A DNA stretch of 64,000 bases, taken from NCBI GenBank assembly GCA_026004775.1, contig BPJU01000009.1:124001-188000 (forward strand), given 5' to 3'. Below the pieces are notes generated by a model. That model ran no database searches. It had not been told where the DNA came from and worked only from the letters and a program-made list of their open reading frames with translations. Source of the DNA: Pirellulaceae bacterium (lineage in GTDB: Bacteria; Planctomycetota; Planctomycetia; Pirellulales; Pirellulaceae). Positions 1 through 64,000 of the stretch are shown here, piece after piece. Numbering within the stretch: the stretch's first letter is position 1; each line of letters starts with the position of its first letter. A program made the position numbers and the translations under genes.

Positions 1-232
1 GCTGCGCAAGATCGCCCGCGTGCGGTTGAGCAACGGTAAGGAGGTAACCGTCTATATTCCGGGTGAAGGCCACAACCTACAGGTGCACAACATCGTGTTG
101 GTACGAGGCGGTCGCGTGCGGGATTTGCCGGGAGTTCGCTACCAGGTGATCCGCGGTACGCGGGACACGCTGGGCGTCGAGGGCCGGCGCCAGTCACGTA
201 GCCGCTATGGAGCCAAAAAACCCGCCAAATAA
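1..232 (+). CDS. rpsL: 30S ribosomal protein S12, C-terminal part (5' end outside window)
   Basis: The reading frame is open from base 2 to a TAA at 230-232 and gives about 76 residues. They match the C-terminal half of S12: the IPGEGHNLQ stretch, the RGGRV-DLPGVRY segment and the basic QSRSRYG end. S12 lies at the decoding centre of the small subunit and controls accuracy. It is the usual first gene of the str operon, and rpsG and fusA follow in the expected order. The GTG at 20 is internal and is not the true start, because the frame continues upstream with S12-like residues (LRKIAR). Confidence 0.95.
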
Positions 233-309
233 GTACATAGCGCATCCCGCCCCGTAGAGTCCGGAAGCGACTATTGGGTGCCGACGGTGCGAGGTCTGGA
301 GCAATTGCC

Positions 310-780
310 ATGGGACGAATCACGGCCAGTGCTGCACAATTGAAACCCGATCCGCGGTACGGGTCGTTGCTGGTGAGCAAGTTCATTAATTGCCTGATGC
401 ACAACGGCAAGAAATCCGTCGCGCAGCGGCTGTTTTATCAGGCCATGGACGAAATCCGGCGGCGCGCGCCGGACAAGGATCCGCTGGAAGTTTTCCAGCA
501 GGCGGTCGAAAACGTCAAACCCCAGATCGAAGTGCGCTCCAAACGCGTCGGCGGCGCGGCCTATCAGGTGCCCATGCAGGTCAGCCGTAACCGCCAACAG
601 TCCCTGGCGATCCGCTGGATCTTGATGGCGGCCCGGGAAAAGAAAGGCCGCCCCATGTATCTGAAGTTGGCGGACGAACTTCTGGCGGCGTACAATCGGG
701 AAGGGGCGGCGATCGCTCGCCGTGAACAGGTCCACCGGATGGCGGAGGCCAACAAGGCGTTTGCCCACTTCGCCTGGTAG
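310..780 (+). CDS. rpsG: 30S ribosomal protein S7
   Basis: This 156-residue protein has the usual S7 length. It carries the signature VGGAAYQVP, the GKK segment near residue 35 and the ending [12 protein letters not shown]7 nucleates assembly of the 30S head and contacts E-site tRNA. I chose the ATG at 310 because S7 homology begins there and a GGAG lies just upstream; the ATG at 274 would add 12 unrelated residues. It is the second gene of the str operon, 77 nt after rpsL. A hairpin followed by ten T residues lies between it and fusA. Confidence 0.95.
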
Positions 781-798
781 GCTCGGCTGCACTACGAG

Positions 799-844
799 AA
801 CCGCGCCCGTGCTGGCAACAAGCATTGCGTGCGGTTTTTTTTTT
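799..844 (+). terminator. Hairpin followed by ten T residues between rpsG and fusA
   Basis: AACCGC at 799-804 pairs exactly with GCGGTT at 831-836. A small inner pairing (TGCT with AGCA) narrows the loop. A run of ten T residues covers 835-844, which is striking in this GC-rich DNA. This is the layout of an intrinsic terminator or attenuator. It lies between two genes that are normally co-transcribed, so it may reduce rather than stop transcription into fusA. No measurement is available. Confidence 0.5.
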
Positions 845-880
845 GCGCATCGAGCCGGTCCCCCTAGGAGCAACCGCGCC

Positions 881-2968
881 ATGGCTCGGCAGATCGAGAA
901 ACTCCGAAACATCGGTATCATCGCCCATATCGACGCCGGCAAGACGACACTCACCGAACGCATGCTCTTCTACAGCGGCGCCAAACACCGAGTCGGTTAC
1001 GTGGACGAGGGTACGACGGAAACGGATGAGGATCCGGAAGAGCAGGAGCGGGGCATTACGATCTATGCAGCCTGCGTGACGTTCCGCTGGCGCGACGCCC
1101 ATATCAATCTGCTCGATACGCCCGGTCATGTTGATTTCACGGCGGAAGTCGAGAGGTGTCTGCGCGTGCTGGACGGTGCCGTGGTCGTCTTCAGTGCTCG
1201 GGAAGGCGTCGAGGCCCAAAGTGAAACGGTTTGGCATCAGGCCGATCGCTACCGCGTGCCGCGATTGGCCTTCATCAACAAACTGGATCGCGAGGGGGCC
1301 GACTTCTACGCCGTGTTGGACCAGATGCGCGAACGCCTGCATGCCCAGCCGCTGGTGCTCCAGATCCCGGCTGGACAGGGACCGGCCCACGGGGCGGATC
1401 CCTTCCGCGGTGTGATCGACCTGTTGGAGCAGAAACTGCTGGTTTTCGATCCTGAAACCGAAGGAAAAGTAATCCAGCAGGAACCGATCCCGCAGCCGCT
1501 CCAGGACGACGCCGAAATGTGGCGCGCCAATCTGCTGGAGACCTTGTATAACTATAGCGACGAGCTGATGGAACTGGCTCTGCAGGAACAGCCGATCCCC
1601 AACGAGCTGATACGGCGGGTGATCCGGCAGTGCACGGTGAACCACCAGGTGCAACCGGTGCTGTGTGGTTCGGCGCTGCATGGCATCGGCGTGCAGCCGG
1701 TGCTGGATGCGGTGGTCGATTACTTGCCCAGCCCGCTCGATCTGCCGCCCGTGGAGGGCACGGACCTGGACCGCCGCTCGCCCCAAAAACTCTACCGCAA
1801 ACCGCTTGACACCGAACCGTTCTGTGGTCTTGTCTTCAAGGTGATACCTGCCAAGACGGGCGACTTGGTGTGGGTGCGTGTCTATTCCGGAGAACTGAAA
1901 GCCAATTCGCGGGTATTGAACCCGGGTAAGGACAAGAAAGAAAACGTGGCGCAGCTCTGGCAGATCCATGCCACCAAGAAGCAGCGAGACGGCCAGGTCC
2001 CAATGGTTTCTGCCGGGGACATTGTGGGGGTGATCGGCCCTCGCTATTCGGTGACGGGCGACACGTTGTGCGATCCGAAGCATCCGATTCTGCTGGAACC
2101 GATCCAGTTCCCCGAGACAGTGATTTCGATGTCGATCGAGCCGGAGACGTCGCTGGAGCGCGACAAGTTGAACGAAGCTCTGGAAATGCTCAAACGACAG
2201 GACCCGACGCTTCAGGTGCGGACGGAAGAATCGGGACAGACGGTTTTGTCGGGGATGGGCGAGCTGCATTTGGAGATTGTCAAGAACCGGTTGCTGAGGG
2301 ATTTTCGGTTGAATGTGAAATTCCGCCCGCCGCAGGTTAATTATCGGGAAACGGTGGCGGCGGTGGCGGAGGCGACCGGCGAGTGTCATCGGCAGATGGC
2401 CGGACAGACGCTGTTTGCTCGTGTGCGTGTGCGGTTGCAACCGGGGCGGGTCGAGGGCGCTCCGGGGCTGGTGCGGTGCGAGTGTCCGGCGGAGCGGGTA
2501 CCGCCGGAGTTTCTGGCGGCGATTCTCGAGGAATTGCGTGCGGCGACTTATGGTAGTGGTCCTATCAGTGGTTCACCTCTGATGAACATCATCGTTACGC
2601 TGGTGGATGCGGAAGCGAGCGAACAGAGTAACGACGTGGCTTTTCGTATTGCGACGCATGACGCGTTTGACAAGGCGCTGCGCGCTGCCGGCGCGGTGTT
2701 GCTGGAACCGATTATGCGGTTGGTGGTGACGACGCCCGAGGAGTTCATGGGCGATCTGGTGGGGGATCTTCAGCAGCGCCGGGCGCTTATCGACAAGACG
2801 GAGATGCGCGGGCCGGTGGCGGTGATTACGGCCCGGGCTCCGTTGAAAGAGCTTTTTGGTTATTCGAGTGCCATGCGGAGTTTAAGTCAGGGGCGTGCCA
2901 GTTGCTCGATGGAGCCTTTGGAATACGCCCCGGCACCAGCCGAGGACGCCGAACGGTTTCAGTATTAG
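881..2968 (+). CDS. fusA: Elongation factor G, divergent paralogue in the str operon
   Basis: This 695-residue translational GTPase has the full G-domain set: AHIDAGKTT (P-loop), RGITI (switch I), DTPGH (switch II), NKLD, and a GSA motif before domain II. EF-G drives translocation or, in some paralogues, ribosome recycling with RRF. The C-terminal half is unusual. The domain IV motif normally read as GG-GQ-G-V is AGQTLFARV here, and the loop-tip histidine region (HDVDS in E. coli) reads VDAEAS. This suggests the second EF-G type reported from spirochaetes, planctomycetes and deltaproteobacteria. The start at 881 has a TAGGAG ten bases upstream. No tuf follows. Confidence 0.9.
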   Translation: MARQIEKLRNIGIIAHIDAGKTTLTERMLFYSGAKHRVGYVDEGTTETDEDPEEQERGITIYAACVTFRWRDAHINLLDTPGHVDFTAEVERCLRVLDGAVVVFSAREGVEAQSETVWHQADRYRVPRLAFINKLDREGADFYAVLDQMRERLHAQPLVLQIPAGQGPAHGADPFRGVIDLLEQKLLVFDPETEGKVIQQEPIPQPLQDDAEMWRANLLETLYNYSDELMELALQEQPIPNELIRRVIRQCTVNHQVQPVLCGSALHGIGVQPVLDAVVDYLPSPLDLPPVEGTDLDRRSPQKLYRKPLDTEPFCGLVFKVIPAKTGDLVWVRVYSGELKANSRVLNPGKDKKENVAQLWQIHATKKQRDGQVPMVSAGDIVGVIGPRYSVTGDTLCDPKHPILLEPIQFPETVISMSIEPETSLERDKLNEALEMLKRQDPTLQVRTEESGQTVLSGMGELHLEIVKNRLLRDFRLNVKFRPPQVNYRETVAAVAEATGECHRQMAGQTLFARVRVRLQPGRVEGAPGLVRCECPAERVPPEFLAAILEELRAATYGSGPISGSPLMNIIVTLVDAEASEQSNDVAFRIATHDAFDKALRAAGAVLLEPIMRLVVTTPEEFMGDLVGDLQQRRALIDKTEMRGPVAVITARAPLKELFGYSSAMRSLSQGRASCSMEPLEYAPAPAEDAERFQY

Positions 2969-2977
2969 GGGCCCTAC

Positions 2978-3004
2978 GCGTGGCACGGGCGTCTCGCCCG
3001 TGGG
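2978..3004 (+). repeat. Short palindromic repeat, copy A (inverted relative to copy B)
   Basis: The element contains a perfect hairpin, CACGGGCG TCT CGCCCGTG, preceded by GCGTGG. A closely similar element occurs in inverted orientation at 3084-3113. The family is the kind that yields spurious peptides reading HGRDARAT, often seen in planctomycete annotation. It starts about 10 nt after the fusA stop, so it may end transcription or stabilise the mRNA 3' end. Confidence 0.6.
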
Positions 3005-3083
3005 GAGACGATTCTCCATCCCGCGGCAGATTGGGCTGCGCAACAGGCGTTATGCACCGGCTTTCACCCGCGTCTTGGGTGAC

Positions 3084-3113
3084 CCACACGGCCGGGACGG
3101 CCGTGCCACGCGC
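3084..3113 (-). repeat. Short palindromic repeat, copy B (inverted relative to copy A)
   Basis: Read on the minus strand this matches copy A (2978-3004) at most positions, from GCGTGGCACGG to the final GTG-GGG. It has its own 7-bp hairpin, CACGGCC with GGCCGTG, on the plus strand. The pair A/B with about 80 nt between looks like a REP-type doublet. Pairing of the two copies with each other would make one longer stem. Confidence 0.55.
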
Positions 3114-3240
3114 AGCTATTCTTCAAAATCACCCCTTCTCAGCCAAAGACAGATCGGCTATTTTTGTAATTCTCCCGTGTGTCATAGTCCTGCCTTGAAG
3201 GCAACCATCCAAACTCCGGTCGGTGTTCGGGTGGTCGGCA

Positions 3241-3269
3241 TTGACCGGCTTGCCACAACTGCCTACAAT
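3241..3269 (+). promoter_or_regulatory. Sigma-70-type promoter for the rpsJ (S10) operon
   Basis: TTGACC at 3241-3246 is followed after exactly 17 nt by TACAAT at 3264-3269. Each hexamer differs from the housekeeping consensus by one base and the spacing is ideal. The leader to the rpsJ ATG at 3359 would be about 80 nt. This is the best promoter match I saw in the window. It implies that the S10 operon starts separately from the str operon here. Confidence 0.65.
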
Positions 3270-3358
3270 AAGTGGTTTGCCGGTGTCCGGTATGGCATAG
3301 TAGGGGCGCCAGCCAGGTATTTACGCCGGTGATCAGGAAGTTGCATGGGTGAACTAAC

Positions 3359-3679
<321 letters not shown>

Positions 3680-3705
3680 GCGGGTCGAGGAAGGAGAGTG
3701 TTGTC

Positions 3706-3768
3706 GAGGTTGTCCGAAAACCGATTTGTGCCCTGTCAATAACCGGTCCAAAGGCGGTTTTCGGGAGG
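3706..3768 (-). repeat. Dispersed inverted-repeat element, copy 1 (inside S10 operon)
   Basis: Read on the minus strand, the element runs from CCGAAAACCG to CGGTTTTCGG with 31 bases between, so its ends can pair as a 10-bp stem. It aligns over its whole length with the copies at 45720, 53751 and 30014; I count about 39 identities in 51 positions against the 53751 copy. It sits between rpsJ and rplC, so it would be transcribed as part of the ribosomal mRNA and could form a stable hairpin ahead of rplC. Confidence 0.7.
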
Positions 3769-3912
3769 AGTGTAGGATCAGGATGGGCCGGCTGAAGTAG
3801 CTGGCGGAAGGGTTCGAGTATCGACGGCGAATCGATTATGACTCGGAAGCCTCGGCGGTAACGCCAAAGAGCTTTTGGTGGTCCGGCGGGGCAAGCACGA
3901 AGGGCACGAGCG

Positions 3913-4635
3913 ATGGTCAAGGGGATTCTCGGCCGCAAGGTCGGCATGACGCAATTGTTCGATGAGTCGGGTACCGCGATTCCGGTGACCGTGATCCAGG
4001 CCGGCCCGTGCCACGTGCTTCAGATCCGCTCTTTGGAACGTGACGGCTACACGGCCGTCCAGCTCGGTTATCTGGACAAGAAGCGTCCTCGCGGCAAGCG
4101 CATTCGTCCCAGTCAGGCTTCTCGTGCCGAACGGGGTCACGTAGCCGATATTGGCAGCGCCCGGTCTCGCCGGCTGCGTGAAGCCGGCGTCGAGATCCCT
4201 CCGAAGGCCAATTGCGAACCGAAGCGGTTTATTCGCGAACTGCGTGGGGATACCACCGGCTACGAGGTTGGGCAAGTTATTACGGTAAGCGACTTGGCGG
4301 ATGTTGCGGCTGTGGATGTTACGGGGACCAGCAAGGGCCGGGGTTATTCGGGGGTGATGAAGCGGCACGGTTTTGCCGGCCTCCGTGCCAGCCATGGTAC
4401 CAAGAAGGTACATCGCCACATGGGCACGACGGGTGGCTTGGCTGCGTGGCGGGGCGGTGGTCGCCCCAAGAAAGGCAAGAAGATGCCCGGCCAGTACGGC
4501 AATTGTCGGGTGACGGTGCGGAATCTGAAGGTAGTGAAGATCGACCCTGAGCGGCACTTGTTGGTGGTGCGAGGTGCGGTTCCAGGGCCGAACGGCGGTT
4601 TCGTCATTGTGCGCCAAACGAATAAGGTGGGTTGA
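3913..4635 (+). CDS. rplC: 50S ribosomal protein L3
   Basis: At 240 residues this L3 is somewhat longer than the 209-residue E. coli protein. It shows GILGRKVGMTQLFDE at the start, the conserved KGRGYSGVMKRHGF-G block and the GQYGN segment near the end. L3 reaches the peptidyl-transferase centre and is an early assembly protein. The ATG at 3913 follows AGGG at good spacing. Together with rplD, rplW and rplB it forms the usual first part of the S10 operon. Confidence 0.95.
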   Translation: MVKGILGRKVGMTQLFDESGTAIPVTVIQAGPCHVLQIRSLERDGYTAVQLGYLDKKRPRGKRIRPSQASRAERGHVADIGSARSRRLREAGVEIPPKANCEPKRFIRELRGDTTGYEVGQVITVSDLADVAAVDVTGTSKGRGYSGVMKRHGFAGLRASHGTKKVHRHMGTTGGLAAWRGGGRPKKGKKMPGQYGNCRVTVRNLKVVKIDPERHLLVVRGAVPGPNGGFVIVRQTNKVG

Positions 4636-4690
4636 CGTTGCGGCTTGGGTGGCGGCAGCGCTATCCGTGGCTGCGGAAGGGTGTGCCAAC

Positions 4691-5341
4691 ATGATTCAGT
4701 TGCCGGTTTTCGATGTAGCGGGCCAGCAGGTCGGTCAGTATGAAATCGATCTGGCAGTGCTGGCTCCGCGCATCAACAAACAGCTTCTGCATGACGTGGT
4801 GGTTATGTACCAGGCCAACCAGCGGCTGGGGACTTTTCGGACCAAGTCGCGTGGCGAGGTGGCCGGCTCGACGCGCAAGCTCTACCGCCAAAAAGGCACC
4901 GGGCGTGCTCGGGTAGGCACTCGGCGAACGGGCAAGCGGGTGGGGGGTGGCCACACGTTTGCGAAGCGACCGAGGGATTTTTCGTATCGATTGCCGCGCA
5001 AGGCGCTTCTGATGGCTACGCGTATGGCGCTGGCCGGAAAGATCCGCGACCAGCAGGTGGTGGTGCTTCAGGAGTTTGTGTTGGCGGAACCCAAGACTCG
5101 GCAGGTGGCTGGAGTGCTCAAAGCGCTCAACGTGGCTGGGCAAACGACTTTGATTGTTCCGGCTGAGCACGATCCGCTTTTGTGGCGTTGTGCGCGCAAT
5201 ATTGAGGGCGTGTCGGTGCAGCCGGCTGCTCAAGTCAATGCCCTGAGCCTGCTGCTGCCTCGGCGCGTAGTTTTTACCCGTGCGGGCCTGGATGCTTTAT
5301 TGGGCCGATTGCTGCCGGCGGCTGCGGCGGCCGCCAGTTGA
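4691..5341 (+). CDS. rplD: 50S ribosomal protein L4
   Basis: This 216-residue protein matches L4, with the central basic loop KLYRQKGTGRARVGTRR and the GGGHTF-KRPRDFSYRLPRK block. L4 lines the exit tunnel, and in E. coli it represses its own operon. The ATG at 4691 was chosen because L4 homology (MIQLPVFD) starts there and a GGAAGG lies upstream; the open frame extends further 5' with unrelated residues that overlap rplC. Confidence 0.95.
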   Translation: MIQLPVFDVAGQQVGQYEIDLAVLAPRINKQLLHDVVVMYQANQRLGTFRTKSRGEVAGSTRKLYRQKGTGRARVGTRRTGKRVGGGHTFAKRPRDFSYRLPRKALLMATRMALAGKIRDQQVVVLQEFVLAEPKTRQVAGVLKALNVAGQTTLIVPAEHDPLLWRCARNIEGVSVQPAAQVNALSLLLPRRVVFTRAGLDALLGRLLPAAAAAAS

Positions 5342-5388
5342 CAGTGGGCCGAAGCGGCGTCGGTTGCGGATGGCAGGAGAAGCGTATC

Positions 5389-5709
5389 ATGACCAAACAC
5401 GCCACAGATCAAAGTCAGCAGAATCGGTTGCCCGCTCACCAGATCGTTATTCGTCCTCTGGTCAATGAAAAGACATTGATGCAAGCCGAGCGCTACAATC
5501 ACTACACATTCGAAGTGCATCCGCAAGCAACCAAGCCGGAAATCAAACAGGCTGTCGAGGAGTTGTTTGAGGTGAAGGTGGTCGAGGTGCGCACGCAGAA
5601 TCGCGTCGGTAAGCCTCGCCGATATCGCTTCCGCCAGGGACGAACCAAGACCTGGAAGAAAGCGATCGTGACGTTGGACAAGGAGTATCGGATTTCGTTG
5701 CTGAGCTGA
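5389..5709 (+). CDS. rplW: 50S ribosomal protein L23
   Basis: This 106-residue protein fits L23: [10 protein letters not shown] near the start, [17 protein letters not shown] in the middle, and KKAIVTL near the end. L23 sits at the tunnel exit and docks SRP and trigger factor. The ATG at 5389 has AGGAGA seven bases upstream. The N-terminal ten residues are rich in polar amino acids and longer than in E. coli. Confidence 0.94.
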
Positions 5710-5800
5710 TGGCTGGCCGGCGGCGCATCGGGCGGCAAGCGACCCTCAGGAAGCCGAACCCCGATGCCTAAGGCCATCGAAAACGATCAGGAGGGCCCCG

Positions 5801-6664
5801 ATGGGCATTCGCAAATACAAGCCGACTTCGCCGGGGCGTCGAGCCGCGTCGGTAAGTGACTTTGCCGAACTGACGCCCGGTGCGCGGCCGGAGAGGTCGC
5901 TGTTGCGTCCCTTGCATAAAACTGGTGGCCGCAACAACCAAGGGGTGATCACCGCACGCCACCGCGGCGGTGGTCACAAGCGCTTGTATCGAATCATCGA
6001 CTTCAAGCGCGCCAAGGACGGCATTCCGGCCCGTGTGGCCTCGATCCAATACGACCCGAACCGCAGTGCTCGGATCGCCTTGCTGCATTATGCAGACGGT
6101 GAGAAGCGGTATATTATCGCTCCGGACGGTTTGAAGGTGGGGGATCGGGTGGAAAACGGGCCGGACGCTCCACCCTCGGTCGGCAACTGCCTGCCGTTGC
6201 GGAACATCCCCCTGGGGATGGACGTGCACTGCATCGAAATGGTGCCGGGCAAGGGGGCGGCGATGTGCCGCAGTGCGGGGGTGCATGCCACGCTGCTGGC
6301 TCGTGAAGCCAATTGGGCTCAGTTGGTGTTGCCCAGTGGAGAAATCCGCCGCGTGCCGGCCGCCTGCCGCGCGACGATCGGCAAAGTCGGCAACCCGGAC
6401 CACATGAACATCCAGATCGGCAAGGCGGGCCGCAACCGGTGGCTCGGATGGCGTCCGTACGTGCGCGGTACGGCCATGAACCCGATCGACCACCCTCATG
6501 GAGGTGGTGAGGGCAGGACCAAGGGTGGACGCCACCCGGTGAGCCCTACCGGCAAGTCGGCCAAGGGTGGTGCGACCCGCAAGCGGCGCAAGCCTTCCAA
6601 TGCCGCCATTATTCGCCGGCGCCGATCGAGGCGCTACGGACAACTGAAGTTGCCCTCACGGTAG
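5801..6664 (+). CDS. rplB: 50S ribosomal protein L2
   Basis: At 287 residues this L2 is slightly longer than the 273-residue E. coli protein. The signature [13 protein letters not shown] is intact, including the histidine studied for peptidyl-transferase function. GRNNQG and RHRGGGHKR lie in the first third. L2 is a primary 23S rRNA binder needed for subunit association. The start at 5801 follows a strong CAGGAGGG. Ninety-one bases separate it from rplW. Confidence 0.96.
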
Positions 6665-6728
6665 GCCTGCCGCCGGATGAGGAGGGATTGGTTGCAGGAC
6701 AACAGGTACGCCACGAGGTGACACAGCG

Positions 6729-7010
6729 ATGGGTCGTTCACTGAAGAAAGGTCCGTATGTCGATCCGAAGCTGCACAAGAAAGTGCAGGAGGCTTTGCGG
6801 ACCGGCAACAAAGAACCGATCAAGACGTGGGCTCGAGCCTGTACCATCATTCCGGAGTTCGTGGGGTTCACGTTCCTGGTTCACAACGGCAAGCAGCACG
6901 TGAAGGTGTTTGTGACCGAGGAGATGGTGGGGCATCGGTTGGGGGAGTTTGCTCCGACGCGCATTTTCCGAGGTCACGGCGGGCGGGCCGCCAAGAAGGC
7001 GGGAGGTTGA
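6729..7010 (+). CDS. rpsS: 30S ribosomal protein S19
   Basis: This 93-residue protein shows the S19 features [12 protein letters not shown] at the start, [26 protein letters not shown] in the second half, and a basic C-terminus. S19 forms part of the A-site face of the 30S head with S13. It lies between rplB and rplV as in nearly all bacteria. Confidence 0.96.
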
Positions 7011-7028
7011 TCGGCAGGAGAAGTGACT

Positions 7029-7385
7029 ATGGGCTTTCGTGCAACTCACCGCTTCGCACGCATTGGTCCTCGCAAGGTGCGTCCGCTGGCGGATCTGATA
7101 CGCGGCAAGTTGGCTGACGAGGCTTTGGAGATCCTGCAGTTCCAGCCGCACCGCGGCGCCCGGATGCTGGAAAAAGTGGTGCGCAGCGCCATAGCCAATG
7201 CCATGGATCCGGATCAGAACCCGGGGCGCAACGTCCAACCGTCACGCCTGGTAATCGTCGATGCTCGCGTCGACGGCGGTCCGATGTTCAAACGGATTCG
7301 CCCGCGGGCGCGCGGCATGGCGCATGTTATCCTCCGGCGAACGTCCCACATCCATGTGGAAGTCGAAGAGCTCGATAGGATTTAA
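7029..7385 (+). CDS. rplV: 50S ribosomal protein L22
   Basis: This 118-residue L22 has the helix IGPRKVRPLADLIRGK near the start and the beta-hairpin PRARGMAHVILRRTSHI near the end, which reaches into the exit tunnel. I chose ATG 7029 because AGGAG (7016-7020) is eight bases upstream. The in-frame GTG at 7023 would leave only two bases. Confidence 0.95.
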   Translation: MGFRATHRFARIGPRKVRPLADLIRGKLADEALEILQFQPHRGARMLEKVVRSAIANAMDPDQNPGRNVQPSRLVIVDARVDGGPMFKRIRPRARGMAHVILRRTSHIHVEVEELDRI

Positions 7386-7437
7386 GGGATAGTCGGTAAC
7401 GGCCCACCAGAGGCATTTTTGAGGAAAGACGACAGCT

Positions 7438-8151
7438 ATGGGTCAGAAGGTCAATCCGATCGGCTTTCGTACCGGCATCATGATGGGCTGGAAAAGCCAG
7501 TGGTATGCGCCGAAGAAGGAATTCGCCGAGCTGTTGTTGGAGGATTACAAGATCCGCAAATTTATCAAGGAGAATCCGAACCGCCCGCAGTATCGCAATG
7601 CGGGGATCGACCGGATCGAAATCGAGCGGACTCGCGATGAAGTCAAAGTCAAGCTGTATGTAGCACGTCCGGGTCTGATCATTGGCAAGAAGGGGCAGGA
7701 GGTCGATCAGTTGCAGGAGGATTTGCAGCAACTGGTCGGCCGGCGGGTGAATTTAAAGATTGAGGAAATTGCGCGGCCGATGCTTCACGCACAGTTGGTG
7801 GCCGAGGACATCGCTCAGCAGTTGTCCAAGCGGGCCAGTTTCCGCCGCACGATGAAGCGGGCGATCGAGCAGACGATGGAAGCCGGGGCCAAGGGGATCA
7901 AGGTGCAGTTGTCCGGCCGGTTAGGCGGCGCCGAAATGGCTCGCTGCGAAAAACAGATCGCCGGCTCGCTGCCGCTGTCGACCTTGCGGGCCAAGATCGA
8001 CTACGGCTTTGCCGAAGCGCCGACGCCGCAAGGCAACATCGGTGTGCAGGTCTGGATCAATCAGGGAATGTACGAAGGAGACGAACGCGATGGCGCTGAT
8101 GCCGAAGCGGGTCAAGCATCGAAAAAGCCAAAGAGGACGATTAAGAGGTAA
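7438..8151 (+). CDS. rpsC: 30S ribosomal protein S3
   Basis: At 237 residues this protein has the S3 start MGQKVNPIGFR, the KH motif with the RPGLIIGKKGQEV loop, and the GRLGGAEMAR C-domain signature. S3 lies at the mRNA entry site and takes part in helicase activity there. Its last 20 codons overlap the start of rplP by 62 nt in another frame. That is a long overlap for a ribosomal operon. The basic tail SKKPKRTIKR is encoded in the overlap. Confidence 0.95.
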   Translation: MGQKVNPIGFRTGIMMGWKSQWYAPKKEFAELLLEDYKIRKFIKENPNRPQYRNAGIDRIEIERTRDEVKVKLYVARPGLIIGKKGQEVDQLQEDLQQLVGRRVNLKIEEIARPMLHAQLVAEDIAQQLSKRASFRRTMKRAIEQTMEAGAKGIKVQLSGRLGGAEMARCEKQIAGSLPLSTLRAKIDYGFAEAPTPQGNIGVQVWINQGMYEGDERDGADAEAGQASKKPKRTIKR

Positions 8152-8506
8152 CGCCACCCGAGGCAACCGCGTGGTGTTCGGCGATTTCGGCCTCCAGGCC
8201 ACGCAGGCCGGTTGGATCAAGGCTCAGACGATCGAGGCCGGCCGCATCGCCGCTCAACAATATGTCCGCGGTGAAGGCCGCCTCTACGTCCGCATCTTCC
8301 CCCACAAACCGGTCACCTCCATCCCCCTGGAAACGCGCATGGGTAAGGGCAAAGGTGAACCGGAGTACTGGGTGGCGTGCGTCAAGCCGGGAACCATCCT
8401 GTACGAACTGGGCGGAGTGACCGAAGAGCAAGCGCGGGTTTGTTTTGCCCGGTTGGCCCACAAGATGCCGGTGCGGGTGCGCTTCGTGCGCCGGCGGCCG
8501 GTCTGA
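8090..8506 (+). CDS. rplP: 50S ribosomal protein L16
   Basis: This 138-residue protein starts MALMPKRVKHRKSQRGR and contains the L16 block MGKGKG-PEYWVA-VKPG. L16 helps position A-site tRNA and matures the 50S subunit. The start at 8090 lies inside the end of rpsC, with GAAGGAG at 8074-8080 as ribosome binding site. The L16 homology begins at this methionine, so a later start would cut off conserved residues. Confidence 0.94.
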   Translation: MALMPKRVKHRKSQRGRLRGNATRGNRVVFGDFGLQATQAGWIKAQTIEAGRIAAQQYVRGEGRLYVRIFPHKPVTSIPLETRMGKGKGEPEYWVACVKPGTILYELGGVTEEQARVCFARLAHKMPVRVRFVRRRPV

Positions 8507-8542
8507 GGCGCCTCGAGCCAGACGATCCGGGAGGAATGACGG

Positions 8543-8782
8543 ATGAAGCCAAGGGAATTGCGGGAGATGAGCGACGAGCAGTTGGCGCTGACGCTGCGCG
8601 AGGCCGAACAGAATCTGTTCCGCCTGCGGATGCAAAAGCAGACGGCCCGTCTGGATGCTACCAGTGAGCTGCGCAAGCACCGCAAGCTGATCGCCCGCAT
8701 CAAGACGATCCAGCGCCAGCGGCAACTGGCCCAGCAAGCCCAACAACCGGCCCAGCCGTCCGGCGCCGGGGCTGCGAGCTGA
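8543..8782 (+). CDS. rpmC: 50S ribosomal protein L29
   Basis: This 79-residue protein has the two-helix L29 pattern: MKPRELREMSDEQL at the start, EAEQNLFRLRMQKQTARLD in the middle, and a second basic helix with KLIARIKTI. The tail after residue 60 is rich in glutamine, alanine and proline and goes beyond the usual L29 length of about 65. L29 sits near L23 at the tunnel exit. Confidence 0.93.
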   Translation: MKPRELREMSDEQLALTLREAEQNLFRLRMQKQTARLDATSELRKHRKLIARIKTIQRQRQLAQQAQQPAQPSGAGAAS

Positions 8783-8819
8783 GGTGCCGCACGCAGGTGG
8801 TTAGCAAGGGAACGCGAAC

Positions 8820-9164
8820 ATGCCCAGACGACGAGCCATTGGGATTGTCACCAGTGACAAGATGGCCAAGACGCGGCGGGTCGAGGTGCCTCGGACCACG
8901 CGTCACCCGCTGTACGGCAAGGTGCTGCATCGCCGCACGATCTGCTACGTACATGACGAGAACAACGAGTCACGGTTGGGTGACCGAGTGGAGATCGAGG
9001 AGTCGCGACCGCTGTCGCGGTTGAAACGCTGGAGGCTGGTACGGATCGTGGAGCGCAGCCGCGAGATCGATCTGGCGGCTTTGAAAGCAGCTCGAAGTGT
9101 CGAAGCCTTGGAGCAAGGCGAATCGTCCGGCCCCGGCGAGGCGACTTCAGCCCAACAGGAGTAA
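8820..9164 (+). CDS. rpsQ: 30S ribosomal protein S17 with C-terminal extension
   Basis: The first 80 residues match S17: GIVTSDKMAKTRRVEV, HPLYGKVLHRRT and the ESRPLSRLKRWRLVRIVE block. S17 is a primary 16S rRNA binder. The protein is 114 residues long, about 30 more than E. coli S17. The extra acidic, serine- and glutamate-rich tail resembles no domain I know. Only six bases separate it from rplN. Confidence 0.93.
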   Translation: MPRRRAIGIVTSDKMAKTRRVEVPRTTRHPLYGKVLHRRTICYVHDENNESRLGDRVEIEESRPLSRLKRWRLVRIVERSREIDLAALKAARSVEALEQGESSGPGEATSAQQE

Positions 9165-9170
9165 CCGGCC

Positions 9171-9539
9171 ATGATCCAGCAACAAACGCGACTGAATGTC
9201 GCCGACAATACCGGCGCCAAAGAGGTGATGTGCATCAAGGTGCTGGGCGGCTCTCGCCGTCGGTACGCCAGCCTGGGTGACGTCATTGTCTGTAGTGTCA
9301 AAAGCGTCATCCCCGGCTCGGACATCAAGAAAAAAGCGGTCGTGCGTGCCGTAGTGGTGCGCACCCGCCAGCCCGTACGCCGCTCGGACGGAAGCTATGT
9401 GCGGTTTGACAGCAATGCGGTGGTGATTATCGACAACGAGAACAACCCCAAGGGGACGCGCATTTTCGGCGCGGTGGCCAGGGAATTGCGCGAAAAGAAT
9501 TTCATGAAAATCGTCAGCCTGGCGGCCGAGGTGGTGTGA
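9171..9539 (+). CDS. rplN: 50S ribosomal protein L14
   Basis: This 122-residue protein is a standard L14: [27 protein letters not shown] at the start, and [19 protein letters not shown] near the end. L14 forms intersubunit bridges and is the RsfS docking site. Only 72 bp follow before rplE, so the gene usually found there, rplX, is missing. Confidence 0.96.
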
Positions 9540-9611
9540 GGTAAGCCGGTGCCCATCCAGCCGCCCGCAGGGCGGCCGGTCGAAAGGCGCAATAGAGAAA
9601 GTCCAACGGTT

Positions 9612-10178
9612 ATGATTCCACGGTTTCTCGAACGGTACCAAAAACAGGTGCTGCCCGCCTTGGCGGAGAAGCTGGGGCGAAGTAACCCGCTTTCGCTGCC
9701 GCGTCTGGAAAAGATCGTGGTGAACATGGGTGTCGGCAGCGCGATCCAGGACAAGAAAGATCTGGAATTGGCGATGGATGCCCTGGCTCAGATCACCGGA
9801 CAAAAGCCGGTCATCACCAAGGCGCGCAAGTCGATCTCCAGTTTCCGCTTGCGTAAAGGGATGGCGATCGGCTGCAAGGTGACCTTGCGCGGGAAGCGCA
9901 TGTACGAATTCCTGGAGAGGTTGATCGTGTTGGCGCTGCCGCGCGTGCGGGACTTTCGCGGCTTGAGTGATCAGGCGTTTGACGGCCACGGCAATTACAG
10001 CCTGGGCCTGAGCGAGCAGTTGGTGTTTCCGGAGTTGAATCCGGACAAGTACCCGAAGGTGCAGGGGATGAATATTACCATCGTCACCACGACGGACAGT
10101 GACGATGAGGCGCGTGAGTTGTTGCGGTTGATGGGAATGCCGTTTCGCCGGCAAGCGGGCTCGGCGGATGCGGCCTGA
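9612..10178 (+). CDS. rplE: 50S ribosomal protein L5
   Basis: This 188-residue protein matches L5: [16 protein letters not shown] in the first third, [20 protein letters not shown] in the middle, and [19 protein letters not shown] near the end. L5 binds 5S rRNA and P-site tRNA. The ATG at 9612 begins the homology. An upstream in-frame ATG at 9549 would add 21 unrelated residues. Confidence 0.95.
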
Positions 10179-10237
10179 CAACGAGCATGGCGGGCCGTTG
10201 TCCGGGGGAAAAGGTTTTTTGGGAGTGAGGAACGAGC

Positions 10238-10423
10238 GTGGCCAGTAAATCGAAGATCGCCAAATCCCGGCGTCCTCCGAAGTTCTCGACGCGATTGCGC
10301 CGCCGCTGTGGTATCTGCGGCCGGCCGCGGGCTGTGTATCGCAAGTTCGGCATCTGCCGTATCTGTTTTCGGAAATTGGCTGACCAGGGCTTGATCCCGG
10401 GCGTCCGCAAGGCCAGTTGGTAA
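10238..10423 (+). CDS. rpsN: 30S ribosomal protein S14, zinc-binding type
   Basis: This 61-residue protein is the short form of S14. Its zinc ribbon is intact: [20 protein letters not shown] gives the CxxC-15-CxxC pattern. The end IPGVRKASW is typical. The start is GTG at 10238, preceded by GAGTGAGG. In zinc-poor conditions some bacteria swap this form for a zinc-free paralogue; none is in this window. Confidence 0.95.
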
Positions 10424-10441
10424 GAGGGGACCGGTGCACTT

Positions 10442-10840
10442 ATGTTGTCTGACCCAGTCGCCGACATGTTGACCCGTATCCGCAACGCTGTACGAGTCGC
10501 GCAGCCGCACGTCGACATGCCTACCTCGAAGATCAAACGAGGCGTGGCCGAAGTGCTGAAGCGGGAGGGGTTCATTTGGGATTGGCAGGAGGTGACCGAC
10601 GAGTCGTCCCCGGTACCGCAACTGCGAATCGTTTTGAAGTATGTCAATGGCGAACGTTTGATCCAGTCGATCCGCCGTGTCAGCAAGCCTGGGCGGCGCG
10701 TCTACATGAAAGCCTCCGAGCTCCGTCCGGTTCTGAACGGGCTGGGAATCCGCATTCTCAGCACCAGTCGGGGCATTATGTCGGACCGCGAAGCCCGCCG
10801 CCGCAAGTTGGGCGGAGAGGTGCTGGCCGAGGTGTATTGA
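10442..10840 (+). CDS. rpsH: 30S ribosomal protein S8
   Basis: This 132-residue protein has the S8 start [13 protein letters not shown] and the C-terminal signature [29 protein letters not shown]8 is a primary 16S rRNA binder and, in E. coli, the repressor of the spc operon. It follows rpsN by 18 nt. Confidence 0.96.
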
Positions 10841-10898
10841 TCGGCGGCCGTGTCGGCTGGCACGCACAGCATACGCAGAAGTTCAAGGAGCCGTCGCC

Positions 10899-11447
10899 AT
10901 GTCGCGAATCGGCAAGAAACCCGTAGTAATACCGGCCGGAGTCGAGGTGACTGTGCACGACCGCACCGTGCAGGTCAAAGGCCCCAAAGGGACCTTGCGC
11001 TACACGCATCGGCCGGAAGTAAAAGTGGAACTGCTCGACGGCCAGAGCAACAAACAGTTGCTCGTGTCGCGCACCGTAGAAAACCGTATGGCCCGCGCCT
11101 TGCACGGGCTGACACGTGCCTTGCTCCAGAACATGGTGACCGGCGTGGTGCAGGGTTACGAGAAGCGGTTGGAGATCGTGGGGGTCGGTTACCTGGCGGC
11201 TGTCCAAGGCCGCACGCTGGAATTGCGGGTTGGCTTTGCGCATGAAGTGAAGGTGCCTATCCCCGAAGGTCTGGAAGTGACCTGCCCCGACCAGACCCAC
11301 ATCGTCATCCGTGGCTGCGACAAACAACTGGTCGGGCAATTTGCCGCCGCGGTGCGGGCGGTACGCAAGCCGGAGCCGTACAAAGGCAAGGGGATCCGTT
11401 ACCAGGGCGAGCACGTCAAGCTCAAGCCGGGCAAGACGACTACGTAG
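10899..11447 (+). CDS. rplF: 50S ribosomal protein L6
   Basis: This 182-residue protein starts MSRIGKKPV-IPAGVEV and ends with the L6 signature PEPYKGKGIRYQGE. L6 lies near the GTPase-associated centre. The two-repeat L6 fold is supported by conserved blocks in both halves (VKGPKG in the first, GCDKQLVGQFAAAVRAVR in the second). Confidence 0.96.
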   Translation: MSRIGKKPVVIPAGVEVTVHDRTVQVKGPKGTLRYTHRPEVKVELLDGQSNKQLLVSRTVENRMARALHGLTRALLQNMVTGVVQGYEKRLEIVGVGYLAAVQGRTLELRVGFAHEVKVPIPEGLEVTCPDQTHIVIRGCDKQLVGQFAAAVRAVRKPEPYKGKGIRYQGEHVKLKPGKTTT

Positions 11448-11480
11448 CCCGGGCGGGTTGTTGGTGGGAGGAATCTGAAG

Positions 11481-11861
11481 GTGACGTTTATCAAGTCGGA
11501 GCTCAAAAAAATCAATGCCCGTCGCCGGCGGCGCCGCTTGTCGGTGCGCAACCGCCTGCGCAACAACTTGGACCGGCCGCGGTTGTCGGTTTTCCGTAGC
11601 AACCGGCACATCAGCGCCCAGGTGATCGATGATCGGGCCGGCCGGACGCTCGCTTCGGCCAGCACCCTGGATCGCAGCTTGCGAGACCAGATTGCCAAAC
11701 CGTACAACAAGGAAGCCGCGGCGATTATCGGCCGGGTGATTGCGGAGCGGGCTCTGGCGGCCGGCGTGCGGGAGGTGCGTTTCGATCGCGGTCATTACAA
11801 GTATCATGGGCGTGTGGCTGCCTTGGCCGAGGCGGCTCGGCAGGCCGGACTTGTGTTCTAG
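11481..11861 (+). CDS. rplR: 50S ribosomal protein L18
   Basis: This 126-residue protein has the basic N-terminus of L18 ([17 protein letters not shown]), [19 protein letters not shown], and the end [25 protein letters not shown]18 binds 5S rRNA with L5. The start is GTG at 11481, chosen because GGGAGGAA lies about eight bases upstream. No ATG fits the homology. Confidence 0.95.
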
Positions 11862-11872
11862 GAGATCTGCCC

Positions 11873-12358
11873 GTGGCAACTGATAGCTCGACTTCCAAAT
11901 TGATCGACCACGTGGTAACGATTAAGCGCTGCGCGGCGGTGGTCAAAGGCGGACGGCGGTTCAGCTTCGCTGCCTTGGTGGTCGTCGGAGACGGCGCAGG
12001 ACGCGTGGGGATCGGTTACGGAAAGGCCAACGAGGTGCCTCCGGCCGTGGAAAAAGCCACCAACCAGGCCGCGCGAAGCATGGTCGAAATCCCCCTGGTC
12101 AACGGTACCATCCCGCATCAGGTGGTCGGCCGCTTCGGAGCAGCTCACGTGGTGCTGCTGCCCGCCGGCCCTGGAACCGGCGTGAAAGCCGGCGCGGCGG
12201 TGCGCGCCGTATGCGATGCCGCCGGTATCAAGAACATCCTCACGAAAAGTTTCCGCAGCAATAATCCGGTCCTGCTTGTCAAAGCAACACTGCGTGCCTT
12301 GCAACAACTACGTGCCCCCGAAAAGGTGGAGCGACTGCGAGGAGTGAAGTTGTCATGA
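11873..12358 (+). CDS. rpsE: 30S ribosomal protein S5
   Basis: This 161-residue protein shows the S5 double-stranded RNA-binding fold: VKGGRRFSF-ALVVVGDG-GRVG-GYGKA in the first half and GTGVKAG-AVRAVCDAAGIKNILTKSF in the second. S5 helps form the mRNA entry site. The start is GTG at 11873 after AGGAGATC. Its TGA overlaps the ATG of rplO (ATGA), which leaves no room for rpmD (L30). Confidence 0.95.
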   Translation: MATDSSTSKLIDHVVTIKRCAAVVKGGRRFSFAALVVVGDGAGRVGIGYGKANEVPPAVEKATNQAARSMVEIPLVNGTIPHQVVGRFGAAHVVLLPAGPGTGVKAGAAVRAVCDAAGIKNILTKSFRSNNPVLLVKATLRALQQLRAPEKVERLRGVKLS

Positions 12359-12840
12359 ATGTCCACGACGTGCACCGCGGGATTCATCCCCACCGGCGTC
12401 CCAAGCGCGTGGGTCGAGGGCCCGGTTCAGGACATGGAAAAACGGCCGGCCGCGGGCATAAAGGTCAAAAGTCCCATAACGGCTGGCGGATGCATCCGAC
12501 CTTCCAGGGTGGTGCGATGCCTCTTGTGCGACGCGTCCCCAAACGCGGCTTCCATAATCGCTTCGCTCCGGTCATCGCCGAGGTGAACGTCAGCCAGCTC
12601 GAACAATATTTCCAGGATGGAGATCATGTGACGGTCGAACGGCTGAGGGAAGTCGGCCTTGTCGACGGGCAATTCGACCAGGTAAAGATTCTCGGAGACG
12701 GTACGCTCACCAAGAGACTGACCGTTGCCGCCCACCGATTCAGCGCCTCAGCCAAACAAAAAATCGAACAGGCAGGCGGTCAGACCCAATTGCTGGCAGG
12801 CCCGAAATCGCCCGATCAAAAACCCCAAACTTCCACGTAG
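12355..12840 (+). CDS. rplO: 50S ribosomal protein L15
   Basis: This 161-residue protein has the glycine-rich N-terminus of L15 (KRVGRGPGSGHGKTAGRGHKGQKS) and GGAMPLVRRVPKRGF. The C-terminal half, with a DG-L motif before the last helix, fits the L15 fold but is less conserved. It is translationally coupled to rpsE by a 4-nt overlap. Confidence 0.94.
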   Translation: MNVHDVHRGIHPHRRPKRVGRGPGSGHGKTAGRGHKGQKSHNGWRMHPTFQGGAMPLVRRVPKRGFHNRFAPVIAEVNVSQLEQYFQDGDHVTVERLREVGLVDGQFDQVKILGDGTLTKRLTVAAHRFSASAKQKIEQAGGQTQLLAGPKSPDQKPQTST

Positions 12841-13034
12841 GTTCCCGAAGCGCCATCGATCTAGGCCGGTAGAATCGGATGGCCGATTTCCAAGCCTGAC
12901 GTCAAAGACCGTTGGCTGGCGTCCTCCGTTTGTTGCCGGCCGGTACAACTGCCGTTGGCGTGCGGAGTGGAGCTGGGCATAATGGAAGGGCGCCGGGAGA
13001 GGCTGGGCGCGGGGCTTGGCACAGGATAACACTT

Positions 13035-14390
13035 ATGTGGGAAAAAATCCGTATCGTTTTTACGATCCCCGAGCTGCGCACCAAGATTCTGTTGACTCTG
13101 GCACTGCTGGCCGTCTACCGCATCGGGTACTGGGTACCCCTGCCTGTGGTCGACCAGGAAGCGCTCAGTGTGCAGACCGGGGGTGGCGGTTTCGGCGATC
13201 TGATCGCCAAAGTGTCGATTTTCAGTGCGAGTGACCTGAGCCAGGCAACCGTCTTCGGGCTCGGCATTATGCCCTACATCTCCGCGTCCATTATTTTTCA
13301 GCTCTTGGGCACGGCGTGGAAACCGATTGAAGAACTCCGCAAGGAAGGCGAGGCCGGGCGCAAGAAGATCAATGAATATACTCGGTATTTGACGGTCGGG
13401 TTGTGTCTGATCCAAAGCTATTTTTATGTCCGCTGGTGGTTGATGGGTTCCATCTCCGTTATTGATCCGGCCTACATCAGTGACCGTACCGGGACGTTGC
13501 ACTTCGGCTGGCAGATCACCACCGTCTTGATCATGACTTGTGGTACGATGTTTCTGATGTGGTTGGGCGAGCAGATTGACGAATTCGGTATCGGAAACGG
13601 TATCAGTCTGCTGATCATGGCCGGCATTTTGGCGCGGATGCCGGGTGCCGTGTGGAAGCAGTTGACCAACATCGAGTACCGCTTGGTGGGAATCGGGCAG
13701 GGTGAGCAGGGCATCGAGACGCTGATCCTGTTGGTGGTGTTGTTCGTGGGTGTCGTGGTAGGTGTGGTGTACATTACCTTGGCCCAGAGGCGGATTCCCA
13801 CACAAAGCGCCAAGCACGTGCGGGGGCGCCGCGTGTATGGCGGCACTCGCCAATTCTTGCCGCTGCGCATCAACCAGGCAGGCGTCATGCCGATCATCTT
13901 CGCCAGCAGTCTGCTGATGATTCCTCATATGATTTTCAACGGCATGGCCAACCTGCCCGGCCGATGGGGAGCGTTCTTTGCCAATGTGTCGGCGATGTTC
14001 AACGGTGTGTCGTTCATGTACAACGTGATGTACATCGCTTTGATCTACTTCTTCTGCTATTTCTGGACGGCCATCACGTTCAACCCGAAAGAGATTTCCG
14101 ACAATTTGAAAGACTTGGGTACTTTCATTCCTGGTTACCGGCCGGGCAAGGCGACTGCCGATTACCTGGAAAAGGTGATGGTGCGAATTACCTACGTGGG
14201 GGCGGGGTTCTTGGCCGTGGTGGCGATCGTGCCCACCATTGTTTCCCATTTCCTGGGAGTGGATATGGCGATCGCCAGTTTCTACGGTGGGACCGGGTTG
14301 CTGATTGCCGTCAGTGTGGCCTTTGATTTAGTCCAGAAGATAGATAGTCATCTGGTGATGAGGAATTATCGCGGGTTACTGGAGAGTTAG
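13035..14390 (+). CDS. secY: Protein translocase channel subunit SecY
   Basis: This 451-residue polytopic protein fits SecY, with about ten membrane segments. Motifs include YRIGYWVPLP in segment 1, FGLGIMPYISASIIFQLLG as the plug and segment 2 region, GIGNGISLLI, and RINQAGVMPIIFA. SecY forms the Sec channel in the inner membrane. The ATG at 13035 starts the MWEKIR-VF homology and has AGGATAAC upstream. The 194 bp between rplO and secY hold no gene. Confidence 0.96.
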   Translation: MWEKIRIVFTIPELRTKILLTLALLAVYRIGYWVPLPVVDQEALSVQTGGGGFGDLIAKVSIFSASDLSQATVFGLGIMPYISASIIFQLLGTAWKPIEELRKEGEAGRKKINEYTRYLTVGLCLIQSYFYVRWWLMGSISVIDPAYISDRTGTLHFGWQITTVLIMTCGTMFLMWLGEQIDEFGIGNGISLLIMAGILARMPGAVWKQLTNIEYRLVGIGQGEQGIETLILLVVLFVGVVVGVVYITLAQRRIPTQSAKHVRGRRVYGGTRQFLPLRINQAGVMPIIFASSLLMIPHMIFNGMANLPGRWGAFFANVSAMFNGVSFMYNVMYIALIYFFCYFWTAITFNPKEISDNLKDLGTFIPGYRPGKATADYLEKVMVRITYVGAGFLAVVAIVPTIVSHFLGVDMAIASFYGGTGLLIAVSVAFDLVQKIDSHLVMRNYRGLLES

Positions 14391-14537
14391 AGTCGTTCCG
14401 GAAACGCCGAGGGCAGGACGCAGGCCGGCTTGGGGCGACCGTGGGAAGCGATTTCCGACAGCGGTATGCCGTTCTCGGATCGAGCCACTGACAATCGAGG
14501 CACGTAAGCAAAGTCGCTGTGGGGGCAAGCTGGACCA

Positions 14538-15140
14538 ATGGTCATCGTTTTTCTTGGGCCGCCGGGAGTCGGAAAGGGCACTCAGTGCCGATTGCTTGCC
14601 GCCTCTTCCGGCCTGCCGCATGTTTCGACCGGCGAACTTTTTCGCAAGGCGGTAGCCCAAGCCTCGGATATAAGCCAACACGTGGCAGCTCGTCTCTCAG
14701 CCGGCCAACTGGTCGATGACCGATTGGTGTTCGACGTTGTCGAATGGCGTCTCGGGCAAAGCGATTGTCGCAAGGGATGCATCCTGGACGGATTCCCTCG
14801 CAATTTGTCCCAGGCAGAATGGCTGGACCAGTGGCTCGCCCAGCGCGGTCGGAACGTGGATTTGGTAATTGCGTTGAATGCCGCGGAGTCGGAATTGGTC
14901 GACCGGTTGTTGCGCCGCGCTTCCCAGGAACATCGTTCCGACGACACGTTGGAAACTGTTCGCACCCGCCTGGCTCTTTATCGTTCCCATACAGAACCGC
15001 TGGTTGACTATTACCGCCGCCGAGGGGTGCTGGTGGAGGTTGACGGTCTAGGCACGCCTGAGGAGGTGGCCAGGAGGATCCGCCAAGCCATGGACCAGCG
15101 TATCGGGGGAACCGGCCCTGGCGACAACCGTGAGGGATGA
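14538..15140 (+). CDS. adk: Adenylate kinase
   Basis: This 200-residue protein has the P-loop GPPGVGKGTQ, the STGELFR AMP-binding segment, the DGFPRNLSQAEWLD motif and the arginine-rich HRSDDTLETVRTRL lid-core region. It interconverts ATP and AMP with two ADP. It is of the short type without a zinc lid. Its place between secY and map is the same as in many bacteria. Confidence 0.95.
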   Translation: MVIVFLGPPGVGKGTQCRLLAASSGLPHVSTGELFRKAVAQASDISQHVAARLSAGQLVDDRLVFDVVEWRLGQSDCRKGCILDGFPRNLSQAEWLDQWLAQRGRNVDLVIALNAAESELVDRLLRRASQEHRSDDTLETVRTRLALYRSHTEPLVDYYRRRGVLVEVDGLGTPEEVARRIRQAMDQRIGGTGPGDNREG

Positions 15141-15143
15141 GCT

Positions 15144-15986
15144 GTGCACGGTGTGGAGTTGAAGTCGGCCAGGGAACTGGAGCGGATGCGGAGGGCGGGG
15201 CTTATTGTGTGGGTAGCCCACCGTGTGGTCTGCCACGCGATCCGGCCGGGTTGCACGACCGCACAGTTGAATCAACTGGTGGAACGTGTCCTGGAGGCGT
15301 TCGGCGCCGAACCGCTTTTTCTGGGAGTTCCGGGCCCGGCGGGTCCTTTTCCGGCCGTGAGCTGTATTTCGGTGAACGAACAACTGGTGCACGGGATTCC
15401 AGGTCCGCGAACACTGCAGGACGGGGATATCGTCTCGGTGGACATCGGATGCCGGTTCGACGGCTGGTGCGGGGATTCGGCCTGGACTTATCCGGTCGGG
15501 CAGATCGATGCCCGCTGCCAAAAGCTGCTGGAGGTGACGCGGCGCACGCTGGAACTGGCCCTGGAAGAGCTGCCGCGGCAGCAGTTCTGGCGTCCTATTG
15601 CCCGGCGGATGGCGCAGTATGTCGAGTCTCAGGGGTTTTCGGTAGTGCGTGAGTTCTCCGGGCACGGCATCGGCCGCCGCATGCACGAACCTCCTCAAGT
15701 ACCCAACTACGTCGACCGGTCGTTGCGACTGCATGATATCCGCATTGTGCCGGGGCTGGTGGTGGCGATCGAGCCGATGGTCAATGCCGGCTCGCGTGCG
15801 GTCCGCATGCTGCCGGACGGATGGACCATCGTCACCGCCGACGGCCAGCCCTGTGCCCATTTCGAGCACACGGTAGCACGCACGGACACGGGTATCTGGA
15901 TTCTGACCGGGGCTCCTCAAACACCCGACGAAGATGCTTTCGTCCGCCCGGTGCTGGAAAAGTTCGTTACCGAATCGGCGGACTAG
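15144..15986 (+). CDS. map: Methionine aminopeptidase, type I
   Basis: This 280-residue protein has all five metal ligands of the pita-bread fold: D in VSVDIGC, D in CGDSAWT, H in FSGHGIGRRMHEPPQV, E in VVAIEPM and E in AHFEHTV. It removes the initiator methionine from new proteins. GTG at 15144 is the likely start, three bases after the adk stop. The genes that often follow map (rpmJ, rpsM, rpsK) are not here; the 199 bp downstream hold nothing I recognise. Confidence 0.94.
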   Translation: MHGVELKSARELERMRRAGLIVWVAHRVVCHAIRPGCTTAQLNQLVERVLEAFGAEPLFLGVPGPAGPFPAVSCISVNEQLVHGIPGPRTLQDGDIVSVDIGCRFDGWCGDSAWTYPVGQIDARCQKLLEVTRRTLELALEELPRQQFWRPIARRMAQYVESQGFSVVREFSGHGIGRRMHEPPQVPNYVDRSLRLHDIRIVPGLVVAIEPMVNAGSRAVRMLPDGWTIVTADGQPCAHFEHTVARTDTGIWILTGAPQTPDEDAFVRPVLEKFVTESAD

Positions 15987-16185
15987 AACGCCCGGTCCGC
16001 GACAGCTTCTGTCGATCCGTTCGGGAGGAATAAGAGCTGTGATCGTGGCTCGATTCGCCGCGCCAGGCCGTCAAGAGACGATCATCATGGCGCGTTGTTT
16101 GGATAGACGCGAGGGAATTGCAAGTAGTTGCGCATTTATGAAACCGATCGCCGGTTCGACTCGTCCGCATCTCCATTCCCGTAGA

Positions 16186-18027
16186 TCAGAGATACCGAGC
16201 CAACGGGCCGCCGCGGGCCGCCAAAGCATCGACCCGCCGCATCACCTCCGGGTCGCTTTCCAGGGGCGGCGCATGGTGGGCCTTGGAACGAGCGTCGATC
16301 AACAGCGGCCCGGCACAGCCCCAATGCTTGTTGTTCCAAAACGACTCGACCCCCGTTATATCCGTGGCCGGATCACTCCGCGTGAATGTGACCCACAAGA
16401 AATTCTCCCACGACCGGCCCGCAAACATGACATCGTCGACAACGACTATCCAGCGCCACCCCCAGCATTCGCGATGCGTTTCGAGCCACGCACAAAGCCG
16501 CCGCAAGTCCGGATCGTGCTCGGCTCCCGGTGTCCGGTGAGGTGGGCCTTGGACCAGGAGTATGCCGGGAGCGAATGGGCGCGGCTGTCCGAATCCTTCA
16601 GGAAGCGGCGTTTCGACCGGCCAGGTATGGGCCAGGGCAAAACGAGGCGGGCCGGCTGCGGCGATAACCAATTTCGACCCGCGGTTCAGGCGGCCACCGC
16701 TATAGTCCAGCGTGTCGATCGTCGTGCAGGTTTGAAAATGCAAGTCGCGTTGCCAGTCTGCGCGGCTCAGTACATGCTCGAAAAACGCCGGAATCTTCCG
16801 CGTGGAAAGCTCCGGATGGTGCGTCCCGTCCGCGATGATCAGGTACTTGGCAAGCGACATCTGGCCATGGCCCAGCAGGGCGTTGGCTTGAGTGAGGATT
16901 TCTTCCGGTTCCTCGACGGGCATGTAGGGCGTGTAGCGTTCTGAGCCGATGGCCAACAGCAGCGGATGGACGCCGGCTGCGTCCACCGCATGTACTTCGC
17001 GGACTCCGGGCAGCAGAGCCGGGATCATCGGCCCGGCCAGTTCGTGGATCAACTGGCCGAAAGTCGTGTCTTCCTGCGGAGGCCGGCCAACGACGGTGAA
17101 GGGCCAAATCGCATCCGTCCGGTGCGTCACCTCCTGGACCTCCAGCACAGGAAACGGGTGGGCCAGACTGTAGTAGCCCAGGTGGTCGCCGAACGGTCCT
17201 TCGGGAAGCAGCAGGTTATCGACGATGGTGCCGCGGATGCGAAAGTCGGCTTCGGCGTAAATCGCGGGCTCTCCCGGCCGTCGTACCAGCGGGATACGGT
17301 GGCCGGCCAAGGCCCCCGCGAAACTCAACTCCGATAACCCTTCGGGCAACGGCATTACCGCCGCCAGGATCATCGCTGGTGTTCCACCCACCCAGATTTC
17401 GACCGGCAACCGCTTTCCCAAGGCAACGGCAGCCTGATGATGCACGCCGATACCTCGGTGGATTTGATAGTGCAACCCCACCTGGCGGTTGGGCTGGTAT
17501 TGGCCGCCACTGAGTTGGATGCGGTACATGCCCAAGTTGGCGTGTTGGGGGCCCGGTTTTCGCGGGTCTTCCGTGTAGACAAGCGGCAGCGTGATGAAGG
17601 CCCCGGCGTCCCTGGGCCAATTTTGAAGGTGCGGCAACTGCGAGATATTCGATGCCTGCTGGAGAACCGGGGCACGCCGCACGTAGCGAGGCATCATGCG
17701 CAGCGCCGCTCGTGCTGCTCCCCAAAAACGCATCGGCCGCCGCAGGGCTTGGGATGGATCACTCTTGAGCTCGATCAGCCGGCGCACCGATTTCCACGTG
17801 TCTCGAAAGAGAAACCGAGCACGCTCGATCGTTCCAAACAAATTGCCCAACAAGAAAAATCGACATCCTTTGGCGCGAGTAAACAGCACAGCCGGTCCCT
17901 GCCGCTGGTAGACCCGTCGCTGGATTTCCGCTACCTCCAGATACGGATCGACCGGCTCGTCGCAGCGAACCAACTGACCATGCTTCTGCAAGTCTTCCAC
18001 GCAGGCGCGCAGATTGCGGTAGCCCAT
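16186..18027 (-). CDS. UbiD-family prenylated-FMN decarboxylase
   Basis: This 613-residue protein matches the UbiD family of reversible decarboxylases that use prenylated FMN. The hallmark block PEGPFGDHLGYYS is intact, and the N-terminal part (LRACVEDLQKHGQLVR, then an AEIQRRVY segment) is typical. Substrates in the family range from ubiquinone or menaquinone precursors to aromatic acids; the length fits the planctomycete type that may act in menaquinone synthesis, but that is inference. The start at 18027 was chosen over 18036 because GAGGG then lies nine bases upstream. It is divergent from pepA with 119 bp between. Confidence 0.88.
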   Translation of the reverse strand: MGYRNLRACVEDLQKHGQLVRCDEPVDPYLEVAEIQRRVYQRQGPAVLFTRAKGCRFFLLGNLFGTIERARFLFRDTWKSVRRLIELKSDPSQALRRPMRFWGAARAALRMMPRYVRRAPVLQQASNISQLPHLQNWPRDAGAFITLPLVYTEDPRKPGPQHANLGMYRIQLSGGQYQPNRQVGLHYQIHRGIGVHHQAAVALGKRLPVEIWVGGTPAMILAAVMPLPEGLSELSFAGALAGHRIPLVRRPGEPAIYAEADFRIRGTIVDNLLLPEGPFGDHLGYYSLAHPFPVLEVQEVTHRTDAIWPFTVVGRPPQEDTTFGQLIHELAGPMIPALLPGVREVHAVDAAGVHPLLLAIGSERYTPYMPVEEPEEILTQANALLGHGQMSLAKYLIIADGTHHPELSTRKIPAFFEHVLSRADWQRDLHFQTCTTIDTLDYSGGRLNRGSKLVIAAAGPPRFALAHTWPVETPLPEGFGQPRPFAPGILLVQGPPHRTPGAEHDPDLRRLCAWLETHRECWGWRWIVVVDDVMFAGRSWENFLWVTFTRSDPATDITGVESFWNNKHWGCAGPLLIDARSKAHHAPPLESDPEVMRRVDALAARGGPLARYL

Positions 18028-18146
18028 CACATGCATCCCTCGTAGGAGATTCTGCCTCTGGCCGGTAGAATAGCCGGATTGAGACGCTGCGGCTACGGAG
18101 TAACGTTCAGGATCAAGCGATCGCGGAAGGGACGGGAGCCGGACGC

Positions 18147-19625
18147 ATGCTGGTGCGCAGGGCAAGCGAGGCTTTGGCCGGAAAGGAGCTCGATGCGATT
18201 CTGGCGGGATGTTTTGAAGATGCGGGCCTCAGCGGGGTACTGGTCGAGTTGGATCGGGCGTTGGACGGGGGGCTGGAGAGGCTGCGAGCCGGCCGTGAGT
18301 TGCCGGCGGCCGTGGGCGAGACGCTGCTGTGGTATCGGCCGCCGGGGCTGGCGTGTTCGTTATTGGTGATGGTCGGTTTAGGCAAATCGTCCGACTGGGG
18401 GCCGGCGCCGCTTTATCGAGCGGTGGCGGCTGCCGCTCGCCAAGCCGCCCGCAAGCCGCGCCGCTCGGTGGCCCTCGATACGTCACTCGTCTTGAATGAT
18501 ACTTCGGTACCCACTGCGATTGCCGCCGTGCTGGCGGGCTGCCAGGGCCAGGATCTTTATCGATCCGAAAAGAAGCTGTTTGCGTTCGAGGAGCTCTGGC
18601 TGCCGGTGGGCTCCGAGAGCGATTTTCGCACCGGAGTGATCCTGGGCGAAAGCGTCAACCTGGCCCGGAGGCTGGTCGATCAGCCACCCAATGTAATCTA
18701 TCCCGGCTCGTTTGCCGAACTGGCGGCCGACCTATGCCGTGAGGTGGGGATCGAGTGTGACGTGTGGGACGAAGAGCGGCTGGAGTTCGAGCGGTGTGGG
18801 GCACTGTTGGCCGTCGGCCAAGGCTCCGCGCGACCGCCCCGGCTGCTGCTGATGCGCTATCGCGGCGGGCCGGCCGACCAGCCGCCTCTGGCGCTGGTGG
18901 GCAAGGGCGTGACGTTCGATTCCGGTGGTCTGTCGGTGAAACCGACCGAGGGGATGAAGACGATGAAGTGCGACATGGCAGGTGCCGCCACCGTGGTGGC
19001 TGCCCTGCATGCGGCCGCCCGCTTGAAACTTCCCGTCAATCTCATCGGCCTGGCCGGTCTTGTGGAAAACCTCATCAGCGGTTCCTCCTATAAACTGGGC
19101 GATGTCCTCACATCGCGCAGCGGCAAAACGATCGAAATTCTCAATACGGATGCGGAGGGGCGTTTGGTGTTGGCCGACCTGTTGGATATCGCTGTCGAGC
19201 AGGGTGCAGCAGCGCTGGTCGACGTGGCAACACTCACCGGTTCGTGCATCATCGCCTTGGGGAACCATGTGGCCGGATTGATGGGAAACCATGAAGGATG
19301 GTGCGCGCGTGTAGCCCAAGCCGCACGCCGTGCCGGAGAACCGGTCTGGCCGCTGCCCATGTATGCTGAATATGCCGAGCAACTCAGAAGCTCGATCGCC
19401 GATCTGAAGAACGTGGGCGAAGGCCGGGCAGCCGGCGCTATCGTGGCCGCCAAGTTCCTGGAAGAATTCGTGCGAGGACGCCCCTGGGTTCATCTGGATG
19501 TTGCGGGACCCGCCTTCCTGGAATCACCCAAACCCTGGTGCGACGGGGCCACCGGCGCTTTTGTTCGAACTCTAGTCGAAGTGGCTCGCCAATGGACCGG
19601 CCGAGTGGAAGAGACGGCCGGCTGA
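18147..19625 (+). CDS. pepA: Leucyl aminopeptidase (M17 family)
   Basis: This 492-residue protein is a two-metal M17 aminopeptidase that trims N-terminal residues from peptides. The active-site lysines and metal ligands are present in VGKGVTFDSGGLSVKP (K, D, K), MKCDMAGAA (D) and NTDAEGRL (D, E, R). The N-terminal 160 residues form the less conserved macro-like domain. The start ATG at 18147 follows GGGAGCC. Such proteins act as hexamers in the cytosol; in some bacteria PepA also binds DNA. Confidence 0.94.
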   Translation: MLVRRASEALAGKELDAILAGCFEDAGLSGVLVELDRALDGGLERLRAGRELPAAVGETLLWYRPPGLACSLLVMVGLGKSSDWGPAPLYRAVAAAARQAARKPRRSVALDTSLVLNDTSVPTAIAAVLAGCQGQDLYRSEKKLFAFEELWLPVGSESDFRTGVILGESVNLARRLVDQPPNVIYPGSFAELAADLCREVGIECDVWDEERLEFERCGALLAVGQGSARPPRLLLMRYRGGPADQPPLALVGKGVTFDSGGLSVKPTEGMKTMKCDMAGAATVVAALHAAARLKLPVNLIGLAGLVENLISGSSYKLGDVLTSRSGKTIEILNTDAEGRLVLADLLDIAVEQGAAALVDVATLTGSCIIALGNHVAGLMGNHEGWCARVAQAARRAGEPVWPLPMYAEYAEQLRSSIADLKNVGEGRAAGAIVAAKFLEEFVRGRPWVHLDVAGPAFLESPKPWCDGATGAFVRTLVEVARQWTGRVEETAG

Positions 19626-19677
19626 CCGGACAGGGGAACGCGTAAAAGCGGCAGGAAATGGGACAAGGAAATATCGT

Positions 19678-20982
19678 ATGCCCTGGTTTGTGGAACGTTC
19701 CGCCGAGATCTCGACCGAAAGAATGCTCCAGCTTGTGCGGCAGGCGGTGGTCGAGGCACGCCGGCGGCTCTGCGCTTCTCCCCGGCGGGTCCTCCTGCTT
19801 CCCCCCGACATAACCCGAATGCACTCCGGCGCCGGCTGGATCACCGAAGCCTTCTACAATATATTCGATGACGAAGCCGAAGTGCATGTCATTCCCACTC
19901 TCGGGCAACACGAACCGCACACTCCCGAACAAAACCGCGTCATGTTCGGCCAGATCCCTCTTTCCCAGATCCATCCCCATGATTGGCGGTCGGGAGTGGT
20001 ACACCTGGGCGATGTGCCGGCCGATTACGTCCGCGATGTCACCTCCGGTGCAGCCGATTGGAGCATTCCGATCTGGCTGAACGATAAACTCATGAAAGAA
20101 TCCTGGGATCTTATTATTCATATCGGCCACGTGGTCCCTCACGAAGTGTTAGGATTTGCGAATCATAATAAGAATTATTTTATCGGTTTGGGAGGCAAAG
20201 AAACCATCTGTACTTCTCACATGGCTGCGGCATGCTGCGGTATTGAAAACAATCTTGGCAATCTCCTTACGCCGATACGAAAATGTTTCAATAAGGCGGA
20301 AGAAGATTTTCTGGCGGATTTGCCGGACTTTTATGTGCAACTGGTTTTGGCAAGGAACACCCGAGGCAAGTTGGTTCATACCGGCGTGTACGTGGGTGAC
20401 GATTTGGAGACGTACCTGGAGGCCGCTCGCCAGTCGCGGCAGCAAAACATCACGGTGCTGGATCGCCCCATCGAGAAAGTCGTCTGCTACATGCAGCCCG
20501 ACGAGTTTGCCAGCACGTGGGTGGCCAACAAGGCGATTTACCGCACCCGCATGGCGGTGGCCGATGGAGGTGAGTTGTTGGTGATCGCGCCGGGATTGAA
20601 ACGCTTCGGGGAACAGCCGGAGGTGGATCGGTTGATTCGCAAGTATGGCTACTGCGGGACACGGACGGTGCTGGAGCGATACCGGGAGGATGCGGAGCTG
20701 CGGGATCTGGCTCATGCCGCCGCTCACCTTATCCACGGATCGACCGAGGGCCGGTTCCGCGTGACATACGCGCCGGGGCATTTGACGCGTGATGAGATCG
20801 AACAGGTGGGCTTCGGCTACGCGGATCTCCACGAAGTTTGGGAGCGCTATTCGCCCCAGCAGCGCCAGGAAGGATGGCATGAAGCGAACGGTGAGCGGTT
20901 TTATTTTATTCCCACTCCTTCGGCGGGATTATGGGCGACGGCCGAAAAGCTGTATGGGCGCCCGAGCGGCTTCGGGGAGTGA
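19678..20982 (+). CDS. LarA-like (DUF2088-type) racemase/epimerase family protein
   Basis: This 434-residue protein resembles the lactate racemase LarA superfamily: LLPPDITRMHSGAGW near residue 45, and GHVVPHEVLGFANHNKNYFIGLGGKETI near residue 150, where LarA has the histidines and lysine that hold its nickel-pincer cofactor. The second block has H-(4)-H and GGK, but the sequence is distant, so the substrate is unknown and may be a sugar acid rather than lactate. It starts 52 bp after pepA on the same strand. No cofactor genes (larB, larC, larE) lie in the window. Confidence 0.7.
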   Translation: MPWFVERSAEISTERMLQLVRQAVVEARRRLCASPRRVLLLPPDITRMHSGAGWITEAFYNIFDDEAEVHVIPTLGQHEPHTPEQNRVMFGQIPLSQIHPHDWRSGVVHLGDVPADYVRDVTSGAADWSIPIWLNDKLMKESWDLIIHIGHVVPHEVLGFANHNKNYFIGLGGKETICTSHMAAACCGIENNLGNLLTPIRKCFNKAEEDFLADLPDFYVQLVLARNTRGKLVHTGVYVGDDLETYLEAARQSRQQNITVLDRPIEKVVCYMQPDEFASTWVANKAIYRTRMAVADGGELLVIAPGLKRFGEQPEVDRLIRKYGYCGTRTVLERYREDAELRDLAHAAAHLIHGSTEGRFRVTYAPGHLTRDEIEQVGFGYADLHEVWERYSPQQRQEGWHEANGERFYFIPTPSAGLWATAEKLYGRPSGFGE

Positions 20983-21009
20983 GGGCGGGTTGGAGGGCGA
21001 GGGCCATCG

Positions 21010-21699
21010 ATGGGCTGGGGCGTGTCGGGCTTGTTCCTGATCGTGGCTTTGGTGCCTCTGGCCGGCTACCTGGCTTTGCTGGGCATCACCCAGTGCCGCC
21101 GCCGGCCTTTCGTAACAACCGGCAGTCGTGACATGGCTGCTTTGGGATTGGCATTGATCGGGTGCGTGCTGGCCGGCCCCATGCAGCTCTTGATGCCGTT
21201 GGCCGCCGCTTACCAATTCGGCCCCTATGTGTGGCTGTTGCTGGCCCTGCTCTATCTGCTGAGCCTGGCCATGCTCGCCTTGGCAGCCCGGCCCCGACTG
21301 GTGATCTACAACGCCACATTCGATCAGGTCCGGCCGCTGCTGGCCGACGTCGTATTTCGGCTGGATGCCGAAGCTCGCTGGGCAGGGGAATGCGTGAATT
21401 TGCCGAATCTGGGCGTGCAATTCCATATCACGGCCAGCCCCCTGATGCATACCGTGCAATTGATCGCTGTAGGCCGCCGCCAGTCAATCGACGGATGGAA
21501 GAAACTGGAGCGTTCGTTGGCCCCCCGGCTCAGGCAAGTCAAAAGCCGCCGGCACCCGCTGGCGTGGCTGTTGCTGGCCAGTGCCGGGGTACTGCTCGCC
21601 ATTTCGGTGGCCCAAGTGGTACACGACCCGCGCGCACTGCATGCCGAATTGCTCGACACGCTGCGCCTGTCGCCTCCTCTCCCCGCCCGCCAAGGGTAG
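21010..21699 (+). CDS. Membrane protein of unknown function
   Basis: I do not recognise this 229-residue protein. It has a membrane segment at about residues 5-27, two more between 43 and 93, a soluble middle of about 95 residues with acidic and basic patches (residues 95-185), and a last membrane segment near 187-205. It starts 27 bp after the LarA-like gene, so the two may be co-transcribed. GGAGGGCGAGG lies just upstream of the ATG. It converges on the serpin gene. Confidence 0.65.
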   Translation: MGWGVSGLFLIVALVPLAGYLALLGITQCRRRPFVTTGSRDMAALGLALIGCVLAGPMQLLMPLAAAYQFGPYVWLLLALLYLLSLAMLALAARPRLVIYNATFDQVRPLLADVVFRLDAEARWAGECVNLPNLGVQFHITASPLMHTVQLIAVGRRQSIDGWKKLERSLAPRLRQVKSRRHPLAWLLLASAGVLLAISVAQVVHDPRALHAELLDTLRLSPPLPARQG

Positions 21700-21835
21700 C
21701 CAGCAGAAGCTGAACGCATCTATAGAAAAAACTATCTGCCGGGATAGGCTGGGATACCACAAAAAGCTACGCGTAGAATCGAAAAGTGACCGAGGGAAAT
21801 CCCGTGGCGGCAGCGGCCGGCCTGCACCGCTTCGC

Positions 21836-23326
21836 TTACGATTCCGGTCCCATGTATCGCCCCAGGAAAAGAATGGCTCCGGTCGGCCGATGGCGAATCA
21901 GAAACACGAACGGATGGTCGGCACGGAAGGTCGCTTGGTCTACCGGCGCCGCCGTTGCCTCGAAAACGATTCCCGTCGCCGCAGCCGCCTCCGTCCCCTG
22001 CTCGTTGACGTCCAGAAACGACTGATGCACGGCGGCTGATACGAAGAGCCGCTCCCGGTCGGTGATGCCCCCAAAGTCCGCTGCCCGGGCATCGAAAGCC
22101 CGCCGGATTCCGAGCGCTTTCAGCGGCTCGGCCAGCATCAACCGCTTTTCCAGCCGAAACTTGGGAAAAAACACTTCCACGCGCCGCGGGCGGAGCTGGT
22201 CGAGCCACTTGCCAAGTGTCGCCGCATCGAGCCGAGCCTCCAGCTCTTCGAGACCGTCGCGTTTTTCCGGCAACAATACCACCATCGACACCGACTTGCT
22301 CTTGCCATACGGCATCTCCAGAATCTGAACACCATCCTGCTGACTGTAACCGAATGTCGCCGAACGGTGCATCAACGGCACGCTGACCTGGCCTCCACCG
22401 GCACGATAAAAAGGTGAGTCTCGAGTAGCACCGGCCACAAATGGTTCCGACCACCGGCCATAAAAATAGATGGCATTGACAAGGACCAGCCTGGTCCTGT
22501 CGTTAAACATGTCATCCGTAACGAGATTTTCGATCTTACCCGCTGTCTGGTGTTCAACCCACTGGTTGATCTGATCGGCTACCCCGGGTTGCAAGAAATC
22601 CACCAGTGAAATTTCCGCTTTATAATAGTCGCGAGTCAAGGCAAGAAACGTGCCGCGAATGGGAAACCCTTTTTGACCATACAAACGATTGGCCATGCGC
22701 AATTGATAGTCGTCGGTCGCTGCGGCTTTTGTAGCATCGGATTGGTCCTGGCCTGACGCGGGAAATACTTGTTGCTGGAACCACGCAAGTGCCAGGTGTG
22801 TGCGGTCTGTAGTCCAAGGGAGGCCGAGGCCATCCGCCAATTCACGCTGTGTTTCGCCTCGAGCACCGCCGGCGGCCATTGCAAAAGCGGTCGTCAGGCT
22901 GGCCGGCGAAAAGAACAAACTCGCTCCTTCGTCTTTTCTCAGTTCGCGATACAGCCGCAATGCGAATTCGGTATTTCCTGATACCAATTTGCTTGTATCT
23001 TGCCGGATAGATTGATAAGGATCCTCAAGTTGTCGGATATTTTCATCAGCCACATAGGCTTCCGTTCCATCTTCGGCACGAACGCGCCAATAACTGCCGG
23101 CCTGCTGGAGCACGCGGAGGCGGAATCCTCGGGGCCACCGGCCATCGGGCGGGCGCATTTGTGCAGGTGACACCAGGTAATATTCGGCCTCCGCAGTCAG
23201 TTCGTGTGTAAGAAGAAGTTTTTCGATTGGGGTTGCTCCTGTCGGGCTGCTGAAAACGGAAAGTAGTGCCAGGGACAGCAATACTCGTTCCGGTCGCGGT
23301 CGGCGACTGCACTTCGGGCATCTCAT
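21836..23326 (-). CDS. Secreted serpin with N-terminal SH3-like segment
   Basis: This 496-residue protein has a signal peptide (basic start, hydrophobic residues 15-27, cleavage near 31), then residues 35-98 that look SH3-like (YWRVRAEDGTEAYV), and a serpin domain from about 113. Serpin marks include FFSPASLTTAFAMAAGGARGET, NAIYFYGRW and the C-terminal HPFVFLI. The reactive-centre loop lies at about 444-467, with the hinge GTEAAAAT that inhibitory serpins need for loop insertion. By count from the hinge, P1 is a small residue (T or A), which suggests an elastase- or subtilisin-like target. The start has GGAGG eight bases upstream. Confidence 0.92.
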   Translation of the reverse strand: MRCPKCSRRPRPERVLLSLALLSVFSSPTGATPIEKLLLTHELTAEAEYYLVSPAQMRPPDGRWPRGFRLRVLQQAGSYWRVRAEDGTEAYVADENIRQLEDPYQSIRQDTSKLVSGNTEFALRLYRELRKDEGASLFFSPASLTTAFAMAAGGARGETQRELADGLGLPWTTDRTHLALAWFQQQVFPASGQDQSDATKAAATDDYQLRMANRLYGQKGFPIRGTFLALTRDYYKAEISLVDFLQPGVADQINQWVEHQTAGKIENLVTDDMFNDRTRLVLVNAIYFYGRWSEPFVAGATRDSPFYRAGGGQVSVPLMHRSATFGYSQQDGVQILEMPYGKSKSVSMVVLLPEKRDGLEELEARLDAATLGKWLDQLRPRRVEVFFPKFRLEKRLMLAEPLKALGIRRAFDARAADFGGITDRERLFVSAAVHQSFLDVNEQGTEAAAATGIVFEATAAPVDQATFRADHPFVFLIRHRPTGAILFLGRYMGPES

Positions 23327-23416
23327 TGTCCGCCTCCTTCAAGCGCGTTCCCCGACCCGTCCCGCTGGTCCCTTGAGGAATTCACCGGCAGGTCGGTTGG
23401 GTGCCAGGCCGCCGCT

Positions 23417-24733
23417 TCAGGCGAATTCCCACGGGTTCCGCTCAGGCCGTGCCACCAGCATGTTGGCTTCCGGCTGGTCAGGGGAACGCAGCTTGTCCGG
23501 GTCGAAGCGGAGCTTGCGGCCCAGCACCCAGGCAATGGCGGCGGCATGGGCGGCGGCGTGCGAATGCAACATCACGCGATGGTTACATACCGGCAACTTT
23601 CGGTTCTTGACGCAGTCAAAGAAGTTCCGGGCGTGTTCCGACACGTCCAGCCCGCGCACGCGCCGATACTGCGGCACCTCCTTTTCCAGACGCTCCGGTT
23701 TGACCACCAATCCCCCTTCATCACCCGTTTCTACCCAACCGTCTTCGCCCACATAGCGCACGGGGCAGGTTCCTAATGCGGTGATGAATTTAGGACTGCG
23801 GTCGCCAAAGGGCGTCTTGAGAAACTCCAGATACGCCACCACACCACTGGCGTACCGGCACGCGATCTTGTCCTCCATCGGTTCAAACTCGACCGGCGTG
23901 GTATCGTCGGCATCCAGCACCCACTGGCACAGGTCCAGCGTGTGCGCGCCCCAGTCGAGTATTCGGGCACCGGAATCAAAATCCCAATAGCCGCGCCATC
24001 CGCCTTTGACGTAGGCCTGGTTGTAGGGTCGCCAGGGTGCCGGGCCGAGCCACAAGTTCCAGTCCACCAGATCACGTGCCGGAAGCGGTTCTGCCGGCAG
24101 CCAATCGTTTTTCAGCAGCGGTTCATAGACCGAAGCATGCAGAGTGTGGAGTTTGCCGAGCTTGCCGCTGCGTGCCAGATCGACGGCGGTCTGGAAATTG
24201 GGAACACTTCGCCGCTGCGTCCCGGCTTGGAAAATGCGTCCGGTTCGTTCGAACGTCTGAGCCAGCCGCTGGCACAGCTCGATCGTCAACCCGCACGGCT
24301 TTTCGCAATACACATCCTTGCCTGCTTCGGCGGCCATGATCGCAGCCGGAGCGTGCCACCGGTCTCCCGTGGCGATCAACACCGCATCGATGTCTTTGCG
24401 TGCCAATAACTCCCGCATGTCGCGATACACAGCGCAATCCTGGTTGCCATAGTACTCGTCAACCAATCGCTTCCCTGCATTGCGCCGTTCGGCTTGCACG
24501 TCGGCAATAGCCAGGCAGCGCACATCCGGCAACTTCAACATGGCATTCAAATCATAAGTGGCCCTCGGTCCGATACCGATCACTCCCAGCCCGATTCGCT
24601 CGCTGGGCGCCACCTGCCCACTGGCTCCCACAGCCGATGCCGACACAAACCACGGAACGGCCACCGAAGCGACCGCCGACTGCTGGAGAAATTGCCGGCG
24701 CGTCTTGCCCTGGTTCGTCTGCCTGCCAGCCAT
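23417..24733 (-). CDS. Tat-exported Gfo/Idh/MocA-family oxidoreductase
   Basis: This 438-residue protein begins with a twin-arginine signal (TRRQFLQQSAVASVAVPWF), followed by the NAD(P)-binding fold GLGVIGIGPRATYDL. The family signature CEKPCGLTIE contains the catalytic lysine, and WDFDSGARILDWGAHTLDL the later histidine. Such enzymes oxidise or epimerise sugars and related compounds; many copies with Tat signals are typical of planctomycetes. The substrate cannot be told from sequence. The gene runs in the same direction as the serpin gene, 90 bp upstream of it. Confidence 0.9.
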   Translation of the reverse strand: MAGRQTNQGKTRRQFLQQSAVASVAVPWFVSASAVGASGQVAPSERIGLGVIGIGPRATYDLNAMLKLPDVRCLAIADVQAERRNAGKRLVDEYYGNQDCAVYRDMRELLARKDIDAVLIATGDRWHAPAAIMAAEAGKDVYCEKPCGLTIELCQRLAQTFERTGRIFQAGTQRRSVPNFQTAVDLARSGKLGKLHTLHASVYEPLLKNDWLPAEPLPARDLVDWNLWLGPAPWRPYNQAYVKGGWRGYWDFDSGARILDWGAHTLDLCQWVLDADDTTPVEFEPMEDKIACRYASGVVAYLEFLKTPFGDRSPKFITALGTCPVRYVGEDGWVETGDEGGLVVKPERLEKEVPQYRRVRGLDVSEHARNFFDCVKNRKLPVCNHRVMLHSHAAAHAAAIAWVLGRKLRFDPDKLRSPDQPEANMLVARPERNPWEFA

Positions 24734-25352
24734 CTTGTCACTCCTTATGCTACGCCGATGCTTTGACGATCATGCCCGAAAAGTCTCTCTCCGCGTGGGC
24801 CTCAACCGCCCTCGCCGATCTCTCGAATTCAGTTGACACAGCCAATCCAAAACCTTTTCGTGCGGTTCCACACCCGGTCCGAACGCAAATCGATCGTTGC
24901 CCGCGGCCCGCTTCCATACTTTTACCCGTTGGGCCTGCCGCCAGCAATGCGCCCGTACTGCGGCTGCGCCATCCCGCCTGCCGGAAAGCGACCGTAGCGG
25001 AAGTTATCCGACCGCCCCATGTCCGCCCCCCAAGGGCCGGCTCGAAGTTTCCAGCACTGTGGTGCGTATCCGCAAGCGCTCGGAACCGACTTATTGAGCA
25101 GAGCACGCCGGTTTTCTGAACGGGCATTTCGCGCGGCCTTTTTGTGGGGACTTTTTGTGGAAACCTTTTCCGTTTTCGGATATGATCGTGTTCCAGTTGC
25201 AGCCCCATTTTTGCTAAACCCGCCTGCACGCACGTTCCGCCTCGGACACTTGAGAGGCGTTGGCCGGTTACGACAATTCGCACCGCCCTTGGTGAAAATG
25301 AGCTAAATGAGCGTGAACGAAGTTGTGGGCTCCCTGGCCAAGGAGTTGATGT
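24734..25352. other. Intergenic region without recognisable gene
   Basis: These 619 bp separate two divergent genes (the oxidoreductase and the G8-domain gene), so they should hold both promoters. Open frames here, including one of 177 codons on the minus strand, have no domain, no ribosome binding site and a composition unlike neighbouring genes. I see no repeat or RNA gene. AAGGAG at 25340-25345 is the ribosome binding site of the gene at 25353. Confidence 0.5.
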
Positions 25353-26891
25353 ATGTCGTCACGTATCGTTGGGTATCTTTTGGCTGGATTTGCGGCGGTG
25401 GTGGGTTACGGGGCCTATTGCCGGGCGAACGGTGAAGAGCGCGCTGACTTCTCGATCCACTCGGTGCGTGACGGGCGGTGGTCGGATCCCCAGACCTGGC
25501 AGCCGCAGCGAGTGCCCGGTGAGGGCGATCGGGTGTTGATTTCGCGCGGGACGCAAGTCGAGTACGACGTCAAGAGCAAGGAAGTAATACGGCTGGTTCA
25601 GGTTGTGGGCACGCTCCGTTTTGCCCAGGACCGCGACACCGAGCTGAATGTCGGGCTGTTGGTGGTGGCACATCATGATCAGTGTCACGAGAACGGTTTT
25701 GCTTGTGACTTCGAGGGGGCGACAGCCGGTCCGGAAACTCCCGACGGCCAGTGGCCGACGCTGCTGGTGGGCACACCCGACCAGCCTATTCCGGCCCAGC
25801 ATACGGCCCGTATCCGGCTGCACTTTTTGCCCGGGATGAACCCGGATGATGCACCTGCCATCGCCTGTTGCGCGGGCAGGATGGAGATCCACGGCAGCCC
25901 TCTGGGGCGCACCTGGCTCAAATTGGCCGCTGACGCACGCCCCGGCGATGAGCAGGTCATTGTCGATGTGTCGGGTGACACGGACGAAGTATTGGAGTCG
26001 CCGTCAAGAGGTTCGAGCAACAGCCGCCACCCGCTGTCCGGCTGGCGCATCGGGGATGAACTGATCATCACAGCCACGCAGCGGAGTGCCGAAGGAGGAT
26101 CGTTCCGGCAGGGAAAACAGGCCCAAACCGAACTGCGGCGGATCAAGGAGATACAAGGCACGAAACTGATCCTCGATCGACCACTGGCCTACGCCCATTC
26201 AGGAACGGGCGAGTTCCGCTCTGAAGTCGCCAATCTGTCGCGCAATGTCATTATCGAAAGCGCCGACCCGCAGGGGGTGCGGGGCCACACCGTCTATCAT
26301 GCATTCAGTCGAGGCAGCATCAGTTACGCCCGCTTTGCTCACCTGGGTAAAGAAGGTGTCCTGGGCCGCTACCCGATTCACTACCATCTGGTGGGCGATT
26401 CGATGCGCGGCAGCAGCGTGGTGGGAGTCGCCATCGTCGACTCGCACAATCGCTGGGTAACGATCCACGGGACACATTACTTGCTGGTACGTGATTGCAT
26501 CGGCTACCGCAGTGTGGGGCACGGCTTTTTCATGGAAGACGGCACAGAAATCTATAACTTGTTGGATCGCAATCTGGCGGTCCACGCCTTCCAGGGAAAG
26601 CGACTTCCGAAACAGGTGCTTCCTTTCGATCCGAATGACGGGGCCGGGTTTTGGTGGGCCAACGGCCGCAACACGTTCGTGCGAAACGTGTCGGCCGAGA
26701 ACGATCATTATGGATTTCGGTACGACATGCAGCATTCGCGTTACTTCGACGCTCACCTGCCCATCCTGCAACCCGACGGCAGCTATCGGAAAGTGGACGT
26801 CCGGACGATCGGGATCTGGAGATTTGAGGACAACGAAGTGCATTCGGAGGGTTTTTATGGGGTGCTGATTGCCGCCAACGGGGATGCGTAA
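25353..26891 (+). CDS. G8-domain beta-helix protein, first part (ends at an in-frame TAA)
   Basis: These 512 residues hold a signal peptide (residues 1-26) and a G8 domain (GRWSDPQTWQPQRVPGEGDRV, residues 40-170). A right-handed parallel beta-helix follows, with IHYHLVGD and GHGFFMEDG as in CEMIP- and fibrocystin-like proteins. The frame stops at TAA 26889-26891, just after IAANGDA. The same frame stays open straight after it and continues the protein to 27851. This is therefore the first part of an 832-codon gene broken by one nonsense codon, a sequencing error or readthrough. Likely secreted; carbohydrate binding or cleavage is inference. Confidence 0.8.
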   Translation: MSSRIVGYLLAGFAAVVGYGAYCRANGEERADFSIHSVRDGRWSDPQTWQPQRVPGEGDRVLISRGTQVEYDVKSKEVIRLVQVVGTLRFAQDRDTELNVGLLVVAHHDQCHENGFACDFEGATAGPETPDGQWPTLLVGTPDQPIPAQHTARIRLHFLPGMNPDDAPAIACCAGRMEIHGSPLGRTWLKLAADARPGDEQVIVDVSGDTDEVLESPSRGSSNSRHPLSGWRIGDELIITATQRSAEGGSFRQGKQAQTELRRIKEIQGTKLILDRPLAYAHSGTGEFRSEVANLSRNVIIESADPQGVRGHTVYHAFSRGSISYARFAHLGKEGVLGRYPIHYHLVGDSMRGSSVVGVAIVDSHNRWVTIHGTHYLLVRDCIGYRSVGHGFFMEDGTEIYNLLDRNLAVHAFQGKRLPKQVLPFDPNDGAGFWWANGRNTFVRNVSAENDHYGFRYDMQHSRYFDAHLPILQPDGSYRKVDVRTIGIWRFEDNEVHSEGFYGVLIAANGDA

Positions 26892-26918
26892 CCGGATACT
26901 CCGATCCGCACGCCCCAG

Positions 26919-27851
26919 ATGTTGGAAGCGATCCGCCGCATCGACTGGACGGGGCCCGACACACGGCATCCGCATGTGATCCGCAACCTGAAGATTTGGG
27001 GCGCTCATTACGCCTTTCGCCCCCACATTCCCTCGATGCTGGTAGAAAATCTCAGAATCCACGATGCAGCGTACGCGATCTACAGGCCGGCCTTCGAAAA
27101 TCATGTCTATCGAAACGTCCATATTTCGATGGTGGATGCTGAGCCGTTCAACCGAGCCATGGATGATGCCAGTGCGCAAACGGGCGTCATCACGGTCGAC
27201 GGCCTGAAATTCACCACGGGCTACGGCAACCGCTCGACCCCTTTGATCCAGCTCAGCGACTTGAATCTCAGCGGCCATGCAGCCACGCATCTGCGCAATG
27301 TGAGCGTGGAACGCCCACCGAATTATCGGGACCGCTGGCCTCTGGTAAACCGCGGCGTGGGGCCGCGGGTCCCTCCCATTCTGCCCGGCGTCCCGATCTA
27401 TATTCACGACTACTACGGGCCCGGACGCCACGCCAAGATCGTCAGCACCGCAGCCCGTGATCTGCTGGAGGACGGCGACGATTACCGGGAAGAGCCCCCG
27501 TTGACCGGCGACGAGTCGCGGGTAGCGGAAGTGACGGGTATCCTGTGGCCGGAACTGCTGGAACCGGTCGATGATGTCCCGCCAGCAACCATCGTTCTGT
27601 CGGTGCAACGAAAAGACGGCCAGCTCGTGATACGCGGCGTCTCACACGACAACGGTGAGATCGTCAAAGTCGAAGTGAACTCGGTTGCGGCCCGGATCGT
27701 CTCGCGCAACAGTGGCGTCGTCGACTGGCTGGCACTCCTGCCGATCCCCGAAGACGGGCAACTGATTGCCCGAGCCGCCGACGATGCCGGCAATGTCGAA
27801 CAAACGGCACATCGCGTTCGCCTGGTCCAGTGGCTGGAAGCGAGTCAATGA
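26919..27851 (+). CDS. G8-domain beta-helix protein, second part (after in-frame TAA)
   Basis: This part lies in exactly the same frame as the gene at 25353; only the TAA at 26889-26891 divides them. The nine codons between that TAA and the ATG at 26919 (PDTPIRTPQ) also look coding. It continues the beta-helix (residues 1-150), with repeated N-L-I type strands and PSMLVENLRIHDA. It ends with a domain of about 100 residues (PATIVLSVQRKDGQLVIRGV, then IARAADDAGN) like an Ig-type or Big domain. It has no signal peptide and no convincing ribosome binding site, so it is unlikely to be made alone. Confidence 0.7.
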   Translation: MLEAIRRIDWTGPDTRHPHVIRNLKIWGAHYAFRPHIPSMLVENLRIHDAAYAIYRPAFENHVYRNVHISMVDAEPFNRAMDDASAQTGVITVDGLKFTTGYGNRSTPLIQLSDLNLSGHAATHLRNVSVERPPNYRDRWPLVNRGVGPRVPPILPGVPIYIHDYYGPGRHAKIVSTAARDLLEDGDDYREEPPLTGDESRVAEVTGILWPELLEPVDDVPPATIVLSVQRKDGQLVIRGVSHDNGEIVKVEVNSVAARIVSRNSGVVDWLALLPIPEDGQLIARAADDAGNVEQTAHRVRLVQWLEASQ

Positions 27852-27901
27852 GACGCCCGGCGCTCGGCTCGCCCGCACCCATCACCGGCCGGCAACGGGT
27901 T

Positions 27902-28819
27902 TCAGGCCGCCGGAAGGCGGGCGGCTTTCGCCATCATCTGCCGAGCTTGCAGCATCCGCAGAGTTTGCTGCGGATGGTGCTTGCTTTGCCAGTAAGAGGC
28001 TTGCGCGCAAGCCTGGGCGCGGTAGTGGTCGAAATGGGTGAGGATTTCGTCCAGCAACCGAGCGATCTCGTGCGGCTCCGAAAAGGTCAGGCCGATACTC
28101 CCCAATGGTATCGCCGCCTGGGTAACCGGCGGACACAGCACCCACCAGCGGCAATAGTCGACACAAAGCGGTTGGGCCACAAACGCGTTGCGCACGCTCA
28201 GCCGCACGCGGCGGGTCCCGGCTGGCAGGCGAAACAGAACCGGAACCTCGCGCCGCGCTGGGTTCGATCCCCGCCCTACCACGATCGACTGCGACTCAAG
28301 AAGCTGAAACCGCTCGTCGTAACAAGCCAGTCGGACCTGCACATACTGGGCCGGCGCATGGCTGCTCCCGCCCAGTCGGCCTGCCAGATAATACGGACCG
28401 CTCGGCGATAATTCATACTCGCCATGCCATTCACGTGCCGTCTGACTTGCGAACCTTTCCTCACCGAGCCACTCGGTTCGATGGGATGCCAGAAGTTGCT
28501 CCTGATATTGGTACGTGGGCTCGGAAATTTGATCGGCCAACCAACAACCTGCCGGGACGATCACCGGCTTGCCCGACGCCAACATTTCCAGCAGCAGGGC
28601 ACTACAGCGATTTCTATAGCGCGATCGATCATAAGGAAACAGTGCCACGTCCGTGCTCCGTACCACGTCCCGCCACGCCTTTCCTGCCAGCGGATAAGGA
28701 ACGCGCACAATGGCCTTTTCCAGGTTACGCCCGCCACTCTTTCGAGCCAACATATCCGACCACAATTCCCCGTTCGCTTGGATCATCAGTCGTGCGCGTC
28801 CCGTCGCAAAATGCTGTTT
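27902..28819 (-). pseudogene. Glycosyltransferase-like protein, 3' part after frameshift
   Basis: This frame continues the gene at 28725-29681 after a +1 shift at about 28817-28819. In this frame the protein reads HFATGRARLMIQANGELW, then SALLLEMLASGKPVIVPAGCWLAD, which is the family 1/4 glycosyltransferase pattern near the sugar-nucleotide site. A segment of about 120 residues with beta-strand character follows, and then a C-terminal helical part. Alone it lacks a start and the N-terminal Rossmann fold. It could be restored by removing one A from the AAA run. Confidence 0.7.
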
Positions 28820-29681
28820 GCCACAGCCGATCGACGACACCTTGTAAATGCTGATACCCTTTTTCAGGACGCAGACAGCCGACACACGCAACAGAGATGG
28901 GCTGTGCGTCACGGCGGGGCGGAGCAGGGCCCAACTGAGGGCTCACCGGATAGGGCAAACAGGTGAAGTCTCCTATCCGCAATTGGTTGTATTGCCGAGC
29001 CAAAGGCTCAGTCGTGGTATAGAACAAGATCCGATGGTGGGGTATTCGCCGGAAGAGCAGTTCGAAAAAATCTCGCATCTGTATTACATAGTAGTCTTTA
29101 CCCGTTTCTACTTCGTCGCACAAAAAATCAAAGTGAAACTGCAAGTGCCATGTAACCCGGCTGCTTTCCGGAAGAGCCGCCAGGAATTTTACAAGACATA
29201 CTAAATCGAACGAAGTAAATGTTGGGAAAAATACGATGTCATGCGGATTCGGGTCGATGCGATTCCACCAGACGTGCGTGTGGTGCGTAAACGACCGAAC
29301 TCGTTTCCACTTTCCCAAATGGTCTCGCACGGCCCGCAGGTGTTTCCCCAGTTTCGCCAGAGAGTCGACAAAGAGAGCTCCAAGAGACTTTTTTGGATCC
29401 CGCAGATTCACACAGGAGCAGGAGTCGTACGGGGTTCCAGTGGCCGAGACAGCGGGAAGGCTTTCTTGCGAATAGCGGTGGTAGGCCGAGTAGCGGTAGA
29501 GTGGAATCACTTCCCAATGGGAGGGGACGAGCCGCGCAGCGTGTCGGCGGAATCGTTGGTTCGCCACCAGGATTGGTTGGTAGCCGCTGGCCTCGGCCTC
29601 GGACAACACATTTACGGCGTACTCAAAGTGGTGGCCGTCGGCTGCGCTGAGCGAGTGGTCCACCAGTATGAAACGCTCCAT
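28725..29681 (-). CDS. Glycosyltransferase-like protein, 5' part (frameshifted)
   Basis: The frame encodes 318 residues. The first 285 look like the N-terminal Rossmann half of a GT-B glycosyltransferase: LVDHSLSAADGHHFEYAVNVLSEAEASGY at the start, DIVFFPTFTSFDL in the middle, and SVACVGCLRPEKGYQHL at the domain junction. After residue 285 the reading is nonsense for the family, while another frame carries the expected C-terminal half. A single extra base around 28817-28819 explains this. GGGGAGG lies upstream of the ATG at 29681. Neighbours give no clue to the acceptor. Confidence 0.7.
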   Translation of the reverse strand: MERFILVDHSLSAADGHHFEYAVNVLSEAEASGYQPILVANQRFRRHAARLVPSHWEVIPLYRYSAYHRYSQESLPAVSATGTPYDSCSCVNLRDPKKSLGALFVDSLAKLGKHLRAVRDHLGKWKRVRSFTHHTHVWWNRIDPNPHDIVFFPTFTSFDLVCLVKFLAALPESSRVTWHLQFHFDFLCDEVETGKDYYVIQMRDFFELLFRRIPHHRILFYTTTEPLARQYNQLRIGDFTCLPYPVSPQLGPAPPRRDAQPISVACVGCLRPEKGYQHLQGVVDRLWQTAFCDGTRTTDDPSERGIVVGYVGSKEWRA

Positions 29682-30180
29682 CGTTTCACCTCCCCTGAAC
29701 TTCCTGTCTGGAAACGGCGAGCGTATCGCGGAGATCGGCGGCGGTCAAGTTGGATTGGCGCTGCGGGAACCGTGAAGCTGTGAACGGTGACTCTTGGTCG
29801 CGAGGAAGCCGCCAAGCGCCGCACGGCTTTTTGACGACGAAAAATCGCATGGGACCTGCTGTGTATCGATGCAGGGCTGTCTAGGCCCGCTGCTTCATCC
29901 CACAACAGGAGGGGCATGCGGAAGATGCCGCAGGGAATGCAGGAGACAACAGGGGCTGGCCTGGCCCGGATACGGCGATCTTGGCGGCAAAAAGCCCCGG
30001 GATCGCTAACGGTCTATCGGAAATCCGGCCGTGGCCGGTGTGTTGACCGTATATGTATCGGTTCTTGGGTAGGCTCTCATGGGACAGCGCCATTTTGATA
30101 AACTGCGCAAGGCTTGCCCGGCGGGAGCCCTGAATTGGAGATGAGCCATTTTACCTATTTCCTAAAATGGTGCTGTCCAA
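29682..30180. other. Intergenic region with one dispersed repeat copy
   Basis: These 499 bp lie between asnS and the glycosyltransferase, both on the minus strand. The only structure I recognise is the inverted-repeat copy at 30014-30077. The short open frames are unsupported. Confidence 0.5.
30014..30077 (+). repeat. Dispersed inverted-repeat element, copy 4 (degenerate)
   Basis: This 64-nt copy starts CTATCGGAAATCCGG and ends TCGGTTCTTGGGTAGGCTCT. Against the 45720 copy I count 19 of 25 identities at the left end and 17 of 21 at the right end; the middle is poorly conserved. The stem is weaker than in the other copies. It lies about 100 bp beyond the stop codon of asnS. Confidence 0.55.
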
Positions 30181-31575
<1,395 letters not shown>

Positions 31576-31628
31576 CGGCTTTCTCCCGCACGGGCCAGGT
31601 GCGAGCGTCGCTTTCGGGGGCAGAATGC

Positions 31629-32687
31629 CTACAAGCCGTGATGGGCAAGATAGCGTTCGGCATCCAGTGCCGCCATGCAGCCGGTGCCGGCGCTGGTCAC
31701 GGCCTGCCGGTAGTAGTCGTCGGCTACATCTCCGGCAGCGAACACCCCTTCGACGCTCGTATAGGTACGGAACGGCTTCTTCCAGACAATATAGCCCTTG
31801 TCGGTCAATTCCAGTTTGCCCCGCAAAAAATGCGTGTTCGGCGTATGCCCGATCGCCAGGAACATACCGGAAGCCTCCAGCACTTTCTGCTCGCCGCTCT
31901 GCACGTGTTCGATGCGCACACCGGTGACGCCTTCCTTGTCGTTGCCGAGCACTTCCACGACACGGTGATTCCACACCAGTTCGATTTTCGGGTTGTTGAA
32001 GGCGCGTTGTTGCATGATTTGCGAGGCCCGCAACTGGTCGCGGCGATGGACCATATATACTTTCGAGGCGTATTTCGTAAGATAGGTGGCCTCTTCCACG
32101 GCCGAATCGCCGCCACCGACCACGACCAGCGGTCGATTGCGGAAGCGGGGCAAAGCCCCATCGCACACCGCACAAGCACTCACCCCGCGGTTCTTGAACG
32201 CCGATTCGGAGGGCAAGCCCAAATAATTGGCTCGAGCTCCGGTGGCAATGATCACCGTATGGCTACGGACCGTGCGGCCCTCGTTGGACGTCAGCCGGAA
32301 GGGGCGCTCCGAAAAATCGACCTCCACAATGTCTTCCGTGATCACACGGGTGCCGAAATTCAGGGCTTGTTGTTTCATCAGGCGCATCAGTTCCGGCCCG
32401 GTAACGGCATGCTTGCCTTCGTGAAGAGGTTCCAGCATAGCCAGTTCGTCCGGTGACAGCGCCGACCGCAAGAACTCGGTCAACTTGCCGGCAGGAAATC
32501 CCGGGTAGTTTTCGACCTCGGTGGTCAAATTCAATTGACCCAGAGGCAACGTGCCGTTCATGCGGTTTTCTTCGCTGATGGCTCCTTCAAACACTAACGG
32601 ATGAAGGTTGGCCCGCGATGCGTAAATGGCCGCTGTCCAGCCAGCCGGTCCACTACCGATGATGACTACTTTTTCCACCTCCGCCAC
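31629..32687 (-). CDS. trxB: Thioredoxin reductase
   Basis: This 352-residue flavoprotein has the FAD-binding GSGPAG, the redox centre CAVCDG, the NADPH-binding [10 protein letters not shown] and the second FAD site GVFAAGDV. It reduces thioredoxin with NADPH. Compared with E. coli (321 residues), there are about 25 extra residues after NYPGFPAG ([19 protein letters not shown]), placed near the FAD domain. The start is GTG at 32687, with GGGAG nine bases upstream. It may be co-transcribed with asnS. Confidence 0.93.
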
Positions 32688-32918
32688 GACTGCATCTCCC
32701 CGGAATCCGCCCCCGAATCCGTACCGGACTTGCCCCTACGTGCTCGTCTTGTCACTTTTGCTGGACTCGCCTTCCGGCAAGAGACCTTGCCCAGGAAGGG
32801 TTTCCGGCACACCCGAACGGTCGACCGTACTTTTCTTTGCCGGCCGGAGCGCACATTATAAAGGGTGTGTAGCACGCGTCGAGCGGTCAGAATTGGCCGG
32901 CAGGGGAGAATGTCTCGA

Positions 32919-34793
32919 ATGTCCACGTTGATCGTTGCCTTGATCTGCGGCGGATTGCTGGTGGGAGCTTACTTCACGTACGGCCGGTGGCTGGCCCGAG
33001 GCGTGTTCCAACTGGATCCGAAAGCCGAGGTGCCTAGCCGGCTGCTGCGGGACGATGTCGATTACGTTCCCACGCACAAGCAGATCATTTTCGGCCACCA
33101 TTTTACCAGTATAGCCGGAACTGGCCCGATCGTTGGTCCGGCGATTGCGGTGTTCTGGGGTTGGCTGCCGGCACTGGCCTGGATCGTGGTGGGAGCGATT
33201 TTTGTGGGAGCCGTGCACGATCTAGGGGCGTTGGTGGTCTCGATGCGCAATCGCGGGCAGACGATTGGTGAGATCGCCGGCCGGCTGATCAACCCACGGG
33301 CTCGCCTGCTTTTCCTGGTCGTACTTTTCCTGGCACTGATCCTGGTGTTAGCCGTGTTTGGCCTGATCATCGCCACGATTTTCGCGATATATCCGGAGTC
33401 GGTGCTGCCGACTTGGATCTCGTTGCCACTGGCTGTGCTGTTGGGACTCACCGTGCATCGGCGGGGCTGGCCTCTTTTCTGGCCGTCGCTGCTGTGCCTG
33501 GCGACCGTGTTAGCGTCGATTTACCTGGGCGCTTACCATTTTCCCATCGACGTGGCGCAACTGCTGGGTATACCCGTCACCGGTCCATTTCCGAATGCCG
33601 TCCTGTTTTGGACATTCTTGTTGTTGGTTTATTGCTTTGTCGCTTCGGTGCTTCCGGTTTGGATACTGCTGCAGCCTCGCGACTATATCAACAGCCACTT
33701 GCTGGTGTTGGCGTTAGGGTTATTGGTGCTGGGGGCCGTGGCTGCCGGGGTGAAAGGGGATGCCACGCTTGCCAGTGCCCCGGCCATTGCGTCGCCTGCG
33801 GACCGACCAGCCGATGCGCCTCCGATCTGGCCGTTTCTTTTCATCACGATCGCCTGTGGGGCGTGCAGCGGATTCCATTGTTTGGTCAGCAGCGGTACGA
33901 CGAGCAAACAGATTGCCCGTGAACCGGACGCCCAATACGTGGCTTACGGCTCCATGTTGCTCGAGGCGGCACTGGCAGTGGTCGTCGTGCTGGCTTGCAC
34001 AGCGGGAGTGGGGATGGTGCGCTTTGAGCGTCAAACCACGCAGGCCTTCGAGCGGGTCGAATATCGTGTGATGACCGACAACGGGGGACGCCCCTTGCAT
34101 GGCAAGGCGGCCTGGGAATCGCGGTACAATCCGCACGGCGACCGTGCTTGGAGCCGCTTCGAACTGAAAGAACCGGTAGGAGCGTTTGTTGAAGGAGGGG
34201 CGAATTTCTTGTCGGCGATCGGAATACCGGTGAGGCTGGGCGTGGCGTTGATTGCCGTTCTGGTGGCCTGTTTTGCCGCGACGACCATGGACACCGCCAC
34301 GCGGCTCCAGCGATACGTGATCCAGGAACTGGCTGCCGCGGCCCAGATGCGCCCCCTTACCAATCCCTACGCCGCCACTGCCTTTGCTGTGGTCTTGAGC
34401 GGCTTGATGGCCCTGGTGCCGGCCGCCCCCGATCTGGGCCCGGGAAGTGGCGGCAAGCTGCTGTGGCCTTTGTTCGGTGCCACAAACCAGCTCCTGGCCG
34501 GTTTGGCTTTCCTGGTTACTGCGTTTTACCTGCGCCGCCGCAATCGGCCGATCGGCTTTTTACTGGTGCCGATGGTTTTGATGATTCTGATGCCTGCCTG
34601 GGCCATGGCCTACCAGATGTTCCATCCGGAAAACGGATGGTGGGTACGAGGCCGTTACGTTCTGTTCGCCGGAAGCGCGGTTATCCTCATGGTGCAGGTC
34701 TGGATGGTGCTGGAAGCGCTTTGGTTGTGGCCGCAGGTGCGGGGCGTTCCCGAAGCCCCATTGCCGCCTTTGCCCAGCCCCGCAAAAAGCTGA
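32919..34793 (+). CDS. cstA: Carbon starvation protein CstA-like transporter
   Basis: This 624-residue membrane protein with about 16 hydrophobic segments matches CstA: FGHHFTSIAGTGPIVGPAIAVFWGW near residue 60, GAVHDLGALVVSMR, CGACSGFHCLVSSGTTSKQ, and LWPLFGATNQLLAGLAF. Family members import peptides or pyruvate under carbon limitation. I chose ATG 32919 because AGGGGAG then lies ten bases upstream; ATG 32910 would leave one base. An unusual soluble insert of about 55 residues (RFERQTTQAFERVEYRVM onward) lies in the second half. Confidence 0.93.
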   Translation: MSTLIVALICGGLLVGAYFTYGRWLARGVFQLDPKAEVPSRLLRDDVDYVPTHKQIIFGHHFTSIAGTGPIVGPAIAVFWGWLPALAWIVVGAIFVGAVHDLGALVVSMRNRGQTIGEIAGRLINPRARLLFLVVLFLALILVLAVFGLIIATIFAIYPESVLPTWISLPLAVLLGLTVHRRGWPLFWPSLLCLATVLASIYLGAYHFPIDVAQLLGIPVTGPFPNAVLFWTFLLLVYCFVASVLPVWILLQPRDYINSHLLVLALGLLVLGAVAAGVKGDATLASAPAIASPADRPADAPPIWPFLFITIACGACSGFHCLVSSGTTSKQIAREPDAQYVAYGSMLLEAALAVVVVLACTAGVGMVRFERQTTQAFERVEYRVMTDNGGRPLHGKAAWESRYNPHGDRAWSRFELKEPVGAFVEGGANFLSAIGIPVRLGVALIAVLVACFAATTMDTATRLQRYVIQELAAAAQMRPLTNPYAATAFAVVLSGLMALVPAAPDLGPGSGGKLLWPLFGATNQLLAGLAFLVTAFYLRRRNRPIGFLLVPMVLMILMPAWAMAYQMFHPENGWWVRGRYVLFAGSAVILMVQVWMVLEALWLWPQVRGVPEAPLPPLPSPAKS

Positions 34794-35120
34794 TTTCCCT
34801 GCCGTTTTGCGTGCCGCCCGGTTTTTCCCGAATCGATCGTCACCAGCAAGTCGTTCCCGTCCGCCCGGCCTCGCCAGATCGGTCGTCTTACCCTGCTTAC
34901 CGCACGGACGGAGCTCATCGCGCAAAATCGAACGATTAGCAAAAGTTTAACGGACCTTTGGCCGATAGCTATTGTGCCGTCGATTCCGGCTGCGCCATGG
35001 ATCGAGCCAGAGTCCGGCAGTCAGGGGGGCCTGACCGCAATCAGGTAAGCCAGAAGCAGGCGTCGCGCAGAACGGCTTGCTGCGCGGAAGGACTTCCTGA
35101 ACTTCCGGAGTTTGCCAACA
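34794..35120. other. Intergenic region upstream of the TolC-like gene
   Basis: These 327 bp between cstA and the TolC-like gene hold no recognisable gene, repeat or RNA. A short AT-rich stretch near 34930-34960 may carry the promoter, but I see no convincing hexamer pair. Confidence 0.4.
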
Positions 35121-37466
35121 GTGAGGCGCACGAGCAAGCGGAGTTTCAAGCACAGAACCGTCGGAGCTGTCGTTCGAGCTCAGGCATGGTTCGCGATCGG
35201 ACTGGTTTTTCTGACCGGGTGCCATCCGACACAGCCGTTCTATTTCCATAACGACGGCGACCTTTCCCACTACCTGGATCGGCTCCAGACGATCGACTAT
35301 CCGGATGTGGATCACGCCAGGCTGGCCGAGGTGACGCACGCGCGTCCACCTCTGAACGTCGCTGACCCGAACTTTGACAGCTTCTGGGACCTTTCTTTGG
35401 AAGAGGTCATTTCCATTGCGCTTCAGAACAGCAAGGTGATCCGCAATCTGGGAGCGGTCACCCAATTTGGCGTGGCGGACGGATTGCTCAATCGAACGGC
35501 CGCTTCGGCAACCGTCTATGATCCTGCCATCAGCGAAACGAACACGCTCAGTGGCCCTCGTCCCGTCGACCGGTCGACCGGTAGTCTTTTTCTGACGGAA
35601 CCGCAGGCCCAAGCCACGCAACAAGGCGTAGAGGATGCGCTGTCGGAGTTCGACGCGCAGTTCTTTTCCAGTCTCACCTACAGCACCACAGACCGGCCTC
35701 GCAATGTGCAAGCAGGCAATCCGTTCAATCCGTTGTTCTTCCAGCAGAATAGCGGCCAGTACCTGGCTACGCTCTCGAAGAAAACGGCCACCGGAGCCTT
35801 GTTCAGCCTGCGCAACCGCACCACCTATACCTGGAACAACATCCCCATCGGCATTGGGCGAGCGCTGCCCAGCGACTGGCAGACCGAGTTTGAGATCGAA
35901 GCGCAGATCCCCTTGTTACGCGGTGCAGGTGCCGAAGTGAATCGGATCCCGATCCTGCTGGCCCGCATCAACACGGACATCAGTCTGGCCGACTTCGAAG
36001 CGGCGGTGCGCAACCTGTTGATGGATATCGAGAACACGTACTGGGATCTGTATGCTGCCTACCGTGCGCTGGAGACGGCGCGCATCGGCCGCGATAGTGC
36101 TCAGGTCGTGTGGCGCAATACGTACGCCAAACTGGAAGCAGGTACGGAAGGCACGCAGCGCGAAGCGCAGACCCGCGAACAGTATTTCTTTTTCCGGGCA
36201 CAGTTGGAAACGGCTCAACACGAGCTTTTCGAAACCGAAGCACGGTTGCGCTGGTTGATGGGCTTGTCCAGCAGCGACGGGCGTGTCATCCGCCCGAAAG
36301 ACGAACCGACGCTGGCCGAAGTGCACTTCGACTGGCAGGAGATCCTCACCGAAGCGCTGATCCGCAGCCCCGAACTGCGGCAGCAGAAATGGCGGATCAA
36401 ACAGCGCGAGTTGGAACTGGTAGCAGCCAAGAATCAGTTGCTTCCCAGGCTTAACGGCACCCTTCTTTACCGATGGGTGGGTGTGGGCGATGAGTTGATC
36501 AACGCCGACCGCAACGGGCTGAACTTCCCGAGTCCGGGTTCGACGGCGTTCGACGAGTTGACCGAAGGCAACTTCCAGGAAGCGCTGATGGGGTTGGAAT
36601 TCACGCCGCCCCAGTTCGGGGCCCGCCGCCCCTTGGCGGCCATCCGCAACGCACAACTGCAACTGGCTCGAGCCAAGGCTCAGTTGGAAGAGATGGAACT
36701 CCAGCAGACGCACCTGCTCAGCAGCGCTTGGCGCAACGTGAAGTTCCGCTATGCTCTGGCTGTCTCACATTTCGACCGATGGGCCGCCTCACAGGCCGAC
36801 GTCGAGTCGGCAACCGCGTTGTTCGAACGCGGCAAGGAGAACCTCGACATTGTGTTGGATGCCCAGCGGCGGCGAGCCCAATCGCAGATCGACTTTTACC
36901 GTGCCTTGGCCGAATACAACAAAGCGATCGCCGAAGTTCATTTCCGCAAAGGTTCGCTGCTGGAGTACAACGGCATCCAACTGGCCGAAGGCCCCTGGCC
37001 TCAAAAAGCCTACTGGGACGCCTTGGAGAAGGCCCGCCAGCGTGATTCGTCTTACTACCTGCGATGGGGCACCACGCAGCCGGCTCCCATCAGTCGCGGG
37101 CCAGTCGATGAAGAGCCGGGCTACGCCGAACCGATGCCGGAAGAGGTCGCTCCCGAAACGATCCCGGCCCCCGAACCGCATCGTCCCACTCCGGCCGAGC
37201 CTTCCGGTCCAGCCCCGACGCCGGCTCGTCCCGGGCCGGTCACCCAGCGCAGCACCAACGGCACTATGGCGGTTCAAACAGCTAGTTATCAGGTTCCGGC
37301 ATCGTCGCGCCGATCGCAACAACCGGAGAACTCCACTCCGGTCCGCCCAAGTCAGCCCACCCACCGGGGCTCACCCGAATCGCCGGATCCTGGCGGTTCG
37401 TCTTACTCAGGAGATCCGCTGCAACGGCCCGCCACCAGCGCCAGCGGCGGAAATCCGCTCCGATGA
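35121..37466 (+). CDS. TolC-family outer membrane efflux lipoprotein with proline-rich tail
   Basis: This protein of about 781 residues has a lipobox signal (GLVFLTGCHP), then the TolC repeat pattern. Long amphipathic helices (FEAAVRNLLMDIENTYWDLYAAYRALETAR and the matching WRNVKFRYALAVSHFDRWAASQADVESATALFERG) form the periplasmic tunnel, with beta segments between. The last 140 residues are rich in proline and serine and probably disordered. TolC proteins export drugs, toxins or polymers with an inner membrane pump and an adaptor, but neither is nearby. The start is uncertain: GTG 35121 has GGAG ten bases upstream, and TTG 35112 is too close to it. Confidence 0.85.
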   Translation: MRRTSKRSFKHRTVGAVVRAQAWFAIGLVFLTGCHPTQPFYFHNDGDLSHYLDRLQTIDYPDVDHARLAEVTHARPPLNVADPNFDSFWDLSLEEVISIALQNSKVIRNLGAVTQFGVADGLLNRTAASATVYDPAISETNTLSGPRPVDRSTGSLFLTEPQAQATQQGVEDALSEFDAQFFSSLTYSTTDRPRNVQAGNPFNPLFFQQNSGQYLATLSKKTATGALFSLRNRTTYTWNNIPIGIGRALPSDWQTEFEIEAQIPLLRGAGAEVNRIPILLARINTDISLADFEAAVRNLLMDIENTYWDLYAAYRALETARIGRDSAQVVWRNTYAKLEAGTEGTQREAQTREQYFFFRAQLETAQHELFETEARLRWLMGLSSSDGRVIRPKDEPTLAEVHFDWQEILTEALIRSPELRQQKWRIKQRELELVAAKNQLLPRLNGTLLYRWVGVGDELINADRNGLNFPSPGSTAFDELTEGNFQEALMGLEFTPPQFGARRPLAAIRNAQLQLARAKAQLEEMELQQTHLLSSAWRNVKFRYALAVSHFDRWAASQADVESATALFERGKENLDIVLDAQRRRAQSQIDFYRALAEYNKAIAEVHFRKGSLLEYNGIQLAEGPWPQKAYWDALEKARQRDSSYYLRWGTTQPAPISRGPVDEEPGYAEPMPEEVAPETIPAPEPHRPTPAEPSGPAPTPARPGPVTQRSTNGTMAVQTASYQVPASSRRSQQPENSTPVRPSQPTHRGSPESPDPGGSSYSGDPLQRPATSASGGNPLR

Positions 37467-37503
37467 CGATTCACCCGATGTACGGAACACGTGCTCCATC
37501 GCC

Positions 37504-40500
37504 TCAACGCGATGTGATGTCCGGCGGCGGATGAGACAACTCCTCGAGAAGCTGCTCGATTCGTTGCGCCAATTCGTCACACAAGCGTTGTGCTTCGGTC
37601 CACTGGGACTGTGCTGCCTGGGTCTCAAGTTCACCGGCCAGCCGGTGGACCGGTTCGCAGGCAAAATATCGTACCGACCCGCGCAGCGTGTGAGCTGCCA
37701 GGCGCAGTTGTTTGGCGTCCTTGCCATTCAAAGCTTCTCGTGCCTGCTGCAACAGGCGCGGTCCTTCGGTCTTGAAAAGCTCGACCAACTCCATCAGTAG
37801 ATCGGCCTTGCCTCCGACGGCTTCCAGCGCCTGATCCCAAGCCACCAGTGACGAAGCTGTGGCGTTCGCAGACTGCGAAGCCTTTATCTCCTCTTTCGTT
37901 TCGCCCCACTCAGGCACAACTCGCCGCATCGCCTGGAACAGTTCCGTCGCCCGTACAGGTTTAGCCACATAATCGTCCATACCGGCGGCCAAACAACGCT
38001 CGCGATCACCCTGCATGGCATGAGCCGTCATGGCGATAATGGGGATGTGGCGTCCGTGATCGCTTTCCCAACGGCGGATCTCCTGCGTGGCCTGGCATCC
38101 ATCCATCTCGGGCATCTGCACGTCCATCAGCACCAGGTCGAACGGCTGGTTTTGGAGAGCTTCTACCGCAGCGCGGCCATCCCGCACGAGTGTAACATGG
38201 TGGCCGTGTTGTTCCAGCAGTGCCACGATGAACCGCTGATTGATCAAACTGTCTTCCGCCACGAGTATCCGAAGGGGACGCCCGCTGGCTGCGGCAATGG
38301 GCACGGACGGAGCCTCGACCTTAAAGCGCTTGCCGTCCCCACACAAAAGCTCCAAAAGCACGTCCAACATTTCCGACTGTTTGACCGGTTTCATCAGATG
38401 AGCGCCCACCCCGAGTTGTTCGCACCGCTGGCGGTCTTCCGGATGGTCTCCGGAGGTGAGCATGACGACGGGAGTGCCGGCCAAAACGGCCGATTGCTTC
38501 ATGGCTTCGATCAGGAAAAAGCCGTCTTTGTTGGGCATGCGGGCATCAGCCACGACCAGGTCGTAGGGGGAGTCGTTCTGGACGGCTACCAGCAGTTCGC
38601 GCAGAGCTTCGTCGGCGGACGCGGCAGCCGTATGCCGCAACCCCCAGGACTCGAACATCTGTTCGAGGATGCGGCGATTCGTGGCGTTGTCGTCGACCAC
38701 CAGGACACGCGCCGAACGCAGATCTTCGGGCAGCGGCAACAACCCCGTCTCGGAATCCGCTCGCTCAAACTGGCAAGTAAAGTAAAAAGTGCTTCCGGCT
38801 CCCGGTTGGCTTTCAACCCACAGGCGTCCGTGCATCAATGCCACCAGCCGGCTGGCGATGGCCAATCCCAGGCCGGTACCGCCGTAGCGGCGGGTACTGG
38901 AAGCATCCGCTTGTACAAACGGGGAAAAGATCACCTCCTGCTTGTCTTGCGGGATACCGATACCTGTGTCCCGAACACTGAACAACAGCCGGACGCTCGA
39001 TTCATCCTGGGCTTCCAGCCGGCCGCTGAGCACCACTTCACCGCGTTCCGTGAATTTGATGGCATTGCTTACCAGGTTCACCACCACCTGCCGCAGACGT
39101 CCGATGTCCCCTTTCAAGCGCAACGGGATGCGGGGATCCAATTCGCATGCCAATTCCAGTTGTTTGGCATGAGCCCGCAGCGCCAATGTTTTCATCGTGT
39201 CGCCGATTTCTTCGCGCAGATTGAATTCTTCTTTGACAAGTTCCATTCGCCCCGCTTCGATTTTCGAAAAATCTAACACATCATTGATGATTTGTAACAA
39301 AGATTCCGCCGAATCTAATACCATTTTCAGGTATTCGCGCTGTTGGGCGGTCAGCGATGTGTTGAGGACGAGTTCCGTGAGGCCGATGATGGCATTCATC
39401 GGCGTGCGGATTTCATGGCTCATATTGGCCAGGAACTGGCTTTTGGCCTGATTAGCCGCATCGGCCTGAAGTTTGGCCTCCTTCAGGTCGTTTTCCATCT
39501 TCTTGCGGTCGGTGATGTCCAGCACGAAGCAGACGCATTCATCCGGTTCGCCTTCCAGCATGGCGACTCCTACCAAGGCCGGCACCCGATATCCGCGGGC
39601 GTGGAGGAATTCGGTTTCCCACGGCGGGCAACGGCCTTCGCGCCGCAGAAGCGCTTCGGTGTCGCCGCTGAGGAACGGGTGGCCGGGGGCCACCAGGTTG
39701 TGCCAGTCGATGCGGCCCCGCTCCAGGTCCTCCCGGGTGTAACCAACCATTTGCAGGAAAGCGCCGTTGGCATCCAGCACCGTACCGTCCAGGCGGGCGA
39801 TGATCACGCCGATAATGTTCGACTCGACCAGGCGGCGGAAGCGCGCGTCGCTGCGGCGTCGCGCTTCTTCCAATTGGAACCGGTGTGTCACGTCCCAGAA
39901 AATGCCTTGCACGCCCACGATCCGACCGGAAGCGTCGCGAGCCGGGGCCTTCAATACCTGCACATACAGCTTCTCGCCCCGCGCCGTGACATGCTCCTCG
40001 ATATCCTCCAGCACCTGCCCGGTTTCGATCACATGCCGGTCGTCGGCACGATATTTCTTTGCCTGCGGTTCCGGAAACAGATCCAGGTCGGTCTTGCCCA
40101 GAATCTCCTCGCGACTCCTTCCGATCGTCTGGCAAAAACGGGAATTGGCCATGATAATGCGGCCTTCCAGGTCCTTGCGGAAGCAGTTCAGCGGTAAGGC
40201 TTCCAGCAATGATTGGATGGCGGCTTGCGATTCTTCCAAAGCCGTTTGTGTCGATTGGCGCTGGGCGATTTCGCGAGCCAATTCGGCTGTACGGCTTTCG
40301 ACCAGCGTTTCGAAATGCAACGTTCGTTGTACGAAACGCCACAGGTAGGCGGCCCCCAACCCGGTCAACAGCAAACCCACGACCAGGCTGGCCGCCGGCA
40401 CCAGGTCGCGCCGCAACAGGGCGAAGCGGCTCGCTGGCCATGCCCGATACTCCCAGCGATTCCCGGCAAATTCGTCGGGAATGATGAGCGGTTCGCCGGC

Positions 40501-41349
40501 TGGCACCTGCTCCGCCTCCGCGGGCGCAAGCAGTTGTGCCGTGTCGTACAGTTTGCGTGCGGTCCCGTCGCTGCGCCGCCACAACTGCAGGCGAATCCGT
40601 TTCGGCTGCGCTGCCCGGAGCGCCTCGCCAAACACCCGCTCCACCGCCACGGCCGCCGCCACCCACCCGCGCACCGCCGGCTCCTCGCCGGCAGAGGCTG
40701 GGCGCACCGGCGTCATCAGCAGCCAGACGCGACCGGTATCGGCTTCGTCACGAGGAATCCAGAGTACGTGAGAGCCGGTATCCATGGCCCGTTCCAGCAT
40801 GGCGCGGCACTGAGCATCGGCCATCGGCTGCCAGCCGAGCCACTCTTGGATCAGTTCCGGCTGCCGCCCGTAACACCAAACCGCCACGAAATGCGTTTCC
40901 GGTGGCGCCGTCCCGGCGTCGGGTGCAGGATGCAGCCGGAATTCGGGCCGCTCGGCCCGCATCTTTTCGACAAGCGCATCCAACTGGCCGGCGGGAACTG
41001 CCGGCAACCAGGCCAGTAGTTCCAGCGCCGGATGCTGCTCGATCACCCGCTCCGATAGTCGTACAAACAGGTTTTCGTTCCAGCTCTGCCGGTCGCTCGA
41101 TGCCAGGATGCTGATCAATTCGACCGTACGTGTGGCGCTTCGCCACTGCCTTTGGACCGCCGCCACATACGACTTGACGTCCGCCTCGAACTCCTCGCGG
41201 ACCGCCTGGCGGTGCACGATGCGCAATGCAAAGAACACCCCCACGCTCAGCGCCACGCCAAACACCGCAAATGCCACAGGCAACAGCGGCAGCCAGCCAG
41301 GCGTCAACCAGAAGTGTCTTGATGAGGATTTCTCTGATTTTGCTGTCAT
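37504..41349 (-). CDS. Hybrid sensor histidine kinase with CHASE-like, two PAS, two receiver and HPt domains
   Basis: About 1281 residues. A membrane segment (near 22-45) is followed by a periplasmic sensor of about 270 residues, CHASE-like ([18 protein letters not shown], then FVAVWCYG), and a second membrane segment. Then come two PAS domains, a HisKA with [18 protein letters not shown] (phospho-accepting H), an ATPase with [16 protein letters not shown] and GTGLGLAI, and receiver 1 ([24 protein letters not shown]). Receiver 2 ([24 protein letters not shown]) and a C-terminal HPt with [12 protein letters not shown] close the protein. It is a BarA-type phosphorelay. The signal is unknown and no response regulator is adjacent. 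The start is chosen at the first ATG before the membrane segment, without a strong ribosome binding site. Confidence 0.92.
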
Positions 41350-41591
41350 AGTTGTAGTGTACCGTCCGCGCAGCGGCATCTCAACGAAAATCGGCTCCCA
41401 CGACAACGGGCCGGTGGTGGTGGATGAAAAACCGGCAGGAACGCCGTTGGTGAAAAGCAGCCTGGCTGTCGGGCGCCACCTGTGTGCGGCCGGGATTGCC
41501 GTCTAGAATGGAACCGGATCATGAGCAGACGCCGGGCCAATGTCTTGCCGCGAGGGGAGCATCCGGAGTTAGAGAAAGACGAGTACCCACG

Positions 41592-42347
41592 ATGACCGTA
41601 AGGACGCTGACGGCCTTGCCCGTCTACAATGAAGAAAAGTACCTGCCGGGAGTGCTGGCGGAAGTGCTGCGTTATGCCGAGGAGGTATTGGTGGTCGATG
41701 ACGGCTCGACGGACCGAACGCCGCAGATCCTGGATTCTTTTGCGGGTATTCATCGTGTGCGTCATGCCGCGAACCGCGGTTACGGAGCGGCGTTGCGTTC
41801 GGCGTTCCGGTTTGCGATCCGGAACCGTTACGACGTACTGGTGACGATCGATTGCGACGGCCAGCACGAGCCGAGGCGGATCCCGCGGTTTATTCGCGTG
41901 TCGCGTTACGCCGACATCGTCAGCGGCAGTCGCTACATGAAACCGTTCGCCGGCGACAGCCGGCCTCCGGAAGCCCGCCGCCGCATCAATCGCCACGTGA
42001 CGCATCTGCTGAATCAGGCGCTCGGGCTGCACCTGACCGATGCTTTTTGCGGCTTCAAAGCATATCGAGTTGCAGCTCTGAAAGCCCTGCGGTTGACCGA
42101 AGACGGCTATGCGATGCCATTGGAGTTGTGGGTACAGGCAGCGGCGGCTGGCCTGTCGATCCTGGAAATTCCGGTGCCTCTTATCTATCTGGATGAAGCG
42201 CGGTCGTTCGGCGGGGCTCTCGACAACGCCGCCTTCCGATTGCAGCATTACTACCAGGTGCTCGAGCGCAGTTTAGAATCCGTCGGATGGCAGGAGCGTT
42301 TTCCGGGCAAGCGGTATGCTGCATGGGTGCGGGGAATAGGCGGATGA
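41592..42347 (+). CDS. Family 2 glycosyltransferase (dolichyl-phosphate mannose synthase-like)
   Basis: This 251-residue protein is a GT-A fold family 2 transferase: ALPVYNEEKYLPGVL at the start, VLVVDDGSTDRTP, NRGYGAALRSAF, and the metal-binding TIDCDGQHEPRRI. GSRYMKPFAGD and DAFCGFKAYR are typical of DPM1-like enzymes, which move a sugar from a nucleotide to a lipid phosphate. There is no membrane anchor. Its TGA overlaps the ATG of the next gene (ATGA), so the two are translationally coupled. Confidence 0.9.
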   Translation: MTVRTLTALPVYNEEKYLPGVLAEVLRYAEEVLVVDDGSTDRTPQILDSFAGIHRVRHAANRGYGAALRSAFRFAIRNRYDVLVTIDCDGQHEPRRIPRFIRVSRYADIVSGSRYMKPFAGDSRPPEARRRINRHVTHLLNQALGLHLTDAFCGFKAYRVAALKALRLTEDGYAMPLELWVQAAAAGLSILEIPVPLIYLDEARSFGGALDNAAFRLQHYYQVLERSLESVGWQERFPGKRYAAWVRGIGG

Positions 42348-43975
42348 ACAGTGTGCACTATACGATGCGCGGACGCTGGCATGCCCCGCGGCAAGATGGC
42401 CACGCGCTGATCGACCCGCCCGCCGGCGCATTGATCGAACAGTTATCCACCCGCAGCTTTCCTGCCGGTCTGCCGGATGTGGATTGCGCGGGACGCCCCC
42501 TGGCAGCGCTGGCTGAAGAAACACGTGGTGCTGTTCTGAAAGAGGCCATCCACTACAGCCGAAAATACCGATCGGTAGAAATTCCCGGCGATGCCCGAAC
42601 GGTGGTAGTGACCGGCCACCAGCCGGAACTGTTCCATCCCGGTGTGTGGTTCAAAAACTTCGTGGCGGCTCATCTGGCGGCGCGCCTCGGCGGAGTTGCC
42701 GTGCATCTGGTTATCGACAACGACTTGCCCCGCGGATTGACGCTCAAGTGTCCCACTTGGCAGGACACCGGAGTTGCCGTGCAGAGGTGCCCGATCGACC
42801 TGGGAGGACCGCTTTGGCCGTATGAAGATCGGCCGGTGCGCGACCGGCAGCTTTTGCGTTCAGCGTCCGATCGCGTGGCGGCTTGTGTCGGGCGATGGGG
42901 AGTCGATGCGCTGGTACGGGATTTCTGGCCAATTTTGTTACAGGCAGCCGAACGCAGCGACCGGATAGGATACGCCATCGCCGAAGCACGCCATCGCTTC
43001 GAAGCCCGCTGGGGCTTGCAAACCGTCGAATTGCCTCTCAGTAGCGTGTGCCGGCTGGCCCCGGTCCGCTGGTGGTTTGCCTGGCTGCTGTGCGATGCGC
43101 CGCGGCTGCACCGAGAGTACAACGCTGCGCTCGAAGAGCACCAATGGGAACAGCGCCGCACCAGCCAGCAGCCGGCAGCGACGCTGCGTTATGAGAAGCC
43201 CTGGTACGAATTGCCATTCTGGGCCTGGACCGCCGATCATCCGGTACGCCAACCTCTGTGGTGCCGTGTGCACCGGGAGTGCATCGAACTGAGCACCCGC
43301 GGCCGGCTAAGACTGTGTCTGCCGCGGTGCGATGTGCCGGGTGCGACCGACGCCCTCGCTCAGGCGGAAGCCAACCGGGTGCGGCTGCGTCCGCGGGCTC
43401 TTTTGACAACGCTCACGGCTCGCTGCCTGCTGGGAGATCTTTTCATCCACGGCATCGGCGGCGCTCACTATGACCAGGTGACCGATCGCCTGGCGACGCG
43501 CCTGTGGGGCTCCGCGCCGCCGGCCTATGCCACAGTGACCGCCACGTTGTGGTTGCCCGTGCAGCACACCCATGTCGGACAAGAAGAAGTCACGGCCGCC
43601 CGAGTCGCGTTGCGCCAACTGCAATTCCACCCGGAAGCGTTTGTGGAAGGGATGAACGATCCGCGCGTGGTGGGCCTGGTGGAAGAGAAGGAGCGATGGA
43701 AACGACAGGTTTCTGCAAGTGAACGCAGGCTGCAATACCAAACCATCTCTCGAATCAACGAGGAACTGCAACCTTACGTCGAGCCGCTGAAGCGCCGGTG
43801 GCTGGAGCGACTGGAGGAACTCGAGCGACGTCACGCTGTTTGCCAGGTGCTCGATGCACGTGACTATTCCTTCGTGCTGTTTCCAGAAGATTATTTGAAA
43901 GATGCGTTCAGCCGCCTGTGGGAAGCATCGTGTGCGACTGGTTTGTCCGTGGTAAGTCGTCACCCACATTCGTAG
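42344..43975 (+). CDS. Conserved protein of unknown function coupled to the glycosyltransferase
   Basis: I do not recognise this 543-residue protein with certainty. A conserved-looking block, VVVTGHQPELFHPGVWFKNFVAAHLA, near residue 82 recalls BshC, the cysteine-adding enzyme of bacillithiol synthesis. The C-terminal 110 residues are strongly helical and charged (KERWKRQVSASERRLQYQ, then KRRWLERLEELERRHA), as in the BshC coiled coil. The similarity is weak, and bshA or bshB genes are not adjacent. It starts inside the stop of the glycosyltransferase gene, so both proteins are probably made together. Confidence 0.7.
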   Translation: MNSVHYTMRGRWHAPRQDGHALIDPPAGALIEQLSTRSFPAGLPDVDCAGRPLAALAEETRGAVLKEAIHYSRKYRSVEIPGDARTVVVTGHQPELFHPGVWFKNFVAAHLAARLGGVAVHLVIDNDLPRGLTLKCPTWQDTGVAVQRCPIDLGGPLWPYEDRPVRDRQLLRSASDRVAACVGRWGVDALVRDFWPILLQAAERSDRIGYAIAEARHRFEARWGLQTVELPLSSVCRLAPVRWWFAWLLCDAPRLHREYNAALEEHQWEQRRTSQQPAATLRYEKPWYELPFWAWTADHPVRQPLWCRVHRECIELSTRGRLRLCLPRCDVPGATDALAQAEANRVRLRPRALLTTLTARCLLGDLFIHGIGGAHYDQVTDRLATRLWGSAPPAYATVTATLWLPVQHTHVGQEEVTAARVALRQLQFHPEAFVEGMNDPRVVGLVEEKERWKRQVSASERRLQYQTISRINEELQPYVEPLKRRWLERLEELERRHAVCQVLDARDYSFVLFPEDYLKDAFSRLWEASCATGLSVVSRHPHS

Positions 43976-44163
43976 TCGGCACGACCAGGGCGAATAAACT
44001 TCTCGATGCGCTTGCCAAATAGTTGCTTTCCGGAAAACTTTTGCTTAGGTTTATATCGGCCGATCGAGGAGACTGGCACCGGCTGGGAGAGCCGGCGATT
44101 GAGGAGGCTCGATGATCGACGGCCGTCGAAACCGGGAAGGGATTTGCGAAGGGACTCGAACCG

Positions 44164-45600
44164 ATGTGTTCCAGAATTACGTCACGACGACGTTGGGACG
44201 ATTCCGGCCGCACCCTGAAAAATCCGCTCGTCAATCCACACCCAACTACGAGTCCTGTCGATTCAGAAAATGTTTTGCCCGTTTCTTTGCAGGATGATGG
44301 AGGGTTGGATGACGGTGCTGAGTTGCGGATTGCGCCGGCGACACGTGCCATCCATCAAGCGGCCGGATGGCTGCTCGGCGCGAGGGGCAGTGCGGGAGCA
44401 TGGGACATCTTCCATTCGGTGACGGAAGTGCCGGATTACGCCCCCGAGCAGCGGTTGTTGGTTTATGCCGGCCGTGAAATCGTGGGGCATGTTCGGTTGG
44501 TACCATGCAGGATTTTCCTGGGACACGTTTCTGTTGCGTGTTGTCAGTTGACGGAGTTGGTGGTCAGATCCGAATGGCATGGACAGGGGATAGCCGAACA
44601 ACTGGTCGAGCGGGCGTTCAGCGAAGCGGTGGCCGGCGGAGCCTGCCTGGTGCTGTTCAATACCGAAGAATGGAGGCCGTACCTGAAACGCGGTTGGTTG
44701 CCCGGTCCGCGACATTGTTATTCGACCATCCAACCCCGCCGTTTGCTGGCTCACCTGCGGCGGTTTCCCAAACCGCTGCCGGATTGGTGGGATGGGCCGC
44801 GTCCGGACCAGTGGACTGTACGCCAGTTACGCAGGAGCGATCTGCCGGCGATCGAACTGCTCTACCGCTCCGCGATGCAGCGCCATTTCGGGCCGGTGGA
44901 CCGAACCGACTCACAATGGCAATGGTTGGTCGAACATGGGGGCGATGAACGACTGTATGTGGTGGAATGCCGCCGTTGGTTGCCGGACGTTGAAGAGCCG
45001 CAAACCGAGGTGCATGGCTATATGGCACTACGTCAAGGACAGGTGCTGGAGCTGGTGGCGTCGGCGAACAACCGCGCCAGGGAAGCACTGTTGATTCGTG
45101 CCGCCGATGAAGCCATCGAATCCGACTGGCACCTGCTGCGGTTCGATGCTCCGTGGGACTCGTGTCTCCACGGGGAGCTGCGCCGGTTGGGAGCCGAGAC
45201 GTACCAGCACGATATCGACGCCGGTTGGGCTTGCCTGATGAAACCGGCTTCCCCGGCGTCGTGGATCGCTGCTACCGCACCGCTCTGGACAGCCCGCGCG
45301 AAAAAAACAGGACTCCCCGCCTCCGTCACACTGTCATTCCTGGTCAACCAGCAGCCGTTTACTCTTTCGGTTTCGGGCGACTCTGTGCATTGGCAATACG
45401 GGCTGGCCGGTTCTGATGTGTTGTATGCCAGTTTACCGGTCACGCAGGCCCTGTTGCTCGGGCGCTATAGCGCTGCGGAACTGCTGGCCGAAGGTAAGCT
45501 GCGTGCCAAGACCAAAAAGGCCGCCAAATGGGCTGAAAAACTGTTTGTGGAGCTCCCCTGGTGGCGGCAAGTGTGGCAGACTCCGGTGCCGTCTGCATAA
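44164..45600 (+). CDS. Eis-like tandem-GNAT acetyltransferase
   Basis: The open frame gives 478 residues. Residues 52-185 form a GNAT domain with the acetyl-CoA loop VRSEWHGQGIAEQLVERAF. A second, degenerate GNAT follows at about 215-365 (VRQLRRSDLPAIELLYRSAM). The last 100 residues look like the SCP2-type domain that closes Eis proteins (FLVNQQPFTLSVSGDSVHW). Eis enzymes acetylate amines, including aminoglycosides, but the substrate here is unknown. The first 50 residues are low in conservation, so the true start may lie later. Confidence 0.75.
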   Translation: MCSRITSRRRWDDSGRTLKNPLVNPHPTTSPVDSENVLPVSLQDDGGLDDGAELRIAPATRAIHQAAGWLLGARGSAGAWDIFHSVTEVPDYAPEQRLLVYAGREIVGHVRLVPCRIFLGHVSVACCQLTELVVRSEWHGQGIAEQLVERAFSEAVAGGACLVLFNTEEWRPYLKRGWLPGPRHCYSTIQPRRLLAHLRRFPKPLPDWWDGPRPDQWTVRQLRRSDLPAIELLYRSAMQRHFGPVDRTDSQWQWLVEHGGDERLYVVECRRWLPDVEEPQTEVHGYMALRQGQVLELVASANNRAREALLIRAADEAIESDWHLLRFDAPWDSCLHGELRRLGAETYQHDIDAGWACLMKPASPASWIAATAPLWTARAKKTGLPASVTLSFLVNQQPFTLSVSGDSVHWQYGLAGSDVLYASLPVTQALLLGRYSAAELLAEGKLRAKTKKAAKWAEKLFVELPWWRQVWQTPVPSA

Positions 45601-45719
45601 CTGACTCCGGCAGCCTGTTACTCGAAACCGTCGACGCCTTGTTCGCATCTTGTAGCCGGTTTAGCTTGATAACAGACTTGATCGGTGTATGGATGCTTGC
45701 ATCGAATGGTTTTCACTGC

Positions 45720-45785
45720 CTATCCGAAAACCGCCCATGGTCCGCTTTATCGATAGGCCCTCGAACCGGTTTTCGGATAGGCTCT
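45720..45785 (+). repeat. Dispersed inverted-repeat element, copy 2 (best stem)
   Basis: TATCCGAAAACCG at 45721-45733 pairs perfectly over 13 bp with CGGTTTTCGGATA near 45768-45780; GCTCT closes the element. The bases just before it (CACTGCC) resemble those before the 53751 copy (TACTGCC), so the unit extends slightly to the left. It lies in the 211-bp gap ahead of the UPF0324 gene and may end transcription from the acetyltransferase gene. Confidence 0.75.
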
Positions 45786-45811
45786 AAGAACGATCAAGAG
45801 GTGGAGGTACG

Positions 45812-47299
45812 ATGCACGAATCGGTCCACAGCGAAAAACGCGATGCCACAAGCCACACCGCCGGTCGTGGCTGGACAAGCGAAGACTGGATCGCCGTCTA
45901 TCTGGGTGCCGCGATTTTGCTCTTATCGTTGCTGTGCGCCTGGTGGGGTAAATCTCCGGATTTTGATCAGTACGTCGAAGAACTCCAGAGTCTGCATGTC
46001 GAACTCGCATCGTCGCCCGACGACGAATTGCTCCAGGAGACGATCGAAAAGAAGCGGTCGGTTTTGTACCGCAACCCGCTTAGTTCATGGGTTCTCGAGC
46101 CGGGGGCGTGGAGTGACGATCCTCGGGACGCCCTTGTCCGGGAAGGTCGTTTTATCGGGCCACAGCTCATGGCGGTGCTGGCACTTGCCGCGGTGGTGTT
46201 TGCCTTCGGCATTTTCTTGCAAGGCCAATCTGTTGGGCGTTTCGCCGTCGGATTCGTGGCCGTTTTCCTGCTGGCGACACTGTCCTTTGTACTGGCTAAC
46301 CAGAAGGTCATCAAATACTACGGCCTCGAGTATCCGCTCTGGGCACTGGTTGTCGGCTTGTTGATCAGCAATGCAGGAGCGATTCCTCAGTGGTTGCGGC
46401 CGGCGCTTCGCAGCGAATTGTATATCAAAACGGGTTTGGTATTACTGGGCGCCGAAATCCTCATGCATCGGTTGTTCGTCCTCGGCTTGCCGGGAATCTG
46501 TGTTTCATGGCTGGTAACTCCTGTGGTGCTGGTGGGTACCTATTGGTTCGGCCAGCGTATCTTGCGGATCGGTTCTCGGTCACTGAACATGGTCATTTCG
46601 GCCGATATGTCCGTCTGCGGTGTATCGGCGGCCATCGCCACGGCTGCCGCTTGTCATGCCAAGAAAGAAGAGCTGTCGCTGGCCATCAGTATCTCGCTGA
46701 CCTTCACCACCATTATGATGGTAGTGATGCCCATGGTCATTCGCTGGCTACAGATGGATCCTGTAGTGGGCGGAGCCTGGATGGGAGGGACGATCGACTC
46801 GACGGGAGCGGTCGTGGCGGCGGGGAATCTGGTCGGCCCCGAAGCTCTGGAAGCGGCCGCCACCGTCAAGATGATTCAAAACACGCTGATCGGGGTGATC
46901 GCCTTTTGCGTTTCCGTGTATTGGGTCATTTGGGTAGAAAAGGAGCAGAACCCGATCCGGCCGCATGCGTCGGAGATCTGGCACCGTTTTCCGAAATTCG
47001 TGATCGGATTCATTGGAGCTTCCGCGGTGTTTTCGGCTCTCCACGCCCGCGGCCTGCCCATCGAGGCGTTGGCGGAATCGGCGGTGGGAGCCACCAAGCA
47101 ACTGCGGGGATGGTGCTTTTGTTTGGCCTTTGTGTGTATCGGGCTGGAAACCCATTTCGCCACCCTCGCTCGACAAATGCGGGGTGGCAAACCGCTGGTA
47201 CTCTACCTGTGCGGCCAGGCTTTCAACTTGACCTTGACTTTCTTCATGGCCTGGCTGATGTTTGCGAAGATCTTTCCTCGTACGGCAGGCTTGCCATGA
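45812..47299 (+). CDS. UPF0324/YeiH-family membrane protein (putative anion exporter)
   Basis: This 495-residue protein has about eleven membrane segments and the UPF0324 signature region ADMSVCGVSAAIATAAA, then MGGTIDSTGAVVAAG. Family members are proposed sulfate or sulfonate exporters, but evidence is thin. It is longer than the usual 340 residues because of an N-terminal segment followed by about 75 soluble residues (FDQYVEELQSLHVELA). GAGGTGGAGG precedes the ATG. Its TGA overlaps the start of the next gene by 4 nt. Confidence 0.85.
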   Translation: MHESVHSEKRDATSHTAGRGWTSEDWIAVYLGAAILLLSLLCAWWGKSPDFDQYVEELQSLHVELASSPDDELLQETIEKKRSVLYRNPLSSWVLEPGAWSDDPRDALVREGRFIGPQLMAVLALAAVVFAFGIFLQGQSVGRFAVGFVAVFLLATLSFVLANQKVIKYYGLEYPLWALVVGLLISNAGAIPQWLRPALRSELYIKTGLVLLGAEILMHRLFVLGLPGICVSWLVTPVVLVGTYWFGQRILRIGSRSLNMVISADMSVCGVSAAIATAAACHAKKEELSLAISISLTFTTIMMVVMPMVIRWLQMDPVVGGAWMGGTIDSTGAVVAAGNLVGPEALEAAATVKMIQNTLIGVIAFCVSVYWVIWVEKEQNPIRPHASEIWHRFPKFVIGFIGASAVFSALHARGLPIEALAESAVGATKQLRGWCFCLAFVCIGLETHFATLARQMRGGKPLVLYLCGQAFNLTLTFFMAWLMFAKIFPRTAGLP

Positions 47300-47598
47300 T
47301 CGATACGGTGACACCACCTGCCGGGGCGACGAAACGCCGGCCTTGGTTGTTGGCCGCCGGGGTACTGGCGATCGGCCTGGTGTGGCTTGGGGTGCTGCCG
47401 TGGGTGGAAACGCTTCCTCCCGTCGCGCGGCATATCCGCTGTCAGGACGAGGCTGAGGTTGATCCAAGCGCGCTATTCTATACGGAACTGCCGTTGGTGC
47501 AGGAGTTGGCACATCGCCGAGAAGTTCTCGGCGGGGCGGCATGGAGAAGGGGGCGCTGGTTGCACGCCCCGGAAAAAAGCTCTGCGGAGTCGCGATGA
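47296..47598 (+). CDS. Small single-pass membrane protein of unknown function
   Basis: This 100-residue protein was found as the gene linking its two neighbours. Its ATG overlaps the TGA of the UPF0324 gene, and its TGA overlaps the ATG of the dihydroorotate-dehydrogenase-like gene. It has a short basic N-terminus (ATKRRPW), one membrane segment (LLAAGVLAIGLVWLGVL, residues 18-34) and a soluble part of about 65 residues with one cysteine (HIRCQDEAEVD). I do not recognise it. The double overlap is the best evidence that it is real. It may be an accessory subunit of the transporter. Confidence 0.65.
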   Translation: MIDTVTPPAGATKRRPWLLAAGVLAIGLVWLGVLPWVETLPPVARHIRCQDEAEVDPSALFYTELPLVQELAHRREVLGGAAWRRGRWLHAPEKSSAESR

Positions 47599-48644
47599 TG
47601 CAAACGCCGCTGCCTCGTTATAACGTGCAACAGACCTACGACTGGAACTATGCCCATCCACCGGCTGCTCCGGACTATCAGGAGGTGCGATTTCCCGGCG
47701 AATGGGATTTTTGCGGGTTGCAGGTCAATGGTCCGCTGGGGATCGCCGCCGGACCGCTGCTCAACGGCGCCTGGTGCCGTTATTACGCGGCATTGGGTTG
47801 GAGCGTATTGACCTACAAGACGGTGCGGAGCAGTGCCCGAGCTTGCTATCCGCCGCCGAATCTGGTGCCCGTGGCGTGCGGCATGCTGCGCGGCGACGAA
47901 ACCGAGGTACAGCAGGCACGGGAGATGGAAGGAACATGGGCCGTGTCGTTCGGCATGCCGTCGCAACCGCCCGATGTGTGGCGAGCCGATGTGGAACGGA
48001 CACGCCGCGCCTTGCGTCCCGGACAGGTGTTGGTGGTTTCGGTGGTCGGGACCGTGCAACCGGGGTGGGACGTGGATGATTTGGCGGCCGACTACGCTCG
48101 TTGTGCCCGCTGGGCGATGGAAAGCGGCGCCGACGCCGTGGAGGCCAACTTCTCGTGTCCCAATGTGCCTACCTGCGACGGCCAACTGTACCAACAGCCC
48201 GAGCAGGCTGCCGCTGTGGCCGCTGTACTGCGTGAGACCGTGGGCCGCCTCCCGCTTATCATCAAGGTCGGTTTTCTGGGGAGCGACGAGAAAATCGAAC
48301 AACTTCTGGAAGCACTGGCTCCCTGGGCCGACGCTCTGTCGATGACCAACAGTGTGGCCTTGCCGGTGCGGGGCCAGGATGGGCGACTGATGTTCGAAGG
48401 GCAGAAGCGCGGCATTTGTGGCGAGGCGATCTTTGAGGCGTCGCTGGAGCAAGTGCGGCGAGCCGCGCAAATCGTGAAACGCCGGTCATTCGCCCTCCAT
48501 TTGATCGGTGTGGGCGGCGTCTTCACCGTCCACCATCTTCAGGCGTATCTTCAAGCCGGGGCACAATCAGTCCAATGCGCTACGGCAGCCATGCTGGTTC
48601 CGGATCTGGTACAGAGGATCCGTGCCGAATGGCCTGAGCGGTAG
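47595..48644 (+). CDS. Dihydroorotate-dehydrogenase-like FMN enzyme
   Basis: This 349-residue TIM-barrel protein is like PyrD: NGPLGIAAGPLLNG at the start (FMN-binding), EANFSCPNV in the middle where class 1 enzymes have the NxSCPN motif, LIIKVGFLG, and GVGGVFTVHHLQAYLQAGAQSVQCATA at the phosphate-binding end. The true substrate could be dihydroorotate or another dihydropyrimidine; the sequence is quite divergent, so I give no symbol. The start is at 47595 or 47598. It is the third gene of an overlapping operon with the UPF0324 protein. Confidence 0.8.
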   Translation: MMQTPLPRYNVQQTYDWNYAHPPAAPDYQEVRFPGEWDFCGLQVNGPLGIAAGPLLNGAWCRYYAALGWSVLTYKTVRSSARACYPPPNLVPVACGMLRGDETEVQQAREMEGTWAVSFGMPSQPPDVWRADVERTRRALRPGQVLVVSVVGTVQPGWDVDDLAADYARCARWAMESGADAVEANFSCPNVPTCDGQLYQQPEQAAAVAAVLRETVGRLPLIIKVGFLGSDEKIEQLLEALAPWADALSMTNSVALPVRGQDGRLMFEGQKRGICGEAIFEASLEQVRRAAQIVKRRSFALHLIGVGGVFTVHHLQAYLQAGAQSVQCATAAMLVPDLVQRIRAEWPER

Positions 48645-48687
48645 CCGATCATTTGCGAAATGTTGCCAGGCAACCGGCATGACATGC

Positions 48688-51048
48688 TCAGCCCACTGCC
48701 GCGTCACAACATCCCTCAGCCCCGGCAGTCACCCGCAGCAGATACTCCAGCAGCCGTTTGGCCGCCTGCTTGTCGGGAATAGGGTAACCTCGGGAAAGGT
48801 CTGGATCGCTATGCATCGCCGGCCGCAAATTGGGCAGCCCGACACAACCGGGACATCCCTCCGAGCAGGGGCATTCGGTCACCAATTGGTAACAAAGCTC
48901 CAGCAGGGCATCGATGCAATAGAAGGCCTTCTCGCAGTACCCCAAACCGCCGGGATAGCGGTCATACATGATCAGGGCACTTTGGCCGAAGTTCTTGCTA
49001 TCGACCACACCGCTGATGTCCTGTCGGTCGCACATGGCGATCACCGGAATTGCCGTGATCGCCAGATTCCTTATGCCGCAGAGCGCTTCGCTGGGACGCA
49101 GACGTTCGGATTTCAGAGCCTTACACGTACTGGCATCGGGAATGAGCCAGAAGGCGGTCGTCTCCAGCGACTGCTCGGGAAGATCCACCGACCCGTATCC
49201 GATGTTTTCCCGAGTGACAAACTGGATTTTCTTGAAAGCAACCGTCTTCCACATCACCTGGGCCGTGCCGAAACCGAGTACGTCGGAAGGCCAGGAGGCG
49301 TGTCGCTGGAGTTGCTGTTGGATGTGCACGGTGCTCTCCAGTATCGCCTGCGTATAATAATCGGTCTCCTGCTTATCGACATAGGCGATGCGGGCATTCC
49401 AGTCGAGTTTCTTGACGATGTACGACTGGCCGTCGTGCAGATAGACGGCTTCCGGGTAGATCAATTCCGGGGCGCTGATGGCGTCGACGTTGGCGATCAC
49501 CTGGCACTGGTCGGGGTGTGCCGCGCCGCCCGAGCGCCAAACGATACTGAACGTATCTTGGCTCATATGCCGCAAGCTGATGCGTTGGGCTGGGTGTTGG
49601 CCGCCGGTGGCGTAGAAGCGACCCGCCGTTTCGACCAACTGGCGGCTCTCCGCCAATATCTCCAACAGCTCGACGGCCGCCGGCCCAAATTCGTTTGCCA
49701 CCTCATCCGGATCCAAAGGCAGTTCATGAGCCGCTGCCGGCAGGTGCATTGCCAGCACGTACGGATTGTGAGGATCAACGACAGCATGTTCGGGACTTTG
49801 CGAGAACAAGAAGTCTGGGTGCCGCATCAGATACTGGTCGATCGGATCCGCGCCGGCCAGTAGGACCGCCAGGCTTTCGCCTTGGCGGCGACCGGCTCGG
49901 CCGGCTTGTTGCCAGGTGGCGGCGATCGACCCCGGGTAATGCACCAGCAGAGCGGCATCGAGCGAGCCGACGTCGATTCCCAGTTCCAGCGCGTTGGTAC
50001 AGGCTACGGCTTGTAACCGGCCGGAAAACAGCCCTTGCTCGATGCTGCGCCGTTCCGATGGCAGATAGCCGCCGCGATAGGCACGCACTCGAGATGCGGC
50101 CGGTGAGCCCCGCTCTTCAAGTCGCTCACGCAAATAGCGATGAATCAACTCGGCGGCTTGCCGCGTACGCGTGAAGGCCAGCGCCTGAGCCCCTTGGGCA
50201 ATCAACTCCTCAAGCCACCACACCGCGTCGTCGGTGGCCGTTCGGTACGATCCCTCCGGAGCTCGTGGATCCCAAAAAACAAACCATTTGCTTCCGCGAG
50301 GTGAACCGTCCTCGCTGATCACTTCCACCTTCCGATTCACCAGTGACGAAGCCAATTCACCGGGATTGGCGACCGTCGCGCTGGCTGCCAAAAACAACGG
50401 ACGACTTCCATAATGAGCACATACTCGCTGAAGACGCCGCAGTACATTGGCCACATGTGCGCCAAAAATACCGCGGTACATGTGTATTTCGTCAATGATG
50501 ACATATCTCAGTTCGGACAAGAAAACCGCCCACTGAGGGTGATATGGAAGGATCGATACGTGCAACATATCCGGGTTGGTAAGAATTATCCGCGACTCGG
50601 CACGTGCCCGGCGCCGTACCGATACCGGTGTGTCCCCGTCATAAACACGAGGTCGAAACCGTTCGCACTCTTTGCCCAACAATGCTTCCAGGCCGCGAAG
50701 CTGATCTTGTGACAGAGCTTTGGTCGGGTAGAGATACAAAGCACGCGCCGACGGATCCTGCCAGCCGGTTTCCAACACCGGTATGTGATAGCAAAGCGTC
50801 TTGCCACTGGCCGTGCCGGTCACCACAACCCAGTCCCGCCCAGCTCTCGCCGCCTGAACCGCACGCACCTGGTGGCTGTAGAGCTGATCAATCCCCTGCG
50901 ACCGAAGCAACTGGCTCAGCGGCTCCGCAAGCGGTGGATCCAAGGTCGCATAGCTCGGCGGTCTCCCCTCCACTCGCTGTATATGCTGTATCTGGCCTGC
51001 ATAACGAGGATCCGATTGGATCCGCGACAACAACGATGCAACGTCCAT
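48688..51048 (-). CDS. MrfA/YprA-type DEAD-box helicase with C-terminal zinc-binding domain
   Basis: This 786-residue superfamily 2 helicase has the Walker A TGTASGKT, motif II DEIH, motif III SATVANP, and motif VI QQAGRAGRRQ. The DUF1998-type C-terminus ends with a cysteine cluster (CPCSEGCPGCVG) that probably binds zinc. In Bacillus subtilis the family member MrfA works with MrfB in repair of mitomycin C lesions. No MrfB-like exonuclease lies next to it here. The ATG at 51048 has AAGGA upstream; the frame runs 22 codons further without homology. Its end faces that of the dihydroorotate-dehydrogenase-like gene. Confidence 0.9.
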   Translation of the reverse strand: MDVASLLSRIQSDPRYAGQIQHIQRVEGRPPSYATLDPPLAEPLSQLLRSQGIDQLYSHQVRAVQAARAGRDWVVVTGTASGKTLCYHIPVLETGWQDPSARALYLYPTKALSQDQLRGLEALLGKECERFRPRVYDGDTPVSVRRRARAESRIILTNPDMLHVSILPYHPQWAVFLSELRYVIIDEIHMYRGIFGAHVANVLRRLQRVCAHYGSRPLFLAASATVANPGELASSLVNRKVEVISEDGSPRGSKWFVFWDPRAPEGSYRTATDDAVWWLEELIAQGAQALAFTRTRQAAELIHRYLRERLEERGSPAASRVRAYRGGYLPSERRSIEQGLFSGRLQAVACTNALELGIDVGSLDAALLVHYPGSIAATWQQAGRAGRRQGESLAVLLAGADPIDQYLMRHPDFLFSQSPEHAVVDPHNPYVLAMHLPAAAHELPLDPDEVANEFGPAAVELLEILAESRQLVETAGRFYATGGQHPAQRISLRHMSQDTFSIVWRSGGAAHPDQCQVIANVDAISAPELIYPEAVYLHDGQSYIVKKLDWNARIAYVDKQETDYYTQAILESTVHIQQQLQRHASWPSDVLGFGTAQVMWKTVAFKKIQFVTRENIGYGSVDLPEQSLETTAFWLIPDASTCKALKSERLRPSEALCGIRNLAITAIPVIAMCDRQDISGVVDSKNFGQSALIMYDRYPGGLGYCEKAFYCIDALLELCYQLVTECPCSEGCPGCVGLPNLRPAMHSDPDLSRGYPIPDKQAAKRLLEYLLRVTAGAEGCCDAAVG

Positions 51049-51630
51049 GCGATCCTTCCTTCGCCTCCACCTGGCACGCCTTCCGCCAGTGAACCCTTCC
51101 CTCCATTCGAACAAACAGCAGTATACAAATCGTAACGAGTGAACACCGGTTTACAATAGCAACCCGACGGCCTTCGATCAACGGGAAATGCCGTTGGATG
51201 CATCCCCAGCTTTCAATCAGATTTCCTGTGACCTGCCACACGGCAGCAACATTTCGCAATTAAGAGCGGAATCGGTCAAGCTTCCAGCGAAGGTAATCAT
51301 CACGGTCGCAGGGGTTGAACCCCCGTTTGTACAAGACTGGCCAAGTGCCTTTCGCCTTTGCTGTCAATCTTCTTGAAAAAAGCCAGACCCTGTAGCAGCC
51401 CTTTCCGCCTGTCGTACAGCGAAACGGTTAGCAGAGTCTGAAAAAACTCGGAAAAATCGGCTGTACACCTGTGACAACCGCCTGATCGACCCGCTGGTTT
51501 TTTGGCGCTTCTCCTCGGAACAATTGCCGGTAGGGCCGGAGAAAGCGCGGGCTCGTCGAGGCGTGCTCGGCAAGCTCTGGGGAGGTAAGTAATGCGCAGA
51601 TTCCAGGCCCATAACCAAAAGGAGTCAAGG
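51049..51630. other. Intergenic region without recognisable gene
   Basis: These 582 bp between the divergent helicase and RAYT-like genes hold no credible coding frame. A vague resemblance to the dispersed repeat at 51447-51512 was judged too weak. AAAAGGAG at 51617-51624 serves the gene at 51631. A tRNA-like arm near 51305 does not extend to a full tRNA. Confidence 0.45.
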
Positions 51631-53280
51631 ATGGGACGGTTACGACGTTTGGACGTAATTCGCAAGGGCAAACGAATCCGCCTGCTGTGCATTTCGATCT
51701 GCGTCCGCAACAAAAATCTGCTGGGCGCAACCGGGTCAGGAATCGATGGAGTTTCCGAGCGACAGCAGTTTCTCCTCCAACTGGTCAGTCGCTACAGTCC
51801 TCTTTTTGCCCTGGAAGTCTTTTCGGCCGTGGCGCTGTCCGATGCGCTGCTGGTCCATTTGGAACTGCGGCCGGATTGGGCTCGAATGTGGTCCAAAGAA
51901 GAACTGCTGCGGCGTGCCTGGGAAGCCTTTCCCAACCTGGTGAAAGAATACTGCCGGGAGCGCAATATCGAGTTCGACCCGCAGCAAGGGCCTCCCGAGG
52001 TGTTGCTGACACACCGGCGGTTCTTGAAGAAGATGCGCAAGCGCCTCCAATCGTTGTCGCTCTTCTTTCAGCTCATCAAGCAGATCTCGGCGTTGAAATT
52101 CAACCGCGAGGACAAGGTGCGGGGGCACTTTTGGGCGGAGCGTTTTGAGGCGATTCCGGTGACCGACAAGCAGTTTTCGGTGTTGATGAGCCTGTTGGCC
52201 GAGTCGCAACCGGTGGTGATGCACGTGGTGTCGGCTCTGGAGCAGCCGCATACCAGTAGCGGCTGGTGGCGGTTGCTGGAGGGGATGCTCACCGGGGGCA
52301 TCGAGGTCGACGCCGAGACGCAGAGCGATGTAGTGCGGCTTAGCGAACGAGTGCGCGCGTTTTTCGGGCGTGATGTGCTGTGGCTGCGAGCGCGGACACG
52401 ACGGCAAGAAGCCGATACGCACGGGCCCGAAGGCGATGTGCAGGAGGCACAAGATGCGAACCTTGACGAGGCTGCGGTTGAAGCTTCGCAGGCTCCGCCG
52501 GCAAGCACCGAAGCGCAGAGCGACGCGGAAGCTTCTCGTGCTGAAGCTTCTTCTTCACAGCTACCGGCTGGAGCCGAGCGAGTCGGCAAGGTGGTGCAAG
52601 GTCCGATACCGATGCTCGTGCTTGGTCCGGTGGACAGTCGCGAATGTTCTCCGGAGGAGGCCGAAGAGGGTGAGACCTGGCAGGCTCGTGGGATTGGTCC
52701 GTTGAACGAAGTCGAGTGGGCGCACCTTCTTGGGTGGATAGGAGCCACGTGGTGTGCCTGGCGGTTGATAAAGCCGGAGGATCAGGATGTGGAGTTTGAC
52801 AGGAAGCGGTACCGGAATTGGCGGGAAGGCGGCAGCCGACTGAAGATGCGTGAGCTTACTGAGCGTGAGCAGCAGGCGGCTCAGCAGCGGCTGATCGAGT
52901 GGCTTACCGAGTGGGCGGCTGTTTGTCAGGTGCCGGGCTTGGCGACGGAAGAGGAGCGGGTTCAGTGGGCCATGCGCCTGGTGGCGGCTCGGGCCACGCC
53001 GGAGGAATTGGCCGACGTGGTGGGGGAGCTATTGGGGTTGAGTGTCCAGCGGAAGGTGGATCTTCAAGCGGCGTTGGCTCGGGTGCAGTTGTCGATCAAC
53101 CGGATAGTGGAGGCCGGTGAGTTGTGGCGTGTGGACCTGGTGCGTGGGGCTCGGGAGCTATTGGGGTTACGAGAGTGGGTAGCTCGCCGGCGGGCGACGC
53201 TCCGAGGCGAGCGCCACGAGCCGGCTGAGTCCGGAGCGTCGAGCCAGTCGGATTCGCCGCCGCCCACGAATTCGGGATAG
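51631..53280 (+). CDS. RAYT-like transposase homologue without HUH histidines, long C-terminal extension
   Basis: The first 190 of 549 residues follow the planctomycete REP-associated (Y1-type) transposase pattern: CISICVRNKNLLG at 20-32, then FALEVFSAVALSDALLVHLELRPDW. That block is normally AVMSNHxHVVLRxRPD. RGHFWAERFEAIP at 164-176 matches the usual GRFWEGRFK. The two HUH histidines are replaced (A72, L74). The remaining 350 residues include an acidic alanine-rich linker (about 255-320) and a helical C-terminus with no match to that family. It may be domesticated or dead. The start at 51631 has AAGGAG at good spacing. Confidence 0.7.
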   Translation: MGRLRRLDVIRKGKRIRLLCISICVRNKNLLGATGSGIDGVSERQQFLLQLVSRYSPLFALEVFSAVALSDALLVHLELRPDWARMWSKEELLRRAWEAFPNLVKEYCRERNIEFDPQQGPPEVLLTHRRFLKKMRKRLQSLSLFFQLIKQISALKFNREDKVRGHFWAERFEAIPVTDKQFSVLMSLLAESQPVVMHVVSALEQPHTSSGWWRLLEGMLTGGIEVDAETQSDVVRLSERVRAFFGRDVLWLRARTRRQEADTHGPEGDVQEAQDANLDEAAVEASQAPPASTEAQSDAEASRAEASSSQLPAGAERVGKVVQGPIPMLVLGPVDSRECSPEEAEEGETWQARGIGPLNEVEWAHLLGWIGATWCAWRLIKPEDQDVEFDRKRYRNWREGGSRLKMRELTEREQQAAQQRLIEWLTEWAAVCQVPGLATEEERVQWAMRLVAARATPEELADVVGELLGLSVQRKVDLQAALARVQLSINRIVEAGELWRVDLVRGARELLGLREWVARRRATLRGERHEPAESGASSQSDSPPPTNSG

Positions 53281-54958
53281 TGGGCCGCAGGCGCGCTAAG
53301 GCGGCTGCGAAAATCTTGTCGAGGTGGCTTATTTTTGAAAGCCGGATTGTCCGGTGGCGGGCGGGGTCTTGTCTTAGGTGCGGAATTAAGCTCTTTTCGC
53401 GGTTTTTTCGGGTCGCGAACGTGCGTGGGCCGATGAGAATGTGAGGCGGGGCGGACCAACAGCGCGGGCGATACCACGCGAAAGGTGGAATACATGTATA
53501 GCCGTTGGTGTCGTCAGGCCGCGGGTGACCGCCCAGAGGTACCTGGGGAGGCTGTCACCTTTCCGCCGGCCGATGGTTGAAGAGGCTGGCACCATCCGGC
53601 GCGGCACTGCCCTGGGAGCTTGTTCCCGGACGTATCGGCACCACCGCCTCACCGCCGCCCGGTACCTCCGACCCCGATCTGCCCCGGGAAAACCGTCCCC
53701 AACCCCATGCACCGCACCGCGCGTCGGCGCGCTATCGGCCGATTTACTGCCTATTCGAAAACCACCGTTGGTCCTGTTATACACAGTGTGCGAATCGGTT
53801 TTCGTATAAGCTCTTAACATCCTGTTGGCTTCCGGATCTCCCGCGTCTCCGCTCACTCCCATGGGGTGGTGGCTGCGTGAGTTTCCTGGGTCTGCAGTAT
53901 GTAGCAGAATCTGTCCCATCGCACGCCGGCCGCTTGGGCCCTGGGCGCTATCGCCTCCGGTAGAGACAAGGTGCGTGCTTGGTAGGCCCTTGTGGCCGGA
54001 AAGCTCGAGGGGTTGCTCCCCCCTCGCCCCGAAGCAAGCAGCCGGGAAACGGCGCAAAAAGATCCTCAAGCGAGTCCGATTGGCCTTGTACTTCGACGAG
54101 GCCGAATTCTGAGTGAACACTGTGTTATGTCCGTGCTGTTCCCTGCCAGGCGGGCGGGTAACAATCCCCACGGCCGATGAAAATCGCTGGGGGCCGGTAT
54201 TCGGCGCGCTGAATACCATGACTTGCGATGTCGCCACCCTGCTCACAACGAACAACTGCCGTTCCGACTTCCTAGACTTCGCGAAGTTCCCTTTGGGCAA
54301 GCACGAGGCCGAGCCGGAACCGGCTCTCTTGTTTCCGATTAACTGCTGGCTCCACCACACCCGCGCGGTGCGCGACTTCCATCATTCCCAGCACTTATGG
54401 GTATGTGTAATGGGGCACTCCGCTTTCACACCCAACTCCAATCTGACCGAACGCTTCTGGACCAATTGCACCAGTTCACAATCCATAACTACTACTTGCT
54501 GAATGTCGAAGCTGGAAGATGCCATCCTGCAACGGATTCACGGTATCGATCGCCAACCCCTTCCCGTTATTCGCCTCGTTGCCCCGTGCAGCCGGAGGTC
54601 GCGGAGCGGGACTTACCATTGACGGATGCCGCAGCTCGGCCATCTTGTGTCTGGTGGTCAACGAGCAGCGGTCGAAGCCGTCGGCGCTTGCGCCGCTCCG
54701 AATGATAGGCCGGCATACGCGGAAGAAAGATATGAGCGGCGATCCGCCAGCCGCCCCACTATTAGTAGGGACGCACCCTTTCGTGCTCCGTCTTCGAACG
54801 ACAATAGGCACGTTCCACGCTCAACCGACCCTGACATGCACGTATCGTCTGGTCGCTTGCCATACTCGTCCGCCTCGTTGTCCGGAAACCCCCGCACAAA
54901 CCCACTCGATATCGGCCCCGCCAACGGCTCCTGGGCGGCGTTGCGAAACCATCAGGCA
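53281..54958. other. Non-coding or decayed stretch downstream of the RAYT-like gene
   Basis: In these 1.7 kb no frame on either strand gives a recognisable protein. The longest (324 codons, minus) crosses the repeat at 53751-53814 and has a random composition. A frame at 54113-54502 (129 codons, several Cys, Trp and His) has codon use that looks partly coding, but no family, and it is followed without a gap by a 38-codon frame. I read the stretch as remains of one or more lost genes. Confidence 0.5.
53751..53814 (+). repeat. Dispersed inverted-repeat element, copy 3 (near the RAYT-like gene)
   Basis: This 64-nt copy begins CTATTCGAAAACCACCG and ends ATCGGTTTTCGTATAAGCTCT. Its ends pair with one mismatch over 12 bp. 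It lies 470 bp downstream of the RAYT-like gene on the same strand, as REP elements often flank RAYT genes. Confidence 0.7.
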
Positions 54959-55594
54959 TCAACTGGCCACATCGGGGACAAGGCCTTGGCGGCGGGTATG
55001 GGGAAGGATCCTCGCCGCATCGCCGACACCCTTCGTAAGAAGCTCCCGAATGACGTCTCTGCCGAGCGCAACGCGATCCTGGTCGTCCTCCACCACGGTG
55101 GGGAATGCGCAGTACGGATCAATTTGCCGGGCCAACCAGCCCCACATGGTTCGGATCGTGGAGCCGTCTTGAAGCCGTTTGAGGTGCAAGGCATCCCACT
55201 TTTCCCGATCACGGCCATTTCCACGTTCTTAGCCCGCACAAATTCCTTCGCATCGGCGATAAGGTCAAAGGCTTCGGGCGAGCGCGCAGAGTGGAGCAGC
55301 GCCGCCAAGCCGTGCGATCCCCCGCCGCCGAATGCCGTGCGCAGCTTGCGCACGCGATGGTAGCCCGATTCCCCGGCGAGCGACGCCAAGATTTGGTCGA
55401 GCAGTCTCCGCAGATCGGCCGTCAGGAAAGTCACCCGGAAAAAGGCTCCGCGTCCCGGTTCACGCCCGAAACGTTGGGATCATCCGGAGCAATAGCGCCG
55501 AGGTCGATGGCGATGACCGCCTCAGTGAGCCCACTCCTCTCCCCGTCGCGGTACAACTCCACAAGGTCGGTCTAGGGGTGTAGACGTGGCGTAC
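54959..55594 (-). pseudogene. DUF499-type ATPase remnant with damaged P-loop
   Basis: On the minus strand, three frames together give a connected protein: LVELYRDGERSGLTEAVIAI and DPNVSGVNRDAEPF; then TFLTADLRRLLDQILASLAG and LRTAFGGGGSHGLAALLHSA; then WDALHLKRLQDGSTIRTMWG. The block around GGGGSHG has the DUF499 pattern LxTxFGGGKSH, but the P-loop lysine is glycine. At least two frameshifts are needed (near 55434 and 55215) and most of the roughly 1000-residue protein is absent. It follows directly after the PIN gene stop. Assignment to DUF499 is by memory of the motif. Confidence 0.5.
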
Positions 55595-56047
55595 TCAAGC
55601 AGCGTATTCCTCCAACAAAACTACGTCTAATTCATCAAATTGCCGCAACCGACGGTCATTGGTCACAAACGCGTCGGCCGTATGGCACAGTGCCGTCGCA
55701 AGCTGTAGCGCGTCCGGCACACGGAATCCATATTGGGCCCGGATTCTCGCGCCCTCTTCCGCAATCTCTCCGTTGATGGGCAATAGACGAAACCCGCGTG
55801 CCTGGCACAGAATTGCCTTATACTCGTCGACTACATCACTGCGCCCGTCCTTCAAAGGCTTGACGAGGACCTCCAGCAAGGTCAAATACGACGAAAACGC
55901 GAAAAGCCTGCCCTGATCCACCATGGAAAAAAGATCCCGTACCACGGACAGATACCGCTCGTTTTCCTCGAGGAAATAAATAACGGTCATCGAGTCGATA
56001 CAGACGGCGCCATATTGACCGAGCCGGTCAACGATGGTCCCATTCAT
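55595..56047 (-). CDS. PIN-domain toxin (VapC-like)
   Basis: This protein of about 150 residues has the PIN nuclease acidic set: D18 in VCIDSMTVIYFLE, E59 in SSYLTLLEVLVKP, D112 in RVPDALQLATAL, and D131 in FVTNDRRL. PIN toxins cut RNA, often tRNA. The gene overlaps the end of the antitoxin candidate by 20 nt (ATG 56047) or 32 nt (ATG 56059). It is the last gene of an overlapping trio with the genes at 56028 and 56273. All catalytic residues are present, so it is probably functional. Confidence 0.85.
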   Translation of the reverse strand: MNGTIVDRLGQYGAVCIDSMTVIYFLEENERYLSVVRDLFSMVDQGRLFAFSSYLTLLEVLVKPLKDGRSDVVDEYKAILCQARGFRLLPINGEIAEEGARIRAQYGFRVPDALQLATALCHTADAFVTNDRRLRQFDELDVVLLEEYAA

Positions 56048-56276
56048 TTCGCAACTCATCAATATACGCTCGGGCATCGATCCCTTTCCAAACCTCACCA
56101 CCCAAACCCTTAAGCTCCATCAGGCTTCGACCGTAATAACCTTCCTGGACTGCGGTTCCCGAACCCAGCATCTGCTGCAAACGGACGATTTCGGCGACGA
56201 CAGATTGGGATATGGCGGTTATATAATACCTTGCCCTTTCATAGTCCTGTCTCTCGCTTAGAGTCAACACGCTCAT
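56028..56276 (-). CDS. Antitoxin candidate paired with the PIN toxin
   Basis: This 82-residue protein lies directly upstream of the PIN gene and overlaps it, the usual antitoxin position. It reads MSVLTLSERQDYERARYYI, a helical middle (VVAEIVRLQQML), then YGRSLMELKGLGGEVW and a C-terminal IDARAYIDELRNEWDHR. The C-terminal part could wrap the toxin. I do not see a clear DNA-binding fold, so I do not assign a VapB class. Its ATG overlaps the TGA of the TIGR04255 gene. Confidence 0.75.
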   Translation of the reverse strand: MSVLTLSERQDYERARYYITAISQSVVAEIVRLQQMLGSGTAVQEGYYGRSLMELKGLGGEVWKGIDARAYIDELRNEWDHR

Positions 56277-57079
56277 TGAATTGGCTCCTCTTCGAACAGG
56301 CAGCGCAGCCGGTCGGTGATGCTGGCCTCAAAAACTGCCACAATGTTTTCGTGGGCGCGTTCCACCTCTTTTCTAAAACGCTCCGCATCCAGACACTGGT
56401 CTTCCAGAATGTCGTAAAAATCCAAGACGAAGGCGTGGGCCAACTGAGTCTGCTCAGGAGGAGGGGCCGTACCAAAAGTGATGAGGATCACATGGTTCTG
56501 CCCCTCTCGATGGGAATCCACCTGCACCAAAAACGAACGATATGTGTTGCCCAGGACTTTTGGAAGGGCGGGATAAATCGTGAAGTACTCCTCCATTCGA
56601 AAGGTTTCGGCCGGGATAACTACCCGGTTGATGTACCGCATGCCCAATCGCACCACGCTTTTCGGGTGGGCCACTTCACGGTAAAGTTCGAATGCTCGGT
56701 AGATCTCCGGCTCCCAGTCTTCGAAGTGCGTATAGGGGGCCAACTGATTAACCACCACAAGGTTCTCCGCCAATTGGATCATGCGATGCTTTTCGTCCGA
56801 CACGAATTGCATCCACGAAGGCAATTGGCGAACGCCAGCCATTGCTTGGTCCGGGCCCACGGCGATCTGTGCTTGCTGTATTCTTTTCTGCTGTTTCCTC
56901 GGATAATCCATCTTGATCCGCTCGTAGAAAACGCCGGGAACAGTGCCGTCCCAGGCGGAGTCGGCGAAGTAGACTTCGCAGAGCGCCTCGATCACCGGCG
57001 GCTTGCGGTACCTACGTTCGGGGAACGAGCGGCAAGCCGTCGCGTCGTGCGGGTTGTTTCTTCCGCTGCCCGAAGTCAT
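56273..57079 (-). CDS. TIGR04255-family protein, first gene of a toxin-antitoxin trio
   Basis: This 268-residue protein fits the sporadically distributed TIGR04255 family: RKPPVIEALCEVYFADSAWD near residue 25, MIQLAENLVVVNQLAPYTHFEDWEP in the middle, VVRLGMRYINRVVIP, and LDFYDILED near the end. The family function is not known to me. It shares a 4-nt ATGA overlap with the antitoxin candidate. Three genes with consecutive overlaps imply one transcript and linked doses. A role as a third component, such as a sensor or regulator, is inference. Confidence 0.75.
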   Translation of the reverse strand: MTSGSGRNNPHDATACRSFPERRYRKPPVIEALCEVYFADSAWDGTVPGVFYERIKMDYPRKQQKRIQQAQIAVGPDQAMAGVRQLPSWMQFVSDEKHRMIQLAENLVVVNQLAPYTHFEDWEPEIYRAFELYREVAHPKSVVRLGMRYINRVVIPAETFRMEEYFTIYPALPKVLGNTYRSFLVQVDSHREGQNHVILITFGTAPPPEQTQLAHAFVLDFYDILEDQCLDAERFRKEVERAHENIVAVFEASITDRLRCLFEEEPIQ

Positions 57080-57133
57080 GCGTTACTAGCCTTTCTTCAT
57101 GTCGAAAAACGTGCCTTTGTCCATCGTCAGCCG

Positions 57134-57627
57134 CTAATCGATCAGCATGCGCCAATTGGCCGCCGACATGTTCAGCGCCGCTTGGTCGCTGGGCGATGGG
57201 GCGACGATCTGGTCGGCGGCATTGTCCGTGTCTACCGGCAAAGGCCACCCCATCCAGAGCCTGGGCCACCAGGCGCAGACCGTCCCCGTCGGGCCGGGCC
57301 TCGTCGAGCAAACGGTCGAAGCTCCGCGTCTGGTTCTCCATGACACACAGGCTGCGCGCCACCACATCCATGAGCGGCCCGGGAGTACCATCCTCGGCCG
57401 ACAAACCAAGCTTCTCATCGTCTCCGCGTTCAGTGCACTCCCGCAACGGCTATTTCCCCTTCACCTTTCCCGCCAGCGCACGGCGCGCGGCAGGACACCA
57501 GCAGTCGCCACGCCCACCAGAGGCGCAGCGTCGAAATGTGCCCTTTGCGGACAGACTCGTCTCGCGAGGCCTCCGCACGGATCGCCTCCAAGGGTAGCCA
57601 CTCTCCGATAAGGCGGTCGTCGGTCAT
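57134..57627 (-). pseudogene. DUF1156-type DNA methylase remnant (internal deletion and frameshift)
   Basis: ATG 57627 starts MTDDRLIGEWLPLEAIRAEA and continues VRKGHISTLRLWWAWRLL, the N-terminal signature of DUF1156 proteins (GH-STLHLWWARRPL). It stops at 57430. A second piece (57446-57240 in one frame, then to 57134 in another) reads LMDVVARSLCVMENQTRSFDRLLDEA, LRLVAQALDG, and DQAALNMSAANWRMLID, like the family C-terminus. About 800 residues in the middle are gone. The ATG overlaps the stop of the VapC remnant (ATGA). Confidence 0.6.
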
Positions 57628-58042
57628 GGGACGTGCTCGATTCGCCTGATCACGCGGAGTCCATCCATGTACCAGTTCGCGAAATCCGTCTCGTGGGACA
57701 GCAAGGGAACGTTCCGATGACCACCAGTGGCGGCGATCCACAGTCCCTCACTTTCAACCGTCCTCCCCAACCTACCTTGCTCCATCTCTCTCGCCCAAAC
57801 CTGCACAAGTTCGTAGTCGTACTCTACCACAAGAAATCGCCTCACAAAACCATACGGCGTTGCCGAGCCTCTTGGCCCCATCCAGTGGTCTCTGCACACT
57901 GCCACAGCTCGGGGACACTCTGGAAAGTGACCGCCAGCTTCTGAGCCTTCATGTGCTTCTCATACCCGGCCTGGAGTGGGTTTCCCTTTTTGTCGGGGTG
58001 AAGCAAACTCCCAACGGTCATATCCAGAAGCACGACGCTCAT
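57624..58042 (-). pseudogene. VapC-like PIN toxin, frameshifted
   Basis: The N-terminal part (58042-57842) reads MSVVLLDMTVGSLLHPDKKG, with PELWQCAETTGWGQEARQ near its end. The C-terminal part (57905-57624, another frame) reads RRFLVVEYDYELVQVWARE, then ESEGLWIAAT and VPLLSHETDFAN. Joined at about 57866 they make one PIN protein of about 138 residues. The frameshift should inactivate it. The usual D before the last acidic residue region reads ESEGLW instead of ESADAW, a further sign of decay. Confidence 0.65.
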
Positions 58043-58239
58043 TAGCTATCGTCTCCACGCGGAATGCGACGGCGCGACGAGCGCCCGCCAACGATGTAAT
58101 CGAGCATTCCATCGGGATCGTCGTCCACGGGCCGGAGCGCACTCAGGCCGCTGAGGTTTGTTGCGGGCAAAACTCCCTGGAGGTCTGCCAACTGCTCTAG
58201 TGAAAGGCTGGCCCAAAGTCGGCGTCTCCGACTCTTCCT
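58042..58239 (-). pseudogene. VapB-like antitoxin remnant
   Basis: The frame overlaps the VapC start as TAATG. It reads LSLEQLADLQGVLPATNLSGLSALRP, then DDDPDGMLDYIVGGRSSRRRIPRGDDS, a plausible antitoxin C-terminus. A stop lies just upstream (58240-58242) and no good start codon follows it, so the N-terminus seems lost. Confidence 0.45.
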
Positions 58240-58407
58240 TTATCGACACCACTGTGGGCTACTCTTCCAGCGGCAGAAGCGAAGCCACGTGAAGAGTGCG
58301 GTTCGTTCCTGGACCTGTCCCGAAATTGGCGAACCGTTGATACAAAGCAATAGGATCAACTTGATGTCGCGGCGACTGACCGCCGCGAAGAGCAAATTCC
58401 GGGAGAC

Positions 58408-59757
58408 TTAGCGGATGCCGTATTTTTCTACGAGCCGATACAGTTTTCGGCGGTCGATCCCCAAAGCCCGCGCGGCTCGCGATTTATTGCCACGTTCCCG
58501 ATGGAGCACTTCCACGATTTTGGCTCTCTCCAGCGCCGCCAAATTGTCGCCGGCAACTGCCGCGGTGGGCGTGCCCGAATCGCCCGATGCCACCACGTCT
58601 CGAGGTAGATCGCGTACGCGAATCAGCCGGTCATCCGCCAGAATCTTGGCTCGTTCCAAAGCATTGCTCAATTGACGCACGTTTCCCGGCCATTCATAAG
58701 CCACCAGGTACTGCAGTGCCTGCGGCTCGATTTGCCATTCGGCCCCGAGAAAATGCTCTACTAAAAGCGGTATATCTTCGCGCCGTTCTCGGAGCGGTGG
58801 CAACTCCAGAGACATTACGTTGATCCGATAGTACAGATCCTCGCGAAACCGGCCCGCTTTCACCTCTTCCGCTAAACGGCGATTCGTGGCCGCCAGCAGC
58901 CGCACGTCGACACGCCGCTCCTTAACCGAACCAACGCGTCGGAGCGAACCGTCTTCCAAGACCCGCAGCAGTTTGGCCTGAAGCGGTCCGGGCAACTCGC
59001 CGATTTCGTCAATAAAGAGCGTTCCCCCGTCGGCCACCTCGAAAAGCCCCGGCTTGGCACTTACCGCACCCGTGAATGCTCCGCGTTCATGACCAAACAG
59101 CTCGCTCTCCAATAGAGCCTCAGGAAGGGCCGCGCAATTGATTACGACCATCGGCTTGTCGGCCCGCCGACTAGCTCGGTGCAGAGCATGCGCCACCAGT
59201 TCTTTACCCGTACCGCTTTCGCCTTGGATCAGGATCGCCATATCGCTGGGTCCAGCTCGCTCGATCAGACGAAACACTTCCTGCATGGCCGGCGACTTAC
59301 CGATGATCTGGCGATTGGGCTGGCGCGACCTCAGCAACGACCGCAACTGCTGATTCTCTTTTTCCAACTGCCGCCGCTCGCACGCTTTGGCGACCACCGC
59401 CTCCAGCTCACGCATCGGCACCGGTTTGGTCAAGAAATCGTACGCTCCCAATTTCATGGCCTGAACCGCAGCCTCGATCGTGCCCTGCCCCGTCAGGAGA
59501 ACGACCTGACAATCAGGGTGCTCCTGCCGCACCCGTGCCAGCACCTCCAGCCCCTCACAACCCGGTAGCACCATGTCCAGAATGACTACATCCACCTCGC
59601 GCCGCTGAAGCAAATCCCACGCCTCGCCCGGCGTTCCCGCCTCCAATACCTCATACCCCTGCTTCGAAACCGCCAGCAGCCCCTGCACCGCCAGTTTCCG
59701 AAACTGCGCGTCGTCCTCGACGAGTAATACCACGGGTACGTTCACCGGCCGACTCAT
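58408..59757 (-). CDS. NtrC-family sigma-54-dependent response regulator
   Basis: About 449 residues with three domains. A receiver (LLVEDDAQFRK, phospho-acceptor D61 in VVILDMVLPGCEG, lysine in FLTKPVP) precedes an AAA+ domain with GESGTGKE, the sigma-54 contact loop GAFTGA, GTLFIDEIGEL, and REDLYYRINV. A Fis-type helix-turn-helix (GNKSRAARALGIDRRKLYRLVEKYG) ends the protein. It activates sigma-54 promoters when phosphorylated. No kinase is adjacent; the hybrid kinase at 37504 is a possible but unproven partner. The start is 59757 or 59775. A perfect 20-bp palindrome lies 170 bp upstream. Confidence 0.93.
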   Translation of the reverse strand: MSRPVNVPVVLLVEDDAQFRKLAVQGLLAVSKQGYEVLEAGTPGEAWDLLQRREVDVVILDMVLPGCEGLEVLARVRQEHPDCQVVLLTGQGTIEAAVQAMKLGAYDFLTKPVPMRELEAVVAKACERRQLEKENQQLRSLLRSRQPNRQIIGKSPAMQEVFRLIERAGPSDMAILIQGESGTGKELVAHALHRASRRADKPMVVINCAALPEALLESELFGHERGAFTGAVSAKPGLFEVADGGTLFIDEIGELPGPLQAKLLRVLEDGSLRRVGSVKERRVDVRLLAATNRRLAEEVKAGRFREDLYYRINVMSLELPPLRERREDIPLLVEHFLGAEWQIEPQALQYLVAYEWPGNVRQLSNALERAKILADDRLIRVRDLPRDVVASGDSGTPTAAVAGDNLAALERAKIVEVLHRERGNKSRAARALGIDRRKLYRLVEKYGIR

Positions 59758-60256
59758 CCCGGAAGTCCCCTTCATTGCCTCGAGCTCGACAGGTGGGCCA
59801 ACCGTATCACTGCCCAGGAGCCAGCCTCGCCTACCTCGGGTCGTAAACGGCACCGGTAACCACCTGCTCGCCCCGCTCCCCATATCTGCCGCCGCGGCCG
59901 GCGCTGGACAACTTCACACCGGTCGCGGTGTGCGAATTCGCACACCACCAATGTAACTTGCCTCTTCCGGCTCACCAAGCCAAGACCGAGCAAATTGCCC
60001 GCAACCGATGCTCCTGCTCCCACTAGAGGCTCACATCAGTCCAATTTTTAGCAGCTAAATAGGATTTAACGAGCCGTGGCCACGGCCCTGCATGGGTGAC
60101 CGGCTGCTTTGGCGCAGTCTTTGCACCACAACAGCTTCGTGCCCCCCGGGTGCTCGGGGAGCGATTCCCCCAGAAAAATCCGGTGCACGTAACCGTCGGA
60201 AAGCCGCTCCAGCACAACCAATGCGACTGTTTGCCCCCCAACGGGAGGAGCCCTTG
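59758..60256. other. Divergent intergenic region with palindromes
   Basis: These 499 bp separate the response regulator gene from the CBS-protein gene, which point away from each other. They hold the 20-bp palindrome at 59927-59946 and a 14-bp one, GCCGTGGCCACGGC, at 60073-60086. No gene is credible here, although a frame in line with the CBS gene extends upstream to 60092 without homology. Confidence 0.5.
59927..59946. promoter_or_regulatory. Perfect 20-bp palindrome, likely operator
   Basis: GGTGTGCGAATTCGCACACC equals its own reverse complement. It lies 170 bp upstream of the sigma-54-dependent regulator gene and 311 bp upstream of the CBS-protein gene. Fis-type helix-turn-helix proteins bind dyads of about this size at a distance from the promoter, so autoregulation is a natural guess. 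Confidence 0.55.
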
Positions 60257-60733
60257 ATGAGCGACATAGAAGACCGCCTGAATCAACTTCGAGTATCCGA
60301 TCTCATGGCGCGCCGGGTAACGTCGGTCGCAATCGAATCGACGGCGGCCCAGGCCGCCCAGGCCATGCACGCAGCACATGTGACCGCTGCACCTGTCGTT
60401 GACGGAAACGGAGTGTGCGTCGGAATCGTAACCGCCACCGACTTTTTGCGCTGGGCGGCAGAACAGCCTCAGGCCGACCTGGGCAAAGTACCCCTGCGCG
60501 ACGTGATGCGGTGGGCTGTTCAGACGATCGACGCCGATGCCTCAGTCCTGCTGGCAGCGCGGATGATGTGCGCAGCGCACGTGCACCGCCTGCTGGTCGT
60601 TGACCGCGACGGCCGCCCCGCAGGTATCCTCAGTTCACTGGACCTGGTGGCGATGATGACCAAGATCGTCGATGAGCTGGCCCCGAGGCGTTCAGTGGGC
60701 CAAGCAGGACCGCACCATGGGAAGTTCGATTGA
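60257..60733 (+). CDS. CBS-pair domain protein
   Basis: This 158-residue protein consists of two CBS motifs: LMARRVTSVAIESTAAQAAQAM with VGIVTATDFLRW, and DVMRWAVQTIDADASVLLAARMM with AGILSSLDLVAMMTK. CBS pairs bind adenine nucleotides and report energy state. The ATG at 60257 has GGGAGGAG at good spacing. The next gene starts six bases after its stop, so they form an operon. Confidence 0.9.
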   Translation: MSDIEDRLNQLRVSDLMARRVTSVAIESTAAQAAQAMHAAHVTAAPVVDGNGVCVGIVTATDFLRWAAEQPQADLGKVPLRDVMRWAVQTIDADASVLLAARMMCAAHVHRLLVVDRDGRPAGILSSLDLVAMMTKIVDELAPRRSVGQAGPHHGKFD

Positions 60734-60739
60734 GAGGTC

Positions 60740-62371
60740 ATGATGCAAAGCGCACTGAGTGACGCCACGAGTCGGGAACGCCATCTGCTTCCTGCATGGT
60801 GGCAAGACTTGCAAAGTCCGCATGCTTATCCGGAACCGACGAAGGCGGTGAGCGTGCGCGAGACGCATATTTCGTGGGTGTTCTTGCTGGACCGGCACGT
60901 ATACAAAATCCGCAAGCCTGTCCGCTTTTCCTTTGTCGATTTCAGCACTCTGGAACGCCGCCTGGACGATTGCCGCCGAGAGCTCCGCCTGAACCGGCGC
61001 CTTGCACCTGACATTTATCTGGATGTCGTGCCGCTGGTGCAGCAGCCTGACGGCCATTACCGCTTCGGTGTCTCCGGTCAACCGATCGAGTATGCGGTGC
61101 GGATGGTTCGCCTGCCGGAACAACTTTGCCTGGAACAGGTTCTCCGGCGAACGTCCATCACGCCGTACCAGCAAGAAGGGTTGATACGCGTGTTGGCGGG
61201 GTTTTACCAGCGATTACCGCCCGTCACATTGGCTACAGAAGCCTACTGCCAGCGGATCGCCGGCCATATTGCCGACAACGAGAACGACCTGGTTCCGCGT
61301 GTTTCTCCTGGAACGAGAACCTTGGTACAGCGAGTCCTTCAATCCCAACGACTTTTCCTTCACGTATTCCAGCATGAACTCGACACCCGTGTTCAGGATG
61401 GCCGCATCATAGAAGGCCACGGCGATTTGCGTCCCGAACATATCTATTTGACCGATCCTCCCATCGTTATCGACGCAGTGGAGTTCTCTCGGGAGTTGCG
61501 AGAATTGGACGTGTGGGATGAACTGGCTTTCCTGGCCATGGAATGCGATCGTCTTGGACACCGATACTTGGGCTGCCAGTTGCGTGAGGCAATGCGGCAT
61601 CGGCTGGCTGACCCGGCAAGCGACCGATTGTGGAACTTCTACAAAATTTACCGAGCAACGGTCCGTGCCAAAGTAGCGGCCCTCACGGCAGAACAGCTCG
61701 ACGGTCGCGCCCAAGCGACACTCCGCGCACAGGTGCGGGATTACCTCTTGCTGGCCGAGCAGTATCTGGAGAAAGTCGCCCCGCCCCTGCTGCTGGTAAT
61801 CGGCGGGATTTCGGGCAGCGGCAAGTCGACGCTGGCACGCCATCTCGCCTCCCGACTGGGAATCGCTCACCTCAGCACCGACCAACTCCGGCAGCAACTA
61901 TTGACCGAACAGCAACTGCCCGCCGATCGGCAATATCGCTATAGCACCCAATACCGAGACCGGGTGTATGAGGAGCTTTTCGAGCGGGCTGACCAGCAGT
62001 TGAAAGAAGGGCTATCGGTCGTGCTGGACGGCACGTTCCTGGAAAGGCGCTGGCGAGACCGAGCCTGGGAATTGGCCGGTGCACGTCGAGCCTTGGTCTG
62101 TTTTTTCGTGTGTCGTTGTCCCGCCGGCATTTGCCAGGAGCGAATCCGAGCACGTACCGGGGATCCCTCCGAAGCCGTCCCCGAACTGGTGGACCGTCAG
62201 TTGGAACTCCAGCAGCACGCCGCTCTGGACCCGTCGATCACCTGGGTCGATACTACCGAAAGCCTCCCGGTGCAGGTGCAGACGGTTTTCGACGCGCTGC
62301 GGTCACGACTCAGCCGGCCCCCAGACCAGACACCGGTTCACGGGGCACTGTCACAAACTGATTCCCGGTAA
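60740..62371 (+). CDS. Two-domain protein: aminoglycoside-phosphotransferase-like kinase plus P-loop kinase
   Basis: Of 543 residues, 1-340 resemble a phosphotransferase of the APH/choline-kinase fold (VYKIRKPVRFSFVDFST, catalytic loop GHGDLRPEHIYL, then DAVEFSRELRELDVWDELAFLAME). Residues 345-530 form a P-loop kinase (LLVIGGISGSGKSTLARHLA, then LDGTFLERRWRD). Proteins with this architecture are widespread and often lie near universal stress proteins, but the substrate is not established. It is operonic with the CBS gene and followed by a UspA gene, which supports a stress role. Confidence 0.87.
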   Translation: MMQSALSDATSRERHLLPAWWQDLQSPHAYPEPTKAVSVRETHISWVFLLDRHVYKIRKPVRFSFVDFSTLERRLDDCRRELRLNRRLAPDIYLDVVPLVQQPDGHYRFGVSGQPIEYAVRMVRLPEQLCLEQVLRRTSITPYQQEGLIRVLAGFYQRLPPVTLATEAYCQRIAGHIADNENDLVPRVSPGTRTLVQRVLQSQRLFLHVFQHELDTRVQDGRIIEGHGDLRPEHIYLTDPPIVIDAVEFSRELRELDVWDELAFLAMECDRLGHRYLGCQLREAMRHRLADPASDRLWNFYKIYRATVRAKVAALTAEQLDGRAQATLRAQVRDYLLLAEQYLEKVAPPLLLVIGGISGSGKSTLARHLASRLGIAHLSTDQLRQQLLTEQQLPADRQYRYSTQYRDRVYEELFERADQQLKEGLSVVLDGTFLERRWRDRAWELAGARRALVCFFVCRCPAGICQERIRARTGDPSEAVPELVDRQLELQQHAALDPSITWVDTTESLPVQVQTVFDALRSRLSRPPDQTPVHGALSQTDSR

Positions 62372-62527
62372 AAACCAGATTGGTTATCGCAGCAAAATGT
62401 CATATAAGAAATCCGATGAGCTCAGAGTTTGCCTTGGGAAAACCGCTCCTTTCGATACTCACACCAGAAGGATCGGGTGCCCTAAGGCCGGAACGATTCG
62501 GTGGCCCAGTTGAATGAGGGAGTCGTT

Positions 62528-62956
62528 ATGGCGTTCTTTCCCCGACGGCGCATTGTGGCACCGGTAGACTTTTCGGATTACTCGCTGGAAGTGGTGCAGA
62601 CAGCCTTGGAAATCGCCGGTGATGAAGGCTCAGTGCACGTGTTGCATGTTCTGCCCGATCTGTCACCAACGGAGCCGGGGGTGGTCTGGGCCACCGTCGA
62701 CGATACGGAGCGGATCAACCGAACTCGCCTGGTGTTGCGCGATCGGTACGCAGATCTGGCGCCGCGGCAGTTGGAGTTCGACGTGCGGGTGGGCGACCCG
62801 GGCCACGAGATCGCTCAGTTCGCCGACACCATGCATGCGGACCTGATCGTCATCGCATCTCATGGGCGCACGGGACTGAAACGGTTGCTGATCGGATCGG
62901 TCGCCGAACGTGTGGTGCGCTTGGCCCACTGCCCGGTGCTGGTACTGAAAAAATAA
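62528..62956 (+). CDS. Universal stress protein (UspA family)
   Basis: This 142-residue protein has the UspA fold: RRIVAPVDFSDYSLEVVQTALEIA at the start, VRVGDPGHEIAQFA, and the ATP-binding IASHGRTGLKRLLIGSVAERVVR-A-CPVLVLK at the end (G-2-G-9-G-S pattern). ATP binding is therefore likely. The ATG at 62528 has GAGGGAG six bases upstream and fits the homology better than the GTG at 62501. The 156 bp before it hold no gene. Confidence 0.93.
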   Translation: MAFFPRRRIVAPVDFSDYSLEVVQTALEIAGDEGSVHVLHVLPDLSPTEPGVVWATVDDTERINRTRLVLRDRYADLAPRQLEFDVRVGDPGHEIAQFADTMHADLIVIASHGRTGLKRLLIGSVAERVVRLAHCPVLVLKK

Positions 62957-62992
62957 GGGCAGTCGTTTTTTCGCGTCGAAGCGCCCTACCGA

Positions 62993-64000
62993 TCAGGACG
63001 CCAGTTGCACGGAGTCGGAGCGGCCGGCGCGTGCCGAGGCCGACAGATTACCTTGCCGGCGACGAGCCGCCTGCCGCAGGTTCTCGCGCAGCCGCGCCAT
63101 CACCTTCCATACACTGGGATACACCACCCGATGATAAGCCGAATCTGGCGGCAAATGTTCCATCAGCCGCCGGTGAGCTTCTGCCAGGTTATGGTAGGGC
63201 ATACTCGGGAACAGGTGATGCAAAGCGTGGTAGCGCAAACCCACCGGACAGAGCAGCTCGATCCACGCCCCCCCGGTGATCACTGTCGAGTCGAGTAACT
63301 GCTCTTCGTGCGTCATGCGGCGGCCGTCGTTCGTGTAGTGGTGAGCAAACAGCGTGCGAATGTAATTCAACGTCAAGATGGAGACCGCCAGGAAATAGAG
63401 TTTCGGGATGTGCGTCCAGGGATGCAGCCCGGCCGCCACGGTTCCCAACAAGCACCAGGCTCGAACCGAACACAACAGATCCATGATCGCCCATTCCGCC
63501 AGCGGCGCATGGGCAGGCACCGGCCGGCGGTAGCGAAAATTGATCACGAACGACGACGCCCGTTCCAATGTCCACCGCCGCAAGCGCGGATGCAGAAAGC
63601 TCAACGGCGCTAACAGGAATCGCGTAAACACAAACAACGGCTGGACAAACACTTGGCTTAAAAACAGAGCAATATCGCGCCACGTACCGTTGCCTAACGG
63701 CAAATACTCGCCGTCATCCTTCGTGCCATAATGTTGGGTGTTATGATGGGCGATATGACTTTCATAAAAAAACGAAGGGGTCAAAAGCGGCACTCCGGCT
63801 GCCAGGTTCCACGTAATGCGAAAGGCCCGCATTTCACCCCTTCGAAAATGCACTATTTCGTGCATGAATAGACTCAGTCGATACAGTGCAAACGATGCAA
63901 TAATCCACCCGACCGCTTGCCAACCCGCGGAAGGAGCCAAAAGGTAAACCGCCGCCGCCGAATAACCTACCACGGCACTACCCAAAAAATCGGCCCAATA
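62993..64000 (-). CDS. Fatty acid desaturase, 5' end outside window
   Basis: At least 335 residues are encoded and the frame stays open to the window edge (YWADF before the TTG at 63985), so the N-terminus is missing. The three histidine boxes of membrane di-iron desaturases are present: HEIVH, HIAHH (with NTQH after it), and HALHH. Several membrane segments lie around them. The enzyme inserts a double bond into acyl chains. Its 3' end faces the UspA gene. Confidence 0.9.
   Translation of the reverse strand, partial: YWADFLGSAVVGYSAAAVYLLAPSAGWQAVGWIIASFALYRLSLFMHEIVHFRRGEMRAFRITWNLAAGVPLLTPSFFYESHIAHHNTQHYGTKDDGEYLPLGNGTWRDIALFLSQVFVQPLFVFTRFLLAPLSFLHPRLRRWTLERASSFVINFRYRRPVPAHAPLAEWAIMDLLCSVRAWCLLGTVAAGLHPWTHIPKLYFLAVSILTLNYIRTLFAHHYTNDGRRMTHEEQLLDSTVITGGAWIELLCPVGLRYHALHHLFPSMPYHNLAEAHRRLMEHLPPDSAYHRVVYPSVWKVMARLRENLRQAARRRQGNLSASARAGRSDSVQLAS

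Follow-up and report, generated by a model that had tools for sequence, protein, structure and literature searches.

A TIGR04255 gene before an overlapping antitoxin-PIN gene pair in a Pirellulaceae genome: a plausible three-component toxin-antitoxin module

The window analysed here, a stretch of 64,000 nucleotides from a Pirellulaceae genome, contains an intact minus-strand trio consisting of a TIGR04255 family gene (P0001), an antitoxin candidate (P0002) and a PIN-domain gene (P0003). A plausible three-component toxin-antitoxin module, as put forward in the original prediction, is the best-supported reading of this trio by comparison, as TIGR04255 genes recur with PIN, MazF, HicA-like and zeta partners. 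In its complete form, which we consider about evenly balanced between right and wrong, this reading describes a VapBC-type module with a dedicated third protein, in which the antitoxin would depend on the TIGR04255 protein and the module would serve the Hma defence system as an addiction cassette or backup effector. At the level of sequence, the genes, their coupling and overlaps, the PIN residues, the recurrence, the common antitoxin tail with a different N-terminus and the Hma synteny are all present.

Three overlapping genes and their closest relatives

The overlapping arrangement that had been described for the trio is real (Table 1). The start of gene 2 overlaps the TIGR04255 stop by 4 nt (ATGA), and the overlap between the PIN gene and gene 2 amounts to 20 nt with the ATG at 56047, 32 nt with the ATG at 56059 and more with the GTG at 56101. 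The open reading frame is uninterrupted in all three genes. The assignment of gene 1 to TIGR04255, a family of unknown function, was confirmed with 120.2 bits against a cut-off of 30 and a match covering positions 1-252 of the 252 profile positions, and no Pfam family matched P0001 at E-values up to 1. P0003 matched the Pfam PIN model (52.6 bits, cut-off 23.6, E-value 8.5e-14) and reached only 17.8 bits with the NCBIfam VapC model TIGR00028, for which the cut-off is 73.6. The claim that the PIN protein retains its acidic residues also holds: D18, E59, D112 and D131, which we take to form the acidic site of the PIN domain, are conserved in 21/22, 24/24, 25/25 and 24/25 aligned relatives, respectively. 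P0002 matched no family in Pfam, NCBIfam or PADLOC. One promoter-like site was found, located inside gene 2, compared with 0.9 in shuffled sequences, and six terminator-like sites were found over both strands, compared with 2.7.

Table 1. Coordinates of the trio and of the adjoining Hma remnants in the window
Feature	Position	Strand	Evidence and remarks
TIGR04255 family gene (P0001), proposed third component	56273..57079	-	268 aa; NCBIfam profile
Antitoxin candidate (P0002)	56028..56276	-	82 aa; tail common with two-gene antitoxins, N-terminal half differs
PIN-domain (VapC-like) putative toxin gene (P0003)	55595..56047	-	150 aa from ATG at 56047; Pfam PIN
hmaB (DUF1156 methylase) N-terminal remnant	57433..57747	-	Pfam DUF1156 1.4e-9; PADLOC HmaB 6.4e-10; HMM 20-93 of 1003
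ORF with hmaB C-terminal remnant, overlaps TIGR04255 start	57015..57449	-	tblastn against G081 HmaB; HMM 7.1e-10
hmaC (DUF499 ATPase) N-terminal remnant	54955..55479, other frame 54962-55228	-	PADLOC HmaC 2.3e-10

A neighbourhood search across a phylum sample of 392 genomes, the genome of the window among them, detected TIGR04255 in 66 genomes at 86 places, relatives of P0002 in 13 genomes and relatives of the PIN protein (E-value 1e-12) in 23 genomes at 25 places. A complete trio is held by genome G081, with a TIGR04255 protein scoring 119.2 bits and with an antitoxin and a PIN protein that are 42% and 48% identical to those of the window. A TIGR04255 gene and the antitoxin gene are likewise present in a Nitrospirae MAG, where no recognisable PIN gene was found behind the antitoxin. 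The G081 trio and the Nitrospirae gene pair rule out that the arrangement is unique to this genome. The TIGR04255 protein of the window is 49-50% identical to those of G081 and the Nitrospirae MAG and 12-32% identical to the other 49 aligned proteins, and the three form one clade in a quick tree (SH-aLRT 99). Since none of the eight further genomes sampled from the family of the window has the antitoxin gene, the module is sporadic. In 23 of the 25 loci with relatives of the window PIN protein, TIGR04255 is absent from the stretch covered.

Antitoxin architecture and a possible role of the TIGR04255 protein

The tail of P0002 (approximately residues 45-82) can be aligned with antitoxins from two-gene modules in which a PIN gene of the same family comes second. 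This alignment was made with eight chosen two-gene relatives, and local matches were also found. The N-terminal half of the antitoxin differs in the TIGR04255-linked loci and has no recognised domain there: an N-terminal DNA-binding domain was not detected with Pfam in P0002 or in gene 2 of L043, and the only match for gene 2 of L020, to an OB-fold model (0.0087), stayed below the cut-off. Five of the two-gene antitoxins were scanned: a FitA-like RHH domain (2.9e-11) was found in one and a Phd/YefM N-terminus (8.8e-9) in another, and a third gave a Phd match below the cut-off. Because the remaining two are also without a recognised domain, the missing N-terminal domain is not special to the trio.

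A common tail was also observed in a second PIN class, in which it is mainly this part that six trio antitoxins have in common with three two-gene antitoxins of cyanobacterial plasmids; the N-terminal part of the trio antitoxins is longer and hydrophobic. For this class, a relative occurs in five plasmid records, four of which were inspected and three antitoxins used, with L161 holding only short annotated frames. A hydrophobic N-terminal segment as a general docking element of gene 2 was rejected, as 9 of the 72 overlapping gene 2 proteins reach the threshold (mean z -0.2). Such a segment was seen in a single PIN class, in one group of phages and in a few other cases, and the window antitoxin lacks it. 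The two-gene PIN relatives without TIGR04255 do not decide whether the trio antitoxin depends on the TIGR04255 protein, because the antitoxins that are readable there, in only part of the loci, have other N-termini.

Under the preferred reading, the three genes would be translationally coupled as one VapBC-type module to which a third, dedicated protein belongs. The PIN protein would be an RNase toxin, blocked by the C-terminal tail of P0002 as in the two-gene relatives, and in place of its N-terminal half P0002 would have acquired a segment dependent on the TIGR04255 protein. The latter would bind P0002 during its synthesis and thereby keep it folded or safe from proteolysis. Loss of the TIGR04255 protein, or its sequestration by, for example, a phage product, would make the antitoxin fail, and the PIN RNase would then stop growth. 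The binding, the dependence, the toxicity and the trigger in this scheme, together with the defence steps considered below, are what we infer from the comparison.

The scheme is modelled on toxin-antitoxin-chaperone (TAC) systems. TAC antitoxins need a SecB-like chaperone through a variable extension, by which a single type of chaperone can serve HigA, MqsA and HicB antitoxins (PMC5105189). In CmdTAC, a phage capsid protein titrates the chaperone, upon which the antitoxin is degraded (PMC11618068). With these systems (M. tuberculosis HigBA1-SecB(TA) and CmdTAC), the trio has in common the three genes, a constant partner for unrelated toxin-antitoxin families (PMC5105189, PMC11618068) and an antitoxin with a variable extra segment. 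In contrast to them, the constant partner is TIGR04255, which is encoded by gene 1 and has no SecB match by sequence, and the trio antitoxin differs at its N-terminus, while its C-terminus is the common tail instead of a ChAD extension. Since both a SecB match and a C-terminal extension are lacking, the trio is not a member of TAC. By analogy, it is proposed that it would work like such a system, with the chaperone's part taken by another protein, TIGR04255, via the N-terminus of the antitoxin. The likeness to type II VapBC modules consists of the PIN domain with its full acidic tetrad and the antitoxin tail common to two-gene relatives, whereas the antitoxin without a recognised DNA-binding domain and the third gene in first position set the trio apart from them.

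AlphaFold models of TIGR04255 proteins, based on three-row alignments, reached a mean pLDDT of 65 and a pTM of 0.66 for the window protein, and 56 and 0.59 for the Nitrospirae protein. Both weak models agree on the order of strands and helices, with a beta-alpha-beta3-alpha arrangement present about twice. Foldseek ranked TBP first for both models (E-values 9e-5 and 2e-3), and query-normalised TM-scores to TBP were 0.25-0.31 for the first model and 0.34-0.40 for the second. With VIA, Z-scores of up to 8.3 and 8.8 were obtained for guanidino kinases and of up to 7.7 and 7.8 for TBP, which lies within the background of the tool. For a duplicated TBP-like arrangement in TIGR04255, this evidence is weak, and it says nothing about function. 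A duplication at the sequence level was rejected, as a profile comparison of the two halves gave a probability of 0.2%. The SecB fold was not among the structure matches listed, which excludes nothing, and a sequence search for a solved relative returned two weak matches at E-values up to 10, the better one at 0.016. TIGR04255 proteins are acidic, with a median pI of 6.0 (n=91) and 5.7 for the window protein; 13 of the 91 are above 8.

These properties bear on an alternative that we regard as unlikely, in which the TIGR04255 protein would be the DNA-binding autorepressor of the operon. It would replace the DNA-binding domain missing from the antitoxin, which in turn would bridge repressor and toxin. 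The RHH, Phd/YefM and sub-cut-off Phd matches of two-gene antitoxins, set against window-class antitoxins without such a domain, are consistent with this exchange, as is the TBP chain ranked first for both models. However, two of the five scanned two-gene antitoxins are without a recognised domain as well, the TIGR04255 proteins are acidic, the TM-scores to TBP are low, the VIA Z-scores for TBP are at most 7.8 and thus at background level, and just one short palindrome (6-nt arms) was retained in the 400 nt upstream of the trio.

TIGR04255 genes before unrelated gene pairs

The coupling of TIGR04255 to its downstream gene was assessed with a strict test, defined as a downstream ORF of at least 70 aa starting at -4, -1 or -8 of the TIGR04255 stop. 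This test was preferred to an ORF score favouring overlaps, which had been used to pick gene 2 and gene 3 and whose counts of 49/86 and 70/86 are biased for this reason. A strictly coupled gene 2 is present in 56 of 85 TIGR04255 loci (L064 left out), compared with 3/24 PIN genes, 4/59 gene 3 stops and 58/406 other long ORFs used as controls (nominal p 3e-6 or lower). The 86 loci are not independent, as they include near-copies of one family, and the p-values given here and for Hma below are therefore too small. Strict coupling was found in 8/11 PIN, 1/1 MazF, 3/3 HicA-like and 5/5 DUF7689 loci, in 23/34 loci of the largest unnamed class, 12/15 of the second unnamed class, 0/4 of an M48-linked clade and 4/12 of the rest. 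It is missing in 29/85 loci, 3/11 PIN loci included.

The partners are diverse. Alignments covered 83 of 84 gene 2 frames and 72 of 73 complete gene 3 frames, in each case without L060. Clustering gave 30 clusters for gene 2 (among 85) and 19 for gene 3 (among 83), and the same 34 loci make up the largest cluster of each. When 72 gene 3 proteins were scanned with Pfam, PIN was assigned nine times, DUF7689 five times and PemK/MazF once (1.8e-13 for the MazF protein), and most others matched nothing. The label HicA-like is used because the Pfam HicA match is weak for L044 (0.03) and absent for L053, so that HicA itself was rejected for these two, and because L073 lacks a single scan. No plasmid match was found for a two-gene counterpart of the HicB-like antitoxin of L053, and the 392 genomes contained only two weak non-trio matches.

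Counting clusters, the frame at L070 and the PIN matches in 12 genomes, a PIN gene follows as gene 3 in 11 of the 86 loci; at L070 a wrong gene 3 frame had been scored and the PIN gene is present, and at L049 the PIN gene is broken by a TGA. About 0.16 such loci would be expected from the 105 PIN matches in these 12 genomes, ten of which had been picked for holding PIN trios. In G203 and G102, the sole PIN match of the genome adjoins TIGR04255. The gene 2 proteins of the PIN loci fall into five clusters.

The TIGR04255 tree was compared with the partner classes using a quick tree without L055, L060, L064, L088 and L100. The classes require 28 changes on this tree, compared with a shuffled mean of 52.6, and none of 200 shuffles was as low, a label test that is helped by the near-copies. 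The tree follows the partner class but needs repeated partner exchanges.

A recurring first gene before unrelated toxin-antitoxin pairs suggests that TIGR04255 is a general third component controlling toxins. A wider reading, to which we give somewhat less than an even chance, regards TIGR04255 as the constant hub, either a non-SecB chaperone or a sensor, of conflict modules with three genes, which would make up a large class so far unrecognised. Many unrelated pairs would have been docked by exchange of the antitoxin N-terminus, the modules would travel on phages, plasmids and chromosomes and would have entered defence operons such as Hma to act as backup effectors, and pairs without a known family would represent new toxin-antitoxin families. 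The largest unnamed class, with 34 loci in the phylum sample, is a candidate for a new toxin-antitoxin type. If this reading is true, several new toxin-antitoxin families can be predicted from gene order alone, a testable role can be given to a widespread family without a known function, and the trio would possibly be a second case, beside the SecB-based TAC, of antitoxins that depend on a dedicated partner protein. A text search of an open-access library for the word TIGR04255 returned no paper.

Two other TIGR04255 copies are present in the genome of the window, on contigs C3 and C19, and neither passed the strict coupling test. Behind the C3 copy (C3:486615-487397; L003, L178) lies a gene pair that belongs to the largest unnamed class, with a gene 2 of 163 aa that starts 14 nt before the TIGR04255 stop and a gene 3 of 141 aa. 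At the C19 copy, a long ORF overlaps by 107 nt, compared with the usual 4 nt; this copy (L001) and that of the Rhizobium plasmid pCB3060_2 (L110) are sister genes, and in both a long ORF overlaps the end of TIGR04255 by approximately 100 nt. Four further, closely related TIGR04255 genes (L057, L062, L068 and L080) stand alone: no gene 2 overlaps them, and an M48 peptidase gene comes next. This lineage may have lost the module or taken on another role.

TIGR04255 also occurs on plasmids. On a Vibrio plasmid it precedes a hypothetical gene and a zeta toxin gene, and an ATG overlapping the TIGR04255 stop would make the middle gene longer. Gene 2 overlaps TIGR04255 by 4 nt on a Crinalium plasmid. 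On a Thermus plasmid, VapBC lies upstream and the downstream gene is annotated at 118 nt, with an alternative ATG 1 nt past the stop, and the Rhizobium copy lies beside multiubiquitin and ThiF genes. In phages, it is flanked by CI repressor and integrase genes in VW-6S, lies near CII in SNW-1 and beside portal and terminase genes in Dobby, and it adjoins an ORF read as an integrase on a prophage contig. A phage collection gave five records with the L108 protein as query and none with P0001. The viral scans returned L108 (L111 being the same contig) and L112 as relatives and none in the others; the TIGR04255 profile was not confirmed for L112. Behind TIGR04255, a prophage contig, two Pseudomonas phages and a Phocaeicola plasmid (L108:1305-3008, L113:4097-5644, L114:1102-2786 and L116:3019-4701) carry a small gene whose product has a hydrophobic stretch at its N-terminus, and then a third gene with a common 'SNSCD/SNTCD' motif.

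The Hma setting

Hma has been defined as a system of helicase, methylase and ATPase (PMC8565338), and a 2026 paper describes it as a DUF499-centred BREX-related system (PMC12839542). In G081, where HmaA, HmaB and HmaC are present together and the system is complete, the gene order is hmaA (PADLOC 2.6e-190), a HEPN gene, hmaB (2.2e-117), the trio, hmaC (6.6e-101) and a GmrSD-like gene. The window has the same order over hmaB, the trio and hmaC, with hmaB pieces upstream of the trio and the beginning of hmaC downstream, and both of these Hma genes are present only as fragments. The original prediction of broken genes around an intact trio thus holds for these two identified neighbours. The beginning and end pieces of hmaB remain, and most of the sequence between them is missing. 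The C-terminal piece aligns by tblastn with residues 904-1037 of G081 HmaB (39% over 149 columns, E-value 1.5e-17), while its ORF alone has no Pfam or PADLOC match. The two hmaC frames matched an HMM of four relatives, the window left out, at 3.7e-14 and 2.3e-7; single-sequence tblastn with three HmaC proteins returned no match at an E-value of 0.01. In the proposed mechanism, the module between hmaB and hmaC would serve as a backup effector or addiction cassette in the complete setting of G081, and in the genome of the window it would have survived the decay of the defence genes. This setting would tie the trio to anti-phage defence, with a toxin module that outlives its surroundings.

A profile search in 43 wider stretches of approximately 3 to 20 kb, with queries from G081 itself, found Hma genes at 5/11 PIN trios (window and G081 included), 1/3 HicA-like trios, 0/1 MazF trio, 0/1 Nitrospirae locus and 1/27 other contexts, the last being hand-picked out of 71 loci without a toxin-type gene 3. 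This corresponds to 6/15 toxin-type trios compared with 1/27 other contexts (p 0.005, too small because the loci are not independent). When the window and G081 contig C135, where the pattern was first noticed, are left out, 4/13 compared with 1/27 remain (p 0.03). No Hma gene was detected by profile in 9/15 toxin-type trios, some of which lie on short contigs, or in 36 of all 43 contexts searched. The MazF trio is followed by a short DUF1156-like match of 31 aa.

Nuclease backup effectors inside BREX and BREX-related operons have been reported, PIN endoRNases being less common among them (PMC12839542), and the text of this paper, as far as it was covered, mentions neither TIGR04255 nor a three-gene PIN module. 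The trio resembles these DUF499 systems (PMC8565338, PMC12839542) in its position between hmaB and hmaC in G081, or between their fragments in the window, and in its PIN protein, and differs from them in the broken core genes of the window. CreTA, which guards CRISPR-Cas, is likewise a toxin module tied to a defence operon, but it is RNA-based and repressed by Cascade (PMC9458426), whereas the trio consists of proteins and is known beside Hma from gene order alone.

The embedding in Hma, the occurrence of TIGR04255 in phages, the diverse gene pairs, many without a known family, and the reported PIN backup effectors (PMC12839542) would also agree with a direct role of TIGR04255 as sensor: after phage attack it would itself activate a variable pair of effectors, with gene 2 coding for an adaptor instead of a labile antitoxin and the PIN protein as Hma backup effector. 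This alternative is quite improbable, as the tail of the PIN-class gene 2 proteins is that of antitoxins from two-gene modules and most TIGR04255 contexts have no Hma gene by profile. An ordinary VapBC pair with TIGR04255 as a co-transcribed neighbour of unrelated role is the least probable reading: the window PIN relatives mostly occur without TIGR04255, and separation of the genes is seen both at the Nitrospirae locus and in the solitary TIGR04255 clade, but TIGR04255 is repeatedly coupled to unrelated pairs, its tree is structured by partner and the antitoxin N-terminus differs beside it in two classes.

Three further observations concern the surroundings of such modules. Downstream of the Hma operon on G081 contig C135 (L104 / L162), a GmrSD-like gene (PADLOC PDC-M55C/HEC-05) and a PDC-S60-like gene were found, which together with the operon form a compact defence island. 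In the window, a plus-strand ORF of 562 aa at 51592-53280 has a sub-cut-off match to an IS200-like transposase domain (0.057). On the Geminocystis plasmid pGM01 (L160:1-2399), a DUF1156 gene precedes both a HicA-family pair and a PIN module of two genes, so that a second kind of toxin module stands behind a DUF1156 gene.
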